A stretch of 64,000 bases of DNA from Lentisphaerae bacterium WC36 (GTDB lineage: Bacteria; Verrucomicrobiota; Lentisphaeria; Victivallales; SZUA-371), in contig CP085689.1 of the NCBI GenBank assembly GCA_020683205.1, positions 1,922,001-1,986,000 on the forward strand, read 5' to 3'. Below are positions 1-64,000 of the stretch, in pieces. The translations under genes and the position numbers were made by a program. Within the stretch, counting starts at the first letter, position 1, and the number at the start of each line of letters is the position of its first letter. The notes beneath the pieces were generated by a model, which was not told the DNA's origin, searched no databases, and saw nothing but the letters and a program-made list of their open reading frames with translations.

Positions 1-75
1 AAATACTATGCTTTAAGTTATAATTTTCACCAATTTATTATTTGATGATTTCCAGAAAATACAACGCAAATTAAT

Positions 76-1143
76 CTATATCTGACAATCATTGATGTTA
101 ATATTAATTTTATTCAACAATTCAGCAAAACTTACATCTGGGTTTATTTTTAGCTGCAATAATTCTCCCATTACTGGGTGTTTGAACTCTAGTTTGTATG
201 CCATTAATAATAGCCTGTGGCAGTGAAAATTATCACGATAACTTAAATTATGCTGAGTATCGCCATACTTAGTATCTCCAATAATTGGATGATTATCATG
301 ACGTAGATGACGGCGAATCTGATGCATTCGGCCTGTCTGAATATCAACTTTAATCAATGAATATCGTGAAGTTTCGTATGGTCCAACCGGAATCGGCAAT
401 TCTACTTGCGCTAATGTCCAGTATTCGCTTATAGCCTCTTGCTTTTGATTATTTTTTTCAGCATTAGCCAACGGGTAATCTATTAATTTATGCTTAGGAG
501 TAAAACCGCGTACTAATGCTAAATAACTTTTTTTAACATCACGCTCACGAAATAATTTAAATAAATCACTGGTTGTTTGTTGCTGAATACCAAATAAAAC
601 AATTCCAGATGTTGGGCGGTCTAGGCGATGAATAGGATTTACCTTTACTCCTAATTGTTTGCTCAATTTCTGCAGTAAAGCTGTTCGATCGCTACTCATT
701 GTCGAACGATGGACCAAAATTCCAGCAGGCTTATTAACTGCCACTAAATATTCATCTTGATAAACAATCGGGACTTTGCTTGTAACAATTTTATTTTGCT
801 CACAAAAAAATAATGTCGAAAATAAATAACAATTTTTAACTTTACCGTTAACTGCTAAATTTATTAATTCATCATATGGCAAAATTTTATTTTTTGATTC
901 ATTATTATTTTGATCAACCCCAATAATTCTCAATGTTTCAACTTTAATTAACATAATCTGAGTATTGTCATCACATTTTAATAGCGATTTCTCCTCTAAA
1001 ATCGTTAATTGCCAATCTTCGATTTGTTGATAATTACTAATTAAAAGCAAAAAACCTTCGTCATCAATATCAAAGGCACAGTTGCCATAAATATCATAAA
1101 CAAAAAATTTCTTTTTATAATTTACATCAATTGTTTTATTCAT
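76..1143 (-). CDS. truC: tRNA pseudouridine(65) synthase, TruC-type
   Basis: This RluA-superfamily pseudouridine synthase probably isomerises U65 in tRNA. The catalytic motif HRLDRPTSG is present, with the nucleophilic Asp near residue 175 of the 355-residue form. TruC-like blocks flank it: NKPAGILVHRS before, then SRYSLI, TGRMHQIRRH and HPIIGDTKYGD after. I chose the ATG at 1143, which has a weak GGAAT upstream; an in-frame start at 1233 would add 30 residues that look unlike a protein start. E. coli TruC is about 260 residues, so even the shorter form carries about 100 extra N-terminal residues with no motif I recognise. It stands alone on the minus strand, divergent from the EIIA-CBS gene. 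The family is secure; the exact target uridine is inferred from the motif set. Confidence 0.85.
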   Translation of the reverse strand: MNKTIDVNYKKKFFVYDIYGNCAFDIDDEGFLLLISNYQQIEDWQLTILEEKSLLKCDDNTQIMLIKVETLRIIGVDQNNNESKNKILPYDELINLAVNGKVKNCYLFSTLFFCEQNKIVTSKVPIVYQDEYLVAVNKPAGILVHRSTMSSDRTALLQKLSKQLGVKVNPIHRLDRPTSGIVLFGIQQQTTSDLFKLFRERDVKKSYLALVRGFTPKHKLIDYPLANAEKNNQKQEAISEYWTLAQVELPIPVGPYETSRYSLIKVDIQTGRMHQIRRHLRHDNHPIIGDTKYGDTQHNLSYRDNFHCHRLLLMAYKLEFKHPVMGELLQLKINPDVSFAELLNKINININDCQI

Positions 1144-1491
1144 AATTAGAGTAATTCCTATTTTACATAAAATGCAATAATATGTTTGTGCTAAAAACCT
1201 AAACTTTGAGTTTCCCTTGTTAAATTCAAACATAATTTTTTTATTATTGTATTGCAGTTTTTTTATTTCAAAAATGTCTATTTATGGAGTAAATATAACC
1301 AAAAACGGCCTTAATAAAACATTCTTTTTGCTATTTTCTTGAATTTTTTTAGAACTTAACTAAGCTAATCGAATATTTTTTCATAATTAAGTAATACTAT
1401 TTATTGATTAGTAATGATGAAGAAAACGGGTATGATAACTACCATTAAGGATTAAAATATAAAACAAAAAAACACTGGAGAATCACAGGTC

Positions 1492-2415
1492 GTGAAATTA
1501 AAACGTTTTTTAAAAGAGCCCCAGCTTTTACCAAATGTTGAAGTTTCCTCAAAGCAGGAACTTTTAGAGCTAATGAGTAATGTTATTGCACAAAGTAGTA
1601 TTGCTCAAAGTTCGAAGCTGACAACTCAAGATATACTAGCATCTATTTTAAAAAGAGAAGAACAAAGTAGCACAGGCCTAGGAGATGGTTTCGCATTTCC
1701 TCATGCGCGTTTTAAAGATTTAAATTCAATTGTGATCGTGATTGCGCACCTAAAAACACCTTTAACAGACTATAAAAGTGCAGACGGGAAACCTGTTTCA
1801 TATGCTTGTATGGCTATTGTTCCAGAATCGCGTCCATCTGAAGCTTTACAAATAATGTCACAAGTAGCAACATTATTTTCTGATTCAGCAGTAAGAGCAA
1901 ATATTGCAAAAGCAAAAGATGGCAATGAATTTTATCAAATTATTTTAGCATCAGAAAAATTAGTCGACGAAGTAGTAACAGCTCAAGCAATTATGCGTAA
2001 ACCATTTTTAACATTAAATGAAGACACAGCCTTGCGTACGGCAACATTAAAAATGTCATCAAAACGTTTAAATACTATTCCAGTAATTAATGATAAAAAA
2101 CAAATTATTGGTGAAGTTAGCACTAATTCTTTATTTAAATTGGGAATTCCAGACTTTTTTGGGCAATTAAAAAGCGTAGCATTCATCAAAGAATTTGACC
2201 CTTTTGAAAAATACTTTTTTGATGAAGCACATTCAAAAGTTGGGGATATTATGAATGTTGACATTCCCAAAGTATCACCAAGTACAACAATTATGGAAAT
2301 TGTTTTCATGTTAGCGGTAAAAAATATCCCAAAAATCTATGTTGTTGATCAAGACGATACTCTTTTAGGAGTAGTTGACAAAACATTAGTTTTAGAGCGA
2401 ATTATCAATTTCTAA
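1492..2415 (+). CDS. PTS EIIA-type domain fused to a CBS pair
   Basis: This cytoplasmic regulator of 307 residues has a fructose/mannitol/nitrogen-type PTS EIIA domain at about residues 5-150. It retains the phosphorylatable His71 in FPHARF. Two CBS modules follow, at about 166-215 and 253-307; such pairs usually bind adenine nucleotides. The start codon is GTG with GGAG about 13 bases upstream. It lies 54 bases before an NhaD/ArsB-type antiporter on the same strand, so the two probably form an operon. I infer that PTS phosphorylation and adenylate levels are integrated to control the transporter. No EIIB or EIIC permease domain is present, so it is not a sugar carrier by itself. Confidence 0.85.
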   Translation: MKLKRFLKEPQLLPNVEVSSKQELLELMSNVIAQSSIAQSSKLTTQDILASILKREEQSSTGLGDGFAFPHARFKDLNSIVIVIAHLKTPLTDYKSADGKPVSYACMAIVPESRPSEALQIMSQVATLFSDSAVRANIAKAKDGNEFYQIILASEKLVDEVVTAQAIMRKPFLTLNEDTALRTATLKMSSKRLNTIPVINDKKQIIGEVSTNSLFKLGIPDFFGQLKSVAFIKEFDPFEKYFFDEAHSKVGDIMNVDIPKVSPSTTIMEIVFMLAVKNIPKIYVVDQDDTLLGVVDKTLVLERIINF

Positions 2416-2469
2416 ATGAAAATTTTACAAAAAATATAAATTTAAGATAAAAATAAGAAGAATATAATT

Positions 2470-3906
2470 ATGATTACAACATTTTTTGCAAATGCCCATA
2501 CAGCTATAGCCGAAACAGTAGCTCATGCGGATAAAACGGGAACTTTTACGACACCAATGATTGTGTCGATGGTAATATTTTTAATAACCTATTTTTTCAT
2601 TGCAACTGAGAAAATAGATAAAACAATTGCTGCAATCCTTGGAGCATCAGCTATTGTTTTAGCACATGCCGCAGACTTGAAAAAAGTCATCCATCATATC
2701 GATTTAGAGGTTATCGGTCTACTAATTGGTATGATGTTAATTGTAAATTCATTAGCGACTACTGGTGTTTTTGAATGGCTAGCTATTAAAATAGCAAAAA
2801 AAGCAAAGGGCAATGCGCTGTTAATTCTAATTGAATTATTAATTATTACTGCAGTATTATCTGCATTACTAGATAATGTGACAACAGTTATTCTAATTGC
2901 GCCAATCACAATTTTGATTACACAAATTTTAGAATTACCAACAGTACCATTTTTAATATTAGAGGCTGTATTCTCTAATATTGGTGGAACTTCAACTCTA
3001 GTAGGGGATCCTCCAAATATCTTAATTGGAACACACCAAAGCGCACTTGCTGTAGCAGCAGAGCATAAAACGTTAAGTTTCATGGATTTTATTGTAAATC
3101 TAGGTCCAGTAGTAGTGGTAATCATGATTATATCAATAATTATCGTTATGTTTTTTATGAAAAAACGCCTCAAGGTATCCCCTGAGGCAGTTGAACGTAT
3201 CGAACGCACTAGACCAGAGTTGGCAATTATTAACCCGAAAGGGCTATTAATCTGTTCAATTATTTTCATTTTCGTTATGGTTGGATTTTTATTCGGTAGA
3301 ACATGGCATTTAGAGCCATCATTATTTGCTATCGTTGGTGGTATTTTGATGGTGTTTTTCTGCAAACATAATCTTCACCATTCACTAGAAAAAGTCGAAT
3401 GGGGAACAATTATGTTCTTTGTGGGACTATTCATGTTAATTGGAGCACTACAAGAGAATGGTATTTTCAAGATACTAGGGGAAGCAATTGTTGATTTAAC
3501 AAAAGGAAATTTATTATTAACTGCAATTGTGATTTTATGGAGCAGTGCAATTCTTTCGGCAATTGTCGATAATATTCCACTAGTAATGGCAATGATTCCA
3601 GTTATAAGTACAATTGTTCCAGAGTTTGGCGATGCTCTAGGAGTTCAAGATCCAGAGGTTCTAAAAACAGCTGTTGAGAATCCGCTGTTGTGGTCTTTAG
3701 CACTTGGCGCATGCTTAGGTGGTAACGGTTCATTAGTAGGAGCTTCAGCCAATGTAGTTATTGCACAAATTGCGAAGAAAAATAAATATAAGCTATCATT
3801 TGGTAATTTCACAGCGGTTGGTTTACCATTAATGATTGTTAGTTTAATAATCTCAACTGGCTACATTTATATAATTATTCACTTTGCGCAAAATAGCATA
3901 AAATAA
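2470..3906 (+). CDS. NhaD/ArsB-type ion antiporter
   Basis: This integral membrane transporter of 478 residues belongs to the ion transporter superfamily (NhaD, ArsB, SLC13/CitM). It has roughly a dozen hydrophobic segments. The hallmark sequences are DNVTTV at residues 135-140 and GGTSTLVGDPPN at 172-183. They recur in the C-terminal half as VDNIPLV and GGNGSLVGAS, the expected inverted repeat. The VGDPPN signature and length fit NhaD Na+/H+ antiporters best, but arsenite or dicarboxylate transport cannot be excluded. The EIIA-CBS gene immediately upstream suggests coupling to energy status. A strong intrinsic terminator follows. Confidence 0.82.
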   Translation: MITTFFANAHTAIAETVAHADKTGTFTTPMIVSMVIFLITYFFIATEKIDKTIAAILGASAIVLAHAADLKKVIHHIDLEVIGLLIGMMLIVNSLATTGVFEWLAIKIAKKAKGNALLILIELLIITAVLSALLDNVTTVILIAPITILITQILELPTVPFLILEAVFSNIGGTSTLVGDPPNILIGTHQSALAVAAEHKTLSFMDFIVNLGPVVVVIMIISIIIVMFFMKKRLKVSPEAVERIERTRPELAIINPKGLLICSIIFIFVMVGFLFGRTWHLEPSLFAIVGGILMVFFCKHNLHHSLEKVEWGTIMFFVGLFMLIGALQENGIFKILGEAIVDLTKGNLLLTAIVILWSSAILSAIVDNIPLVMAMIPVISTIVPEFGDALGVQDPEVLKTAVENPLLWSLALGACLGGNGSLVGASANVVIAQIAKKNKYKLSFGNFTAVGLPLMIVSLIISTGYIYIIIHFAQNSIK

Positions 3907-3934
3907 CCAAATATAATAATTATTAAGATATTTT

Positions 3935-3970
3935 AAAAAGAGATACTTTTAATAGTGTCTCTTTTTTTAT
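3935..3970 (+). terminator. Intrinsic terminator of the EIIA-CBS/antiporter operon
   Basis: A 12-bp stem (3935-3946 with 3955-3966, one G-T wobble) closes a loop of about 8 bases and runs into a T tract. It lies 28 bases after the antiporter stop codon. Confidence 0.85.
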
Positions 3971-4145
3971 ATAAGATTTTAAATCTTTTCCAAAGACAAT
4001 CATGTCGCATTTTTTCTCTAATATGTTTGCTTTATACCTATTTCTTATTATATTATTATATCTATACTATTTTTATATATGACTATATAATTAATATATA
4101 GAACGCAAAAAAGACTTAATTTTAATCAAAAGGTAGAGGAAAAAC

Positions 4146-5420
4146 ATGAAAAAATTAGTAAGATTTTTTTGTATCTTAGGAGTTGTAACAAGCATTTGTG
4201 GCTGCACAAATACTAAAGAAAACTTTAAATTAAGGGACATTGATAATGTCTATAAGATGCCAGCAAAAAATGTTCAAACTAGATGGGTTAGTGCCGAAAA
4301 CATGACTGGAGAAAAAGGGCAAGGTGCTAAAACGAATAAAGGTGCTAAAGGTGATGCATACTTATTAATAGCTCCAGGTGAAAAAAAAGTTATTTTTGAT
4401 CAAAAAGGAGCAGGAATAATCACAAAAATTTGGAGCGCAAATAATTTAAGATGGAATTACAATGAACGCCGCAAAGTTAGCATTGAAATGTATTGGGATA
4501 ATGCTGAAAAGCCTGCTGTCGATGTTCCTCTTTTCGATTTCTTCGGCAATGGCTTAAGTGTGCTTAGTAAATTTGAATCAGCTCTTTTTGCTTCGCCTGA
4601 AGGAAAATCTCATAATTGCTTCATCAAAATGCCATACAAAAAAGCAGCAAAAATTGTAATTAACAACAAATCTAATAAGATTATGATGTTTTATTTCAAA
4701 ATAAATTTCCTAAAACTTGATAAATTACCGGATGACACATTATATTTTCACGCCTATTGGCACCGTGATTTAAATACCAAAAAAGGAGAAGATTTTGAAA
4801 TTTTACCTCCAGTAAAAGGAATTGGACGTTTCATCGGTTCACATATCGGAGTAATTGGTAATCCTAAATACAAAGGTTCATGGTTTGGTGAAGGAGAAGT
4901 TAAAATTTATTTAGATGGCGATAAAAAATATCCGACATTAGCTGGTACAGGAACTGAAGATTATATTGGTACAGGCTGGGGACAAGGGCAATATGCAAAT
5001 CATATTCAAGGTTCTTTAATTTCAGATAAAAAGCACGATATATACAGTTTTTACCGTTATCATTTAGTTGACCCTGTGTATTTTCATAAAGATATCAAAG
5101 TTACAATTCAACAAATGGGAAATGCTAATAAAAATTTATTAATGAAAATTCGCAAACGTGGCGATCACGTTGAGCCATTATGGTCGTATGTTAGAAAAGA
5201 TGGTTTAAATGCAAGCAAACGCTATTTAGACATGGAAAACCCTCCAAAACTAGAGGATAAAAATTTTCCAGTCTGCTCAACAACTTATTATAGAAGTGAT
5301 GATGTTTGTGCAACAGCATATTTTTATTTAAATACCCCAGAAAGTAATTTGCCAAAACTACAATCTATTGAAGAGCGAAATAAAGACATGGCTGAAAAAG
5401 TTTACAAATTTCATAAATAA
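4146..5420 (+). CDS. DUF2961 / GH172-family lipoprotein
   Basis: This is a predicted outer-surface or periplasmic lipoprotein of 424 residues. A basic N-terminus and hydrophobic stretch end in a lipobox with the modified Cys at residue 20 (ICGC). The body matches DUF2961, now glycoside hydrolase family 172. WFGEGEVKIYLDGD spans about 246-259 and GTGTEDYIGTGW about 268-279; these are the regions that supply the two acidic catalytic residues in characterised members. Known members act on fructofuranosides or arabinofuranosides; the substrate here is unknown. An AGAGG Shine-Dalgarno precedes the ATG. It is monocistronic, with no SusCD-like neighbours. Confidence 0.85.
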   Translation: MKKLVRFFCILGVVTSICGCTNTKENFKLRDIDNVYKMPAKNVQTRWVSAENMTGEKGQGAKTNKGAKGDAYLLIAPGEKKVIFDQKGAGIITKIWSANNLRWNYNERRKVSIEMYWDNAEKPAVDVPLFDFFGNGLSVLSKFESALFASPEGKSHNCFIKMPYKKAAKIVINNKSNKIMMFYFKINFLKLDKLPDDTLYFHAYWHRDLNTKKGEDFEILPPVKGIGRFIGSHIGVIGNPKYKGSWFGEGEVKIYLDGDKKYPTLAGTGTEDYIGTGWGQGQYANHIQGSLISDKKHDIYSFYRYHLVDPVYFHKDIKVTIQQMGNANKNLLMKIRKRGDHVEPLWSYVRKDGLNASKRYLDMENPPKLEDKNFPVCSTTYYRSDDVCATAYFYLNTPESNLPKLQSIEERNKDMAEKVYKFHK

Positions 5421-5536
5421 ACAGCCTCTGTAAAAATATAACCTAGCTTAAAAATCGTATATAAGATAAAATTATTTGATCAACATAGATTTACGAATTA
5501 TTTTAGGTTATATTAATATGAAAAGAGGATGGTAAA

Positions 5537-5716
5537 ATGAAAAAATATAAAGTATTTTTCAACGATGGTAGCACTTTAGGTATTGAAGCAGTTGGATTTA
5601 AAGAAGAAGAATCTTTTATTAATTTTTATGTGCGTGAAACCACAACAGAGAAAAAAATCTATACTTTTGTGGTCTCATCATGCAACATGAAGTATGTTGA
5701 AATTATAAGTAATTAG
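5537..5716 (+). CDS. Small protein of 59 residues, unknown function
   Basis: A short reading frame starts MKKYKVFFNDGSTLGIEAV and ends at TAG. It has a good Shine-Dalgarno (GAGGATGG) about 5 bases before the ATG and its own intrinsic terminator 10 bases after the stop, so it is likely a real gene. The protein has alternating hydrophobic residues typical of a small beta-rich fold, and no signal peptide or membrane segment. It lies between the GH172 lipoprotein and the convergent radical-SAM fusion gene. I do not recognise the family. Confidence 0.7.
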   Translation: MKKYKVFFNDGSTLGIEAVGFKEEESFINFYVRETTTEKKIYTFVVSSCNMKYVEIISN

Positions 5717-5725
5717 CAATAAAAT

Positions 5726-5752
5726 AAGCACCTCATTAAGGGTGCTTTTTTA
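5726..5752 (+). terminator. Intrinsic terminator after the 59-aa gene
   Basis: A perfect 7-bp stem (5726-5732 with 5741-5747, AAGCACC/GGTGCTT) is followed by a T run. It also lies only 12 bases past the convergent radical-SAM gene, so it may serve both strands. Confidence 0.8.
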
Positions 5753-5764
5753 TATTAACTCCAA

Positions 5765-7525
5765 TCACTTAAACCAACGTGGTACGCCCTTAACTCGTAA
5801 TTTTTTCACAACTTTATTGCGATAATTAATGATCTTTTTTGCACTCATTTTTAGGCTAAAATCACGATAAACGACCCCAGCAGTTGATTTCAAAATAATA
5901 TTAATATCTTTTTCTGAAACTTTAGTTAAATTATTATTTTTAAGATATTTCTCTTCAAAACCAACATCACAAATGGCAACAAATCCACCTTTATTACGCC
6001 CATAACTAACACCATAACGTAGCTGCAGTCCACAGCGCAAAAAAGCCCCGCCAACAGGAAATGTACTTGAGTAACTGCATATTATCCCATACTGATGATT
6101 TTGTTTTTTCTTCAACTCCAAAATAAAATCATAACTCCATAACTCTGGATTTTTATCAGGCGAAAAACCATCCATAAAAACAACATCAAAAATTTCAGAT
6201 TTATTAAAATTTTTAACACTGTTTCGTGCATCATCAAAAATAATTTTTATTGATTGCACACCATTATCCCAATAACCATGTTCTAATAATTGGTTAATAA
6301 TTTGGGCTCGATTTTGTGGCATAATTTTAACTGCTTCAACTAGCGTTTTGCTATCAAATTCTAACGAAACAATCTCTAGAGGTAGATCATTTTTAATTGC
6401 ACAATCTAAGGCGGCAAACGCATTATACCCCAAACCAAAACCAATATCAAGCAAACGTAAGATATGCCCTTTTTCATAAAAATATTTTAATCGCTTCGCT
6501 AAATTTGCAGTTTGCACAAATTTTTGAATACTTTCAGTTTCGGCTCCAGCCAATGAATGAAAATGCTGCTTATATTTAGGGTGATATAATGTAAATGAAC
6601 CATCAGTAGTTTTTACAGCACTCGCTGGCATCGCATCATTTTGATAATAAAATTCGTTAAAAAATTCTAAAAATTGTCCCTTTGCCATCCACCATTTAGG
6701 CACTACAACTTGATTTTCAGGAGCATCTGCAGTAATACGCATTAAATTCCAATCATTTGGCAATTTACGAATAAATTGACGTAAAGCATCAGCGTATTCA
6801 TATTCATTTGTTATATTAAATTGTGCACTTTTATCATGAAAAATTTTTGCTAATGGTGTTTTTTTCAACACCAATAAATTATGAATTTTGACGGCAAAAA
6901 AAGGCAATTTGCTGATACCTTCAGCAGTTTTTAACCAATCATTAATGTCCTCATTAGGCAAACCCAAAATAACATGCGCAGCACATTTGATATTCATTTT
7001 ATGAAGACGATTTACTGCTGTAATAACACTATCAAAATGATGCCCTCGTTTAATAAAATCTAGTGTTTTATCATTTGAAGTTTGCACTCCTAATTCAATA
7101 ATTAATTCATAACGCTCATTCAGCTCTGCTAAATAATTTAAAATTTGTTTATCATCTAAACAATCTGGCCGAGTGGCAACAATTATCACCTTAAAATCTG
7201 CTTCAGCTAGCACTTCTTCATAATATTTACGAATTGTTTCCGCATCACTATAAGTATTAGTATATGCCTGAAAATATGCGATATACGGAGCAGTTGCTTT
7301 ATAACGGTTTTGAGCATATTCTATTCCAGAAGCAACCTGCTCTTTCAAGTTTAAATTATGCCTTAAATGACGCGCTTTAGCACCATCATCTGCACAAAAT
7401 ATACACCCCTCACCATTATTGTTGACACGGTTAGGGCATGAAAACGGCAACATTATCGGGATACGATACAGTTGCCGTCCATATTCTTTAATTAAATATT
7501 CGCTAAAAAAATTTAATTTATCCAT
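5765..7525 (-). CDS. Radical SAM (YhcC/MnmL-like) fused to MnmD methyltransferase
   Basis: This two-domain enzyme of 586 residues probably finishes mnm5U at the tRNA wobble position. Residues 1-290 are a TIGR01212/YhcC-type radical SAM domain with a CX10CX2C cluster motif (Cys30, Cys41, Cys44). Residues about 300-586 match the MnmD methyltransferase half of MnmC: TDGSFTLYHP, LLDIGFGLGYN at 358-368 and MDGFSPDKNPELW at 451-463. In Gram-positive bacteria the related radical-SAM protein YtqA (MnmL) acts before a methyltransferase in making mnm5s2U (from memory of the literature). A fusion would put both steps in one chain. There is no MnmC oxidase domain. It is the last gene of queF-argJ-argB, 5 bases after argB, and ends in TGA. 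Confidence 0.85.
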   Translation of the reverse strand: MDKLNFFSEYLIKEYGRQLYRIPIMLPFSCPNRVNNNGEGCIFCADDGAKARHLRHNLNLKEQVASGIEYAQNRYKATAPYIAYFQAYTNTYSDAETIRKYYEEVLAEADFKVIIVATRPDCLDDKQILNYLAELNERYELIIELGVQTSNDKTLDFIKRGHHFDSVITAVNRLHKMNIKCAAHVILGLPNEDINDWLKTAEGISKLPFFAVKIHNLLVLKKTPLAKIFHDKSAQFNITNEYEYADALRQFIRKLPNDWNLMRITADAPENQVVVPKWWMAKGQFLEFFNEFYYQNDAMPASAVKTTDGSFTLYHPKYKQHFHSLAGAETESIQKFVQTANLAKRLKYFYEKGHILRLLDIGFGLGYNAFAALDCAIKNDLPLEIVSLEFDSKTLVEAVKIMPQNRAQIINQLLEHGYWDNGVQSIKIIFDDARNSVKNFNKSEIFDVVFMDGFSPDKNPELWSYDFILELKKKQNHQYGIICSYSSTFPVGGAFLRCGLQLRYGVSYGRNKGGFVAICDVGFEEKYLKNNNLTKVSEKDINIILKSTAGVVYRDFSLKMSAKKIINYRNKVVKKLRVKGVPRWFK

Positions 7526-7530
7526 TAATT

Positions 7531-8406
7531 TTAACCATTAATAATCATTGTACCAACACCACTGTCGGTGAAAAATTCTAATAGCAAAGAATGTTCAATA
7601 CGCCCATCAATCATGTGAACAAATTTAGTTCCAGTTTGTAATGCATGAACTGACGCATTAACCTTAGGAATCATTCCTCCTCCAATTACTTTATCTTTAA
7701 TCAAATTAGGCACTTCAGATACTTTAATGGTTGGAATCAACGTTGATTCATCAGTAAAATCACGCAAAATTCCAGGCACATCACTAACGAAAACTAATTT
7801 CTCCGCGTTCAAAGCTTCTGCAATATTACACGCCGCAATATCGGCATTAATATTATAAACTTGACCGTTTCCATCACTACCAAGAGGTGGAATAACAGGA
7901 ATAACATTATTTTTTAACGCTTCAAAAATTGGATCAGTGTCAACTTCTGCAATAGTTCCAACATGGCCTACATCTACATTATCACCAGTTTCAGGGCAAC
8001 TAGCGTACATTTTTTTAGCTTGTAAAATATTTTTCCCTGAAATTTGCTCGCCACGGCCGCCAATATCATTTACAGCTTGTACTAAATTTAAATTAACTTC
8101 ATCATGCAAAACATCGTCGACAACGCTAATTGTATCATCACAAGTTTTTCTAAATCCATGAATAAATTCTGTTGGAATTTTCATCTCAGCTAACTTAGCA
8201 GTAATAGCTTTACCACCACCATGAACAACCACAACTTTCATACCAACGGCTTCTAACAATACAATATCACGCATTGTTTTTTTAGTTAACTCAGAATCTT
8301 CCATAGCGCTACCGCCAAACTTCACTACAACAATGGCATCTCTAAACTTCTGAATATATGGCAACATTTCAACCATAATTCCAGCTTTTTTTATTAAATC
8401 TTTCAT
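7531..8406 (-). CDS. argB: Acetylglutamate kinase
   Basis: This enzyme phosphorylates N-acetylglutamate with ATP, the second step of arginine synthesis. The amino acid kinase fold is evident from VVKFGGSAM, VVHGGGKAI and the C-terminal VIGGGMIPK. I chose the ATG at 8406, preceded by GGGA, over an in-frame TTG at 8433. The length of 291 residues is normal. It is co-directional with argJ (66 bases upstream) and the radical-SAM/MnmD gene (5 bases downstream). The other arginine genes lie outside the window. Confidence 0.96.
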   Translation of the reverse strand: MKDLIKKAGIMVEMLPYIQKFRDAIVVVKFGGSAMEDSELTKKTMRDIVLLEAVGMKVVVVHGGGKAITAKLAEMKIPTEFIHGFRKTCDDTISVVDDVLHDEVNLNLVQAVNDIGGRGEQISGKNILQAKKMYASCPETGDNVDVGHVGTIAEVDTDPIFEALKNNVIPVIPPLGSDGNGQVYNINADIAACNIAEALNAEKLVFVSDVPGILRDFTDESTLIPTIKVSEVPNLIKDKVIGGGMIPKVNASVHALQTGTKFVHMIDGRIEHSLLLEFFTDSGVGTMIING

Positions 8407-8472
8407 TTGTATCCCAACATTATTATATTTCAAGAGCTTTTAAATCGATTTTAACTATTAGCTCATTTTATT

Positions 8473-9729
8473 TTAAGTATGATATTCAGCATTAATTTTA
8501 ACATATTCATATGAAATATCATTAGTCCACATTCGGCATTTTCCTTTACCATTTCCCAAAACCAACCTTACAGTAAAGTTATCTTTAGCCAAAACTTCTT
8601 TTGCTAATACTTCCTCCGCGACATCAGTTGGCATACCATTTTCTACAACTAAATATTCATCATAGTACATTTTTACATCTTCTGGCACAAAATCTACCTT
8701 CGAATAACCAGCAGCAGCAATAACTCTACCCCAATTTGGATCTCCTCCAAACCATGCAGTTTTGCATAATAATGAATTCGCAATAGCATTGGCGCACTGT
8801 TTAGCATCAGTATCATTATTCGCTCCTTCAATGTCGATTGTCACCAATTTAGTAACTCCCTCACCATCAATGACCATTTCTTTTGCTAATTTTATACTTA
8901 AATCATCTAAAGCAGTAGCAAATATTTCTTCATCTTGACTGTTTTCATCAATAGCCACGCCACTGGTCCCATTAGCTAAAATCAACATCGTGTCATTAGT
9001 ACTCATATCGCCATCAATATTAATACAATTAAATGACTTTTCAGCACTATCTCCTAATAATTTAGTAAGTTGCTGATTATTTAATTGAGCATCAGTGACA
9101 ACATAACAAAGCATTGTTGCATGAGGGACTGCTTTCATTTCAGGATCAATCATGCCTGCACCTTTAGTCATTGCGCCAATAGTATATTTTTTACCACTAG
9201 CAGCTGTAACCTCAACCGCACAATATTTTGGTACAGTATCAGTAGTCATAATTGCCTCAGCACTTAATAAATTATTATCTAATTCAGCATATTTATGATT
9301 TTTAATGGCTTTTATTGCTAAATCAATTCCATGATCTATTAATGAAAAATCAAGTTGTACACCAATACGTCCTGTTGATGAAACTAAGACATCACTAGCT
9401 CCATTTGGCAAATCTAATTTCGCTGCTATACGTTCACACATTAGTTCAGCATTTTTAATACCTTCAACTCCAGTGCAGGCATTAGCATTACCACTATTAA
9501 CAATGATAGCTTGAACCGTTTCGATCTCTTTTACACGTTTTTGACAAACTCTAACTGGAGCAGCAGCAAAACTACAAGTAGTAAAAACCCCAGCAAAGTT
9601 CGCTGGAGACTCTGAAAAAATCAATGACATATCAGGTTTACCACTAACTTTAATTCCAGCTGTAACTCCCACAGCCTTGAATCCTTTTGCAGACGCAACT
9701 CCACCATTTTTAATATATTGAAAGCTCAT
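8473..9729 (-). CDS. argJ: Glutamate N-acetyltransferase / ornithine acetyltransferase
   Basis: ArgJ recycles the acetyl group from N-acetylornithine to glutamate; bifunctional members can also use acetyl-CoA. The length of 418 residues is normal. The autocleavage site is visible as HATMLCYV, with Thr205 as the new N-terminal nucleophile of the beta chain. STGRIGV, TDTVPK and the C-terminal GGDPNWGR and YSKVDF blocks are also typical. Its presence with argB indicates the cyclic arginine pathway. It starts 23 bases after queF in the same minus-strand operon. Confidence 0.96.
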   Translation of the reverse strand: MSFQYIKNGGVASAKGFKAVGVTAGIKVSGKPDMSLIFSESPANFAGVFTTCSFAAAPVRVCQKRVKEIETVQAIIVNSGNANACTGVEGIKNAELMCERIAAKLDLPNGASDVLVSSTGRIGVQLDFSLIDHGIDLAIKAIKNHKYAELDNNLLSAEAIMTTDTVPKYCAVEVTAASGKKYTIGAMTKGAGMIDPEMKAVPHATMLCYVVTDAQLNNQQLTKLLGDSAEKSFNCINIDGDMSTNDTMLILANGTSGVAIDENSQDEEIFATALDDLSIKLAKEMVIDGEGVTKLVTIDIEGANNDTDAKQCANAIANSLLCKTAWFGGDPNWGRVIAAAGYSKVDFVPEDVKMYYDEYLVVENGMPTDVAEEVLAKEVLAKDNFTVRLVLGNGKGKCRMWTNDISYEYVKINAEYHT

Positions 9730-9752
9730 CTCATCTTTTCCTAAATTAAATT

Positions 9753-10178
9753 TTATTCAGGTTTTTTACCAACACTAGCTTTAATATTTAAAGCAATCCC
9801 ACCACGAGGCATAAAATCCCCCTCTACTTCGCACCAGCGAGGAGAACACACTTTGTCAATTTCAGTTAAAATAATATTAACTACTTCCTCGTGAAAACTA
9901 TTGTGATTTCTAAAAGAAAAAAGAAACAATTTTAAACTTTTACTTTCAACACACTCTTTATCAGCAATATATCTAATAGTAATTTTTCCAAAATCAGGTT
10001 GTCCAGTAACTGGGCATAAAGCCGTAAATTCTGGGCAATTAAATGTAATAACATAATCGCGTTCAGGATATTGGTTTACAAAAGTTTCTAATTTTGCCTC
10101 ACTTGGGCTTTTAGGATAATTACTCTCATTTGCTTTTAAAAGAGTTAGCTTATCTAATCTTGATTTATCGTGACTCAT
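9753..10178 (-). CDS. queF: NADPH-dependent 7-cyano-7-deazaguanine reductase (QueF)
   Basis: QueF reduces preQ0 to preQ1 in queuosine synthesis. This is the short unimodular form, 141 residues. The catalytic Cys55 and Asp62 sit in FTALCPVTGQPDFG, numbering that matches the Bacillus enzyme as I remember it. The QueF substrate and NADPH motif follows as ESKSLKLFLFSFRNH, with HEE just after. It is the first gene of a minus-strand operon that ends in another tRNA wobble-modification enzyme. Confidence 0.95.
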   Translation of the reverse strand: MSHDKSRLDKLTLLKANESNYPKSPSEAKLETFVNQYPERDYVITFNCPEFTALCPVTGQPDFGKITIRYIADKECVESKSLKLFLFSFRNHNSFHEEVVNIILTEIDKVCSPRWCEVEGDFMPRGGIALNIKASVGKKPE

Positions 10179-10491
10179 TAATTCAGTCTTCCTATTTATA
10201 TTTAATTTTTTATTATTTTCAGTTTTACAAAATTAATAGTAATTCGCATTTTATAATTTTTACAGTACACTATTAAAATGATAATATCACTAATACTTTT
10301 AATATTCATATAAAATTTCATAATATTCATGTTAAAAATAACCCCATAAAACCTATTTTCAAAAAAAAAGTAACTACTTTATTACAATATGTCTTGAAAT
10401 TTTCCGTTATATGCTCTATTGTGTAAGGTGTATTTTTATAAAAGACATTATTATAAAGAAATTTAAAAATAAATAAAAGGACCTATTATTA
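10179..10491. other. Divergent intergenic region, queF / TIGR04073 gene
   Basis: This is 313 bases of AT-rich spacer between divergent genes. It holds the promoter listed at 10394-10422 on the plus strand and presumably the queF operon promoter on the minus strand, which I could not place. No open reading frame of note and no riboswitch fold was recognised, although preQ1 control of queF was considered. Confidence 0.5.
10394..10422 (+). promoter_or_regulatory. Putative sigma-70 promoter for the TIGR04073 gene
   Basis: TTGAAA at 10394-10399 and TATTGT at 10417-10422 are separated by 17 bases, about 70 bases before the start codon. The AT-rich background makes chance matches possible. Confidence 0.5.
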
Positions 10492-10953
10492 ATGGATTTT
10501 TTTAAAAAGATTTTTGTGGTTGGGGCATGTCTATGTGCTGTTTTTTGTTCAACACTAGCAAACGCTGAAGAAGTAGTACCATCAGAGGCATCTCCAGATA
10601 GTCTAGCAGTAGGAACTTTAGAGAGTGATCCTTTTGTGAAATTAGGCCGTGGAGTGACAAATGTTGCTTTTGGTCCTTTAGAGCTATTATTAAAGCCTTA
10701 CGACGTGAATCAAAACGTTGGTGCTTTACCTGCTATTACTTACGGTGTATTCAAAGGCATTGGTTACACAGTTGCTCGTGAAGTTGTTGGAGTAATCGAT
10801 ATTGTAACATTCTTTATGCCGTTACCAGGTGCTAAAGATGATCCACGTGAACCAGGATGGGGCTATGGTCCATTAATGCGTCCAGCATGGGTTATTGATT
10901 TAGACCACAACGCATATAATTTCTTCTTCCCAAATAATACTCTTAATAACTAA
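10492..10953 (+). CDS. Exosortase system-associated protein, TIGR04073 family
   Basis: This exported protein of 153 residues has a Sec signal peptide of about 25 residues that ends near ANAEE. The core (KLGRGVTNVAFGPLEL, KGIGYTVARE, PLPGAKDD) matches TIGR04073. That family occurs mainly in Lentisphaerota, Verrucomicrobiota and relatives, often in genomes with PEP-CTERM/exosortase systems. Its biochemical role is unknown to me. It has a good Shine-Dalgarno (AAAGGA) and a strong terminator, so it is probably a well-expressed single gene. It is one of the better taxonomic markers in the window. Confidence 0.85.
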   Translation: MDFFKKIFVVGACLCAVFCSTLANAEEVVPSEASPDSLAVGTLESDPFVKLGRGVTNVAFGPLELLLKPYDVNQNVGALPAITYGVFKGIGYTVAREVVGVIDIVTFFMPLPGAKDDPREPGWGYGPLMRPAWVIDLDHNAYNFFFPNNTLNN

Positions 10954-10977
10954 TATTAAGGAAGAAGACTTGATGTA

Positions 10978-11012
10978 AAAAAATCACTGTTAAATGTTAA
11001 CAGTGATTTTTT
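10978..11012. terminator. Bidirectional intrinsic terminator
   Basis: A perfect 16-bp stem (10978-10993 with 10997-11012) has a 3-base loop, with T runs on both strands. It sits between the convergent TIGR04073 and sulfatase genes. Confidence 0.9.
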
Positions 11013-11034
11013 TATCTAAATATTCTAACAATAA

Positions 11035-12645
11035 TTACTTGGAATTATTTTTAAGATAATTTTTAAGCTTTTTATTTGCATCTTTACTAATTAGTTTTAC
11101 CTCTTCAAACCATTGATTATATTTTTCTTCTAACTCTTTTACTTTTTCAGGATATTGATTTTTTAAGTCGGCTGTCTCTGTTCGATTCAAACTCATATTA
11201 AACAATTGCGCGTTATTTTTTTTATAAATATTACTCCAAACTAATTTCCAGTCACCAATACGAATGCCTTTACCACGGCTCCACTGCCAACATAAAATTT
11301 TATCCTCAGAGCGTTTTTTATCACCGTTTCTCAAAACATCAACCAAACTTTCACCAGAAGTTGCAATAATCTTTTTACCTTTATAATCATTAGGATATTG
11401 AGCCTGAGCTAATTCAACAACTGTTGGCATAATGTCAATAAAATGAATTGCACGCTCTTTAAAAACTTTGCCATGAAACTCTTTTTTAATTCCTTTTGGC
11501 CAATAAACAATAAACGGCGAATTAATACCACCTTCATAACTATAATTTTTAAAGAATCTAAATGGAGTATTAGACACATTTGCCCAATTTTTTCCTAATG
11601 AATTCCATTCACCAACGCTTCCAATAGATTTATCTCCATTTTTAAGGCGAACAACCTCATTAGAAGCACCATTATCAGACATAAACATAATTATAGTATT
11701 ATCAAATTGATTATTTGCCTTTAATGTCGTAATTAACCGCCCCACATTTTGATCAACACAATCAATCATTGCCGCATAAACTTCCATTAACTTCGCTTCA
11801 CGCTGTCGCTGTTCAGGAGTTAATTTCTGCCACGACCTATATGTAGCTTTGCTTAAGGGATAACGCGCTTTATCAATCAAACCTAGTTCTAATTGTTTTT
11901 GATAACGCGCTTCACGAATTTTTTCATAACCAACATCATATTTGCCTTTATATTTATCAATATCCTTTTGGTGCGCCATTAATGGGTCATGCGGAGCCGT
12001 ATATGCTAAGTAAAGAAAAAATGGCTGTTTTTTGCTGCTATTTTTAGCTTCATTTAACCATTGAATTGCTTTATTTGTATATGCATCTGTAGAGTAAAAA
12101 TTTTTATCAGCTGGCGTAAAAGGAAACATAGTTTTAGCATCGTCACACCAATGACGAACTTTTTTTTGTGCAGGAGTTACCTCATTGGGGCGTTTATTCC
12201 CAGGATTAAAGTGATTGGTCGCACCATCACGTAACCCCCAGTAATGATCAAAACCACGATGATATAAATTTTCTTCGCCATGATGTTTACCACTAGCCAA
12301 AGTGTGGTAATTAGCTGTCTTTAAAACCTCGGCAATCGTGACAGAATTATTCATAATACCATGACGTCTGTCCATACCAGTTTGCTGAGCATACAGCCCT
12401 GTTAATAAACATGATCGAGATGGAAAACATTTCCCTGTATTATACGATTGAACGAAACGGACGCCATCTTGAGCCAATGAATCAATATTTGGAGTATTAA
12501 TTTCACTACCATAACATCCCAAATCAGAAAAGCCCATATCATCAACTAAAATTACAATAATGTTAGGCCTTTCCCCCGTTAAGAGCATATTCATATTCAA
12601 AATAGAAAATGCTACTGTACCAATTAAAATCTTTCTTTTTTGCAT
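11035..12645 (-). CDS. Secreted sulfatase (FGly type)
   Basis: This type I sulfatase of 536 residues hydrolyses a sulfate ester, probably on a polysaccharide. An N-terminal hydrophobic segment of about 20 residues looks like a signal peptide. The metal-binding Asp pair is in ILVDDMGFSD at 35-36. The maturation motif is CFPSRSCLLTG, where Cys73 would become formylglycine and Arg77 completes CxPxR. SDNGAS supplies further metal ligands. A Cys-type site in an anaerobe implies activation by a radical-SAM maturase, which is not in the window. An AGGAA Shine-Dalgarno supports the start. Other secreted carbohydrate-active enzymes occur at 4.1 and 41.8 kb but are not linked to it. Confidence 0.9.
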   Translation of the reverse strand: MQKRKILIGTVAFSILNMNMLLTGERPNIIVILVDDMGFSDLGCYGSEINTPNIDSLAQDGVRFVQSYNTGKCFPSRSCLLTGLYAQQTGMDRRHGIMNNSVTIAEVLKTANYHTLASGKHHGEENLYHRGFDHYWGLRDGATNHFNPGNKRPNEVTPAQKKVRHWCDDAKTMFPFTPADKNFYSTDAYTNKAIQWLNEAKNSSKKQPFFLYLAYTAPHDPLMAHQKDIDKYKGKYDVGYEKIREARYQKQLELGLIDKARYPLSKATYRSWQKLTPEQRQREAKLMEVYAAMIDCVDQNVGRLITTLKANNQFDNTIIMFMSDNGASNEVVRLKNGDKSIGSVGEWNSLGKNWANVSNTPFRFFKNYSYEGGINSPFIVYWPKGIKKEFHGKVFKERAIHFIDIMPTVVELAQAQYPNDYKGKKIIATSGESLVDVLRNGDKKRSEDKILCWQWSRGKGIRIGDWKLVWSNIYKKNNAQLFNMSLNRTETADLKNQYPEKVKELEEKYNQWFEEVKLISKDANKKLKNYLKNNSK

Positions 12646-12724
12646 AATAATTCCTTATTTTTGCTTTTTACCTATTTGGTAATAACGAATTAGTGTACAA
12701 TTTATTTTGCTTAACTACAAATTT

Positions 12725-13312
12725 TTAATCTAAATGTTTATGAACTTTACATGGAACTCCTATCGCAACAACATTTGCTGGAATATCATTAGCAACAACA
12801 CTTCCGGCGCCAATTGTTGTGTTATCTCCAATTGTCACACCTGGTAAAATTGTCACACTTGCACCAATCCAAACATTATTGCCTATTTTTACAGGCTTGG
12901 CCATTGTATGGAACCAATTACGTTTCATTTCAGAACTCCAGTTTTCAATAATACGCTCCTGAGCATTTACAGGATGCGTTGCCGTACAAACTTGTACACC
13001 AGAAGCAATCATAGTATTACTACCAATATGAATTTCATGCCCATCTACAAAAATACAGTTCATTCCCACAACAACGTTTGATCCAATATGAATTCTATTA
13101 CCAAAATCACAATAAAAGGGTGCATCAACATAAACTTCATCGCCTATTTTAGCAAATAATTCCTCAAGGATTTCACGTTTACGTTCACCATCATGCAATG
13201 TCAATGTGTTATATTCACGGGTTAAAACACGTGCTTTGCCAATCTCAACTAACAACTCAGCATCACCTGAATGGTAAAATTCTCCCGCAAATTGTTTTTC
13301 TTTCTCTGTCAT
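12725..13312 (-). CDS. Maltose/galactoside O-acetyltransferase family protein
   Basis: This is a left-handed beta-helix acetyltransferase of the LacA/Maa/NodL group, 195 residues. The N-terminal helical cap is followed by hexapeptide repeats such as IGNNVWIGASVTI and IGDNTTIGAGSVV. The catalytic His is in CTATHPVNA. It transfers acetyl from acetyl-CoA to a sugar hydroxyl; the natural acceptor is unknown. GGGAG precedes the ATG. It follows glyQS after a terminator, so it is probably transcribed separately. Confidence 0.9.
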   Translation of the reverse strand: MTEKEKQFAGEFYHSGDAELLVEIGKARVLTREYNTLTLHDGERKREILEELFAKIGDEVYVDAPFYCDFGNRIHIGSNVVVGMNCIFVDGHEIHIGSNTMIASGVQVCTATHPVNAQERIIENWSSEMKRNWFHTMAKPVKIGNNVWIGASVTILPGVTIGDNTTIGAGSVVANDIPANVVAIGVPCKVHKHLD

Positions 13313-13391
13313 ATATAATTACTCCCTAAATTGAAATTGAACTTAAAACTATAATTAACCATTACGCTGAAAAAGATTACACTTTTTAATA

Positions 13392-13429
13392 AAAAAACGG
13401 TGTAAATTTCAAAATTCACACCGTTTTTT
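13392..13429 (-). terminator. Intrinsic terminator of glyQS
   Basis: A perfect 12-bp stem (13392-13403 with 13418-13429, GC-rich core ACGGTGT) is flanked by A and T runs. It lies just past the glyQS stop on the minus strand. Confidence 0.85.
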
Positions 13430-13453
13430 AATATCTAAATTACTAAATAAATT

Positions 13454-14791
13454 TTAGTAATCTAACTTTCCAAAGAAATAGTGCATTAAATCTTTAATTT
13501 CAACACGTTCTTGTTCCATTGTATCACGATCACGAACAGTAACTGCATTATCTTCTAATGAATCAAAATCAAATGTTACACAGTATGGTGTACCAATTTC
13601 ATCTTGACGACGATAACGCTTACCAATTGAACCTGTTACATCAAGTTCTGCGCGGAAATATTTTGCTAATTTATCGTAAACTTTTTGCGCTTCAGTACTT
13701 AATTTTTTAGATAATGGTAAAATTGCTACTTGAACAGGTGCTATTGCCGCAGGGAATCTAAACACTACACGCACATCACTAGCTTTTCCTGTTTTTTGTG
13801 TTTCAGCCATATCTTCATCGTAGCAATTGCATAATAATGCTAAAATCGTACGGTCAGCACCAACTGAAGTTTCAACAACTGTCGGCATAACTTTCTCACC
13901 ACCATTATCATGATCAACATATTCTAAATTCTGTTTAGAAAATTCACTATGACGTGACATATCCCATGTCCCGCGATGATGGATACCCTCTAACTCACCC
14001 CAACCAAATGGGAATTTAAACTCAATATCCATTGCCGCTTTAGCATAATGCGCTAACTGATCATGATCATGTGTTCTTAAAGTATCTTTTTCAAAACCTA
14101 AAATTTCATAATAATATTTTAAACGTTCATCTCTCCAGAAATTGTACCAATCCATTGATTCCTCTTCACGACAGAAGAATTCCATTTCCATTTGTGTAAA
14201 TTCACGTGAACGGAATGTAAAGTTTCTTGGGTTAATTTCATTACGGAATGCTTTACCAATCTGAGCGATACCAAATGGCAATTTTTGGCGTGTCGCAACA
14301 CGAACCTGATGGAAATCAACAAAAATTGGCTGACAAGTTTCAGCACGTAAATATGCAACGTGATCTTCATCAAAAACTGGACCAACAAATGTTTTCATCA
14401 TTAAATTAAACTCACGTGGCTCTGTTAAATCACTACTTCCACAGTTAGGACAAACATTTTCATCTTCCATTAAATCAACACGATGACGCGCTTTACACTC
14501 TTTACAGTCAGTCATCATGTCGCCAAATTTATCTAAATGTCCACTCGCATTCCAAACTTGAGGGTGGCAAATTACTGTTGAATCAAGACCTTCAACATTT
14601 AAACGGCGCTCAACCATGTAGTTCCACCAAACTTTTTCAACCGCTTTTTTCAGTTGAGTTCCATACGGACCATAATCCCAAAAACCATTTATACCACCAT
14701 AAATCTCTGAACTTTGAAAAATAAAACCACGACGCTTCGCCAAAGAAACAATTTTTTCCATCAACTCGTTATTTTTTTCTACTTTTTCCAT
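13454..14791 (-). CDS. glyQS: Glycyl-tRNA synthetase (single-chain, class II)
   Basis: This homodimeric-type GlyRS has 445 residues and charges tRNA-Gly. Recognisable blocks are SSEIYGGINGFWDYGP near the N-terminus and FRNEINPRNFTFRSREF (class II motif 2). A Cys4 zinc element is formed by CKECKAR and CPNCGS. HHRGTWDMSRH and VVETSVGADRT (motif 3 region) follow, then the anticodon-binding domain. It is of the eukaryote-like type rather than GlyQ plus GlyS. The gene lies downstream of the sigma factor gene on the same strand with a 156-base gap containing an AT hairpin. Confidence 0.96.
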   Translation of the reverse strand: MEKVEKNNELMEKIVSLAKRRGFIFQSSEIYGGINGFWDYGPYGTQLKKAVEKVWWNYMVERRLNVEGLDSTVICHPQVWNASGHLDKFGDMMTDCKECKARHRVDLMEDENVCPNCGSSDLTEPREFNLMMKTFVGPVFDEDHVAYLRAETCQPIFVDFHQVRVATRQKLPFGIAQIGKAFRNEINPRNFTFRSREFTQMEMEFFCREEESMDWYNFWRDERLKYYYEILGFEKDTLRTHDHDQLAHYAKAAMDIEFKFPFGWGELEGIHHRGTWDMSRHSEFSKQNLEYVDHDNGGEKVMPTVVETSVGADRTILALLCNCYDEDMAETQKTGKASDVRVVFRFPAAIAPVQVAILPLSKKLSTEAQKVYDKLAKYFRAELDVTGSIGKRYRRQDEIGTPYCVTFDFDSLEDNAVTVRDRDTMEQERVEIKDLMHYFFGKLDY

Positions 14792-14855
14792 AAAACTCTA
14801 TATTCTTTTTATATTTTAATATTTCTAAATTAATTCTTTACTATCAATAATTTTA

Positions 14856-14886
14856 CAATTAAATTATCAAACAAATAATTTAATTG
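14856..14886. repeat. AT-only inverted repeat between sigma factor and glyQS
   Basis: A perfect 12-bp inverted repeat (14856-14867 with 14875-14886, core CAATTAAATTAT) has a 7-base loop. No GC-rich stem or T tract follows, so it is a weak terminator or leader hairpin at best. Confidence 0.4.
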
Positions 14887-14947
14887 CATTTCATTATTTT
14901 TCCATTATTTTTTGATTTTTTTTGCCTTTAAATATTTTTCAAAGAAA

Positions 14948-16366
14948 CTAGTCATCAGTTTGACTAACATTGTCAAATAACTTCATCATTTCTGGACGAC
15001 GTAATTTTTCAATTGTTTTAAGTTCAATTTGACGAATTCTTTCGCGCGTAAGACTAAAATGTTCACTTAATTCTGCTAATGTTTTTGGTTCTTCACCACC
15101 AAGACCAAAACGCATTGAAATAATTATTTTCTCGCGCTCACTTAACATATCTAATGCCTCAAGAAGTTTAGTTTTACTGTCTTCATACTCAACTTTATGA
15201 CTAGGTGCTGAATTCAAATCTGCTATTAATGTTTCAAGGGTTGCAGCTCCCCCCTCTGAATCATTACTATTAATAGTAGTTTGCAAAGAAATTGCTTGAC
15301 ATGCCATTTTCTTCAATGCACTAACTTTACTTTTCGACAAATCAAGACGTTCCGCCAGCTGATAATCGTCCGGCTCTTTACCATGCTCTTGGATAAAAGC
15401 CTGTTCTGCTGTCTGCATTTTGTGAATTACAGTTAACATATGAGTTGGAATTCTAATCACTCGTGACTGCTCAGCAATCGCTCGCAAAATCGATTGCTTA
15501 ATCCACCAGATAGCATAAGTACTAAATTTATGACCAAGTTTATAATCAAACTTTTCTAAAGCTCGAACCAAGCCAATATTTCCTTCTTGAATTAAATCAA
15601 CTAATGGCACTCCACGATTTGAAAACCCTTTTGCAACACTAACAACTAATCGCAAATTACATTCAAGGAGAATATTACGCTTATCGGAGACTTCCTGTCT
15701 AATTTCTTTCATTTGTAAGAATAATTCAACAGCTTTTTTTAGATCTAGCAAAAATTTGTCCTCTAAAAAAGTGCGTTGGTGTTCATCCAAGTCAACAAAT
15801 TTCGTCGAATAATGCTCAAGCAACCGATACTTGTTAATATAATCTCTTATTACTGAATACCATTCTTCTAAGAGGTCATTTTTAACTGGATAACGATTTA
15901 AAATTTTTAATGCAACTTCACGGACCTTAGCAATTTTCTTGCTTTTTTCTTTAAATGCAAGCTCTAAATCATTTTTAATAGCTTCAACTTCACGCCGCCA
16001 AGCTTGCAGCAATTGCTGTTTTTCTAAAACGTTATCAATATTCATAAAAGCAGAAGGTGAAAAATATTCATCAATAGACCCTTTATCGCATTCTGCTAAT
16101 ACTAATAAATACTCATTCATTACAAAACCAAAATTAAAAATATTTTGGCGCAGTTTATCAATACTACTTTCTATATTTTCCGAAACTTTTAATTGTTCCT
16201 CGGCATCTAGAAGATCAATATCTTTCATATCATTAAAGTACTGCTGCAGAGAATTAATCTCCTCATTATTTCGTGCACTACCTGAAGATTTATTTAAACT
16301 CGAACTATCTTTAATTTCACTGTTATCATTGTAACTTAATGAATTATCATTATTTTTTTCTTTCAT
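14948..16366 (-). CDS. Sigma-70 family RNA polymerase sigma factor, RpoD-like
   Basis: This sigma factor of 472 residues has all core regions. Region 1.2 begins at [19 protein letters not shown]. About 160 residues of helical non-conserved insert follow. Region 2 has [19 protein letters not shown], the sequence from [15 protein letters not shown], and [11 protein letters not shown]. Region 3 starts at [10 protein letters not shown], and region 4 ends with [10 protein letters not shown]. The non-conserved insert is characteristic of primary (group 1) factors, so it is probably the housekeeping sigma despite its modest length and a Ser/Asn-rich N-terminus instead of region 1.1. A second, shorter sigma-70 factor lies at 32.7 kb. 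It is divergent from the DUF349 gene. Confidence 0.88.
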
Positions 16367-16585
16367 AAATATTATTCTTCAATAAAGGTTCGTTAGTAAT
16401 ATAGAGATGTCTAGTTAAAATATAGTGATTTTACAAAAATTTCAATAAAATATTACTATTTTTTAGAACAAATGTATATGTATACTATATTAAAACAACA
16501 AAAGTAGTAATTGTTTGTTATTTTAAAGAATATTATTATTTAAGGTAATTTAAAATTTAATTTTTATACTTTCAAGGAATAAAGA

Positions 16586-19465
16586 ATGAAAGCTATTAAT
16601 TCGATTATTAATATATTAAAAGCACGTGGTCAAAATAAGCTAATTGAAAAAATCAATAAACTTAATGGCAGAAAGAATGCTGACAACGCCAAGCTGTATG
16701 AAATTATTACAACAGATGAGCGTGAAGTGGTAAGAATTGCAGCGTTAAAAAAAGTAAGTGAACTTTTAACGCTAATCAAAATTGAAGATCAAAAACTGTT
16801 CACACTGGAGAATCATCCAAAAGAATTCAACCTTCTACAACAAAAAATTCATCAGAGTAAATTTAAATATTGTTTATTAAAGAATTGTGAATTTAAGAAG
16901 GCAAAAGATTATTTGCAGCAATTTTCAAATAAGGAAAAACTTGAATTAATCATTGAAACAGCAAGCAAACCAATAGCATATGCAGCTTTTCAAATTACTG
17001 ACGATAATGAAATGCGTTTCAAAATTTTTCGTAAATCATCTGATAAAAAATTGCTACAACAGCTTATTACTCTTTGCGAAGATAATTCTATGGATGTTAA
17101 TTTGCTACAAAGAGTACAAAAATCTGCGCCAAATAATCGCTTGCAAACATTAGCAAAAAAACGCTTAGATGAGCTAAAAGAAAATGATATAACAGCAACT
17201 GAGGAAATAAAACAAAAAACAGTCACAAAACCTTTTGATAACAAAAATAAAGAAAAAATTCAAAAATATGAGAGTGTAATTGCTGATCTTTCAACGATAA
17301 AAAATGAACTAAAAGATGGCATTTCACTAGAAAAAATTTCTAATTATGAACAAAAGCTTAAAGATATTAACATAACTTGGCAGCAATTACCAGTTATTCC
17401 TAGTGAATACGAGGAAGTATTAACCATTTCATTTACAAAACAAAAAGTCAAATGCCAAAAGCTAATTGCTTCATCTGTTAAATATTTTACAGATAAAAAA
17501 TATCTATTAGATAAAATTTCTGAAATTGTAAAAAAAATAAATTATAAATTAACTGATTCAAAAATTGAAAACAACGATGATTTTCAACTTTATCAAAAAA
17601 GGTTATATAAGCTCAATAATGAAGTTGAAAAACTAGCTAAATCAGCACAAAATTATCAAAATGACAAATCTGTTAAAAATTCAATCAATCAAGTTTCAGA
17701 ACTAATAAGCAATGCTCAAAATCGTCATAAAATTATTATTGATTCAATTACAGAACAATTAAATTCCTTAATCACTGAAACAGAATCAATGCTTGATAAT
17801 CTCAACAATAATCAAAAAATTAAAGAACGCAGCAACGAAATTTTAGCACTTATTAGCGACAAAATCATTACGACAAACAATAAAGAACATAATAGCCAAA
17901 TAAATACTCTACGCCGAAATTTAAAACATTTAAAAAATCATTTAATTAACCAATACCATAGTAATGACCTCAAACGTTGGGAAAATTATACTGAAAAATT
18001 AAAGCTTTGTGAAGCAATGGAAAAGTTAAAGGACATTACTGATATGCACGAAGTTTCAAAAAAATTAAAAAATTACCAAGCTAAATGGAAAAAAACTGGG
18101 GTGGTTCCAGCGGACAAAAATGACGAAATCTGGAAAAGGTTTCAAGAGTGTGGCAACGAGTTATATCAAAAATGCGGAGTATTTTTTCATAATTTAAAAA
18201 TTAAACAAGAAAAAGCAGCTGAGCTAAAAGAAGAGTTAATTAAACAAGCTGAAAAGTTAGTTGAAACTCAAAATTATACCCAAACAAGCAAAGATTTTGC
18301 GGATCTTTTTGAACAATGGAAGAAAGCTGGCTACGTTGGAAATAAAGAAAAAGAGGAAAATTTATATGCTAAATTTAAAGAACTAAATGATAAGTTTTAT
18401 CAACGCAAACAAAAATTTTTCTCAGAACGAAGTAAAGCATTTCATGATAATGAAGTTGCAAAAAAAGAATTAATATCTAAAGCAAAACAACTTCTTGAAC
18501 AAGCAACTAAATTAGATAAACGTACTGTAATTAGTTCAGCTCAAAATTTTCACAAAGATTGGAAAAAGATTGGAGCAACTAAGCGAACAGTTGAGGAAGT
18601 TCTTTATCAAGAATTTAATGGCTATATCAATAAAATATTTGAAAAAATTAATGGGAATAAAGAGGAAAATTTTCAGCTTAAAAATGCTATCATAAAGAAA
18701 TTGCAGAATATTGTTGAGGAACTTAATAGTAATAAGCAAAATATTGCTAAAATTGACTTTTCACACTTTAAGTCATTACGTGAAGAATTTTTAAATATTG
18801 GTAAATGCGAAGAAGCTTCAGAAAAAGAAGTTCACGAAAAATTTTCAAAAATTTCAGAAATGATTTTCTTTGCGTCAAATAAACTTTTTAATACCAACTT
18901 TCAGCAAAAAGAGGAAATTATTAAAGGGCTTGACCAGTTATATTTAGAAGTTCAAAAAAATGTCAATGATATAGAAATCGCCAAAAATATTGCGGCTGGA
19001 GCAAAAAAATTACAGCAAAAATTTCAAAAACTGAAGCTATCCAAACAAAATGCTGATAGCCAAGAGCAATGGGAACGATTCCAAAATATTGGTAACAATA
19101 TTTTTACAGTTTGTCATCAAACATTTGCCGAAGATAATGACCAACGTGAAGAAAATTATCAACAAAAATTAAGTCTATGCTTGCAACTCGAGCAAATTGT
19201 AAGTACATTCAACGTTGCTGAAAATGTTACTGATGATTCTCTTTTAAAGAAAAATGCTGAAGATTTGGCACTAGAATTAACAATGGCAATGACGCAAAAA
19301 AGTAATAAGAGTATATTAAATTTAAAATCAGCAATTGCTGAAGTAAAGAATATTAACAATAAGTGGCAACAAACTGGTGCAGTTCCAAGCTCAAAAGCTG
19401 AAGAGATTTATTCTCGTTATCGTACTGCATTAACAAGCTTTAACGCTATAAAGGATAAAAAATAA
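16586..19465 (+). CDS. DUF349 repeat protein, 959 residues
   Basis: This large cytoplasmic, Lys/Glu/Asn-rich, mostly helical protein has several tandem DUF349 modules. They are visible as recurring WKKTGVVP, EEWKKAGYVG, DWKKIGAT and WQQTGAVPSS motifs, each followed by a helical segment with a Tyr or Phe. The N-terminal 150 residues resemble HEAT-like helices. DUF349 proteins are widespread and poorly understood. The stop codon shares one base with the start of yhbY, so the two are translationally coupled, which hints at ribosome- or RNA-linked function. No signal peptide or catalytic motif was seen. Confidence 0.8.
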   Translation: MKAINSIINILKARGQNKLIEKINKLNGRKNADNAKLYEIITTDEREVVRIAALKKVSELLTLIKIEDQKLFTLENHPKEFNLLQQKIHQSKFKYCLLKNCEFKKAKDYLQQFSNKEKLELIIETASKPIAYAAFQITDDNEMRFKIFRKSSDKKLLQQLITLCEDNSMDVNLLQRVQKSAPNNRLQTLAKKRLDELKENDITATEEIKQKTVTKPFDNKNKEKIQKYESVIADLSTIKNELKDGISLEKISNYEQKLKDINITWQQLPVIPSEYEEVLTISFTKQKVKCQKLIASSVKYFTDKKYLLDKISEIVKKINYKLTDSKIENNDDFQLYQKRLYKLNNEVEKLAKSAQNYQNDKSVKNSINQVSELISNAQNRHKIIIDSITEQLNSLITETESMLDNLNNNQKIKERSNEILALISDKIITTNNKEHNSQINTLRRNLKHLKNHLINQYHSNDLKRWENYTEKLKLCEAMEKLKDITDMHEVSKKLKNYQAKWKKTGVVPADKNDEIWKRFQECGNELYQKCGVFFHNLKIKQEKAAELKEELIKQAEKLVETQNYTQTSKDFADLFEQWKKAGYVGNKEKEENLYAKFKELNDKFYQRKQKFFSERSKAFHDNEVAKKELISKAKQLLEQATKLDKRTVISSAQNFHKDWKKIGATKRTVEEVLYQEFNGYINKIFEKINGNKEENFQLKNAIIKKLQNIVEELNSNKQNIAKIDFSHFKSLREEFLNIGKCEEASEKEVHEKFSKISEMIFFASNKLFNTNFQQKEEIIKGLDQLYLEVQKNVNDIEIAKNIAAGAKKLQQKFQKLKLSKQNADSQEQWERFQNIGNNIFTVCHQTFAEDNDQREENYQQKLSLCLQLEQIVSTFNVAENVTDDSLLKKNAEDLALELTMAMTQKSNKSILNLKSAIAEVKNINNKWQQTGAVPSSKAEEIYSRYRTALTSFNAIKDKK

Positions 19466-19779
19466 TGGATTTAACAGGAAAACAGCGTCGTCAACTACGT
19501 GCGCTCGCTGCAAAATTAGAACCTCAAGCTTTTTTAGGACAAAAAGGATTCACTGAGAATGTGTTAGCAGAAATCAATGATTTGCTTGAAAAAAATGAAT
19601 TGATTAAAGTGAAATTAAGCAAAACTGCTGGAAACCGCAAAGAAGTTGCAGAAAAGTTAGCTCAAAGAATGAGTTGCGAACTTGTTCAAGTTAATGGTTA
19701 TAACGCGGTCATTTACCGTAAAAGTTTAACTAATAATGTTATTAAATTAGTAAAAGCAGCAAAATCTGACGAAGATTAA
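19465..19779 (+). CDS. yhbY: YhbY family RNA-binding (CRM domain) protein
   Basis: This CRM-domain protein of 104 residues is associated with pre-50S ribosomal subunits in E. coli. It shows LTGKQRRQLRALA, a GQKGFT turn in place of the usual GKxGLT, and a C-terminal VNGYNAVIYR strand. It overlaps the DUF349 stop by one base (TAATG) and is followed by a strong terminator, so the two genes form an operon. Confidence 0.93.
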   Translation: MDLTGKQRRQLRALAAKLEPQAFLGQKGFTENVLAEINDLLEKNELIKVKLSKTAGNRKEVAEKLAQRMSCELVQVNGYNAVIYRKSLTNNVIKLVKAAKSDED

Positions 19780-19798
19780 TTCACTAATGCTAATTGAT

Positions 19799-19833
19799 AA
19801 AAAAGCAGAGTTAATTATCTCTCTGCTTTTTTA
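19799..19833 (+). terminator. Intrinsic terminator of DUF349-yhbY operon
   Basis: A perfect 11-bp stem (19800-19810 with 19821-19831, AAAAAGCAGAG core) has a 10-base loop, followed by TT and AT-rich sequence. Confidence 0.85.
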
Positions 19834-19845
19834 ATTTTGAATAAT

Positions 19846-20175
19846 TTAAGAATTACCTTTAACTTCTGATTTTAAAATATCAATTTCAGCTTTCAGTTCA
19901 CGTAAAGTAATTTTAAGAGTTAAGATTTTTTTGTAAACAATAGCTTTCAAAGTAAAAATTGAATAAAAAATCAACATTCCAAACAACATACCAGCAGTTG
20001 CACCAACTATTTCCATAACACTATTATAACATTCTCCTGCACAACAAATTATAGTGTAAATTACAAATCCAATTCAAAATGAAAACATTTGAAGCATTTT
20101 ACTATAAAAATCATTATATAATTCCTTTAATAATTTTTTATTACTCTCATATTGCCTTTGCTTCATAAATAACAT
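19846..20175 (-). pseudogene. Small two-helix membrane protein gene with in-frame TGA
   Basis: Reading the minus strand from ATG at 20175 gives 109 codons in one frame, interrupted only by TGA at 20074-20076 (codon 34). Upstream is a basic helix (MLFMKQRQYESNKK...). The TGA falls at the start of a hydrophobic segment, MLQMFSF-stop-IGFVIYTIICC. A second membrane segment follows (TAGMLFGMLIFYSIFTL), and the protein ends in a charged helical tail (LRELKAEIDILKSEVKG) with a TAA stop. A Trp would suit the TGA position. Either this is a recent TGG-to-TGA nonsense mutation or sequencing error, or a shorter protein starts at the ATG at 20016 (56 residues). I do not recognise the family. Confidence 0.6.
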
Positions 20176-20257
20176 TTTTACATCTTATACCATAATAAAC
20201 TTCTTTATATTAAAAAAATTAATAAAAATTAATGTTCAAAAATATAATAAAAATTTG

Positions 20258-21283
20258 TTAAATTAAATGATTAGTAGATTTGCTCAATGCTTTATCTGCA
20301 TCTTTAATGATTTCAAACTGACGCTCTAAATCATTAATCTCTTGACGCCAAAAAATTTCTGTACCCCAATCTGGAAAATTTGCTTGAAATCGCACATCAT
20401 TATATTGAAATGCACACCAATGTAGAAAATAGATCATGCGCATTGCCCTTAACGGTTCAATTAAAAATAATTCGTAATCATTAAAATCACAAAACTGCCA
20501 ATAACCGTCCATTAAATCATAAAATTTATTTTTACAGTTGTGAATATAATCAGGCAACAATAACCATAAATCTTGCACTGCTGGTGCCATTAACATATCA
20601 TCAAAATCTATAATCATTAAACCTTCATCAAGACGATTCAAAATATTTGCACGATGACAATCACCATGGACTCGAATATAATCAACATCGTTAAACCGTT
20701 CATCGATTGCGCTGATAATTTTTTTACAAATACTCTGAAAATTTTTGCCATTAACTTTATCAATATATGGAGAATTCAACAATTCATCAACAAATTTTGC
20801 AGTCATAGTTTGTGGATCCAATGCCAAACGGTATCGCGCCTTATACTGACTTCCAACAGCATGCATTCGTCCGATAATTTGTCCTAATCGAGTCCAATCT
20901 TCAGTACAATTCAACTCTAGCTCCCTACCCTGTTTTTTGGGGAAATAACTTAAGAATATTCCATCTGATGTTTCGCTAATTGAATCACCATCTGCAAATA
21001 ATTTTGGGGCAATAACTGGAATTTCACTTTCTAGGCAATCAAAAACAAATTCATGTTCGTCAGCAATTGCGTCATAATTCCAGCGTTGAGGTCGATAAAA
21101 TTTCACAATCACACTTTCATTACTCTCTGCAGTGCGCATTTCATAAACGCGGTTAATGTAACTTGGTAATGAATACGCAAAATTTTGCATCTTAAATCCT
21201 GAGACGACTTCAAATGAATCAATTGCCTTTTCTAGCGTAAAATTATTAAAATTTCCACCCTGTTCAATCTGCTTATTAAACAC
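20258..21283 (-). CDS. srkA: SrkA/RdoA-like Ser/Thr protein kinase
   Basis: This stress-response kinase homologue of 341 residues has the aminoglycoside phosphotransferase fold. RVHGDCHRANILNR is the catalytic loop and MIIDFDDMLMAP is the metal-binding segment equivalent to DFG. YFLHWCAFQYNDVRF near the C-terminus is strongly SrkA-like. The substrate is unknown; SrkA protects E. coli from envelope and oxidative stress. It lies 18 bases after the Deg-type protease, consistent with a small envelope-stress operon (SH3 protein, protease, kinase). Confidence 0.85.
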   Translation of the reverse strand: MFNKQIEQGGNFNNFTLEKAIDSFEVVSGFKMQNFAYSLPSYINRVYEMRTAESNESVIVKFYRPQRWNYDAIADEHEFVFDCLESEIPVIAPKLFADGDSISETSDGIFLSYFPKKQGRELELNCTEDWTRLGQIIGRMHAVGSQYKARYRLALDPQTMTAKFVDELLNSPYIDKVNGKNFQSICKKIISAIDERFNDVDYIRVHGDCHRANILNRLDEGLMIIDFDDMLMAPAVQDLWLLLPDYIHNCKNKFYDLMDGYWQFCDFNDYELFLIEPLRAMRMIYFLHWCAFQYNDVRFQANFPDWGTEIFWRQEINDLERQFEIIKDADKALSKSTNHLI

Positions 21284-21301
21284 TAATCAATCCTCAAAAC
21301 A

Positions 21302-22789
21302 CTATAAATTATTGCTACGATCTTGCGGAATGCGGTAACGATTCATAATCTGCTTTGTACTTGCTCTTAATTTAGCAATTTCGAGCACAATTTTTCTACT
21401 GTCATATAACTCAATAACTACAAATTCATCAGTAATTTGCTCTAATTTTTCAACAAAACTTCTTAAATCAACTACCTCAGAATCATTTAATTTTTTGATT
21501 CCTTTAAATTTTATATCTTGATAACCGACATTTACTTCATCTGCAAAAATATTTGCCAAAACCACAATTTCTTTGCGATTTGGTTTAATGTCATCATTAC
21601 AAAAATTGACTAATTCACGAGGAGCATTATTCCACCAATCATTCCAACTGTCTAAAAAGTTAACATTTAAAGGCACAAATAAAAGCCCACCCATAAAATA
21701 ATATTTTGGAGTTATATCATAACGACGACTTTTAACTAAATATTTTGGTGCTGTCAATTTATAATCAACCACCATCTCTTTACCATCTCGCAATAAACGA
21801 AAATTAATATTATCGCCAATATGTTTCTTCATAATTAAATATTTAAAATCAATTATTTCATTTTTACGAAAAACTACTGAACCATTATTAGCGATAGGTT
21901 CATCATCAATGGCTAAAATAACATCATTAACGTTTAAAGGCATGCTATCCTTAAATACTTCAGGAATTTTTGTAACCATAATCCCAGTATCAACATCACG
22001 CATTTTTGCCCATTTACGCAAATCTGGGTTTTCCATAACCATGACACCTATTTGCAGTTCAGGGAAATCACTATTTTTTTTATTATAAAAGTCGGTTAAA
22101 AAATGATTAATAATTGATTGAGGAATCACATAACCAATATTCTGTTGCGAACGAAAACTTTGAAATGCCAAACCAATTATTTTATTATCATGAAGCACAG
22201 GTCCACCACTATTTCCTGGATTTATGGCCGCGTCAATTTGAATTGCTAACAATGTTCGTCCACTATGAGAATATGAAACCGGCTCAATTCTGGAAACAAC
22301 TCCTTTGGTGATTGAAATATTATCACCACCAACAGGGTAACCAAAAACTGAGACCTCCTCTTGCAACTCTGGTAGCACCCCAAACTCTACGGGTGTAATA
22401 TCTTTATAAAAACTTTGATCTTCAACTTTTAATAATGCTAAATCAGCAGTATGACATACAGCAACACTTTTTGCAACATATCGCTTGGGGTTTCCTTGCT
22501 TACGAACCATTAAAAATGATTGATTAGCAACAACATGAGCATTTGTTAAAATCAAATTATCTTTAATGACTACACCAGAACCAGTACCTTGGGATTGAGG
22601 ATAATTTTGCCAAGGCATGAAAAAATTTGGTGAACTAGTCACTGCAAAGATCTTAATCACTGCATCTAAGACTTGATCTTCTGTAGCAACATTTTGAAAT
22701 TTTTCACTATTATTTTCTTTTGCAATTAAACTCTCACAGTAAAAAATATTGCCGACAATAGTAATTATAATAAATAATTTTTTTAACAT
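21302..22789 (-). CDS. Secreted HtrA/Deg-type serine protease with PDZ domains
   Basis: This S1C serine protease of 495 residues starts at the ATG at 22789, with GGGAGC 4 bases upstream; an in-frame TTG 12 bases earlier is less likely. The signal peptide is KKLFIIITIVGNIFYCESLIA. The triad is His85 in TNAHVV, Asp116 in ADLALL and Ser194 in GNSGGPV. A PDZ domain begins near GIMVTKIPE. The C-terminal half (YYFMGGLLFVPLN, REIVVLANI) resembles the PDZ region of plant Deg9/DegP2-type proteases more than E. coli DegP. Probable role: periplasmic protein quality control. It lies between the SH3 protein and srkA. Confidence 0.85.
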   Translation of the reverse strand: MLKKLFIIITIVGNIFYCESLIAKENNSEKFQNVATEDQVLDAVIKIFAVTSSPNFFMPWQNYPQSQGTGSGVVIKDNLILTNAHVVANQSFLMVRKQGNPKRYVAKSVAVCHTADLALLKVEDQSFYKDITPVEFGVLPELQEEVSVFGYPVGGDNISITKGVVSRIEPVSYSHSGRTLLAIQIDAAINPGNSGGPVLHDNKIIGLAFQSFRSQQNIGYVIPQSIINHFLTDFYNKKNSDFPELQIGVMVMENPDLRKWAKMRDVDTGIMVTKIPEVFKDSMPLNVNDVILAIDDEPIANNGSVVFRKNEIIDFKYLIMKKHIGDNINFRLLRDGKEMVVDYKLTAPKYLVKSRRYDITPKYYFMGGLLFVPLNVNFLDSWNDWWNNAPRELVNFCNDDIKPNRKEIVVLANIFADEVNVGYQDIKFKGIKKLNDSEVVDLRSFVEKLEQITDEFVVIELYDSRKIVLEIAKLRASTKQIMNRYRIPQDRSNNL

Positions 22790-22847
22790 AAATGCTCCCA
22801 ATTTTTATCAAATACTTTATTTGTAAAATTGTCTAAAATTGGTTAGT

Positions 22848-23705
22848 TTATTTTTTCTTTTCTTTTAACGAATTTACTTCAATAATCGGAGTGGTCCAAC
22901 CTTTTACCCAGCGACGTGTTCCTGAAACAATGGCTACTTTTTCAAAAAACTTTTTGCCCTTTGCACTATCAATTTTTAAATATGCGATGATACTATTACG
23001 ATTTTTTGCATCACAAAGCGCATATTTTAATCCAAACTGATTCTCGGTAATAACACCAATAACTCCAGTTGTAGTAATTTTTTCTGGCGGAATACTCATA
23101 TAATCAAGCGGGATAATTTTTTTGCTAACTTTATTTTTGACGATTGCGGTTTCATTTGCCATTTCACGCTTATCTGAAGCACTAAATGAAATATAAGATC
23201 CGCTCGCCCAAACGTAAATATTTGGTGGAGGTTTAATTTGCACCCAATCACTGCGTTTGTCATTAACAACCGAAACAGGCATTCCCTTTGGAGCTTGTGC
23301 ATAAACTTGATGGTTAATGCTTGGCCCGCCTCGTAGATTAACTTTAGTTGTAATCTTACCATCTTTAACAAATTTTTTGCTTACCCACACTTCAACATTT
23401 TCTGGAGCTTTTATTTGTAACCATGCCCCTTTTTTCCCAATAACTTCTAACTTATCTCCATCACTGGCTCTCCCCACAGCGGTATACAATGTTGATGGCT
23501 TAATACGCAAATTTAAGTTATATGCTTCAACTATTCCTTTATACGCGCGTTGAAATTTCACATACGGCTCTTCTTTCTTCTTAGCCTTTGACACGGATTT
23601 CTTTTTATTCTCGGCTTTTTTTGCTGATGGAGTGTTAGCAAAACTTTGTAGCGTTGCTGTCAAGCAAATAAACGTCACAATTAATTGATGCAGTTTTCTT
23701 TTCAT
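22848..23705 (-). CDS. Exported bacterial SH3-domain protein
   Basis: This protein of 285 residues has a signal peptide ending near LQSFANT and a Lys-rich linker of about 25 residues. Two SH3b-type repeats follow at roughly 60-115 (NLRIKPSTLYTAVGRASDG...) and 118-180 (VNLRGGPSINHQVY...). Each ends with a WVQIK or WLQIK strand and a VWVS- or VWAS-type motif. Such repeats usually bind cell wall peptides. The C-terminal 100 residues have no recognised domain. It is followed after 58 bases by the Deg-type protease on the same strand. Confidence 0.8.
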   Translation of the reverse strand: MKRKLHQLIVTFICLTATLQSFANTPSAKKAENKKKSVSKAKKKEEPYVKFQRAYKGIVEAYNLNLRIKPSTLYTAVGRASDGDKLEVIGKKGAWLQIKAPENVEVWVSKKFVKDGKITTKVNLRGGPSINHQVYAQAPKGMPVSVVNDKRSDWVQIKPPPNIYVWASGSYISFSASDKREMANETAIVKNKVSKKIIPLDYMSIPPEKITTTGVIGVITENQFGLKYALCDAKNRNSIIAYLKIDSAKGKKFFEKVAIVSGTRRWVKGWTTPIIEVNSLKEKKK

Positions 23706-23794
23706 TTTATTCTCCCATAAAAAATGAATATCTTTAAATATCTATAATTTTTTTACACTATTTAACAATAACCTCATTAAATGGTAATTTCTAC

Positions 23795-23824
23795 TTGAAT
23801 TATGATAAATATAGCAAATATTAT
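23795..23824 (+). promoter_or_regulatory. Putative sigma-70 promoter upstream of xerC
   Basis: TTGAAT at 23795-23800 and TATTAT at 23819-23824 have an 18-base spacer, about 90 bases before xerC. It is weak evidence in AT-rich DNA. Confidence 0.35.
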
Positions 23825-23913
23825 AGTCTATAGACATTTAGAAGTAGCCTTTTATAAATTTGTTATAAAAACCAACCTTATAAGAGTATTTCAGTAATAC
23901 TCATAATAATCAA

Positions 23914-24867
23914 ATGGCAGACAATTTACTCAATTATTTTCTAAAATATTTAGAATCAGAAAAAAACTACTCAGTGAATACTATCAAGAGCTATTATCTT
24001 GATATTGCCCAATTTTCTCGCACAATTTTAAAGAGTGAACCTGAAAAAGCATTATGGAAAAATGTTGAAATCTATGATGCTCGTAGTTTTGTTGTTGAGT
24101 TAGAAAAAAACAATTTGAGTAGGCGATCAATCAATCGTAAAGCTTCAGCATTGCGCGCATTTTTTAAATTTTTAATTCGTGAGGAATATTTAAAAACGAA
24201 CCCTTTTAGTAATTTGACAACTCCAAAAACAGGTTCATCATTACCTCAATATATGACAATTGATGAAGTCAATTCATTAATGAACGCAGTTCATAGCTAT
24301 TGGAAAACAGCCGTTGCCAAAGAATTATCAAAAAACGATGATGACGCATCATTTGCTTGCGCACGCGATACGTCAATTTTAGAACTAATTTACTCAGGGG
24401 GCTTACGAATCAACGAAGCAATGAATTTAAATTTACATGATTTAGATATATATAGTGATGTAATTAAAGTTTCAGGCAAAGGCAAAAAAGAGCGCCTATG
24501 TGCACTTGGCAAATTTGCTATCAAGGCGTTGACTCATTATTTAAGCGTAGCTCGACCTCGCCGCACAATTAACAACCGAGAAAATGCACCTTTATTTGTT
24601 AATAAACATGGAAATCGCCTAAGCGCTCGTTCATTTCAACGTAACTTTAAGAAATATCTAATTGAGGGGAATCTACCTATAGAATTAACCCCGCACAAAT
24701 TGCGACACTCTTTCGCAACTCACATTCTTGATGCGGGTGCAGACCTACGTAGTGTTCAGGAGATGTTAGGGCATGAAAATTTAAGCACGACACAAATTTA
24801 TACTCATGTTAGCGTGGAACGTTTAAAAGAGGTTCATCGCGAAAAACATCCACGCGCCAAAGGTTAA
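23914..24867 (+). CDS. xerC: Tyrosine recombinase XerC/XerD
   Basis: This chromosome dimer resolution-type recombinase has 317 residues. The N-terminal SAM-like domain (YLESEKNYSVNTIKSYYLDI) is followed by the catalytic domain. The full set of active residues is present: Arg165 in GGLRINEAMNL, Lys190 in GKGKKER, His261 and Arg264 in HKLRHSFATH, His287 in LGHENLSTTQIY and Tyr296. An insert of about 20 residues before Arg165 makes it slightly longer than E. coli XerC. No integrase-style flanking repeats were found, so a housekeeping role is more likely than a mobile element. Confidence 0.92.
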   Translation: MADNLLNYFLKYLESEKNYSVNTIKSYYLDIAQFSRTILKSEPEKALWKNVEIYDARSFVVELEKNNLSRRSINRKASALRAFFKFLIREEYLKTNPFSNLTTPKTGSSLPQYMTIDEVNSLMNAVHSYWKTAVAKELSKNDDDASFACARDTSILELIYSGGLRINEAMNLNLHDLDIYSDVIKVSGKGKKERLCALGKFAIKALTHYLSVARPRRTINNRENAPLFVNKHGNRLSARSFQRNFKKYLIEGNLPIELTPHKLRHSFATHILDAGADLRSVQEMLGHENLSTTQIYTHVSVERLKEVHREKHPRAKG

Positions 24868-24963
24868 TTTCACACTCTTTTTTGCAAATTTTTCAAACGA
24901 TACTACATTATAGAGAAATTATTATACAATTAATTTTAATTTAAAAAAATTATAGAGACTATT

Positions 24964-25614
24964 ATGAACGAAATTTTACAAAAACGAATCGAAAAATTTA
25001 AAAATATTGATATTTATCCAGTAATTTCATCTGAATTTTGCAATAAAAGACCTCCTGTTCAAATTCTTAAAGATATTGCTGCTGGCGGTGCTAAAATAGT
25101 GCAACTTCGTGAAAAAAATATGACTAAAAATGAAATCTTCCACCTTGCGATGGAATATCGCCAAATAACTAATTGGTTCGATATGTTGCTAATCATTAAT
25201 GATCATGTTGATATTGCCTTGGCAGTAAAAGCTGACGGGGTACATTTAGGTCAAGACGACTTACCCTTAGTTGCAGCACGCATGGCATCTAAAAAGTTAA
25301 TTTTTGGCTCGTCGACACACAATATGCAAGAGGCTATTGAAGCTATTAACGACGGTGCATCATACATTAACGTTGGTCCTATTTATGAAACACAGACCAA
25401 AGAAGTTGGCTATGATGCCGTTGGATTAGAGCAATTTAAACAAATTAATGACCAAATTGATATTCCAGTTACTGTAATGGGAGGAATTAAAGAACACCAC
25501 ATTGCAGAGTTAAAAGCTCATGGCGCAAAACGCATAGCTATGGTTACTGAAATAACAATGTGTGATGACGTTACTAATAAAGTTCAAGCTTTACGAGACC
25601 TAATAATTAACTAA
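24964..25614 (+). CDS. thiE: Thiamine-phosphate synthase
   Basis: ThiE joins the thiazole and pyrimidine moieties to form thiamine phosphate. It has 216 residues in a TIM barrel. The motifs QLREKNMT, INDHVDIALAVKADGVHLGQ, GSSTHN, NVGPIYETQTK and VTVMGGI are all in order. There is no TPP riboswitch in the 96-base upstream spacer and no other thiamine gene adjacent. Confidence 0.94.
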   Translation: MNEILQKRIEKFKNIDIYPVISSEFCNKRPPVQILKDIAAGGAKIVQLREKNMTKNEIFHLAMEYRQITNWFDMLLIINDHVDIALAVKADGVHLGQDDLPLVAARMASKKLIFGSSTHNMQEAIEAINDGASYINVGPIYETQTKEVGYDAVGLEQFKQINDQIDIPVTVMGGIKEHHIAELKAHGAKRIAMVTEITMCDDVTNKVQALRDLIIN

Positions 25615-25638
25615 ATTAACATAGATTATTTAGTTAAT
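25606..25638. terminator. Inverted repeat spanning two convergent stop codons
   Basis: A perfect 11-bp inverted repeat (25606-25616 with 25628-25638, ATTAACTAAAT) has an 11-base loop. It includes the stop codons of thiE and of the convergent membrane protein gene. It is AT-rich without a clear T tract, so termination is plausible but not certain. Confidence 0.4.
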
Positions 25639-26336
25639 AGCAAACTCAAAATAACGTAACTTATAACAGGTATTGATAACCATGCTAAAATGGTTATTGA
25701 TACCTTTACTATTATTTTTACTGCAGAATATTTTAGTGGTGGACAGTTTAGTGGTTTCTTTAATGTTAAAAGAGAAACCGTACCAACTATTGGTGCAATC
25801 AAACTAACAAAAAAGTACCAGTAAACAGTCAAAGGTTGCTCTGAAGAAATAAAAACTAAATTGATTTTTTGCCCACTATTTAATGCTAAAATTGCAAACA
25901 CAATAGTAGTCCCAATTATTGTTAAAATCGATAATAAATTTATTCTCAAATAAGCAGAACTTTTTAAAAATTTCCCCTTTGCTAAAAAATATTCAAGCAT
26001 TGAAAAAATAGTTACAACTACTAAAAGTCCTGCAATCGAAAAATTAAAATTAAAAAAACCATTATGTTTCGCTGCATTTAAAAATGACAACGTCATCAGC
26101 ATAATGATTCCGTAACTAACAGTACAACTTATAATCAACGCCAACAACCACATTAACTCTTTAGCTACATTATCATACTTAAAATAACGCCACATTACGT
26201 AATGAACATTTGCTAAAGCTACACATATAAACATATTTTGAATTATCAAAACCCTATCAGCCAATAAACTACCAATAAACCCAATAAAAAGTGCTCCAAT
26301 CATATAGGGTATACCATAAAAACTTTTGCTTATCAT
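25626..26336 (-). CDS. Polytopic membrane protein, unknown
   Basis: A protein of 236 residues with about seven hydrophobic segments, beginning MISKSFYGIPYMIGALFIGF. There are no charged motifs or catalytic signatures I can assign. An AGGAAA Shine-Dalgarno is present. It is convergent with thiE, the two stop codons lying 11 bases apart. The direction of transcription away from the flagellar cluster gives no functional clue. Confidence 0.65.
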   Translation of the reverse strand: MISKSFYGIPYMIGALFIGFIGSLLADRVLIIQNMFICVALANVHYVMWRYFKYDNVAKELMWLLALIISCTVSYGIIMLMTLSFLNAAKHNGFFNFNFSIAGLLVVVTIFSMLEYFLAKGKFLKSSAYLRINLLSILTIIGTTIVFAILALNSGQKINLVFISSEQPLTVYWYFFVSLIAPIVGTVSLLTLKKPLNCPPLKYSAVKIIVKVSITILAWLSIPVISYVILSLLLTK

Positions 26337-26470
26337 TTGTTTTCCTTATTTTTTTAAGATATGCTAATCACTCATTGCATTATAGTTCACTCTTTTCATA
26401 ATACAATATTTTTTCCTTTTTTAATCAATTTTTTTTAAATTTTCTATTATAAAACACTTTTTTAAACATT

Positions 26471-26487
26471 TAGGCACATTTATTGCG
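26471..26487 (+). promoter_or_regulatory. Putative sigma-54 (-24/-12) promoter of the flagellar cluster
   Basis: TAGGCACATTTATTGCG has GG at 26473-26474 and GC at 26485-26486 with the required 10 bases between. It also has the CAC and TT extensions of the sigma-54 consensus. It lies 54 bases upstream of the first gene of a flagellar-chaperone cluster, and sigma-54 commonly drives such genes. No RpoN or activator gene is in the window. Confidence 0.65.
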
Positions 26488-26540
26488 TTATTTATTATAA
26501 CATTTAATAAATATAAGTAATTTTAGAGGTTTTAAATAGA

Positions 26541-26996
26541 ATGAATGAAAAAAAAGATTTAACAGTTAGAGAGTCAACTATTTTTGTGTTAGAACAATCT
26601 GCGGAAGGCTTTGAAGTTTTAAAAGATAGCATGCTTGTTGCAGCAACAGCTTTTGAACAAGATAACAATACAACGGCTATTGAAATTATAAATGAGAAAG
26701 TAACTCCTTGTTTAGCAGATTTATGCCGTTTTTGTGGAACATTACAAGTTTATTATCACGATGTCTTAGGTGAAAAAACTGTCTTAAAACTAACTGAAAA
26801 ATTAAAAAAAATTGAACAAAACATGAATGAAATTATTTCAGCTCTTGAAGATGAAAATTTTATTGATTCTGCAGATATTCTTCGTTATGATTTTTCTAAT
26901 TCATTAGACGATTTAGCAACTATTTTCCCATTAATTAAAGAAACTTTTGAGCAATCTAATCGCGAAGATCTAGATAAATTTGCACAACTATTTTAG
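26541..26996 (+). CDS. Unrecognised helical protein, first gene of flagellar cluster
   Basis: This acidic, almost fully helical cytoplasmic protein of 151 residues has no signal peptide. It starts MNEKKDLTVRESTIFVLEQSAEG. Its size, helicity and position ahead of MAF, FliS and a FliT-like gene suggest an export chaperone or a regulator of flagellin assembly, but I see no family motif. Four bases after a hypothetical start-proximal AT stretch there is GAGG about 13 bases before the ATG. The next gene begins 11 bases after its stop. Confidence 0.75.
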   Translation: MNEKKDLTVRESTIFVLEQSAEGFEVLKDSMLVAATAFEQDNNTTAIEIINEKVTPCLADLCRFCGTLQVYYHDVLGEKTVLKLTEKLKKIEQNMNEIISALEDENFIDSADILRYDFSNSLDDLATIFPLIKETFEQSNREDLDKFAQLF

Positions 26997-27007
26997 GACA
27001 TAAAACA

Positions 27008-28882
27008 ATGGCAGAGTCTCTTCTAAAGAAAAATATTGAATTTTTAATAAAAAACAAAGCACTACACCCACATAGTGCCGATAAAATTGAAAACTGCAAA
27101 TACAATATTGATAACAGTTTATATGAAATTGTACAAAATAGTGCATATTCATTTACTATTAATTATCGTACAAGTAAAAATGATAAATTCTTACCTTTAA
27201 CAAGCAAACGCAATCCTCAAGAACAAGCAATTCGTTCTTTGAACAGTGGCATAAACGATTATAATGATAACAAAAATCAAATTATTATCATAATTGGATT
27301 TTCTAATATTGAATTAGTAGCTGAAGCTTTAAATAAATATCCACAAGCAACTATTATGGTTGCAACAACTGATATTCAACCAACAAAATTACTTCTCGAG
27401 AACATCAATTTTAGTAATGTAATCGAAAAAAATATCGATAGATTTAAACTTTTAGTAGCTAAAGATGAGATAACTATTGGTGAGCTTTTTATAGAACAAC
27501 TAATTAATTTTATCAAAATTGAAACTCATATTATTCCAGATCATGGAGCAATACGAGTTAATAAAGACTCGCTATTAAAAATAGCTGCCAAACTTCGTGA
27601 AAATATTAAAATTAAAACTACTGATATTTTAACATTTGATCACTTTGCTGAAGAATGGAACAATAATCAAATCAAATCATTACCATACCTTGTAAAACAA
27701 AATAGCATACAACTATTGAAAGATAAATTTAAAGACTTTAATGCAATCATGGTAGCGGCTGGTCCATCATTATCAGATGCCATTCCATACCTAAAAAAAA
27801 TTCAAAATAATGCCGTTATCATTAGTGTTGGAACAGCACTAAAAACCTTAATAGCAAATGGAATCAATCCTCATTTTACTATCGCAATTGACTCAAGTAA
27901 TATTACTCCAAAACAATTTGAAAATGTTGATTTAACCAATACAATTGGGATTTTATCTCCAATGCTTCAAGAAGTTATTCTAAAAAAATTTACCAACAAT
28001 TCATTCTTTTTTACTTCACATAACCTCTTAATCATCAATGAATGGTTAACAAAAACAGATCATTTAACTTTTCCACAACTCGTAACGTCTGGAACAGTTT
28101 CAATTTCAGCATTAGATTTGGCTCGTTTTTTGGGGTGTAAAAATATCTATAGCATTGGTCTCGACCTCGCATACAGCAATGATGGGCATACTCATGCTAA
28201 AGATGGTATTTACAGCGAAGCAAAAGCTTATAATAATCTAACTGTACAGGTAGCAGGCAATTACCAAAATTTTGTAACAACTCATAAAACATTTGCGCGT
28301 TATATAACTCAAAGCAGTGCATACGTACAAAAAACAATGCGTGATCCTCAAAATAATAATATAACATTTTACAATGTAAATAATGCTGGAGCCCAAATTG
28401 ATAACTTTACTTTATTAAATTTTGATAAATTCAGCGAGCATTTTTCACAAAATAACCAAAACTCATCTCAAAAGCTTTCAAAGATATATACAGAGTGCAA
28501 AAATAACACCAAATTATCAACTGACGAACAACAGTTAAAAATTGAAAAAATCAAGTTATTACACAAAGAAACTAATGAAGAATTTAAAAAATTAGTTCAC
28601 GATATTATAGAAATTGAAAAATTATACAAAAAATTTGCTAAAGAGGCTAACTCAAAAACTGAGAAAAAAATTGAAAAATTAGAAGAAAATATTGGCTCTT
28701 ACGAAACCGCAATGCCATTACTAAAATATGCTTTAAACATGGGTAGTCACGCTTTCGCATTTTTAGAAAATAATGAGTCCATAAGTAGCGAAAAAAAGAT
28801 TTTTGGTTATTACAAACATCTTAAAAAACAAACTCTAGATATATCTCAATTATTAAAAAAAGTTACAAATAATTGTATTTAA
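27008..28882 (+). CDS. MAF family (DUF115) motility-associated glycosyltransferase
   Basis: This protein of 624 residues matches the motility associated factor family. MAF proteins attach nonulosonic acids such as pseudaminic acid to flagellin. The central MptE-like DUF115 domain covers about residues 235-420: MVAAGPSLSDAIPYLKKI, VISVGTALKTLIANGINPH, TIAIDSS and IYSIGLDLAYSNDGHTHA. The N-terminal 200 residues form a MAF-type accessory domain, and the C-terminus is a Lys/Glu coiled coil. It is followed 66 bases later by fliS, the classic maf-fliS context. No nonulosonate synthesis genes are in the window. Confidence 0.85.
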   Translation: MAESLLKKNIEFLIKNKALHPHSADKIENCKYNIDNSLYEIVQNSAYSFTINYRTSKNDKFLPLTSKRNPQEQAIRSLNSGINDYNDNKNQIIIIIGFSNIELVAEALNKYPQATIMVATTDIQPTKLLLENINFSNVIEKNIDRFKLLVAKDEITIGELFIEQLINFIKIETHIIPDHGAIRVNKDSLLKIAAKLRENIKIKTTDILTFDHFAEEWNNNQIKSLPYLVKQNSIQLLKDKFKDFNAIMVAAGPSLSDAIPYLKKIQNNAVIISVGTALKTLIANGINPHFTIAIDSSNITPKQFENVDLTNTIGILSPMLQEVILKKFTNNSFFFTSHNLLIINEWLTKTDHLTFPQLVTSGTVSISALDLARFLGCKNIYSIGLDLAYSNDGHTHAKDGIYSEAKAYNNLTVQVAGNYQNFVTTHKTFARYITQSSAYVQKTMRDPQNNNITFYNVNNAGAQIDNFTLLNFDKFSEHFSQNNQNSSQKLSKIYTECKNNTKLSTDEQQLKIEKIKLLHKETNEEFKKLVHDIIEIEKLYKKFAKEANSKTEKKIEKLEENIGSYETAMPLLKYALNMGSHAFAFLENNESISSEKKIFGYYKHLKKQTLDISQLLKKVTNNCI

Positions 28883-28948
28883 TATAATAAAAAACTTAAT
28901 GAAAATTTACTCATTTTAATTTAAATTTAACAAAAGGTATTTTCAAGC

Positions 28949-29341
28949 ATGGCAAGAAAAGCGCTAAACAGTTATCGAAAAATAAGCGTCGAAACAGCAA
29001 CTCCTATTCGCCGAGTTATCATGGTTTACGATGGAATTATAAAATTTTTAGAATATGCTCATAATCACAGTAATAAACCGTCATTAGAAGCCGAAGATTA
29101 TGAAAAAATTAATACAGGTTTATTGAAAGCAGAAGCTTTAATCACAGAATTAAGATTAGGACTAGATTTCACTGTAGAAGGTGGTATTGCAAATACATTG
29201 AACGATCTTTATGTATTTTGGATTGAACAAATTTCTTTGGCAAATCAAGAAAAAAAACCTGAGAAAATTTATGAAATAATCACTCTAGTAACAGAATTAC
29301 GTGATGGATGGATAGAAGCAGAGCAATCTCTTAAAGTATAA
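28949..29341 (+). CDS. fliS: Flagellar export chaperone FliS
   Basis: A four-helix-bundle protein of 130 residues that binds the C-terminus of flagellin before export. The N-terminal Tyr in NSYRKISVETATPIRRVIMVYDGIIKFL and the later LNDLYVFWIEQ helix follow the FliS pattern, with YDGxIxFL strongly diagnostic. It sits between the MAF gene and a FliT-like gene. The flagellin gene it serves is outside the window. Confidence 0.85.
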   Translation: MARKALNSYRKISVETATPIRRVIMVYDGIIKFLEYAHNHSNKPSLEAEDYEKINTGLLKAEALITELRLGLDFTVEGGIANTLNDLYVFWIEQISLANQEKKPEKIYEIITLVTELRDGWIEAEQSLKV

Positions 29342-29416
29342 AAAAATAAAATTTAACAATATAACAATTCATTCAAAATAAATGTCTCTTAAAAACAGTT
29401 ATATAAAGAATGAAAT

Positions 29417-29791
29417 ATGAAAATAACCATGAATACACAAGCTGATGAAATAGAAAAAATTATAAATAACTGGCAGACAACATCCAGTCAACTTTTGACG
29501 GCAATAAACAATAAAAAAATAGCAAAATATGAAGAATTATATCGTCAAGGTAATCAGCAGTTTGCAATGCTGAAACTAGTCATAGAAAGTGGCAAAATAA
29601 ATAAACTAAAGCCACATGAGAATACAATTACAGAAGTTTTAAAAGATTGGCGCCAAATTTCATATTTACTTGAAAAATGGTCAAAAGATGTTTTTGCAGA
29701 TATAAAAAAAATCCAAAAGAAACAAAAAGTTCACAAAAATTTTAACTATAGCAAAAGTAAAAGTGGATCAATTTTTAGTATCACAAATTAA
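29417..29791 (+). CDS. FliT-like flagellar chaperone candidate
   Basis: This small helical protein of 124 residues has a Lys-rich, positively charged C-terminus. Its length, two long amphipathic helices (EKIINNWQTTSSQLLTAIN and YEELYRQGNQQFAMLKLVIE) and position directly after fliS suggest a FliT or FlgN-type chaperone. The sequence similarity is too weak to be sure. Start candidates are ATG at 29417 and ATG at 29429. Confidence 0.6.
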   Translation: MKITMNTQADEIEKIINNWQTTSSQLLTAINNKKIAKYEELYRQGNQQFAMLKLVIESGKINKLKPHENTITEVLKDWRQISYLLEKWSKDVFADIKKIQKKQKVHKNFNYSKSKSGSIFSITN

Positions 29792-29854
29792 ACTATTTTA
29801 TTTTAAAAATTAGTTTAAAAAATATTTTTTAGTTATTTAAGGAAATAATTATTT

Positions 29855-30181
29855 ATGAATAAAGCAATTAAAAATAAGGGTTTGCAAGGCTCAAGAATTA
29901 TTAAAAACAATGATAGTCAAATCAAATTATCAGACGAAACTATTATTATTGGGTCAAATCTAGAAATGGAGAACGAATCATTAGAGCCAACTCCACAACA
30001 AAATTATGAATTAATAGATAATGAACCGTCATCATTAAATGAAGATAATGAGCCCACTATCATCATTGACAAAGAAGATGGCAAAATTAAAACAATTCGC
30101 GTTATGTGTAGTTGTGGACGCCATGCGCAATTAGAATGTGAATATTCAGAAGAATCTGAGGAGGAATTATACGATGTTTAA
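29855..30181 (+). CDS. Acidic protein with CxC motif, unknown
   Basis: A 108-residue acidic protein. The first 80 residues are low-complexity (Asn, Glu, Pro, Ser). The conserved-looking end reads IRVMCSCGRHAQLECEY. Three Cys and one His in 14 residues could bind zinc or another metal. AAGGAA precedes the ATG. The stop codon overlaps the start region of the following lipoprotein by 8 bases, indicating translational coupling. No known family recognised. Confidence 0.65.
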   Translation: MNKAIKNKGLQGSRIIKNNDSQIKLSDETIIIGSNLEMENESLEPTPQQNYELIDNEPSSLNEDNEPTIIIDKEDGKIKTIRVMCSCGRHAQLECEYSEESEEELYDV

Positions 30182-30860
30182 GTTTTTTAAAAATGCCATA
30201 TTATGCTGCGCAATTTCACTAATTGCAACGGGATGTACCTCACCAAGAATTGAGTATAGTGATCGCGAAGTAGCTATCGAACGATTCAATCAACCAATGT
30301 TATTTATCCAACCAATTACAAAAGATATTGATAATCAAAAATATACATTGACAATTGGGGAAAATTTCAAAAATGCTTTAAACAAAAAATTTGGTGGACG
30401 AGTAATCTATAGCGATGATATTGAAGGATTAAAACAAAAATTTAATCATGATAAATTGTTAAAAAATGGCGTTATTAACACTAATGAAGTTATTAAACTT
30501 GGCGATGTTCTAGAAACAAATTCAATTCTAGTATGTCAAGTCATCGATTATAGCCCATATCCACCATTTAGAGCAACAACAGATTTAACTTGGTTTGATG
30601 CATCTTCGGGAAAAATTATTGCACGATTATATCAAAATATTGATTTAAATGATTTAGAAACCCGCCATCGCTATAGCACCTATGTTGGTGATGGAGTTTC
30701 ACGAAATATTTACGAATTTTATTTTTATGCAAAAAGCAAAAGTCAAACAGCATCACTAATGCCACAAACATTTATGAAATTTATTGCAGATTACTCAAGC
30801 GAGGTTATGTTTAATGATATTGTTGAAGATAATTCATGGCGTACTTGGAATTTATTTTAA
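30174..30860 (+). CDS. Lipoprotein of the flagellar cluster, unknown
   Basis: A 228-residue lipoprotein beginning MFKFFKNAILCCAISLIATG, with lipidated Cys in ATGC. I chose ATG 30174, preceded by GAGGA and overlapping the previous gene, over an in-frame start 36 bases upstream. The mature part has alternating strands and helices (MLFIQPITKDID, ILVCQVIDYSPYPPF, WFDASSGKIIARLYQ), resembling outer membrane assembly lipoproteins that bind nucleobase-like or peptide ligands, but no family is certain. Its place in a flagellar cluster suggests an envelope-embedded motor component. A strong terminator follows. Confidence 0.7.
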   Translation: MFKFFKNAILCCAISLIATGCTSPRIEYSDREVAIERFNQPMLFIQPITKDIDNQKYTLTIGENFKNALNKKFGGRVIYSDDIEGLKQKFNHDKLLKNGVINTNEVIKLGDVLETNSILVCQVIDYSPYPPFRATTDLTWFDASSGKIIARLYQNIDLNDLETRHRYSTYVGDGVSRNIYEFYFYAKSKSQTASLMPQTFMKFIADYSSEVMFNDIVEDNSWRTWNLF

Positions 30861-30884
30861 TGAGCAATAAAAAATTGATACTGT

Positions 30885-30921
30885 AAAAGAGCGTTTTTTA
30901 AAATTAAATGCTCTTTTTTTT
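30885..30921 (+). terminator. Intrinsic terminator of the flagellar cluster
   Basis: A 12-bp stem with one wobble (30885-30896 with 30906-30917, AAAAGAGCGTTT) is followed by a T run, 24 bases past the lipoprotein stop codon. Confidence 0.85.
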
Positions 30922-31038
30922 AGCCATTGAAAAATTTGAAATTTTATCAGTAATCTACCCTATCATATTTAATTTAAAAATTTCAAAAAGAGGCTTTTCG
31001 CAAAATTTTTTCTAAATTAATTTGGAAATTTAACACAC

Positions 31039-31065
31039 AAAAAACTCCCTTTGATTTTTCAAAGG
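31039..31065 (-). terminator. Intrinsic terminator of the 81-aa gene
   Basis: On the minus strand a perfect 7-bp stem (31048-31054 with 31059-31065, CCTTTGA/TCAAAGG) with a 4-base loop runs into GAG and six T. Confidence 0.75.
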
Positions 31066-31102
31066 TTACATTATTTAATAACGAAAAAAAATTCGTAATA
31101 TT

Positions 31103-31348
31103 CTAAAAAAGATAACGAGTATTACCACCACTACGAGACAATTCATGACGCGTAACTAATTTCATATCTTTTGAATCTTCGTCTAAACACATCATAATAT
31201 TCTTTATTTGATTGTGCAAATCGTGATAACAATATGTATCATCAAGAAGTTTTTTCAATTTCTCATAAGATTCATTTTCTCTGAGAGATTTCATTTCTTC
31301 ATGAATTTTTTCCTGCAAAATTTGTTTAGAGGTTTTATCCTTTGACAT
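31103..31348 (-). CDS. Small helical protein, 81 residues, unknown
   Basis: The gene has a textbook Shine-Dalgarno (AGGAGATCAAA-ATG) and its own terminator. The product is a charged, helical cytoplasmic protein starting MSKDKTSKQILQEKIHEEM. It has two Cys and several His in the middle (YCYHDLHNQ, MMCLDED) that could bind a metal. No domain was recognised. It is transcribed alone, upstream of nothing obvious and just 150 bases from tandem tRNA genes. Confidence 0.7.
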   Translation of the reverse strand: MSKDKTSKQILQEKIHEEMKSLRENESYEKLKKLLDDTYCYHDLHNQIKNIMMCLDEDSKDMKLVTRHELSRSGGNTRYLF

Positions 31349-31499
31349 TTTGATCTCCTTTGATCCACTACTATTTTTATATCTAACATATATTAATATA
31401 TAGCATAAAAGATAAAATTATGCAAAATTCTTAAGAAAATTATAGTGAAAAATTAATGAAAAATCAATACTTGAATTAAAATTTTTGTAGAATTTAAAA

Positions 31500-31576
31500 T
31501 GGTACACCCGTAGGGATTCGAACCCCAAACCTTCTGGTCCGTAGCCAGACGCTCTATCCAATTGAGCTACGGGTGC
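31500..31576 (-). tRNA. tRNA-Arg (anticodon ACG), copy 2 in transcription order
   Basis: A 77-nt cloverleaf: acceptor GCACCCG pairs with CGGGTGT, the D arm contains AGCTCAATTGGATAGAGC, the anticodon loop is CTACGGA (ACG), and the T arm is GGGGTTCGAATCCC. The 3' CCA is encoded. The anticodon A34 would need TadA deamination to inosine. It is identical to the copy at 31608-31684. Confidence 0.97.
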
Positions 31577-31607
31577 ACGTTAAGTAAGTTCAGACTTAAT
31601 TAAAAAA

Positions 31608-31684
31608 TGGTACACCCGTAGGGATTCGAACCCCAAACCTTCTGGTCCGTAGCCAGACGCTCTATCCAATTGAGCTACGGGTGC
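31608..31684 (-). tRNA. tRNA-Arg (anticodon ACG), copy 1 in transcription order
   Basis: The sequence is identical over all 77 bases to the neighbouring copy, with encoded CCA, and is separated from it by 31 bases. A promoter-like element lies 44 bases upstream. Confidence 0.97.
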
Positions 31685-31727
31685 ACGTTTGTCATTGTTT
31701 AACATCATCTGTTATTAATGAGTTATT

Positions 31728-31755
31728 AAAATACGCTATTTTTGCTATAATTCAA
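31728..31755 (-). promoter_or_regulatory. Putative sigma-70 promoter of the tRNA-Arg pair
   Basis: On the minus strand TTGAAT (31750-31755) and TATTTT (31728-31733) are separated by 16 bases, 44 bases ahead of the first tRNA. Confidence 0.5.
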
Positions 31756-31864
31756 GCGAATTTATAATTTTTTTCTAACTTTTTTTAAGGTAATTTTCAA
31801 GCAATCACAGCATCAATAAACTAACTCTCTAGTTAATAGTCAGTTAAGAAAAGATCAAAAAAAC

Positions 31865-32557
31865 TCAATAGTCATGCGGTTTACTGCCATACCAACCAAT
31901 GACTCTACCAATTAATACCGCAGTATACAATACTCCGGCACAAGCGTGTAAAATCACCACACGACGAACAAATTCATTACCTGGAACAATATCGCCAAAC
32001 CCCATCGTTGTTTGAACTACATAGCTAAAATAGAGGCAATTTTGCCGTTTAACTTCAACTAATTCATTTCCATTCAAAAAATAAGCATGCCCATAACGCC
32101 CCAAAAAGAAATAAACCTCACTCATCAAAACACCAAGTAGTAAGTAACCATAAACCAAGCCAAAAATACGATCACTAGACCACTGCCGCTTTTTATCAAG
32201 AGAATAATAGATCGCTGTTACAGTCAAAATAAAACACATCAATAAAAAAACAGCCTGAGTTATCAATGAAATAACACTAACTTTCACAGCATCAACTTCA
32301 CGAAAAAATGATAAGCATAAAATCAAAGCTCCACAAAACAATGAGAAGTGTAATATTTTCTTTTTACCACTTAAAACATATGGACCTAAAATAAAAATTA
32401 GAGCATTAATAATAAGTAAAAATAAAATTCCCAAAAAGTTTTCTTTATGCCTCAATACTGGTTCAAATAAAATCATCAAACTTGTCACAATACTCATAAT
32501 TAAACAGCAATGTTTTAGAAAGAAACTTTTTATTTTTTTTAATTTTTTTACAACCAT
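31865..32557 (-). CDS. Potassium channel family membrane protein
   Basis: This integral membrane protein of 230 residues has about six hydrophobic helices. Its pore loop carries the K+ selectivity filter TTMGFGD at residues 183-189, followed by IVPG and a last helix. There is no RCK/TrkA nucleotide-binding domain after the pore, unlike many bacterial channels, so gating input is not evident. A basic cytoplasmic N-terminus (MVVKKLKKIKS) precedes the first helix. The stop is TGA. It is probably monocistronic. Confidence 0.85.
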   Translation of the reverse strand: MVVKKLKKIKSFFLKHCCLIMSIVTSLMILFEPVLRHKENFLGILFLLIINALIFILGPYVLSGKKKILHFSLFCGALILCLSFFREVDAVKVSVISLITQAVFLLMCFILTVTAIYYSLDKKRQWSSDRIFGLVYGYLLLGVLMSEVYFFLGRYGHAYFLNGNELVEVKRQNCLYFSYVVQTTMGFGDIVPGNEFVRRVVILHACAGVLYTAVLIGRVIGWYGSKPHDY

Positions 32558-32679
32558 ATTTAAACCCTTTTATTTTAAAGCATACCATAAATAATATTAA
32601 AAAAATCGATGTAGATTTTTCCCTATAAATATTTAACAGGTTACATCTAACATCGATTTTCTATAACATATAATTATGT

Positions 32680-33621
32680 CTACTTAGCATGTTGATATTT
32701 AATATCATGTTCCTCAAGGCGTTTACGCACTTCAGCTTGATTATTTTTCACAACATCTTTAAGTTTGCGAATTGCTTTATTTTGAATTTGACGCACTCGT
32801 TCGCGTGTGCAACCCAATTTCAATCCAACTTGCTCCAGCGTTAATTCTTTGCGCCCATTAAGGCCAAAACGCATTTCAATAACATCACGCTCACGATTGC
32901 TAAGTAATGATATTAATGAATGTAGTCTACTCATTATTTCGCTATCATTCATAATCACATCAGGTGAGCCATTACTAGTATCTGGAATCAAGTCAAGAAT
33001 TTCACCACTTTCACCATCAACTAATGGTTCATTGAGTGAACTTGTCGAAAGATTTGCATGACGTAAATCAGCAACAGTACGACGACTGAAATCTAATTCA
33101 TCCGCAATTTCTTGGTCAGAAGGCTGACGCTCAAATTCTTTAGTCAAGCGACGCTGAGTCGCCTTTATTTTCATAATTTTCTCGACGGATTGTACTGGAA
33201 TTCTTATTGTACGGCTTTGTTCAGCCAAAGCCCTCCGCATAGCCTGTTTAATCCACCATGTTCCGTAAGTGCTGAATTTTGCACCTTTCTCTGGATCAAA
33301 CTTTTCTGCAGCAATCATTAAACCAATGTTTCCTTCAGAAATTAAATCATGTTTTGATAATCCCCGTCCCATGAAGTCGTGTGCTAATTTTACCACCAAG
33401 CGTAGATTTGCTCGTACTAACTGTTTTTTTGCTTCCTCATGAAGCAATGCATCATCGCTGTGAATCGCTTTTGCTAACTCATTCTCTTCATCACGGGTTA
33501 ATAGCGAAATATCAAGAATATTACGCATATAAACTTGCGATGCAGTCATCGAATTATGTTGCACTCGTTCTTTGATTTGCTGCTTACTGGACTTGCTTTT
33601 AGCACGTTTTTTTTCAGTCAT
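32680..33621 (-). CDS. Sigma-70 family sigma factor, group 2-like
   Basis: This sigma factor of 313 residues lacks the large non-conserved insert. Region 1.2 is YMRNILDISLLTRDEENELA. Region 2 includes LVVKLAHDFMGRGLSKHDL and FSTYGTWWIKQAMRRA. Region 3 is RIPVQSVEKIMKI, and region 4 ends LGCTRERVRQIQNKAIRKL. Its RpoS/RpoH-like size suggests an alternative general factor (stress or stationary phase); a primary role belongs more naturally to the 472-residue factor at 15 kb. A hairpin-rich spacer separates it from purL upstream. Confidence 0.88.
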   Translation of the reverse strand: MTEKKRAKSKSSKQQIKERVQHNSMTASQVYMRNILDISLLTRDEENELAKAIHSDDALLHEEAKKQLVRANLRLVVKLAHDFMGRGLSKHDLISEGNIGLMIAAEKFDPEKGAKFSTYGTWWIKQAMRRALAEQSRTIRIPVQSVEKIMKIKATQRRLTKEFERQPSDQEIADELDFSRRTVADLRHANLSTSSLNEPLVDGESGEILDLIPDTSNGSPDVIMNDSEIMSRLHSLISLLSNRERDVIEMRFGLNGRKELTLEQVGLKLGCTRERVRQIQNKAIRKLKDVVKNNQAEVRKRLEEHDIKYQHAK

Positions 33622-33643
33622 AGCCAGAACCTCAATTTTGACA

Positions 33644-33680
33644 ATTATTAGGCTCTTTTTTTATTTTTGAGCCTAATAAT
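33644..33680. terminator. Perfect 12-bp hairpin ahead of the sigma factor gene
   Basis: ATTATTAGGCTC at 33644-33655 pairs with 33669-33680 around a T-rich 13-base loop. In the minus direction it lies between purL and the sigma gene, 23 bases before the sigma start codon. It may terminate or attenuate read-through from purL. There is no clear terminal U tract. Confidence 0.55.
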
Positions 33681-33687
33681 CCTAGTC

Positions 33688-33708
33688 TATGGCTTTTTAA
33701 AAGCCATA
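33688..33708. repeat. Tight 10-bp palindrome between purL and sigma gene
   Basis: TATGGCTTTT at 33688-33697 pairs with 33699-33708 with a single-base centre. It could be a hairpin in RNA or a protein-binding palindrome. Confidence 0.5.
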
Positions 33709-33721
33709 AAGTAATTTTTGT

Positions 33722-33769
33722 TAAGGTGTTCTAGCTTTCAGTTTAGCAGTCTAAAGGCACAACACCTTA
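33722..33769 (-). terminator. Hairpin beginning at the purL stop codon
   Basis: TAAGGTGTT (including the purL stop) pairs with AACACCTTA across a loop that itself contains a short TTTAG/CTAAA stem. AAC and five A follow on the minus strand rather than U, so it is a terminator candidate only. Confidence 0.45.
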
Positions 33770-36733
33770 TACTTTTTCAAGAGTTGATTTATAAGCTGTA
33801 GCTAACTCATCTACAGTCAATTCAACTTTTGAGCCGTCAGCATCAGATATTTTTACAACCTTCTCTTCAATAACTTTACCAACTTCTGCAAAACTTACTT
33901 TATTACTACTTAAAATGTCTTCTACTTGAGATTTATTTTCAGGTGCAACTGTCATAATAAAACGACCATTGCTTTCTGAGAATAATTTTTCCTCGAAAAT
34001 TAACTTCTCTTCTAAAACTGGCAATTGTGATAAATCTATATCTAAACCTAAGTCACCCGCAACTGCTTTTTTGGCAAAACCAACCACTAAACCTCCCAAT
34101 GCAGGGGTGTGTAATGACGCAGCCAACTTATTTGCCGTAATTTTCGCAACTGTGTTGTAGGTGTTTAGAGATGAATCAATGTCTACTTTTGGTACATTGT
34201 TACCTAAACCACCTTTCAGTGCAAAATATTCACTAGCACCTAACTCGGCTTTAGTATCACCTATTATGTATACAATATCACCACTTTTCTTGGTTTCAAG
34301 CGTTAAACTAGAAGAAATATTAGATATTTTTGAAATTGCGCTAAATAATACCGTTGGAGGGATCGAAATCTTACGTCCACCTAGAGTACTATCGTTCTTC
34401 ATACTATCCTTACCAGAGATACATGGTACTTTATATGCAGTTGTATAATCATAAATCGCTTGATTTGCACGAACCAATTGTGCTAATTTGTATTCGCCAT
34501 CAGGGGTTTTATCGCTTTGAACTGGATCAGGCCAGCAAAAGTTATCAAGACCGGCAATCATGCTCATATCTCCACCAACAGCAATAATACGACGCACAGC
34601 TAAATCAATACACGAACTCATCATATGGTATGTATCAATATCACTATAACGTGGTAAAATACCAGCGGAAAGAATTACCCCCTCCTCGCTCATTGGCTCA
34701 ATCATTGAAACTGTTGCATCACTCACAACGTCACGCTTAACTCCAATAAATGGCTTAACGACACTTAAACCTTTCACTTCATGGTCATATTGACGTGCTT
34801 TATATTCATTTGAACAAATATTTAACCCACCAACTACGCTTAAAACGTCAGCTTTTACATCAGTACTTTTTGGATCAACTTCTGAGAATGTTTTTTGCTC
34901 CCATTTAGCGTTTAACTTCATTTGTGGTAAACCATCATGCATGAACTCGATATCTAAATATGCAACTGTATCGTCATTATACATCATATGAAATTTACCA
35001 GTATCTGTAAATTCACCAAGAACTGTAACTTCAACGTCACGGCTTTCAGCTAATTTGATAAATTCATCAATATTTTCTGGAGGAACCGCAAAGCTCATAC
35101 GCTCTTGAGCTTCAGAAACCAGAATTTCCCATGGCTCTAAACCAGCATATTTTAGTGGAGCCTTTGCTAAATCCATACGGCAACCGCCACATAATTCGGC
35201 CATTTCACCAATACTACTTGACAAACCACCTGCACCATTATCTGTTACGAAACGGTATAATTGACGGTCACGCGCATCATAGATAAAATCTCCAACTTTT
35301 TTCTGCGTAATTGGGTCACCAATCTGTACCGCAGCAACTGGGCTCTCGTTATGTAATTCTTCACTAGAGAATGTTGCACCATGAATACCATCTTTACCAA
35401 TACGACCTCCAGCCATGACAATTAAGTCACCAGGATTAATCTCTTTAGTCCAACCCTCACGAGTCTCACCAATTTTCTTTGGTAAAGTACCAACTGTTCC
35501 ACAGTAAACTAGAGGCTTACCTAAGAAACGTTCGTCAAAATATTCCCAACCTAACCCGTAAGGAATACCACTTTGATTACCACCATCAATAACACCTTTA
35601 TGAACGCCATCACGTAAACGACGCGGATGCAATAACCCTTCAGGAACATCTTCATTTGCTGTAAATGGAGAACCTAAACAGTAACCCCAAACGTTAATTA
35701 ATAAATTTGCCCCCTGCCCTGTACCCATTGGATCACGGTTAACACCAACAATACCAGTCATTGCACCACCATAAGGATCTAAAGCTGACGGACTGTTATG
35801 TGTTTCTACTTTATATACAAGATCTAATTTATCATTAAAACTAATTACACCAGCATTATCATGGAATACAGAAACTAACCAATCCACGCTTTCAGCAACT
35901 TTATGTGTACTACCCTTAACATATTTTTTGTAAACAGAATCAATAACTTCAGTTTTACCTTCACCATTATCATAAGTAATTTCAGCAGCAAAAATTTTAT
36001 GTTTGCAGTGCTCACTCCAAGTTTGAGCTAAAACTTCTAATTCAACATCTGTAGGATTTGCTTTTAAACCTACAACTTCACGACCCTCTGCTTTGCGGAA
36101 ATAATTTTGGATAACCTGCATTTCTTCAAGAGTTAAAGCTAAAACACCTTTACGGCTGATTTCAATTAATTCTTCATCGCTAACTTCTAAATCATATTCA
36201 TTAACAGTACCACCGCCAGTAGCTTTAACTATAGGTAAATTCAATGGTAAACCATTAATATTAACCTCATCCATTGAATAAATATCAATTGATTCAATTA
36301 ATTGATTTGCTAATAAATTTTTAGCAATGTTTTCAACATCTTCACGTTTTAAGCTAGCAGCCGTAAAAATATACTCTACAGAACTAAAAACTTTCTCTTT
36401 GCGATCAAGTTTGCGACCAATAATATCGCCAATCGCCTCATGAGCAGAACGACCCACATTGTCAGTTACACCTGGCTTAAAACCAACTGCAACAATCCAA
36501 TCACCATCAACTTTGCTTTCACCAACTAAACCATTTTGTAAAACTGGGTTAGTTAGCTCTTTTGCAACTAATTGAGCCTCTTCTGCTGTTATATCTGCAG
36601 ATACTGTGTAAACGTCACGCGTTTTTACAGAGTCAACAGTAATATCAAAAAAAGTCGCTAATTGTTCTTTAACTTTTTCACCACGAGAGTCACGCCAATT
36701 ACTCTGAGGAGAAATTTCAATTCTATACTCCAT
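33767..36733 (-). CDS. purL: Phosphoribosylformylglycinamidine synthase, PurS-PurL fusion
   Basis: This 988-residue enzyme converts FGAR to FGAM in purine synthesis. The first 160 residues look like two PurS-type modules: 1-75 (EISPQSNWRDSRGEKVKEQL...) and 80-160 (GFKPGVTDNVGRSAHEAI...). The PurL core follows, with the duplicated AIR-synthase fold: YKVETHNSPSALDPYGG, VGVNRDPMGTG, GRIGKDGIHGATFSS and GLDNFCWPD. No glutaminase (PurQ) domain is present, so a separate PurQ is expected elsewhere. A good Shine-Dalgarno (CAGGA) precedes the ATG. Hairpins both upstream and downstream suggest regulated termination. Confidence 0.93.
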   Translation of the reverse strand: MEYRIEISPQSNWRDSRGEKVKEQLATFFDITVDSVKTRDVYTVSADITAEEAQLVAKELTNPVLQNGLVGESKVDGDWIVAVGFKPGVTDNVGRSAHEAIGDIIGRKLDRKEKVFSSVEYIFTAASLKREDVENIAKNLLANQLIESIDIYSMDEVNINGLPLNLPIVKATGGGTVNEYDLEVSDEELIEISRKGVLALTLEEMQVIQNYFRKAEGREVVGLKANPTDVELEVLAQTWSEHCKHKIFAAEITYDNGEGKTEVIDSVYKKYVKGSTHKVAESVDWLVSVFHDNAGVISFNDKLDLVYKVETHNSPSALDPYGGAMTGIVGVNRDPMGTGQGANLLINVWGYCLGSPFTANEDVPEGLLHPRRLRDGVHKGVIDGGNQSGIPYGLGWEYFDERFLGKPLVYCGTVGTLPKKIGETREGWTKEINPGDLIVMAGGRIGKDGIHGATFSSEELHNESPVAAVQIGDPITQKKVGDFIYDARDRQLYRFVTDNGAGGLSSSIGEMAELCGGCRMDLAKAPLKYAGLEPWEILVSEAQERMSFAVPPENIDEFIKLAESRDVEVTVLGEFTDTGKFHMMYNDDTVAYLDIEFMHDGLPQMKLNAKWEQKTFSEVDPKSTDVKADVLSVVGGLNICSNEYKARQYDHEVKGLSVVKPFIGVKRDVVSDATVSMIEPMSEEGVILSAGILPRYSDIDTYHMMSSCIDLAVRRIIAVGGDMSMIAGLDNFCWPDPVQSDKTPDGEYKLAQLVRANQAIYDYTTAYKVPCISGKDSMKNDSTLGGRKISIPPTVLFSAISKISNISSSLTLETKKSGDIVYIIGDTKAELGASEYFALKGGLGNNVPKVDIDSSLNTYNTVAKITANKLAASLHTPALGGLVVGFAKKAVAGDLGLDIDLSQLPVLEEKLIFEEKLFSESNGRFIMTVAPENKSQVEDILSSNKVSFAEVGKVIEEKVVKISDADGSKVELTVDELATAYKSTLEKV

Positions 36734-36850
36734 GTTTTCAATCCTGTATAATTATTATATATTTTAATTTTTTATATTTTAAATTGTAATTTTATTTTAC
36801 CAATACAATAAAAAAGAAACTTTTCGTTCAAAAAATATTTTCGATAAAAA

Positions 36851-36912
36851 TAGCACTCTTTTAGCCAATTTTAAAATATTATCTGCAAATTATTTCTAAA
36901 AAAAGAGCGCTA
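36851..36912 (-). promoter_or_regulatory. Candidate attenuator hairpin in the purL leader
   Basis: On the minus strand TAGCGCTCTTTT (36901-36912) pairs with AAAAGAGTGCTA (36851-36862) through 12 pairs including one G-U. It is followed at once by TTTTTATC. The pairing is better in this strand than in the other (A-C mismatch there). It lies about 118 bases before the purL start with no upstream minus-strand gene to terminate, so leader attenuation is an inference. Confidence 0.45.
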
Positions 36913-36936
36913 ATTAGTTTCTATTGTTCGTAAACA

Positions 36937-36964
36937 TTGTAAAAAATCAATTCCATGCTATAAT
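36937..36964 (+). promoter_or_regulatory. Putative sigma-70 promoter of the PstS-like gene
   Basis: TTGTAA at 36937-36942 and a consensus TATAAT at 36959-36964 are spaced by 16 bases, ending 95 bases before the chosen start codon. Confidence 0.6.
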
Positions 36965-37059
36965 TTAAGGATGGATTTTTGCAACATCATTGCTTTTGTT
37001 TGTTGCATTTTTATAAATTTATTAAAGAAATTTTTAACCAACATCCTGGAATTCAAACG

Positions 37060-37998
37060 ATGAATTATTTAAGACACATTATTTCATTACAAAACAAGTT
37101 AAAGTTATTATTTCTAATAGCTACACTATTCTTGATTCCATCAACACAGGCTATTCAGAACAAAGTGCAAAAAAATACTTCAAATAATAAATTAACAATC
37201 TGCCTTGAAGAATGCCAGCTTGATTCAGGATTAATGTTTGATTTAGCAAAAATACTCTATAGTGAAAATAAACTTACTACAGAATACCAAAAGCATCAAA
37301 AAAACAACACTTTTGACACAGATATAATTATCTCAGACAAAATTTTAAGCAATGCAACCGCAAAAAACTATGTTTTAGAGTTAACTTTACGCAAACCTAT
37401 TCTAATCACTGTCAATGAAAATAATGCCATTCGAGCGATTTCAAGCGATAATTTAAGCAAAGCAATATTAGGAAAAATCCAACATTGGAGCGATTTGTCA
37501 AATTCAAAAATTATTTTACCTAAGAATAAAATTAATGCTTATTGTGCGCCAAAAGATAGTTTTTTAATGAAAAAGATTTTTAACTCCGAACTTGATAAGG
37601 ACATCAAAGAATATGGTCGATTTACTTCTCTTGATGATGAAGAACAAGTTATTCAAATTTCACAAATTGACCCTAACGCTCTTTCTTTAACAACGATTGG
37701 CAATTTAAATGATAAAGTTAAAGTTATTAAATTAGATGGCATTCAACCATTTAAAGAAGAAAATTCTCAAGCAATACTAAACAATGACTACAAATTTACG
37801 TTAGAATTTTATTTTTATAAAAAGAAAGGAATTAACCCTAAAGCTTCAAAGTTTTTTTCAATTTTTAAAGATAAAAAAAATAGTCTATTAATCCAACAAA
37901 AATTTAATTATTTTATAGTTAAAAAATCTTTAATTAAAAAAGAAAAACAACAGCTAAAAATAAATGTGAATAAAACCACCAATAAAGATAAAAAATAA
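37060..37998 (+). CDS. Exported PstS-like substrate-binding protein
   Basis: A 312-residue protein with a signal peptide (LKLLFLIATLFLIPSTQA). The body resembles the phosphate-binding PstS/PBP-like superfamily: an early hydrophobic strand (LTICLEE), FDTDIIISDKIL, a PILITVNENNAIRAISSDNL region and LGKIQHWSDL. The last is the LxxIFxGKxxxWxD-type motif of PstS relatives. A basic C-terminus is unusual. I preferred ATG 37060 over an upstream in-frame TTG at 36979. No ABC transporter genes are adjacent; bioD follows after 10 bases, so it is probably co-transcribed with unrelated genes. Confidence 0.7.
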   Translation: MNYLRHIISLQNKLKLLFLIATLFLIPSTQAIQNKVQKNTSNNKLTICLEECQLDSGLMFDLAKILYSENKLTTEYQKHQKNNTFDTDIIISDKILSNATAKNYVLELTLRKPILITVNENNAIRAISSDNLSKAILGKIQHWSDLSNSKIILPKNKINAYCAPKDSFLMKKIFNSELDKDIKEYGRFTSLDDEEQVIQISQIDPNALSLTTIGNLNDKVKVIKLDGIQPFKEENSQAILNNDYKFTLEFYFYKKKGINPKASKFFSIFKDKKNSLLIQQKFNYFIVKKSLIKKEKQQLKINVNKTTNKDKK

Positions 37999-38008
37999 AT
38001 CAAAGATT

Positions 38009-38710
38009 ATGGCAAAGAAAAATTATTTTATAACAGCGACAAATACCGATATTGGCAAAACTATTGCAACAGCAGCGCTTGCAGCAAACTGTATTAGTAA
38101 AAATAATTCTGTAGCAATTATTAAACCATTTCAAACAGGCACAGATAACAATGATTGCGACTACAGCAGAGTTAGAGAATTAGTACCTCAGTCACAAATG
38201 TCAAAGTTAGCTCAAGATTCTGTAGTTAAATTACCATTCAGTTCATCGCCACATTTGGCAGCTGAGCTTGAAAATTGTGTAATTGACTACCAAAAAGTTA
38301 TTAAAGGCTGCCAAGCTGAGATTAATGATTCTGTTAGTGATTACGCTTTATTTGAAGGCGCTGGAGGACTTATGGTGCCAATTACTCGTGAATACTTCAT
38401 GCTTGATTTTATAGCGGAGCTAGATATTGAAGTAATTGTTGTTACTGATGCAATTTTAGGAACAATAAACAATACATTGTTAACGATTATGGCTCTTGAA
38501 GCAAAAAATTGTAAAATTGCAGGAATTATTTTTAACCGAGTGCCAAACTTACCTGATGATGATCCGATTAATATTATTGCAAAGGACAACATCAAAACAA
38601 TTAGTGAATTAACAAAGTTGCCTATTATTGGCATGATTAATGATTATTCTCAAGAGGAATTGAACTCGGCAACATTATTTGCCCAAAATATTCCAACATT
38701 AGATATTTAA
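38009..38710 (+). CDS. bioD: ATP-dependent dethiobiotin synthetase
   Basis: BioD closes the ureido ring of dethiobiotin from DAPA, CO2 and ATP. It has 233 residues. The P-loop variant ATNTDIGKT replaces the usual GTDTxVGKT. KPFQTGTDN, FEGAGGLMVPI and IIFNRVP fit the family. No other biotin gene is adjacent; it sits between a PstS-like gene (10 bases upstream) and an acyltransferase gene (58 bases downstream) on the same strand. Confidence 0.92.
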   Translation: MAKKNYFITATNTDIGKTIATAALAANCISKNNSVAIIKPFQTGTDNNDCDYSRVRELVPQSQMSKLAQDSVVKLPFSSSPHLAAELENCVIDYQKVIKGCQAEINDSVSDYALFEGAGGLMVPITREYFMLDFIAELDIEVIVVTDAILGTINNTLLTIMALEAKNCKIAGIIFNRVPNLPDDDPINIIAKDNIKTISELTKLPIIGMINDYSQEELNSATLFAQNIPTLDI

Positions 38711-38768
38711 ATTTTTCTGGTAATTTAAAAATAATTGCCATCAGAAAGAAAAAAGGAGAAATTACAGT

Positions 38769-39722
38769 ATGCCAAAGCTAAAGAGTAAGTTTTTAATTAA
38801 TGTAGAATATTTCACATTCTATTTTTTCTACACTCTAATTAGACTAATGCCATTAAAATTGGCTTATATCTTAAGTAATTTTTTCTGCCGAATGATTTTC
38901 TTGTGCGACCCAAAACATCGCAAGCGTATCATTCAGCACTCTATCCATGCAAAAATAGTTGATAATATTCGTGATGCCAAAAAATTTGCATTGCAAAATT
39001 TCCTCCATTTTTCCCGTGTGCTTGTTGAAGTTTTCAAAATTGAGCAACTAATAAAAAAAGGTAATGTTGCAGACTATGTTGAGCTTAAAGCTACACCAAA
39101 AGCTTATAAAGCATTTTTTGGTAAAAACCGTACTAATGCTATCATTGTAACGGCACATTATGGCAACTGGGAACTATCAGGAATGGGGTACTATTTCTTA
39201 ACAAAATTTCCAGTCACAGCGATAATGCGACCGTTCAACAATCCTAAAATTGGCAAAATTTTTATCAAAAAACGTGAAGCAGCAGGACATGAACTTCATC
39301 AGAAAACCGGAGCTATCAAGGTACTGCTAAAGACATTAAAAAAAGGTAATTCCATTGGTATTATTGCTGATCAACACGCTGGCTCTATGGAAGGAGTTGA
39401 GGTGCAATTTTTTAATCACCCTGCTCGAGCTCACATTTCACCAGCATTGATGCACTTAAAAACTCAAATTCCAATTTTAGTAGGAGTTACCCGTAGAAAA
39501 CCTGGTTATAAATTTCAATATGAATATGTTGTTAGCGATCCAATTATGTTTTCACCGACAGATAATAAAGAACAAGACATTAAGGATTTAACCCAACTAT
39601 ACACAAGCGAATTAGAAAAACTAATTGCCGAAGATCCAACTCAATGGTTATGGGCACATCGTCGCTGGTTAGATATCAATCGTGATCGCAAAAAAAGAAA
39701 GAAACGCAAAACAAAAAAATAA
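38769..39722 (+). CDS. Lipid A-type lauroyl/myristoyl acyltransferase (LpxL/HtrB family)
   Basis: This inner membrane-associated acyltransferase has 317 residues. The catalytic HX4(D/E) motif is HYGNWE. It is preceded by a membrane segment (YFTFYFFYTLIRLMPLKLAY) and followed by ADQHAG and the PTQWLWAHRRW C-terminal block typical of LpxL. It would add secondary acyl chains to lipid A or a similar lipid, implying a Gram-negative envelope. The very basic tail (RDRKKRKKRKTKK) is unusual but common in low-GC relatives. Confidence 0.9.
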   Translation: MPKLKSKFLINVEYFTFYFFYTLIRLMPLKLAYILSNFFCRMIFLCDPKHRKRIIQHSIHAKIVDNIRDAKKFALQNFLHFSRVLVEVFKIEQLIKKGNVADYVELKATPKAYKAFFGKNRTNAIIVTAHYGNWELSGMGYYFLTKFPVTAIMRPFNNPKIGKIFIKKREAAGHELHQKTGAIKVLLKTLKKGNSIGIIADQHAGSMEGVEVQFFNHPARAHISPALMHLKTQIPILVGVTRRKPGYKFQYEYVVSDPIMFSPTDNKEQDIKDLTQLYTSELEKLIAEDPTQWLWAHRRWLDINRDRKKRKKRKTKK

Positions 39723-39851
39723 AATTTCTTAATAACAGCACTGATTTTATTGATTTTTTTCGTTTGACCCGTTAGATTTAAGGAACTTTTTAAAATTATA
39801 GCTTAAAAGTTATAGAGATGCAAACAATTAATAATAAACAAATAATAAAAC

Positions 39852-40538
39852 ATGAACAAAATAAACAAATTATCAACAACTGATATTTTAGTAGCGCCAT
39901 CAATTTTAGCAGCAGATTTTGCTAACCTAGGTGCAGAAATTGCCAATAGCCAAAAAGCAAATAGTGACATGATCCATTTAGATGTTATGGATGGACATTT
40001 TGTACCAAACTTAACAATGGGACCAGCTTTAGTAAGTGCTATTAGAAGTTATAGCACATTACTTTTTGATGCCCATTTAATGATTAGTAATCCTTTAAAA
40101 TATATAAATGAATTTGTCAAAGCTGGAGCGGACCACATTACATTCCACGTTGAATGTGACAATGATATTAATGAAGTTATTGCAGAAATTAAAAAGCATA
40201 ATATTTCTGCGGGTATTTCATTAAAACCAGATACTGATGTTGAAGAAATCATTCCATATTTAAAAGATTTAGATTTAGTTTTAATAATGACTGTTGAACC
40301 AGGTTTTGGTGGTCAAAGCTTTATGCATGATCAAGTGGCAAAAATTGAACGCTTAAAAGAAGAAATCGCTAAATTGGATCATGATGTTTATATCCAAGTA
40401 GACGGTGGAATTGATGCTGAAACTGCTAAAATTGTTGCAAAAGCAGGCGCTACGGTTATGGTTGCAGGAACTTCCGTTTATCGTAATGAATTAGGCATGA
40501 CTCAAGCAGTTGCTGAGATCAAAAATGCGCTAAACTAA
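39852..40538 (+). CDS. rpe: Ribulose-phosphate 3-epimerase
   Basis: Rpe interconverts ribulose 5-phosphate and xylulose 5-phosphate in the pentose phosphate pathway. A TIM barrel of 228 residues with PSILAADFANLG, HLDVMDGHFVPNLTMGP, HLMISNP, MTVEPGFGGQSF and QVDGGI, which include the metal-binding His and Asp residues. Followed by two hairpins, the second a strong terminator. Confidence 0.96.
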   Translation: MNKINKLSTTDILVAPSILAADFANLGAEIANSQKANSDMIHLDVMDGHFVPNLTMGPALVSAIRSYSTLLFDAHLMISNPLKYINEFVKAGADHITFHVECDNDINEVIAEIKKHNISAGISLKPDTDVEEIIPYLKDLDLVLIMTVEPGFGGQSFMHDQVAKIERLKEEIAKLDHDVYIQVDGGIDAETAKIVAKAGATVMVAGTSVYRNELGMTQAVAEIKNALN

Positions 40539-40852
40539 ATAAATTCCTTACTTGAAAAAATTTTTCAAGCCAAGAATAATTTAATCATTCTTGGCTTTTT
40601 TTATTTATTATATTTCTAAAAAATGATTTAAAAAACTGATATTTTTTAACTTTTGGACAACTATTTTAACAACCTTTAATTTTAAAAAAAAGAGCAAATT
40701 TTGACCAAATACTCAATTTTATAAATGCTCTTTATCAAAGAAGTAATTAAGAGCAATTGACAATTTTTAAAAATAAAATTATTATATTTATAGATTAATT
40801 AACACTAATAAATAATAAATATTTTATTTTTAAAAATCAAGGAGCCCAAGTT
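40539..40852. other. Intergenic region rpe / SOUL lipoprotein gene
   Basis: This 314-base spacer contains the rpe terminator and a weaker stem at 40689-40733 (AAAGAGCA with TGCTCTTT, long loop). No open reading frame of note. The promoter of the SOUL gene is presumably in the last 100 AT-rich bases but could not be placed. Confidence 0.5.
40551..40603 (+). terminator. Double hairpin terminator of rpe
   Basis: A 9-bp hairpin (CTTGAAAAA at 40551-40559 with 40561-40569) is followed by an 11-bp stem (AAGCCAAGAAT at 40567-40577 with 40587-40597) and a T run. The two stems share three bases, so they are mutually exclusive at the junction. Confidence 0.8.
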
Positions 40853-41437
40853 ATGCGTTTTCTAAAATTGCCTCTACTTTTATTAACATTCGTATTTTTA
40901 TCAATATTAGCCTGTTGTTGTTCCACAGCTCCAAAAGCCTATGAACCAAGTGCAAAAGGCAAAGTAGTTGAAAAAAATCTACCAGAATTGAAAGCTTATG
41001 AAACCAGTTGTGAAGGAAATTACTACAACAATTCAAACCGCTTATTTAGAAGGTTATTTAATTATTTAAATAGCAATAAATTGTCAATGACAATTCCAAT
41101 TGAAGTTTCAGTTGAACCTGCAAAAATGATCTTTATTATAAACGACAACGAAACTGATAAAAAATTAGCCGACAGTGATTTAGTTACAGTTATTACGCTA
41201 CCTCCGAGAAAGGTTTTGAGCTACGGTATGACTGGCAGGTATTCTCAAGAAAATTTTAATAAAGGAAAAGAAGAACTCGAAAAATATCTCCTACAAAATC
41301 CTCAATATCAAAAAGATGGTGATTTTTTTGCGGTATATTGGGATAATCCAATGGTGGTCCCACCATTTATGCGCCGTTCAGAAATCAGTGTGCCAATTAA
41401 GAAAAAACTCTCAACTGATAAAGAACTTACTAATTAA
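40853..41437 (+). CDS. SOUL-type haem-binding family lipoprotein
   Basis: A 194-residue lipoprotein; the signal peptide ends in LSILACCCS, with the lipidated Cys in the LAC motif. The mature domain matches SOUL/HBP: YYNNSNRLFRRLFNYLNSNK, LSMTIPIEV, MIFIIND, and AVYWDNPMVVPPFMRRSEISV at the C-terminus. SOUL proteins bind haem or tetrapyrroles in some lineages; whether this one does cannot be told from sequence. AAGGAG lies 10 bases before the ATG. Confidence 0.85.
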   Translation: MRFLKLPLLLLTFVFLSILACCCSTAPKAYEPSAKGKVVEKNLPELKAYETSCEGNYYNNSNRLFRRLFNYLNSNKLSMTIPIEVSVEPAKMIFIINDNETDKKLADSDLVTVITLPPRKVLSYGMTGRYSQENFNKGKEELEKYLLQNPQYQKDGDFFAVYWDNPMVVPPFMRRSEISVPIKKKLSTDKELTN

Positions 41438-41807
41438 AAAAATTTACTAAAAGCGTCATAAAAAATACTAGTAATAAAAAATAAGTTTTATTTTTAAGTC
41501 GTTACCCATATTATTTTAAGCGAAACCAGCCATAAAAAAAGCAACAAGGGAAAAATGATAAAACATTATCAAATATACTATTTTTTGATAGCTTTTAGTA
41601 ATTTGCAATACTGCTATTTCAATGCTAAATTAACTTAACAAAAAATCTGAGGTATTATTTTATAATCATTTTGATTTAAATTAATCTAAATAACGGTTAC
41701 CATAATAGTTTTATTTATAAAATTTTAGTCTAAAATATATTTAATACTACGGAATAACTTGTTATAAATACCTCTTGAGAATTAATTTAACACTAGGAGA
41801 GCGGTTT
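41438..41807. other. 370-base intergenic region before the glycosidase gene
   Basis: AT-rich spacer with no gene of more than 27 codons and no clear terminator for the SOUL gene. AGGAG at 41795-41799 is the ribosome binding site that fixes the glycosidase start at 41808. The upstream promoter was not resolved. Confidence 0.5.
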
Positions 41808-44636
41808 ATGCACAAGAAATTAACTGTACTAGCCTTAAGCGCTACATTATTGTCGCTTCAAAATCTTCAAGCTCAAGACCTTGCAGTAAAGAGTTTGCTG
41901 TTAACCAAAGGAAAAAAGTGGGATCAACTTGCAAATAACAAAAAACAGCTTCAAAACAATGTGATTAGCGTCCGCCCATTCACTCAATTTACACTTAAAA
42001 TTGATGGTTCAGCAAAAAAAGTGACTGGTAGCTACGATGTTACTTCTAAGCTAAAAAAAGCAGGTAGTTGCATTTTTACAATTCGCAATAAAAAAGGTGA
42101 AATTTTTAACAGTGGAATCGTTAAAAAAGGAACTCCAGCTCAAAATTTTTCTGTTGATATTAGTAGCGATAAAGAGTTAATTTTCACAGTTTATGATGGT
42201 GGCGAATATGGCAATCACTATGACGCAAACTGGATTGATTTAAAGCTTGAAGGCTTGTCAGGTAAAATAACTGCAGAACAAAATTATTTCCCTGGCGCAG
42301 ATGAATATGCACCGTCTCGAGCTCAATATTTTAGTTGGATTAACAACACGAATGAAGGACCAACTGCTGTCCAAACAAAAATTAACTTAGATTTCTTCAA
42401 ATTTTTACATGATCAATATGGCATGATTTTAGATATATACGCATTTGATGCTGGAGCAATTGATGGCTGTAATTTTTATGGAATGCTTGATTCAGTGCGT
42501 TTTAGACAACAATTCCCAAAAGGGTTTGGTCCGTTAGTGAAATATGCTGGAAAAATGAATACACGTTTTGGAATTTGGGGTGGTCCTGATGGTTTTGGAA
42601 CAACTAAAAAAGAAGCTAATGAACGTCGTAAAATGTTAGTAAAATTAGCTCGTGACTATAATTTTGAATTATTTAAATTTGACCTTGTGTGTGGAAAACT
42701 AGATAATATTGATGAATTCATTAACGCAATGCAAGAAGTGCGTGAACATGACCCAAGCTTAATTTTATTGAACCACCGTTTACCATTAAAACATGGTACA
42801 AAAGAAGCAACTACATTCCTCTATGGAGGCAAAGAAACATATATAGATGTGCATATGGAAAATGCTGTAACGGCTCCTCACCATCGTGCTGGAGCATTAA
42901 TGCGTGATTTACCGCCAAACTTAACTCGTTTGACTGAAGACCATGGTACATGCATTTCAAGTTGTCCAGATGCATGGGATGATGATCTAATTTTACAGGC
43001 ATTTAACCGCTGTTTAATTTTAGCGCCAGAAATTTATGGTAATCCATGGTTGCTAAAAGATAGCGATTTTCCAAAATTAGCACGAATTTACAACCTACAT
43101 CGTCGTTATCGAACAATTATGACAACTGGAATGGTATTGCCAAAAAGTTATGGAATGTATCCCGTAGCGCGTGGATCTAAAGCAACTCGTTTAATAACAT
43201 TACGTAATGCGAGTTGGGATGATAAAAAAATTACGGTTAACTTAAGTGATGAAATTGGTTTGACAAAAACTAATAATAATATCGTAGCAAGAGTTTTACA
43301 CCCATTTGAAGAAACTGTGAAAAGTGATTTAAAATATGGCGATAAATTTGAAGTTACAATTAAACCATTCCGCTCATTATTACTATTAGTCTCTGCCGAA
43401 AAAGATGGTCATGGTTTTGCTTTAGAAGGGGCTAAATATAATGTAGTTCGTGAAGTGGAAGATAAACCGCTAAAAGTTGATATTTTTGGTAAAAATGGCG
43501 AAGAAAAAACAATCAAAATTTCTGGTTTTAATAAAAAATTCACAAAGGCTACAATTAATAAAATAGATTACAGTAAACTTTTAAAAGGTGAAAATATAAA
43601 TGTATCGTTTAAAAGTAAAGCATCAAAATATCATGAACCAAACTTCAAAGTTGCAGAATTAAAATCAATTGACTATCCTGCCGATAGTAAATCTTTATTT
43701 GAGGCAACTTGCTTTGCTGGTAGCTCAAATGCACTAGAGGCTCAAGCAATTGAAAAAATCGGCTGGAGCAAAATTAAACAGGTTAGAAAAGCGCAAAATG
43801 CGTTCTTTAACCAACCATTATTTGCCGAACGTGGTATTTGGGACAAAAACCTTTTTGACGGCAAAATGGACACTTGTTTTTATGCGATGTACCGTAAACT
43901 ACATCATAAACCAATTATTCCTGGTATTTTTCGTGTAGATTTTGGCAAAGTTTATGATGCGGATCAAATTGTTGTTAAAGTGCCTGACACATTCTCACTT
44001 CAGCCATTCATGAACCAAGAAGGACATATTGCAGAAATTTCTGAGGACTTAAAAATATGGACTCCTGTCAGATTTTTAGCTGATTTAGACAGTGTAATTA
44101 AAATTCCAGCGGGGAAAAAAGTCCGTTATTTAAGAATGTTCACGGAGAAGAAACAACAACCTTTGCGTATCGCTGAAGTTGAATTATGGAAAAATGAAGG
44201 AATGCTACCTCGTGATAACTTCCGAGCATCAAATTTATTCAGAGATATTACTGATCTTAATTTTGAAAAAGCGTGGAGCTGTAGTTTTGAATTACCAAAA
44301 AATTTAGCGCCAAATAGCAAAATTTGTGTTGCAATTAATGGTAAATATGGAGATGAAAATGCTTATGCAGCTCTAAAAGTTACTGATAAAAAAGGTAATA
44401 TTTCATATGTCGGAGCTAATGACCGTGCGCCAAGCTTTACTTACAACGCATGGGAAGGAAATCCACAGGTGCCAATCAAAGGAAATTATACATATTATTT
44501 CCCAGTAACTAAAAATTTAATCGGCAAAAAAATTGAAGCAGTTGTTTTAGGTGTTAAGGAATGCAAAAGTATGCGCCCAGAAGTAAGAGTAGTAGCTCCT
44601 GAGCCTTTAATCAAAAAACAGTTGATTATCAAGTAA
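41808..44636 (+). CDS. Secreted NPCBM - TIM-barrel glycoside hydrolase (alpha-galactosidase-like)
   Basis: A 942-residue secreted enzyme with a signal peptide ending near LQAQD. Residues about 30-150 form an NPCBM-like carbohydrate-binding module (VTSKLKKAGSCIFTIRNK, YDGGEYGNHYDANWIDLKLEG). A GH36/GH27-like (beta/alpha)8 barrel follows: FSWINNTNEGPTAVQTK, LDIYAFDAGAIDG, RFGIWGGPDGFG and ELFKFDLVCG, whose Asp would be the nucleophile. The acid/base is probably in the LTEDHG or CPDAWDDD region. A beta-sandwich and a discoidin-like module with LRMFTEKKQQPLRIAEVELW complete the chain. Substrate unknown. Start at ATG 41808 is supported by AGGAG. Confidence 0.75.
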   Translation: MHKKLTVLALSATLLSLQNLQAQDLAVKSLLLTKGKKWDQLANNKKQLQNNVISVRPFTQFTLKIDGSAKKVTGSYDVTSKLKKAGSCIFTIRNKKGEIFNSGIVKKGTPAQNFSVDISSDKELIFTVYDGGEYGNHYDANWIDLKLEGLSGKITAEQNYFPGADEYAPSRAQYFSWINNTNEGPTAVQTKINLDFFKFLHDQYGMILDIYAFDAGAIDGCNFYGMLDSVRFRQQFPKGFGPLVKYAGKMNTRFGIWGGPDGFGTTKKEANERRKMLVKLARDYNFELFKFDLVCGKLDNIDEFINAMQEVREHDPSLILLNHRLPLKHGTKEATTFLYGGKETYIDVHMENAVTAPHHRAGALMRDLPPNLTRLTEDHGTCISSCPDAWDDDLILQAFNRCLILAPEIYGNPWLLKDSDFPKLARIYNLHRRYRTIMTTGMVLPKSYGMYPVARGSKATRLITLRNASWDDKKITVNLSDEIGLTKTNNNIVARVLHPFEETVKSDLKYGDKFEVTIKPFRSLLLLVSAEKDGHGFALEGAKYNVVREVEDKPLKVDIFGKNGEEKTIKISGFNKKFTKATINKIDYSKLLKGENINVSFKSKASKYHEPNFKVAELKSIDYPADSKSLFEATCFAGSSNALEAQAIEKIGWSKIKQVRKAQNAFFNQPLFAERGIWDKNLFDGKMDTCFYAMYRKLHHKPIIPGIFRVDFGKVYDADQIVVKVPDTFSLQPFMNQEGHIAEISEDLKIWTPVRFLADLDSVIKIPAGKKVRYLRMFTEKKQQPLRIAEVELWKNEGMLPRDNFRASNLFRDITDLNFEKAWSCSFELPKNLAPNSKICVAINGKYGDENAYAALKVTDKKGNISYVGANDRAPSFTYNAWEGNPQVPIKGNYTYYFPVTKNLIGKKIEAVVLGVKECKSMRPEVRVVAPEPLIKKQLIIK

Positions 44637-44667
44637 TTATTTATTAAATTATAATAAATTTATTCAT

Positions 44668-44700
44668 AAAAAAGCCGTAGTATCTAACTACGGCTTTTAA
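44668..44700 (+). terminator. Intrinsic terminator of the glycosidase gene
   Basis: A perfect 11-bp stem (AAAAGCCGTAG at 44670-44680 with 44688-44698) has a 7-base loop. It lies 31 bases after the stop codon. Confidence 0.85.
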
Positions 44701-44720
44701 TTTTTTTAATTCTTTTTAAA

Positions 44721-45176
44721 ATGAAACATATCATGAAAAATTATTTTTTTAAAAGTTCAAAATTATTTATTATTTCTATTTTACTTTCATTAAGTACCTT
44801 TTCATGTTGCAATTCAAAGTCATCAAATAATAAACCCTTAATTATTTCTGAAACATCAGATGCAAACTTCTATTTAATTGGTGAAAAAGAAATAACAACA
44901 AAAGATGCTATTAAAATGCTTAAAAGTAAAGAATTACCAGCAAAAATTGACTATATTGAATATGATAAAAGGTCTGCTCCATTAAAAACAAAACTAATTC
45001 AAACATTAATAAAACAAGCTATAAAGTCAAATAGCAAAATTAAATGGTATAGGTGCACATCTATAAAAATTGATGAACCAAAATATCAAAGCCCATGTAT
45101 GAATGAACAAGATTGGATAAATTCTGATTTAAAATATCGTGCAGAGATACTTGAAAAAGATTCTAATGATTTTTAA
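44721..45176 (+). CDS. Small lipoprotein, weakly ExbD-like periplasmic domain
   Basis: A 151-residue protein with an N-terminal hydrophobic segment ending LSTFSCCNS, a plausible lipobox. The mature domain (ANFYLIGEKEITTKDAIKMLKS, DYIEYDKRSAPLKTKLIQTLIKQA) faintly resembles the periplasmic domain of ExbD/TolR. The resemblance is too weak for a firm call. There is no good Shine-Dalgarno; ATG 44733 is an alternative start. It is bracketed by two terminators with nearly the same AAAAGCCGTAG stem, so it is a single-gene unit. Confidence 0.6.
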   Translation: MKHIMKNYFFKSSKLFIISILLSLSTFSCCNSKSSNNKPLIISETSDANFYLIGEKEITTKDAIKMLKSKELPAKIDYIEYDKRSAPLKTKLIQTLIKQAIKSNSKIKWYRCTSIKIDEPKYQSPCMNEQDWINSDLKYRAEILEKDSNDF

Positions 45177-45203
45177 TGCAAAATATCATTGATAGAAAAG
45201 TTT

Positions 45204-45235
45204 AAAAGCCGTAGCGATATTCTACAGCTTTTTTA
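45204..45235 (+). terminator. Intrinsic terminator of the small lipoprotein gene
   Basis: AAAAGCCGTAG at 45204-45214 pairs with 45222-45232 with one C-A mismatch and is followed by T. The stem repeats almost exactly the one at 44670. Confidence 0.75.
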
Positions 45236-45257
45236 TAATTTTTTATATCAAACTTTA

Positions 45258-45409
45258 TACTAATTCGCTTTCAATTATAGACATAATTCATTCTTTATAT
45301 TTAAATTTATCTTTTTAATGCTAGTACGATATTCATATCGCACTGTGCTGAAAAATGAAATTTTATTTAAAATTTATAAATTATGTCTATCTTTGAAAGC
45401 TAAATAGTA
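45258..45409. mobile_element. 152-bp palindromic MITE-like element
   Basis: Two 75-base arms of equal length (45258-45332 and 45335-45409) are inverted copies around a 2-base centre (TC). The outer 32 bases agree at 27 positions (TACTAnTTnGCTTTCAA and ATAGACATAATT blocks). The inner 43 agree at about 27, with a perfect CGATAT/ATATCG core. The element is flanked on both sides by TTA, and the right-hand TTA is the stop codon (TAA on the minus strand) of the hydrogenase gene. Terminal inverted repeats, a 3-bp putative target duplication and no coding capacity fit a MITE. A structural RNA or long terminator hairpin is the alternative. Confidence 0.65.
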
Positions 45410-46840
45410 TTAACTGCTTTTCAACTTCATCAATCCAATACTACAAGGCCCATTTTGGCAACCACCTTCGCAAGTTGTCACCTCTAAATAATTAGTTATT
45501 TTTTCTTTATTAGCATAAAGTTTTAATTCAGCAATCTTATCAATTGTAACTCCATCAATATGATGAACATCAATTTTATCAGTATTGTTTTCAAAAAAAG
45601 CTTTCTCAACTGCTGCAGCCAAGCCACCAGCTTTAGCTATTGTTTTTGCCTCATTGTTGTGTTTACTCGGTGATAATGAGGTTTCAGATAAAGATTGAAT
45701 ATCAATTTTATGAGCAATAAGCATTGCTCCTAAATCCTCAAAAGTTAAACAAAAATCCAGATTATCTGAATTTTGTACTTCAAGCTTATTTGCCATGCAA
45801 GAGCCAATGAAAACATTAACGGCATCACTATTTTCGCTACTTAATTTATCAGCAGTATATTGTAAAGGTGATTTTGATTGCGAAACATATTGTGCCATTT
45901 CAGGAATATATTTTTTTACCAACTCCAAATAAGCTGGACATGATGACGAAGTCATTAAACAATTATTATTTTGACTACTTTCACTTTTACAGCGTAGTTT
46001 TTGTTCCAACACTTCAGATTCATTTTTAATTAATTTTAATCCTCCACTTGCAACTTCATAAACCTCATCAAAACCAATTTCTTTAATGGCAGTAACAAAT
46101 TGCTCTAAAGTTCCAGGGAATTGCCCTTCTATAGCTGGAGAAATTAGTGCGTTTACTTTTTTCTCTCCTTTTATTGCTTTTAATACGTCAATAACTTGAG
46201 AAATTTCTAAAACTGCACCAAAAGGACACGCATTGGTACATTTACCACAATAAATACACTTATCAAAATCTATATACTGTTGATTATATGCATTCTTTTT
46301 TATAGCACCAACTGAGCACTCTTTTTCACAAGGTACAGGAATATGTATAATTGCTGAATATGGACACGCATCAACACATTTTCCACAATTATTACATTTA
46401 GCGTAATCAATATAAGCTTGACCATCTTTTACGTAAATTGTTTGTTGAGGGCAAACAGTTGTACAAGGACGAGCTAAACACCCTTTACATGCTTCTGTCA
46501 CCAAATAACGTGCTTTAACACAGCTTTGGCAGGCAATATTTAAAACACTTAAAATGCGTTTATTCGCACTTTTTCTTTCTAAAGCAACTTTACCATATTC
46601 TCCAAGAGTTGTTGCTTCTTCAATTTCATCTTCTGTAGCAACACCAAGCGCAGCCATCACACGATACTTTATTAATTCACGATCTTTGTATACACAACAA
46701 CGCGAAGAAGATTTAATGCGTGGTCGCAAATTTACTGGAATATATTTTAAATTTTCTTCTAGTTTATCACTCAAAAACTCTTTGATGACTTCAACTGTAA
46801 TTTGTTTTTTTAATTTATGGGCATTACTTAAATGTTTCAT
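45410..46840 (-). CDS. [FeFe]-hydrogenase, monomeric group B-like
   Basis: This probable cytoplasmic hydrogenase of 476 residues has several ferredoxin-type clusters in its N-terminal half (CKGCLARPCTTVCP, CNNCGKCVDACP, CIYCGKCTNACP). The H-cluster domain follows. All four cluster cysteines are present: Cys301 in TSSSCPAY (L1), Cys348 in GSCMANKLE (L2), and Cys457 and Cys461 in CEGGC (L3). The proton-relay Cys of group A enzymes is Ser300 here, a group B/C trait. Length and cluster layout fit the monomeric group B family. It is last in the operon, overlapping the previous gene by 4 bases (ATGA). Maturases HydEFG are not in the window. Confidence 0.82.
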   Translation of the reverse strand: MKHLSNAHKLKKQITVEVIKEFLSDKLEENLKYIPVNLRPRIKSSSRCCVYKDRELIKYRVMAALGVATEDEIEEATTLGEYGKVALERKSANKRILSVLNIACQSCVKARYLVTEACKGCLARPCTTVCPQQTIYVKDGQAYIDYAKCNNCGKCVDACPYSAIIHIPVPCEKECSVGAIKKNAYNQQYIDFDKCIYCGKCTNACPFGAVLEISQVIDVLKAIKGEKKVNALISPAIEGQFPGTLEQFVTAIKEIGFDEVYEVASGGLKLIKNESEVLEQKLRCKSESSQNNNCLMTSSSCPAYLELVKKYIPEMAQYVSQSKSPLQYTADKLSSENSDAVNVFIGSCMANKLEVQNSDNLDFCLTFEDLGAMLIAHKIDIQSLSETSLSPSKHNNEAKTIAKAGGLAAAVEKAFFENNTDKIDVHHIDGVTIDKIAELKLYANKEKITNYLEVTTCEGGCQNGPCSIGLMKLKSS

Positions 46841-47088
46841 TTTAAACGCTCTTCAATTTCTTTAATAATTTTAACTATTGTCGCATTCGCGATGATGTCT
46901 CCATCAATTTCAACAAAAGGGGCATTTTCATAATTTTTATCTTGACAGCATCCCAAACATGGCGCTCCTGAAATGTTCACATTTTCTAAAGATTTTTTAT
47001 CTAAAAAATCCTCAAGGTGTTGTAATTGAAATGCTCCCATTACATAACAGGTTGTACCAACACAAATTTTGACATCAATTTTTTTCAT
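46837..47088 (-). CDS. [2Fe-2S] thioredoxin-fold protein, NuoE-like
   Basis: An 83-residue protein resembling the C-terminal domain of NuoE/HoxE/HydC. The cluster motif is Cys9-x4-Cys14 ... Cys44-x3-Cys48 (CVGTTC and APCLGCC). It should carry electrons or sense redox state for the hydrogenase that starts within its stop codon. AGAGGGTATT precedes the ATG. Confidence 0.85.
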   Translation of the reverse strand: MKKIDVKICVGTTCYVMGAFQLQHLEDFLDKKSLENVNISGAPCLGCCQDKNYENAPFVEIDGDIIANATIVKIIKEIEERLK

Positions 47089-47118
47089 AATACCCTCTTT
47101 ATTTTAAATTTATTTTAA

Positions 47119-48303
47119 CTATATATATCTCACATTCACAATTTTTCGGTAATTTATCTCCAAAATCACTTTTATTTTTTTTACAATATTACGACGAATT
47201 TCCAAATCTACGGGCAAAGTCGGATCTTGATGGGCAATATTTACACGTGTACCGACCACAAAGTCAACAATATCACTCTCATGAAAAAGTTCTACTAATT
47301 CTTTTATTGATGGTGCCGTTTCTTTTGTTTCACCACTTTCTAAATATTTTGCTAACTCCGTTAGAGTTAAAATCCCCTCTGTCACTAGGTTCACGCCTTT
47401 CATTTCAGAAGTCATTGGTAGAAATCCGTTCTTATTCTTAATATCTGTTAAAATTTCTCTTTTTAATTCTCGAGAAATAATACTAGCTGTTGTTCCGCCA
47501 CAAATAATTTTTTTCCCTTTGAAATAGCGAATTATGTCAGCAAATTCACTGTCACTGCTCTCTTTATATGGAGGACCTGTTAAAAGAATTGTTCTGCGTG
47601 GTTCCCGATAATATGCAACACCACAACTAATATCATCAATTTTTCTATTATTTGGATTAAAAGTACATGCTTTGGTAGTTATTTGTTGCGATAATTTTCG
47701 CGCTGAAATATCTTCATCTTGTGACACTAAATACTTTATATAATCTAGACACCCTTCACGCTTCCAGCCAAATTTATGTCCTCTTTGCCCCAAGCCAGCT
47801 TGACTAACGCCATCACTAAAAAAAATTAAACGATCTCCATGTTTCATTTTGAATTCACTAACGTAAATTTTGCGGTCATTCCAACGGTCTGAAACTAATG
47901 TTTTCATATCATGTTCAACTTCAGCAGTGCCTCGTAAATGAATAAAGTGTGGATTATCCATTTCGATAATTTTAGTAGTACCATCAATCATTGCATCAAC
48001 AATAGTAAAAGTTGCATAACTAATTTTTCTAACTTCACATATTGGCAATGAGTCCATCATAATTTCTGCAGAAGCTAAAAAGTCAACATTATCTTCAACA
48101 AATTTTAACGCCATTGTCGTGACCATATTTGATAATAAACTTGCCTTTATTCCACTACCTAAACCATCGCTTAAAACCGAAATATAACGTCCCTCAGCTG
48201 CAATAAATTTTGATTTAAAATCATCGCCACAAACATCTTCTCCAGTTTTAATTTTAGAGCTAAACTCAATCTCTAAATGGTTATTAGCAAATCTATTTAT
48301 CAT
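47119..48303 (-). CDS. SpoIIE-type PP2C protein phosphatase
   Basis: A 394-residue SpoIIE/PP2C-family phosphatase. Metal-binding Asp residues appear in GEDVCGDDF near residue 22, SDGLGSGIKASLLS near 40 and FFSDGVSQAGLG near 157. The C-terminal 150 residues (GGTTASIISRELKREI, TEGILTLTELAKYLESG) form an uncharacterised accessory domain. The start overlaps the PAS-hydrogenase gene by 11 bases, so the sensor and phosphatase are made together. I infer that the phosphatase relays the signal of the sensory hydrogenase to an unknown phosphoprotein. Confidence 0.85.
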   Translation of the reverse strand: MINRFANNHLEIEFSSKIKTGEDVCGDDFKSKFIAAEGRYISVLSDGLGSGIKASLLSNMVTTMALKFVEDNVDFLASAEIMMDSLPICEVRKISYATFTIVDAMIDGTTKIIEMDNPHFIHLRGTAEVEHDMKTLVSDRWNDRKIYVSEFKMKHGDRLIFFSDGVSQAGLGQRGHKFGWKREGCLDYIKYLVSQDEDISARKLSQQITTKACTFNPNNRKIDDISCGVAYYREPRRTILLTGPPYKESSDSEFADIIRYFKGKKIICGGTTASIISRELKREILTDIKNKNGFLPMTSEMKGVNLVTEGILTLTELAKYLESGETKETAPSIKELVELFHESDIVDFVVGTRVNIAHQDPTLPVDLEIRRNIVKKIKVILEINYRKIVNVRYI

Positions 48304-50047
48304 AAATTTTAATATCCTTTACTGAATCTTCCTTTTGATAACCAGAAGCCACTTCACGTAACAAAATTTCAGTTTCGGCCATATGCTCACCTAAACAATT
48401 CGCAACTCGTTGAACTGTTTGAATGTTCTTACTGATTACGGCTCGAGCTTTTTCAGCAATTTGCTCGCGTTGCAATTCTTGATTCGTAATATTTTGAATA
48501 ATTGCGCCAATAACAAAATTTTCCTCAATGGTAAAAACCTTTATTTCATAGATTTCATTATCACAAACAAAATTATCACGAATCAATTCGCCTCCAGATT
48601 CAAGCACCGTTGCAAATAATTTTGCAAATGCTAAAGGTAAAGTTTTTTTCAATGGAATACCACGTAAACCAGGCACTGCCTCGAACGCCAAAAGATTGCT
48701 TTCATCAAAAAGTTTAGCGTAATGACGATTACATTCAATAATATTTAATAATTTATCAACAATAACCACACCAGCAGGAATATATCTAATCAAAGCATTT
48801 GCCTGTTTTTGAGCCAATTGACGCATATAAGAAACACACATTTCGACTTCAGCTTTATTATGAATTAATGCTTTAGCAAAATCTTGACAGGTTTGATAAC
48901 CACAGCCACTACAGTTTAATTCATCTTCAAGAGAAGTTTTTCCTATCAATGCTAATTTTTTACGAATTAATTCAGCACTTGGAGTTAATTCATACTCAAA
49001 AGGCACATTTTGATGTTCTGCTACAGGAATTTCCACATTACGGTCAATACTCAATTTACGATATTCATTGCGGTATGAAGCAATATTAATTAAATCATTT
49101 AAGTTTTTCTGCTTGTTCCCAACTGCTGGACCATTAATACAACCACTTTCACAGGCTAAGCATTCAATGAACACTTTTTTATCTAAGTTCATCACCTTTT
49201 CTTTTAAAAAGTTTTCAATATTATAAAGTCCAGACAACTGCAAGTAAATTATATCATCATCAATATCATTAACACCCTTAATCGTTTCAATCATACCTCC
49301 TTCTAGAGGATACAAACACCCCTCCTCTGCTTTAAAAGGATAAAATTGCTGATTACTTATATCATCTAAATTTTGGTTTAAATCAATTTTTTCTTCAGCA
49401 AGCCAATCTTGTAAATTTTCAAATGTTAATGCTGCTCCAATCAAATCACTATCACGGTCAGCTTCATTTTTTTTAGCTATACAAGGACCAAAAAATACCA
49501 CAGCGATATCTTCATCTTGGTACTGTTTATGTAAAAAGCGCGCATGAATTTGCAATGGTGAGCCAATATCCATAATTTTTGAACCATATTCGCTATTAAA
49601 TTTTTTAATATAGCTTACTGCACTTGGGCATGCAGATGAAATAAAAATGTCATTTTCTTTACTTTCATGCAAAATTCTATGAGTTGCAGAACTAACAATT
49701 TGTGCTCCTATAGCAGTTTCACTAACTTCATCAAAACCTAATTTCTTTAGTCCTATAATAAATTGTTGTTCGCTACAAGTAAAAGAATTTATCCATGATG
49801 GAGCAACCGAAGCAATTATTTTAGTTTTATTTTTGAGTAAATATTTTGCAATGCTAATATCATTGCGAATTTTTTTTGCTCCTGCAGGACAAACTTCAAC
49901 ACACTTACCGCATGAAACACACAAAGAAGGAATAACGCTTGCGCTACCATCAATAACTTTAATTGATTTTGTAGGACAACGCCTTACACATTTATAACAA
50001 TCTTGACAACTATTTTCAAGGGTATATACAGGAAAATTACGATTCAT
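48293..50047 (-). CDS. Sensory [FeFe]-hydrogenase homologue with Fe-S and PAS domains
   Basis: A 584-residue protein of the HydS (group C/D) type. N-terminal ferredoxin-like clusters (CQDCYKCVRRCP, CVSCGKCVEVCP) precede an H-cluster domain with Cys140 in SSACPSAV, Cys189 in GPCIAKKNE and Cys299 and Cys303 in CESGC. The proton-relay Cys is Ala139. After it comes a four-Cys cluster domain (Cys379, 382, 387 and 404) and a PAS domain from about residue 415 to 520 (IPAGVVIVDKLLNIIECNRHYAKLF). Such proteins are thought to sense H2 or redox state rather than make H2. It overlaps the genes on both sides by 11 bases. Confidence 0.85.
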   Translation of the reverse strand: MNRNFPVYTLENSCQDCYKCVRRCPTKSIKVIDGSASVIPSLCVSCGKCVEVCPAGAKKIRNDISIAKYLLKNKTKIIASVAPSWINSFTCSEQQFIIGLKKLGFDEVSETAIGAQIVSSATHRILHESKENDIFISSACPSAVSYIKKFNSEYGSKIMDIGSPLQIHARFLHKQYQDEDIAVVFFGPCIAKKNEADRDSDLIGAALTFENLQDWLAEEKIDLNQNLDDISNQQFYPFKAEEGCLYPLEGGMIETIKGVNDIDDDIIYLQLSGLYNIENFLKEKVMNLDKKVFIECLACESGCINGPAVGNKQKNLNDLINIASYRNEYRKLSIDRNVEIPVAEHQNVPFEYELTPSAELIRKKLALIGKTSLEDELNCSGCGYQTCQDFAKALIHNKAEVEMCVSYMRQLAQKQANALIRYIPAGVVIVDKLLNIIECNRHYAKLFDESNLLAFEAVPGLRGIPLKKTLPLAFAKLFATVLESGGELIRDNFVCDNEIYEIKVFTIEENFVIGAIIQNITNQELQREQIAEKARAVISKNIQTVQRVANCLGEHMAETEILLREVASGYQKEDSVKDIKIYDK

Positions 50048-50294
50048 TTTTCAAATTCTCAGTTAATAATTTTAACATTAAACTCGCATCTACATGACTA
50101 TATAATTTTCCATTAAAAACAATATTTGGTCCTTTACTACACTGCTCTTTGCATATAGAACAACCTAGCTCAACATCAACTTCATCAGATAGTCCATGTT
50201 CAAACAAAAATTCCTCAATAATCGCCAAATTTTGTTCATTGCCACGAGAAAAACAGCTACTTCCCATACAAATATTTATTGATGGCAATTGCAT
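50037..50294 (-). CDS. [2Fe-2S] thioredoxin-fold protein, first gene of hydrogenase operon
   Basis: An 85-residue NuoE-like ferredoxin domain. Cluster ligands are the CMGSSC and GCSICKEQC cysteines. I chose ATG 50294, 10 bases after AGGAG; an in-frame GTG at 50303 with 3-base spacing is possible. Its end overlaps the sensory hydrogenase gene by 11 bases. It is a paralogue of the protein at 46837-47088, so each hydrogenase in the operon has its own small electron carrier. Confidence 0.82.
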   Translation of the reverse strand: MQLPSINICMGSSCFSRGNEQNLAIIEEFLFEHGLSDEVDVELGCSICKEQCSKGPNIVFNGKLYSHVDASLMLKLLTENLKNES

Positions 50295-50320
50295 AAAAAA
50301 CACACTCCTAATTTAATACT

Positions 50321-50350
50321 TTTATATTAATTTAAATATATTAATGACAA
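50321..50350 (-). promoter_or_regulatory. Putative sigma-70 promoter of the hydrogenase operon
   Basis: On the minus strand TTGTCA (50345-50350) and TATAAA (50321-50326) are separated by 18 bases, 26 bases upstream of the ATG. The spacer is entirely A/T. No Rex or FNR-type operator was recognised in the surrounding 300 bases, which hold no other gene. Confidence 0.5.
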
Positions 50351-50599
50351 TTTAGATTAAATCAAGCTTTTTAATAGTTTTTTATTAATATTTTTAGATA
50401 AATTACATTATGACTGTTTTTAAAGTATAAAAAAATGTTGAAATATATAACAAGAGGCTAAAAATATGCAACTTTTTTTGCCGCTAAAATAAAAAATTGA
50501 AGTTAATGTCATTTTATTCAACAAAAAAGGTAAATTATTTTTATAAAATGACGTTTAAATATATTGTAGTCAATTTTTTACAATAAATCAGAGATAACT

Positions 50600-50839
50600 A
50601 TGTTCGACGAAAAAAAGATTGCCCAACTTCACAATTTTCTCAATTTTATAATTTTTCTGGGTGCAACCTATGTTGCAGTTAGTTTTATAATCAAATTATT
50701 GGATAATTCTGGAGAAATGTATGAAAAAATTTCATGTATGCCTTGCCTTGATTTTAAACCAATATCATTTGGTATAATTTTAATGACAATTGGCTTTTAT
50801 GTAAAAGCAAAACTAAGCACAAAAAATATTGATAAATAA
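50600..50839 (+). CDS. Small two-helix membrane protein, unknown
   Basis: A 79-residue protein with hydrophobic segments at about 14-34 (NFIIFLGATYVAVSFIIKLL) and 53-70 (PISFGIILMTIGFYVKAK). A short loop with a CMPC motif lies between them. There is only a weak AGAGA ribosome site. Its stop codon directly abuts that of the convergent gene. CMPC resembles a redox or metal-binding CxxC, and divergence from the hydrogenase operon is suggestive but no function can be assigned. Confidence 0.6.
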   Translation: MFDEKKIAQLHNFLNFIIFLGATYVAVSFIIKLLDNSGEMYEKISCMPCLDFKPISFGIILMTIGFYVKAKLSTKNIDK

Positions 50840-51886
50840 CTACTTGAGTAATTTTAACCGTTCTATATAATTGTCTAATAAACTATCTAGTTCAAAATTA
50901 TACCCCATTGAATATGCAGTTGCTACATTTGTTGCAGGATTTATAATTTCTTTATTTCTCTCTTTGAAAGTATTTTCGGCAAACTTATAGTAATTTTCAG
51001 ATGAATACTCCTCTTTTAAAAAAAGCGTTAAATCAATAAACCTAGATAATTCTTGATTTTTAACACGTTGCAAACCTTCATATCTAAAAATCAATGGATA
51101 ATTTACGTACATATAAGTATTTTTTGTTAGCCGTAAATCCTTTTTAAGTGTACTTGAGAACATAATAATGTTGGAGTAGAACATAGATTTTCTGCTAAAA
51201 AAATTACTATTTCGCAGCTGCTTCAATAATTTAATAAGTTGAGCAACATTATCCTTTTGAATAATTTTTAAAGACAAAAATTTTTCAAAAGATGGCGCAA
51301 AAATATTCTTAATATTTTCACCATTACACCCTCGATTAAATCGGCATTCAAACTCTAAAAGTAAAACCTGAAATTTTATCAATTTGAGCGCTAATTTTTT
51401 GTCATTATTAATAATAGCTTTATCCAAATGAATGTTTGCTAAAGTCATTAAACTAGTTACTTTTTTTCGTAAAATTTTCTCTCTTTCATTTAAATATTCA
51501 ATAATTGAACCATTAAATTTAATTGAGTGGCAAACGGCTCTATCAATCGTAAAAGGTTTGTCTAATGGCAACTGCTTGATAATTTCAAACTGCACTTCTC
51601 CTTTTTTCATTAGTAATTTTTCATTAATACATTCTTTATTAAAAAGGGGGTAATTGAGCATACTACCCAAGTTTAAATCAATAAAAAACAAATCTGTAAT
51701 ATCTGTAGTTTGAATATTTGGGGGGTATTTATTAGCGTTATGTAACTGTTCTATAGTTAATGGAATGTTATGATATTTTGCTTTTAAAATCAAGCGCATA
51801 AAATTAACCTTAGGTCCCAAAAATTGAGCCAATATCGACAAAAAAAATGATGTAATGAATAGGTATTGAAGCTTTCTATTTTTCAT
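50840..51886 (-). CDS. Exported or membrane-anchored helical protein, unknown
   Basis: A 348-residue protein with one N-terminal hydrophobic helix (YLFITSFFLSILAQFLG) acting as a signal anchor. The rest is a helical, Leu- and Asn-rich soluble domain. I chose ATG 51886, preceded by AAGGAGAAATT. No family recognised. It is the third of three unrecognised exported proteins on the minus strand (with 51947 and 52442), separated by small gaps, so they may act together. Confidence 0.65.
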   Translation of the reverse strand: MKNRKLQYLFITSFFLSILAQFLGPKVNFMRLILKAKYHNIPLTIEQLHNANKYPPNIQTTDITDLFFIDLNLGSMLNYPLFNKECINEKLLMKKGEVQFEIIKQLPLDKPFTIDRAVCHSIKFNGSIIEYLNEREKILRKKVTSLMTLANIHLDKAIINNDKKLALKLIKFQVLLLEFECRFNRGCNGENIKNIFAPSFEKFLSLKIIQKDNVAQLIKLLKQLRNSNFFSRKSMFYSNIIMFSSTLKKDLRLTKNTYMYVNYPLIFRYEGLQRVKNQELSRFIDLTLFLKEEYSSENYYKFAENTFKERNKEIINPATNVATAYSMGYNFELDSLLDNYIERLKLLK

Positions 51887-51946
51887 AATTTCTCCTTCTA
51901 TATTTAACAATATTTTTTAAAATATTTTCTCCCAAAAACACACTAA

Positions 51947-52423
51947 TTATTTATATTTTACCTCCTTTCTAGCAGGAAATTCGTGTTTTTCAGTAATATA
52001 GCCATCAACAAGTTGCGCTGCAATTAATGTATAATATGGAAATGTGTTTGGATTAATCTGTTTGTTGCTTTTAGAAACAATCAAACGACCCTTTATTTTC
52101 AGCCAAACCGTTTTTTGGGGGTTACAAAGGATGGTATATTTAGCAAAGTACTTACGCAATCGCTCCGCGATTTTTATTCCCCCATACTGCGGATAACTTG
52201 GTGCAAAAAGGCGAAATTCAATCATGTTTTCGCCATATTCATTTTTAAATAAAATAGGTTCTAAAATAGCAACAAATTCAATATACTGCTCATCTTTAAC
52301 ACTTTTTCCCGCCATACTATTTGTCAAATATTCCTTTTTAGGAAAAGGGCTACTTGCACACGAAGACAATAAAAATAATAACATATTTACTATCAATATT
52401 AAGATTATTGCCCTAAATTTCAT
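51947..52423 (-). CDS. Small lipoprotein, unknown
   Basis: A 158-residue lipoprotein; the signal peptide is KFRAIILILIVNMLLFLL with the lipidated Cys in SSC. GGAGGA precedes the ATG. The mature domain (YIEFVAILEPILFKNEYGENMIEFRLFA, TVWLKIKGRLIVSK) looks beta-rich, with no recognised motif. It starts 18 bases after the lipoprotein gene at 52442-53095. Confidence 0.7.
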   Translation of the reverse strand: MKFRAIILILIVNMLLFLLSSCASSPFPKKEYLTNSMAGKSVKDEQYIEFVAILEPILFKNEYGENMIEFRLFAPSYPQYGGIKIAERLRKYFAKYTILCNPQKTVWLKIKGRLIVSKSNKQINPNTFPYYTLIAAQLVDGYITEKHEFPARKEVKYK

Positions 52424-52441
52424 AACTCTTTCCTCCAGTTA

Positions 52442-53095
52442 TTAAAACCAATAATTGCGATAAAATTCAGGTTGTCCAAAAATATATTCAATTTGCTCTT
52501 GAGCTAACGGAAGTTGGAAGTATTGATTTTCATAATAGCAACCAATTCCAAAACTGCTATATTTATTAGATCCACAAGAACAAATATGGCTAAAAATTAA
52601 CCTTCCTTTATAAAAACAAAAATAGATTAACTCATGGCTGTTATTATGCTGATTATTTTCATCAACAACATAATACTTTGTCACATCATTATAAATATAA
52701 TCTATTCCTAAATCCTTATAAACAACACTATTAAACTGAGACTTAACATAACGAGCAAAAGGTCGTATAAACGTTCGATTTTTTTTAATTTTTACAGCGA
52801 ATTTTTTTATATAATTTTCAGTAATTTCATTATTTGAAATTTTTAAAACTCTGCCATCTTTTAATTTTATGGCATATTTAATGTCATAGTCACTACTTGA
52901 AATATAACGTCCAATTTCTAGATTGTGAAATCTTAACTTACCCCACCCTAAAATATTATTATATTCACCATAAAAATATACTTTATCATTAATATAATCA
53001 CAATTATTTCCACCTCGATGCAGAGCACAGCCGTTAAATAAAATCATTAATAAAGTGAAAAATATTCCATAAATAGCTAATTTGCAATAACTCAA
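52442..53095 (-). CDS. Lipoprotein with weak start, unknown
   Basis: A 217-residue lipoprotein; signal peptide IYGIFFTLLMILFNGC gives the lipidated Cys. The start codon is probably TTG, 8 bases after GGGGA. The mature part contains many aromatic residues and a pair of Cys (FSHICSCGSN). No domain recognised. First of the three-gene group of exported proteins. Confidence 0.65.
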   Translation of the reverse strand: MSYCKLAIYGIFFTLLMILFNGCALHRGGNNCDYINDKVYFYGEYNNILGWGKLRFHNLEIGRYISSSDYDIKYAIKLKDGRVLKISNNEITENYIKKFAVKIKKNRTFIRPFARYVKSQFNSVVYKDLGIDYIYNDVTKYYVVDENNQHNNSHELIYFCFYKGRLIFSHICSCGSNKYSSFGIGCYYENQYFQLPLAQEQIEYIFGQPEFYRNYWF

Positions 53096-53196
53096 AAAAA
53101 TGTCCCCTTAAAACTATTAAAAAATTGCGCAAAACACTATAATTTAACGCAATTTAGAATCGCTTACAAATCAAATTATTGCATTAACGGAATATT

Positions 53197-54834
53197 TTAG
53201 GCAAATGGTGAAATTTCTCTCAAAGCCACAGGCAATAAATCAAGCAAATCATCGGCTATAAAACCACTCTTTGCGAATGGGTAAATATCGGCGCAATAAC
53301 CATGGACAAATACCGCATTTGCAACTGCTCGTAAATAATTTTTATAATCTTGGACTCTAGTAAAATCATTACTAATTTCTTTCGCCAAAAATGAAGTAAT
53401 TATTCCAGCTAAACAATCTCCGGTTCCAGCAGTTGCTAAAGCAATATTGCCACTGCTATTAATAAAAAATGTTCCACTAGGTAATGCAGTAATAGTATGA
53501 TGTCCTTTTAAAACAACAATTGCTTGAGTCTTTTTTGCTAGAATATTGGCCTGTGTAATTCGAGACTGCTCAAGATGCTCACTTAAATTAAAAGCTTTAA
53601 GCAGTCGATTCATTTCACCAACGTGTGGGGTTAAAATATTAATATTTTTATTATTTTCAATAGCTAACAAGCTAATATCTTTGGCAATTAAATTTAATGC
53701 GTCCGCGTCGTAAATAATAGCTTTATTTTCAACTTTATCACGCAAATATTCTAAAACTGCAATATTATCTAAGTTTGTACTAATTCCAGAGCCAACATTA
53801 ACAGCATTAACTTTTTCAATTATTGGTGCTAAATGCGCAATACTTTCTTTAGAAAAAGTTCCGCAGCCATTATCTTTTATTTGATGAACAATCACTGAAT
53901 GTACATTACTGTTATTGACAATATTAGCACTTTTAGGAACGGCTAAATCAACAAACCCTGCCCCACTTTTCAAGGAGGCAATTGCACCTAAAAATGCTGC
54001 TCCCTGATAATGTTTACTTCCAGCAATCGTTAAAACTTTACCTACACTATTTTTATGATTATAAACGCTTCGTCGTTGAAAATAATTCACTAAATCCGAA
54101 GCAAAAATCATTTCGTTTTCAGTTGCATTATCAAAATATTCCAAACCAATATCAACAAATCTAATTTGTCCACAATACTCCGCCCCCACGTGTGAAATCA
54201 TTCCCCATTTTGGAGCTCCTATTGTCACTGTTAAATCTGCATTAACAATTGGTAGTCTAGTAATATTTTCAAAATCAACATCAATAAATTGATAACCACA
54301 TGGGAGCCCATTATCGCCATTCATTCCTGTTGGTAGGTCTATGGCAATTGTTAGTAAATTTTGTTGATTAATTAAATGCACTAATGATAAATATGGTTCA
54401 CGTAGCGAACCATGAACTCCTGTTCCTAATAGACCATCAATAATAACATCGCCATTACAAAGATTAATCGCGTTAACATCTTTGATTTCATTGATAATTA
54501 TTTCATTAAAATCTTTAGCAATTATTTGTGCATTTGTATAACAATCACCCTTCAAATCATCTATCGCTCCAATACAATAGATTACAATCTCAATATCGGC
54601 AATCAAATGTGCTAAATGACGCGCAACAACATATGCATCGCCTCCATTATTATTTTTACCAGCAAAAATAACTGCTCGTCGGCATTGTTGAATGTTATAT
54701 GAATTAATAAATTCACCAATAACTGTAGCAACTCCTTTTCCCGCACGTTCCATTAAATCATAACTATTAATTTGATATTCATCAATAGCAAATTTATCCA
54801 TAGCACGCATTTCATCAACAGATACAAATCGCAT
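53197..54834 (-). CDS. nnr: Bifunctional NAD(P)HX epimerase/dehydratase
   Basis: This metabolite-repair enzyme of 545 residues fixes hydrated NADH and NADPH. The N-terminal YjeF_N epimerase (about 1-230) carries FAGKNNNGGDAYVVARHLA and IDGLLGTGVHGSLREPY. The C-terminal dehydratase (about 250-545) has KVLTIAGSKHYQGAAFLGA, LTPHVGEMNRLLK, VVLKGHHTI and the ATP-binding GTGDCLAGIITSFL. The fused form is typical of bacteria. It lies 54 bases after the ABC ATPase gene on the same strand. Confidence 0.95.
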   Translation of the reverse strand: MRFVSVDEMRAMDKFAIDEYQINSYDLMERAGKGVATVIGEFINSYNIQQCRRAVIFAGKNNNGGDAYVVARHLAHLIADIEIVIYCIGAIDDLKGDCYTNAQIIAKDFNEIIINEIKDVNAINLCNGDVIIDGLLGTGVHGSLREPYLSLVHLINQQNLLTIAIDLPTGMNGDNGLPCGYQFIDVDFENITRLPIVNADLTVTIGAPKWGMISHVGAEYCGQIRFVDIGLEYFDNATENEMIFASDLVNYFQRRSVYNHKNSVGKVLTIAGSKHYQGAAFLGAIASLKSGAGFVDLAVPKSANIVNNSNVHSVIVHQIKDNGCGTFSKESIAHLAPIIEKVNAVNVGSGISTNLDNIAVLEYLRDKVENKAIIYDADALNLIAKDISLLAIENNKNINILTPHVGEMNRLLKAFNLSEHLEQSRITQANILAKKTQAIVVLKGHHTITALPSGTFFINSSGNIALATAGTGDCLAGIITSFLAKEISNDFTRVQDYKNYLRAVANAVFVHGYCADIYPFAKSGFIADDLLDLLPVALREISPFA

Positions 54835-54887
54835 GATAATTCACCTCAATTTATAAAATTTAAAGGGATTAAATGGCTTTTAAAATA

Positions 54888-55703
54888 TTATTTAACTGGT
54901 ACTGGCCACAATCGCCCATCACTTGTTTTATGCAGTTTCAAATTCATATTATAAGTTTTGAATAAAGTCTCTTCTGTTAAGATAAACTCACGAGCACCTT
55001 TGTCAATAATTTCGCCATTTACTAATACTAATCCATCGGTGTAAGTTGGCGTAATATCTTCAATTCGTTGGGTAATAAAAATTAAAGTTGAGGCATTTTT
55101 TCTGGTCGCATAACTCTCTAAAACTTCCAACAAGTATTCACGTGAACGCATATCTAAATAAACACACGGTTCATCAAAAATTACCAATTCAGGTTCACTC
55201 ATTAATGCGCGACAAATTAATATTTTTAATTGTTCACCACTTGATAAAATAGCATATTTGCGTTGCGCTAATTTCTGACAGTTAAATGAAGTCATAATCT
55301 CTTCAGCCTTGCAAATTTCCTCTTCTGTAGCATCTCGTTGTAGTTGCATTGAATGATCAATGCCACTTAGCACAATATCTTGAACTAATAGCTCTTCGTG
55401 TGTCCATTTTGCCAAAAAAGGACTTACTAAACTAATTTTTTGACGCATTTCAACTAAATTACTACCACCAAATTTGTAGCCCAAAACACTAACCTCTGCA
55501 CCAAATAATGGCCATTGATACCCCATCAACATTTTTACCAATGAAGTTTTTCCTGCACCATTGGCCCCTAAAATAAACCAACGCTCACCTTTTTTTACTT
55601 CCCAATTAATACTTTTTAATATATCTGTTCCGCCAATTTTTACCGAGGCATTTTTTATCGAAATCACGCTATCTGCGTTAATGTCATTTCTTTCATATTC
55701 CAT
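54888..55703 (-). CDS. ABC transporter ATPase, ModF-like, without permease
   Basis: A single ABC domain protein of 271 residues: Walker A GANGAGKTSLVK, signature LSSGEQLKILICRAL, Walker B LVIFDEP. TLIFITQRIED contains the Q/H-loop region. No membrane partner is adjacent. The architecture and HrtR-like RQKISLVSPF loop resemble the ModF/YlmA group of stand-alone ATPases, whose function is unknown. It sits between tyrA (9-base gap) and nnr (53-base gap). Confidence 0.88.
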   Translation of the reverse strand: MEYERNDINADSVISIKNASVKIGGTDILKSINWEVKKGERWFILGANGAGKTSLVKMLMGYQWPLFGAEVSVLGYKFGGSNLVEMRQKISLVSPFLAKWTHEELLVQDIVLSGIDHSMQLQRDATEEEICKAEEIMTSFNCQKLAQRKYAILSSGEQLKILICRALMSEPELVIFDEPCVYLDMRSREYLLEVLESYATRKNASTLIFITQRIEDITPTYTDGLVLVNGEIIDKGAREFILTEETLFKTYNMNLKLHKTSDGRLWPVPVK

Positions 55704-55712
55704 AATTAAATA

Positions 55713-56621
55713 CTACCAGTTACAATTATGATTTTCATTTTTATATTTTATCCAACTATCACGTAGTTCTTTACCTTTAGCAAATTCTGCTTCAAGCGCA
55801 TCAAAATCTTTATTTTTTATTATTTCGCCAATGCGATTATACCGTTTTTCAAATTCAATAACTGTTTTGAGAACTGCACTTTGATTATTTTCAATAATCT
55901 CACGCCACATTTTCGAAGATGAAGAAGCTATCCTTGAAGTGTCTCGAAATCCTGTCGCACAACCAGAAAATCGCTGTTGCTTGGTTAATTCATCGTCACA
56001 ATCAAGTACCGCTTGAGTTAATGACAAAGCCAAAATATGTGAAATATGACTAGTATGTGCTACTAAAATGTCATGTTCTTTAGCTTCAATTTCAACCACG
56101 GAGGTATTAATACTTTTCCAAAGCTGTACAACCTTTTCAAACGCATCTGCATTAGAATTAACACTTTTCGTAATAAAAACCTCTGCATGATCATATAATT
56201 CTTTGAAAGCTGCATCAGGTCCACTTTTTTCCGTCCCAGCCATTGGATGCGAACCAATAAAATACACCCCTTGTGGCGTTAAATATTTTTCACCACAGTT
56301 AACAATAACCTCTTTCACGCTACCAATGTCTGTTACTACTGAGCCTTTCTTAATATTTTGAGCATTTTCTTGAATAAAAGACATTATTGTAGGAATCGGC
56401 AAACACAACACTGTAATATCTGCTTGATTCAAAATTTCAGCTAAATTATCAGCTGTATAATCTATGACATTATTATCTATTGCCCATTTACGAACTTCAG
56501 CGTTACGAGTCCATCCCAAACGATAATAATTTTCAGTATTTTCCAACGCCATCGCCAACGATCCGCCAAGCAGCCCTAACCCAATAATCGCTACATTTAT
56601 TTTATTTTGTGAATTTACCAA
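55713..56621 (-). CDS. tyrA: Prephenate dehydrogenase
   Basis: TyrA converts prephenate to 4-hydroxyphenylpyruvate for tyrosine synthesis. The 302-residue protein has the Rossmann motif GLGLLGGSLAMAL, then TDIGSVKE, GSHPMAGTEKSG and the catalytic His in LVAHTSHISHILALSL. There is no chorismate mutase or ACT domain. It is followed 9 bases later by the ABC ATPase gene. Its upstream side has the peroxiredoxin terminator. Confidence 0.94.
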   Translation of the reverse strand: MVNSQNKINVAIIGLGLLGGSLAMALENTENYYRLGWTRNAEVRKWAIDNNVIDYTADNLAEILNQADITVLCLPIPTIMSFIQENAQNIKKGSVVTDIGSVKEVIVNCGEKYLTPQGVYFIGSHPMAGTEKSGPDAAFKELYDHAEVFITKSVNSNADAFEKVVQLWKSINTSVVEIEAKEHDILVAHTSHISHILALSLTQAVLDCDDELTKQQRFSGCATGFRDTSRIASSSSKMWREIIENNQSAVLKTVIEFEKRYNRIGEIIKNKDFDALEAEFAKGKELRDSWIKYKNENHNCNW

Positions 56622-56736
56622 AATTAACTCCTTAAATTTTTAATCGGTCAAGCCTAGAAACGTTCCAAAAATATTTTTCGAAGGTTATTATAGCGACCCT
56701 ATTCTTCACAATATAAACCACAACTAGCTTATAGTC

Positions 56737-56793
56737 AAAAAAGGCATTTTAAAATCTAATAATAAAAAAATAATAATTAGATTTTAAAATGCC
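56737..56793 (-). terminator. Strong intrinsic terminator of the peroxiredoxin gene
   Basis: A perfect 18-bp stem (56743-56760 with 56776-56793, GGCATTTTAAAATCTAAT arms) has a 15-base A-rich loop. On the minus strand it is followed by six T. It lies about 118 bases beyond the peroxiredoxin stop. Confidence 0.9.
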
Positions 56794-56911
56794 AGTTATA
56801 TGGGGGGGCAATATGATAAATCACTTCTGAGTAAAATTTACTCTTTTTATTATTAACTGCAGTCTTAATATTGCCAAAAGTCTACAGTTTTTGATATTTT
56901 TTTAATAAAAC

Positions 56912-57505
56912 CTATGCATGATTTTTTAGGTACTCTGCAACTCCACTTGCACTTGGCACCATGCCATCATCACCTGGTTTCCAGTTTGCAGGGCATACAT
57001 CGCCGTGTTGTTCAAAAAACTGCAATGCGTCAACCATACGAATTGCCTCATCAACATTTCTGCCCAACGGTAAATCATTGATTACACAATGACGCACAAT
57101 ACCTTCTTTATCAATTAAGAACAATCCACGTAAAGCAACTGCTTCATCAAAAAGCACACCATATGATTTTGAAATTTCTTTTTTGATATCAGATACTAAA
57201 GGGTACTGAATATTACCAATTCCACCATTTTTAGGTTCTGTATTTTTCCAAGCAAAATGTGAAAATTCACTATCAATAGATACACCAATCACTTGAGTGT
57301 TGCGTTTTTCAAATTCTTCAAGCTTTTTATTAAAAGCTATGATTTCAGACGGACATACAAAAGTGAAATCAAGTGGATAAAAGTAAAGCACAACATATTT
57401 ACCACGATAGTCAGATAAAGTTAATTCTGCAAATTGATTGTCTGCTGTTACAGCTGTTGCAGTAAAATCAGGCGCTTCTCTTGTTACTAATGTTTCGACA
57501 CACAT
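56912..57505 (-). CDS. 2-Cys peroxiredoxin (AhpC/Prx1)
   Basis: This thiol peroxidase of 197 residues reduces peroxides. Peroxidatic Cys51 is in FTFVCPSEI and resolving Cys171 in GDVCPANWKPG. The GIGN and YLKNHA-type C-terminus marks the sensitive AhpC/Prx1 subclass, about 190-200 residues. The start ATG has AGAAAT-type sequence only. It is divergent from the protease gene at 57871 over a 365-base region. No AhpF reductase gene is nearby, so the electron donor is unknown. Confidence 0.95.
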   Translation of the reverse strand: MCVETLVTREAPDFTATAVTADNQFAELTLSDYRGKYVVLYFYPLDFTFVCPSEIIAFNKKLEEFEKRNTQVIGVSIDSEFSHFAWKNTEPKNGGIGNIQYPLVSDIKKEISKSYGVLFDEAVALRGLFLIDKEGIVRHCVINDLPLGRNVDEAIRMVDALQFFEQHGDVCPANWKPGDDGMVPSASGVAEYLKNHA

Positions 57506-57870
57506 AATATTTCTCCGTATTTATTTTTTAGTAATTATTCCTAGTTTCTCTATTTTTAATCTATTGCTTATTTGGCTAAATGCAAATAAAAAAAGTATTT
57601 TTTAGTAATATTTATCATTTTTCTATTTATAGCGCATATTTATTATATATATTATCAAATAAATATTTTCAATAAATTACCAAAAATTACTTGTTAAAAA
57701 AGAGTTTTTGCATTATTGTAGTTTTTAATAGTATTGTGTTTTATTGAAAAATTCTATTTTTAGCATCTATAATTTTAATATATGCTAATTTGAATATGAA
57801 TTTACTGTAATTTCACTTCACAAGTAGTAGAGAATTCAATACTCCCTAAAAAAAGGGAAATGAGGAGTTT
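57506..57870. other. Divergent 365-base promoter region, peroxiredoxin / protease
   Basis: It contains the promoter at 57744-57773 for the protease gene and presumably a peroxiredoxin promoter on the other strand. No reading frame of note; GAGGAG lies just before the protease ATG. No PerR or OxyR-type palindrome was recognised. Confidence 0.5.
57744..57773 (+). promoter_or_regulatory. Putative sigma-70 promoter of the Tsp-type protease gene
   Basis: TTGAAA at 57744-57749 and the consensus TATAAT at 57768-57773 have an 18-base spacer, about 97 bases before the start codon. Confidence 0.65.
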
Positions 57871-60021
57871 ATGAGCAAGAATTATCTTTTTTTAAATAAA
57901 AAATTACTGCTTTCTTCAATCGGAAGTGCAGTTTTATTAATACCGATTTTTAGCCATATTGTTTCTGCAAAAGAACAAGAAAAGCAACCAGTCAAAAAGA
58001 CTATAAATGTAGAGAGTAAACACGCAGATATCGCGCGCTTAGCAGCAGGTATTATTGCAAATCACCACTACAAAAAAGCGCAATTTAATGATGATATTTC
58101 AAAAAAATTGTTCCAACAATATTTCAAAAAATTAGATCCTCAAAAATACTATTTCACACAAGACGATATCAATCAGTTTGCTGAATATGAAACAAATCTT
58201 GATGATGATGTTTATGCGGGTAGAGTTGATTTTGCCTATACGCTATATGAACTATTAAAGGAACGTGCTAATCAATACGAACAGTTTGCAAAGGTGCAAC
58301 TTAAAAAAGGTTTCGACTTTAATAAAAAGGACGATTTTTTTAATAATAGAGCAAAGGCAGCTTGGTGCAAAGATATGTCAGAATTACAGCGTCTTTGGTA
58401 TAAAAGATTAAAAAGTGACGTTTTGTATTGGCGCTTGGTAGACCGTGCACGCAAAGAAGAATTAACAAAAGAAGATAAGAAAAAAGCACAACAAGACGAG
58501 AAAGTATTTTTTGCAAAAACTCCAGAAGAGCGCGTACTAAAACGTATTAGTATGAGTAGACATTACTTAACTGATAAAGATGCCTTTGACGTATTACAGC
58601 TATTTTTATCAAGTTTAACCAATATTTATGACCCACATTCAGATTATATGTCACCTGCTACACAAAATGATTTTCAAGTAGCGATGTCATTATCATTAGT
58701 TGGAATAGGAGCGGTCCTACAACAAGACTTAAATGGATACACAAAGATTCGCGAATTAATTAAAGGCGGACCTGCTGAAAAAAGTAAATTAATTGGGGTT
58801 GGCGATCGAATAATCGCAGTTTCTCAAGCAAAAGAAGAGCAACCTGTTGATATCATAGATATGCCACTAAATAATGTTGTAAAACTAATTCGTGGCAAGA
58901 AAAATACCGATGTTTATTTAACAATATTGCCTGCAGGTGAGAATGTTAAACAAAAAATCATTATGATCACTCGTAATGAAGTTGAGATTAAAGACTCAGG
59001 AGCTAGTTCAAAGATTATAAATGTTAAAGATTCACAAGGAAAAGATATTAAGCTAGGTATCATTAACGTTCCATCATTTTACCGCAATAATGCTGGATTT
59101 AGCCGTGGTGATGAAAATTTTAAAAGCCTAAGTCGTGATGTTAAACAAATGCTTCTACACTTCAATACAGAAAAAGTCGCTGGTGCAATTTTAGACCTAC
59201 GCTTAAATGGCGGAGGAAGTCTTGAAGAAGCAATTGATTTAACAGGGTTGTTCATTGAATCAGGCCCTGTTGTCCAAATTAAAACTAGCAAAGGTACTAC
59301 TGGTGCCGAATCTCGTTCAGATGTTGCCATTTTTACTAAACCAGTCGTAGTATTACAAAGCAAACTAAGTGCATCTGCTTCAGAAATTTTTGCGGGAGCT
59401 TTGCAAGACTATAAACGAGCAGTACTAGTTGGAGACAAAACAACACATGGTAAAGGAACTGTGCAAACCGTATTTGGCCTTAACCCGCTAATTCGCTACC
59501 TTGGTTTCAATTATGAAGCGGGTGCATTAAAATATACAACTGCGAAATTTTACCGTATTAGTGGTGGTTCAACACAAAACCTAGGTGTAAGTAGTGACAT
59601 CGTAATTCCATCTTTTACATCAGTAATTTCTCAAGGAGAAAAAGATTTAGACTATGCGCTAAAGTGGGACTCTATTAGTAAACAAAAGCATAAAGTTTAT
59701 GATAAAGACATTACACAAAAAATTACGATTCTAAAGAAAAAGTCTCAAGATCGTATTGCAAAAAATCCTAAATTCCAAGAGTTAGAAAAAGAGATTAAGC
59801 GTGTTAAAGAGTTAAGAAATAAGAATATTATTTCACTTAACGAAGAGGAGCGCTGGAAGGAATATAAAGCAGAAAAAGATCTTGAAGAGCAACAAGAAAA
59901 GATTTTCAAATCGACTCAAAAAGGTGGCGAAAATAAAGATAATGATGAAGCTAGTAAAAATGACTTGCAATTAAATGAAGCAAAAAAAATAATGATTGAT
60001 TATTTAGCTTTATTTAAATAA
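57871..60021 (+). CDS. prc: Carboxy-terminal processing protease, Tsp/Prc type (S41)
   Basis: This periplasmic tail-specific protease of 716 residues has a signal peptide within residues 1-33. The Tsp N-terminal domain is followed by a PDZ domain (GIGAVLQQDLNGYTKIRELIKGGPAEKS, about 277-355). The S41 core has LDLRLNGGGSLEEAIDLTG, and the Ser-Lys dyad is probably Ser502 in LSASASE and Lys528 in GKGTVQ. The C-terminal 150 residues are a Lys/Glu-rich DUF3340-like coil. GAGGAG precedes the ATG. It likely degrades misfolded or tagged envelope proteins. Confidence 0.92.
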   Translation: MSKNYLFLNKKLLLSSIGSAVLLIPIFSHIVSAKEQEKQPVKKTINVESKHADIARLAAGIIANHHYKKAQFNDDISKKLFQQYFKKLDPQKYYFTQDDINQFAEYETNLDDDVYAGRVDFAYTLYELLKERANQYEQFAKVQLKKGFDFNKKDDFFNNRAKAAWCKDMSELQRLWYKRLKSDVLYWRLVDRARKEELTKEDKKKAQQDEKVFFAKTPEERVLKRISMSRHYLTDKDAFDVLQLFLSSLTNIYDPHSDYMSPATQNDFQVAMSLSLVGIGAVLQQDLNGYTKIRELIKGGPAEKSKLIGVGDRIIAVSQAKEEQPVDIIDMPLNNVVKLIRGKKNTDVYLTILPAGENVKQKIIMITRNEVEIKDSGASSKIINVKDSQGKDIKLGIINVPSFYRNNAGFSRGDENFKSLSRDVKQMLLHFNTEKVAGAILDLRLNGGGSLEEAIDLTGLFIESGPVVQIKTSKGTTGAESRSDVAIFTKPVVVLQSKLSASASEIFAGALQDYKRAVLVGDKTTHGKGTVQTVFGLNPLIRYLGFNYEAGALKYTTAKFYRISGGSTQNLGVSSDIVIPSFTSVISQGEKDLDYALKWDSISKQKHKVYDKDITQKITILKKKSQDRIAKNPKFQELEKEIKRVKELRNKNIISLNEEERWKEYKAEKDLEEQQEKIFKSTQKGGENKDNDEASKNDLQLNEAKKIMIDYLALFK

Positions 60022-60081
60022 ACATAAAAAGTATTTTTGGCGATATGCTTTTTATGATGAAAAGCAAGTAACAACGTCTTA

Positions 60082-60116
60082 ACCCTTATGAAATTCAAAT
60101 TTCATAAGGGTTTTTT
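60082..60116 (+). terminator. Intrinsic terminator of the prc gene
   Basis: A perfect 15-bp inverted repeat (60082-60096 with 60099-60113, AACCCTTATGAAATT) is followed by a T run. Confidence 0.9.
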
Positions 60117-60234
60117 AATATTACTATTATTTTATTTTGAAAATCTTTTAATTTATTTTGGTTCATGACAACTAAACTTGAGAGTATTTTAAGTTATTGT
60201 TATTGAATGAGTAATTAATATATAAAATGCTCAA

Positions 60235-60798
60235 AGATTTCTAACGCTAAATTTCGTGAGATTTCGAAGTATTTTGTTCACGATATTGAAACATCAAAAA
60301 TTGCTGAATTAACGAACCAGTATCAACAAGATTTTGAAGGCTTTTCGATTAATAATTATTGACGTCTGCAAGCAAGAAAGCACTTTTACTAATGGTAGTA
60401 TTGAACTTGATGAAAGCTATTTTGAAGCTCATATTGTGCATGGAAATTAGAGATCGCGGAACACGAGGCAAAAGCATTGTTTTAGGTATGATTAAGCGTA
60501 GTGGAGACTGTTTACGCCAGCAACTTTATCCAATAATAAGCAAGAAAATTACTAAAAATGCGACAATTTACACCGATTCTTTCAGAACTTACGACGGATT
60601 CGTTAACCTTGGCTATCGGGTAAAATTTGCAAAGGGACACAATTACATCAATTTTGGGGTCTTGCCAAAACTAGGTTTGCTCGTTTTAGAGGCATTTCTA
60701 AAAATACATTTTATTTACACTTAAAAGAATGTGAATTCAAATTCAATTATAGACATGAAAATATCTATAAATTTTTAATTAATTCATTAATCATTTAG
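60235..60798 (+). pseudogene. Decayed IS1595-family transposase
   Basis: Fragments of one transposase are spread over three frames: KISNAKFREISKYFVHDIE, then IELDESYFEAHIVHG, then RDRGTRGKSIVLGMIKRSGD through TIYTDSFRTYDGFVNLGYR, then FWGLAKTRFARFRGISKNTF and LHLKECEFKFNYRHENIYKF ending at TAG 60798. At least two frameshifts, an in-frame TGA near 60360 and a small deletion before FWGLAK have destroyed it. The order and motifs fit the IS1016/IS1595 group, with the first Asp in ELDESYF and the second in YTDSFRTYDG. I could not identify terminal inverted repeats, so element ends are unknown. Confidence 0.85.
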
Positions 60799-60881
60799 TC
60801 AGCATACTTAGGTTTATTTTTTGATTATTGCATAACACACAAGCTATTAACTTATATTAACATCAAGCTGTAATAAATCAT

Positions 60882-60912
60882 AAAAAAGCGCCGTTAGTTC
60901 TTATAATGGCGC
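60882..60912 (-). terminator. Intrinsic terminator of the M32 carboxypeptidase gene
   Basis: On the minus strand GCGCC (60908-60912) and GGCGC (60888-60892) form the base of a stem extended by TTA/TAA with one mismatch, followed by six T. Confidence 0.75.
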
Positions 60913-60958
60913 AAAATTTTTCATTGCAGTTTTTTAATTTTAAAAAAATAGAAATAGA

Positions 60959-62476
60959 TTAAATCATAGAATTTATTTCTTCGTATTTATTACTTAAATA
61001 ATTAATATAAAATGATTCATCTATTTTTGAGTTGAAGATTTTTTTCATTAATTCATTTGGAGTAAATTTAGCTCCATGACAATGAAGAGTTTCTTTCAAA
61101 TAATTACGCAGTGGCAATAAATTTCCTTGTGAAATTTTAGCATCTAAATTATCTAAACTACTTTTTGCTTTATCAAAAAACATGGCTGAAATCATATTAC
61201 CTAACGCATAAGTTGGGAAATAACCAATAATTCCACATGACCAATGAACATCTTGAAGAACTCCATTAGCATCAGAGTCTGGAGTAACACCCAAATATTC
61301 TTGCATTTTACAATTCCAAACATCTGGTAAGTCACTAACCTGAATCTCTCCATTTAAGAGAGCAATTTCAAGCTCTAAACGCAACATAATATGAAGATTA
61401 TAAGTCACTTCATCCGCCTCAACACGAATCAATGATGGCTCTACTTTGTTAATGGCTCGATAAAAATTATTGATTGAAACATTACCTAATTGACTAGGAA
61501 AAATTGCTTGTAAAATAGGGTAATAATGATGCCAAAACGACAATGAACGCCCAACCATATTTTCCCATAACCGTGATTGCGATTCATGAATTGCCAACGA
61601 TGCTCCCGTCCCTAACGATGTGCGCTGAAGATTTCTAGCAACTCCTTGCTCATAAAGAGCATGACCACCCTCATGAATTGAGCTAAAAAGTCCACTCATA
61701 AAGTTATTACTATGAATTCGTGTAGTAATTCGCACATCACCTAGTCCAAATGTTGTAGTAAAAGGGTGTGCAGCCTTATCCTGACGCCCACTTTTCCAAT
61801 CATATCCCATATCAGTTAAAACTTTTACGCCAAAATCCCATTGTTTTTTTTCATCAAAATTTTGAAATAAAAATGAATCGTCAATCGGATTACGCTTGTA
61901 ATCTTCTTGAATTTTCTGAATCAATGCAATTTGCTGCGGCTTAATTATATTAAAAATATCTTGTACTGTCTTGGTTGCCATTTCAGGCTCAAATTCATCT
62001 AATAATGGATCATAAATACAGTCAAAAGGACTATGGCATTTTGCCATTTGTTTTCTTAATTCAAATATTTCACTCAAACTTTCCTCAAAAATATTAAATT
62101 CATTTTCATGACGTGCCCGTTCCCATTTATGCTGACCAATTGCTGTAGCTTGCGAAAACCTCCCAATTAAATCGGCAGGAATTTTAGTCTTCTGTTCATA
62201 ATCACGTTGCATGACTTTAATTAAACAAAACTCATAACTTTCTGGATCTAAATCTTTTTGAAAATTACTTAGTTTATCCAATAAATTCCCCAATTGGTTA
62301 CTGGTAGCTTCCTGATGTGAAATGGTACTAAGCGTACCAATTTGCTCAGCTCTTTCTGCAGCTCCTTCCTGAGGCATATTAGTTTGCTGATCCCATTCTA
62401 ACAGAAAAATTGCACTATTAATATCGCTTATTTTATTGGCTATTTGCTGTAATTTATCATAATCTTTTTGAAACAT
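60959..62476 (-). CDS. M32 metallocarboxypeptidase (Taq-type)
   Basis: A zinc carboxypeptidase of 505 residues that removes C-terminal amino acids. The zinc motif is His268-Glu-Gly-Gly-His272 with the third ligand Glu298 in IHESQSRLWENMVGR. Family blocks include DQQTNMPQEGAAER, HPFTTTFGLGDVRITTR and the C-terminal DVHWSCGIIGYFPTYALGNM. There is no signal peptide, so it acts in the cytoplasm. AAAGGAGAG lies 5 bases before the ATG. It begins 19 bases after rsmE on the same strand. Confidence 0.95.
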   Translation of the reverse strand: MFQKDYDKLQQIANKISDINSAIFLLEWDQQTNMPQEGAAERAEQIGTLSTISHQEATSNQLGNLLDKLSNFQKDLDPESYEFCLIKVMQRDYEQKTKIPADLIGRFSQATAIGQHKWERARHENEFNIFEESLSEIFELRKQMAKCHSPFDCIYDPLLDEFEPEMATKTVQDIFNIIKPQQIALIQKIQEDYKRNPIDDSFLFQNFDEKKQWDFGVKVLTDMGYDWKSGRQDKAAHPFTTTFGLGDVRITTRIHSNNFMSGLFSSIHEGGHALYEQGVARNLQRTSLGTGASLAIHESQSRLWENMVGRSLSFWHHYYPILQAIFPSQLGNVSINNFYRAINKVEPSLIRVEADEVTYNLHIMLRLELEIALLNGEIQVSDLPDVWNCKMQEYLGVTPDSDANGVLQDVHWSCGIIGYFPTYALGNMISAMFFDKAKSSLDNLDAKISQGNLLPLRNYLKETLHCHGAKFTPNELMKKIFNSKIDESFYINYLSNKYEEINSMI

Positions 62477-62495
62477 TTTTCTCTCCTTTTGACAA

Positions 62496-63245
62496 TTATA
62501 AAAAATTTCCTAGTGCAGTCATTACCGCATACTCTGTTCGTAAAATTCTCGTACTCAAACTACATATATCACAACCAGCTTCAACTATTTTATCAACTTC
62601 ATAATCTGTAAATCCGCCTTCTGGTCCAAAAATTAAAATATTTTCATCAAATTTTAAATCATTACTCTCATAGCAAAAATCCGTTAATTTTGAATAATTT
62701 CCTGGGTGCATAATTATCGCACGAATGCTTTTATCATTAAATTTTTGATTGACCATCAAACTTAATTCATCTTCAACAAATGGTTTAAAACGCCTTTTAA
62801 ATTCAATTTTCGGAAATACAGTGTCAACCCCTTGCTCCAAACCTAAAATGATTTGTTCAGTTAATTTTTCTGCCTCTAGAAGTGGACTTTGCCAATAACT
62901 TTTTTCCACCTTCCAGCTTTCAATAAAAATAAATTTTTTAACGCCAAAACTAACGGCACTTTGTAGTACTTTCTTTAAAGTCTTAGGTCGTTGTAACGCA
63001 ATAATTAATGTCACATTGCTCGGCTCTGGAGGGTCATTTTTAGGGATAAAACTAAACTCAATTTTATCATTGGTCACATTCAAAACACGCGCTTCACCGA
63101 TTTTACCATTAATGACGCCAGCCTTTAAAACATCTCCTACTTGTGCTCGATGCACGTTAAAAATATGCTCGGCACGTCGACCTTGCAAACAAACATAATT
63201 TGACTCTAAGGTCATTTCTTCTGGATAAAATAAAATTAAATTCAT
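62496..63245 (-). CDS. rsmE: 16S rRNA m3U1498 methyltransferase RsmE
   Basis: RsmE methylates N3 of U1498 in 16S rRNA with SAM. The 249-residue protein has the N-terminal PUA-like domain (RRAEHIFNVHRAQVGDVLKAG) and a SPOUT C-terminal knot with ILIFGPEGGFTDYE and LSTRILRTEYAVMTAL. It is followed 19 bases later by the M32 gene. The upstream side is 90 bases from the thioesterase gene. Confidence 0.95.
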   Translation of the reverse strand: MNLILFYPEEMTLESNYVCLQGRRAEHIFNVHRAQVGDVLKAGVINGKIGEARVLNVTNDKIEFSFIPKNDPPEPSNVTLIIALQRPKTLKKVLQSAVSFGVKKFIFIESWKVEKSYWQSPLLEAEKLTEQIILGLEQGVDTVFPKIEFKRRFKPFVEDELSLMVNQKFNDKSIRAIIMHPGNYSKLTDFCYESNDLKFDENILIFGPEGGFTDYEVDKIVEAGCDICSLSTRILRTEYAVMTALGNFL

Positions 63246-63334
63246 CTCTTTGCTTTGTGGTTTATAATGATTATTATTGAAAAAATAGCTTATTACATTA
63301 AAAATTAGTAAAAAATATTATCTTTTTATAATAA

Positions 63335-63766
63335 CTAATTCAACTGAAAATTTTCTTCAAAATTTTTTGGACAACGCATGATGCGACGACGTTTATAATC
63401 AAAAAATGCCATAGTACTAACTGCCTCTGCAACAACATTATTTGTCGCAACATTAACAACTTTATAGACGATATCAAACTTTGTCTTGCCAACATCAATA
63501 ATTGTTACAAATATTTCAAATTTATCTGCGTATAAACCTTCTGCCTTGTAGTCAACCTGAATATTTAACATAATCAAACCAGCACCACAACAGTCTAATT
63601 CTGTAGAATGATTATATTTATTTAAAAATCTTAAGCGTGCTTCATGAAGCAAACCTAAAAGTGCGTCATTACCAAGGTGCCCCCCATAATTTATATCAGT
63701 AATACGCACATTTAAATAAGTTGAAAACATAAAATTTTCAACTAATGGAATATTAATTTTTGCCAT
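63335..63766 (-). CDS. Acyl-CoA thioesterase, 4HBT hot-dog fold
   Basis: A 143-residue hot-dog-fold thioesterase of the YbgC/4HBT type. VRITDINYGGHLGNDALLGLLHEARLRF holds the Asp and Gly-Gly-His substrate loop. YKAEGLYADKFEIFVT and the conserved AFFDYKRRRIMRCP end the domain. Start at ATG 63766, with GAGG just upstream and 14 bases inside the carbonic anhydrase gene, so translation is coupled. The acyl substrate is unknown. Confidence 0.88.
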   Translation of the reverse strand: MAKINIPLVENFMFSTYLNVRITDINYGGHLGNDALLGLLHEARLRFLNKYNHSTELDCCGAGLIMLNIQVDYKAEGLYADKFEIFVTIIDVGKTKFDIVYKVVNVATNNVVAEAVSTMAFFDYKRRRIMRCPKNFEENFQLN

Positions 63767-64000
63767 AATCCTCAAACTCTGCAATTTTGTTCAAAACAGC
63801 ATCAATATCAGAAATTTCTTCTAATTGTTTATTATTAGTAATTTCAACTTGAAAATCTTTTAATAAACCTGTTTCTAAATCGTAAATAAAGGCATGAACT
63901 GCAACATGTTGACCTCGTGCCCAAGCATTCTGTATAACACTGGTTTTACAACAATTTTTCAACTGTTCAAACACATTTAATTCACATAATTTAGCGAAAC
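63753..64000 (-). CDS. Beta-class carbonic anhydrase, C-terminal part (cut by window end)
   Basis: The reading frame continues open to the right edge of the window, so the N-terminal part lies outside. The visible end reads FAKLCELNVFEQL, then SVIQNAWARGQ and VAVHAFIYDLETGLLKDF. This is the characteristic C-terminus of Can-type beta carbonic anhydrases, which hydrate CO2. The zinc ligands (Cys, His, Cys) are in the missing part. An internal GTG at 63974 is not a real start. Confidence 0.85.
   Translation of the reverse strand, partial: FAKLCELNVFEQLKNCCKTSVIQNAWARGQHVAVHAFIYDLETGLLKDFQVEITNNKQLEEISDIDAVLNKIAEFEDYGKN

Follow-up and report, generated by a model that had tools for sequence, protein, structure and literature searches.

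The window, a 64,000-nucleotide stretch of DNA from Lentisphaerae bacterium WC36, carries at 5765..7525, on its minus strand, one intact open reading frame that starts with ATG and encodes a 586-residue protein with family matches to both of its halves. The plus strand over the same interval is closed by many stop codons. A fused frame had been claimed here in a preliminary description that was silent on strand; it is confirmed and assigned to the minus strand, on which all of the following features lie. The N-terminal half is an MnmL/YtqA-type radical SAM domain with an Elp3-like fold (residues 5-293, 6647..7513). It contains Cys30, Cys41, and Cys44, the ligands of a [4Fe-4S] cluster in a CX10CX2C motif (7394..7438), and a Radical_SAM_C subdomain (residues 212-286, 6668..6892; PF16199, 52.7 bits against a cut-off of 31.9). 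The C-terminal half has an MnmD/MnmC2-type methyltransferase fold (residues 300-577, 5795..6628), as judged from its match to 3VYW and to PF05430. Within this fold are a SAM-binding loop, GFGLG (residues 362-366, 6428..6442), Glu389 (6359..6361), and the segment DGFSPDKNPELW (residues 452-463, 6137..6172), which includes Asp452 and Phe454. The positions given previously for the three Cys residues and for DGFSPDKNPELW are exact in the translated frame. In a Pfam search, Radical_SAM, Radical_SAM_C, and Methyltransf_30 each score over their own cut-off, and an AlphaFold model calculated from an alignment of 30 fusion proteins is confident in both halves (mean pLDDT of 91.4, pTM of 0.78).

The fusion gene is preceded on the same strand by look-alikes of argB, argJ, and queF, read by eye (7531-10178, minus strand), and a gap of 5 bases separates the end of argB from it. 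QueF takes part in making queuosine, a wobble base. The argB-argJ-fusion arrangement was not found in the relatives examined, and the idea of a conserved operon with argB-argJ was consequently dropped.

Residues 5-293 match TIGR01212, which NCBI names "tRNA modification radical SAM protein MnmL/YtqA", with an E value of 4.3e-75 and 252.6 bits (curated cut-off of 180, NCBIfam profile search), in agreement with the TIGR01212/YhcC placement first suggested for this half. The three Cys residues are invariant in 30 of 30 aligned fusions and in all of the MnmL and YhcC groups compared. Comparison of the model with solved structures identifies Elp3 as nearest to this half (Z of 19-24). Elp3 itself uses radical SAM chemistry at C5 of U34. 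The TIGR01212 profile is unable to separate YhcC from MnmL, since E. coli YhcC scores 473 bits and a Bacillota MnmL scores 464. E. coli carries out the cmnm5U-to-nm5U step with MnmC; because YhcC is a TIGR01212 member from a species that relies on MnmC, the family label alone gives no proof of reaction.

Over residues 313-492, the NF033855 (MnmC2/MnmD) profile gives a match of 1.7e-24 and 86.9 bits, which is below its cut-off of 136. This miss is weak counter-evidence, because the separate MnmD proteins of Sulfurovum (109.2 bits) and of family f23 (112.9 bits) also fall under that value. The Methyltransf_30 match (PF05430) scores 67.3 bits against a cut-off of 22, and in a comparison with its order the window protein (69.6 bits) is a weaker match than most members. 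The modeled half aligns with MnmC2 from Aquifex aeolicus (3VYW) with a Z of 30.2 and an rmsd of 2.1 over 252 residues, and the next, unrelated methyltransferase-type folds follow at a Z of about 18. In E. coli MnmC, Asp178 is the likely base, Glu101 is a ligand of the SAM ribose, Phe180 is a SAM contact, and residues 66-70 form the SAM loop (Kim and Almo, PMC3648344). By alignment, the window protein keeps the equivalents of Phe67, Gly68, Gly70, Glu101, Asp178, and Phe180: GFGLG corresponds to residues 66-70, Glu389 to Glu101, Asp452 to Asp178, and Phe454 to Phe180. At the position of E. coli Asp26, the window protein has a Gln residue, and other fusions and stand-alone MnmD proteins mostly have Glu. 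This half is homologous to MnmD/MnmC2 and probably of like function, and no membership in the NF033855 equivalog is claimed. With Elp3 for one half and MnmC2 for the other, the closest solved structures all come from enzymes of wobble-uridine chemistry.

The fusion protein is probably a bifunctional tRNA wobble-uridine enzyme that converts cmnm5U to nm5U and then to mnm5U in one chain; we infer both reactions and their order. MnmE-MnmG would first place the cmnm5 group on U34, and since both are present in the window's genome, this substrate should be made. The MnmL-type domain would then use its [4Fe-4S] cluster and a first SAM molecule to generate a 5'-deoxyadenosyl radical, which would remove the carboxymethyl group to give nm5U. 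With a second SAM molecule, the MnmD domain would methylate the freed amine to yield mnm5U, Asp452 being the likely base. The protein would in this way cover both steps of E. coli MnmC, its radical SAM domain standing in for the FAD oxidase.

A different division of labor has to be weighed against this proposal. The methyltransferase half could be a true MnmD whose substrate, nm5U, comes straight from MnmEG and ammonium, as has been proposed for stand-alone MnmC2, and the radical SAM half could be a YhcC-like protein with another job, its fusion serving no more than tRNA binding or joint expression. Such a route to nm5U exists, in that MnmEG is able to form nm5U directly from ammonium (PMC3936742). 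In keeping with it, Aquifex MnmC2, which among solved structures stands closest to the methyltransferase half, works without an oxidase, and YhcC itself belongs to TIGR01212. The radical SAM tree bears on this question from both sides. Its YhcC anchors come from E. coli and Aeromonas, and its MnmL anchors are the TIGR01212 genes of Anoxybacillus, Listeria, and Enterococcus that immediately precede MnmM. In Anoxybacillus and Listeria the MnmL-MnmM pair adjoins leuS, which is also the gene order of B. subtilis ytqA-ytqB. The fusions are found on the MnmL side with a support of 98/94, and at the conserved positions that tell the two proteins apart they share six residues with MnmL and three with YhcC, both of which argue against a YhcC-like radical SAM half. 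In the AU test, however, a grouping of the fusions with YhcC is borderline and not clearly rejected (p of 0.0504; p of 0.234 for fusions with MnmL). At the level of sequence, the tree thus favors MnmL over YhcC only narrowly. Further weight against separate jobs comes from the fusion itself and from family f23, in which the halves co-occur as separate genes; both point to one pathway. When the lack of any other over-cut-off enzyme for the cmnm5 step in the phylum's fusion genomes, described next, is also considered, this division of labor is an unlikely explanation.

The window's genome contains each half once only, in the fusion protein, and in the fusion genomes of its phylum each half likewise occurs essentially once and within one protein. 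NCBIfam and Pfam searches detected no C-terminal FAD oxidase (MnmC1) domain in the fusion protein, no MnmC1 (TIGR03197) over cut-off and no PF06962 (MnmM) match in the window's genome, and no other over-cut-off enzyme for the cmnm5 step in the phylum's fusion genomes. In a detailed check of 74 genomes, the MnmC1 oxidase is over cut-off in none, and MnmM is present in four, none of which has the fusion. In a sample of 240 genomes from the phylum, the fusion is present in 46, MnmM in 38, and an over-cut-off MnmC in 4 (frames of 635-653 amino acids, all in family f10); none combines the fusion with MnmM or with an over-cut-off MnmC. The non-overlap of fusion and MnmM has a p of 1.4e-4 when counted by genome. 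Counted by family, it is unremarkable (p of about 0.15), since the distribution of each solution tracks its clade. These data answer one check named in the preliminary description and support one of its proposals: within the phylum, and for over-cut-off matches, fusion genomes lack the MnmC oxidase and MnmM, and the gene inventory together with the kept catalytic residues supports the radical SAM half as occupying the place of the E. coli MnmC oxidase.

Other genomes of the phylum show yet another gene order. An MnmC1/ThiO-like FAD oxidase gene lies directly before or overlaps MnmM at L166:2508-4249 (G128) and L167:2767-4442 (G039), and the same arrangement occurs in G172, G228, G001, and G108. 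The oxidases are below both the MnmC1 and the ThiO cut-offs, and the MnmM of L167 scores 186.9 bits with NF053511. This organization suggests a further arrangement in which an MnmC1-like oxidase is paired with MnmM.

Apart from the 46 complete fusions, the sample of 240 genomes includes one (G194) in which the fusion is interrupted by contig ends, five of family f23 in which the two halves are separate genes, one with MnmD alone, and seven with only a stand-alone TIGR01212 protein. The window's genome belongs to the same order as Victivallis vadensis (G009; DSM 14823) and Lentisphaerota bacterium zth2 (G147), both of which carry the fusion. A scan of named genomes identified full-length fusions in Victivallales (including V. 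vadensis), other Lentisphaerota, Kiritimatiellota, and Verrucomicrobiota, as well as in Desulfobulbales (Desulforhopalus, Desulfogranum, and Desulfobulbus) and Campylobacterota (Sulfurovum, Sulfurospirillum, and Malaciobacter). Full-length fusions are also found in metagenome-assembled genomes labeled Spirochaetia, Gemmatimonadetes, and Termititenax (Spirochaetota, Gemmatimonadota, and Margulisiibacteriota). The search across PVC genomes proposed at the outset was too narrow, and a PVC-only fusion is rejected, since several phyla outside PVC have it. The full-length fusion is present in 2 of 148 genomes from the phylum of Desulforhopalus and, with the Sulfurovum fusion as query, in 3 of 121 genomes from the phylum of Sulfurovum, both samples including the center genome. 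This sporadic occurrence outside the home phylum fits horizontal transfer. In a separate setting, the 4.7-kb plasmid pSR1 of Selenomonas ruminantium, which has four annotated genes, carries a B12-binding radical SAM gene that overlaps a TIGR01212 gene (L178:1-2445).

To follow descent, a tree of 68 radical SAM domain sequences, 36 of them from fusions, was used. A branch with a support of 100/99 sets all 36 fusions apart from the rest of the tree, except that f23, G114, and G216 contribute stand-alone proteins nested within the fusion group; the AU test rejects a clade made up of the fusions only (p of 0.0008). The nesting of these stand-alone proteins points to later splits or losses. The simplest reading of the tree would be one old fusion event followed by splits and losses. 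Several independent fusions are not needed, as a single branch holds them all. The stand-alone radical SAM proteins of G114 (L045) and G216 (L046) are encoded in genomes that have neither MnmD nor MnmM, for which the predicted end product is nm5U or cmnm5U. In Desulfobulbales genomes that have the fusion (L154-L157), TIGR01212 is represented a second time, by a divergent stand-alone protein whose branch is long (1.66).

The methyltransferase half is not intact in every member. Three Campylobacterota genomes encode an ordinary stand-alone TIGR01212 protein in addition to the fusion, and in two of the three there is, besides, an MnmD gene of its own and an oxidase resembling MnmC1 that narrowly misses the cut-off (169 and 149 bits, cut-off of 174). 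The Campylobacterota fusions L132, L133, L138, and L143 have lost the motif tryptophan and tyrosine of the methyltransferase. The separate MnmD is intact in two such genomes and, in Sulfurovum, lies about 1.3 kb from MnmG. The Campylobacterota lineage therefore probably does not rely on the fusion as its only enzyme, and decay of the fused methyltransferase may be under way there. In Lentisphaeria, two fusions (L124:2965-4707 and L145:2953-4743) likewise have a decayed methyltransferase half and an intact radical SAM half. This decay leaves the window protein untouched.

Two other readings of the window protein were considered. It is improbable that the radical SAM half makes a different C5 group on U34 that is then capped by the fused methyltransferase, which would be an undescribed wobble modification. 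It is also very improbable that a single half is active in the window's organism and the other is a relic. Such an outcome is suggested by the eroded motifs of L124, L145, L132, L133, L138, and L143, by the stand-alone radical SAM members of G114 and G216 within the fusion lineage, and by the comparatively weak Methyltransf_30 match of the window protein; against it, this protein keeps all key residues in both halves, and its model is confident in both. Lastly, a sequencing or assembly artefact or a frameshift joining two genes, for which no point speaks, is refuted, because the full-length architecture occurs in those 46 of 240 phylum genomes and in many independently sequenced organisms, with full-length frames of 29-52% identity and the same junction in dozens of independent genomes.

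The methylaminomethyl group on U34 decides the reading of split codon boxes. On the preferred reading, that of one chain performing both steps, the last two steps to mnm5U have been solved in at least three ways: by MnmC in one chain, by MnmL and MnmM as neighbors, and, as predicted here, by MnmL-MnmD in one chain. Because the fusion is never found alongside MnmC or MnmM in the sample, the phylum is a good setting in which to study the re-wiring of a conserved tRNA modification, and a one-chain radical SAM/methyltransferase could be a handy, self-contained enzyme for MnmL chemistry. The word convergent, applied earlier to this re-wiring, is justified insofar as MnmD/MnmC2 has acquired two fusion partners of unrelated origin. 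In 2024, in J. Bacteriol., Jaroch et al. reportedly named MnmL, and their abstract is said to mention fusion proteins and alternative arrangements in the pathway; the exact MnmL-MnmD fusion may already have been described.

In comparison with known systems, the fusion shares with the Bacillota pair MnmL (YtqA)/MnmM (YtqB) the TIGR01212 family of its N-terminal half, the predicted step, and, by a narrow margin, the MnmL side of the tree, but its partner is MnmD and is fused, whereas that of MnmL is MnmM, encoded by an adjacent gene, and its residues differ at many sites outside the core. E. coli YhcC is also a TIGR01212 member but is stand-alone and on the other side of the tree, with the borderline AU result noted above. 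The radical SAM fold resembles that of Elp3, and both proteins are tied to U34 (by prediction for the fusion); unlike Elp3, the fusion has no acetyltransferase domain, and it scores 54.9 bits against a cut-off of 350 for the Elp3 model. Aquifex MnmC2 has about 30% identity with the C-terminal half and shares its C-terminal extension to residue 577, but is a stand-alone protein, whereas the methyltransferase here is joined to a radical SAM domain. E. coli MnmC (MnmC2-MnmC1) has a homologous methyltransferase, with Asp178, Glu101, Phe180, and the SAM loop kept, and a two-step outcome like that predicted here; the fusion, however, has an N-terminal radical SAM domain where MnmC has a C-terminal FAD oxidase, so that the domain order is reversed. 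All of the components are known, and what is distinctive is that MnmL is paired and fused with MnmD.
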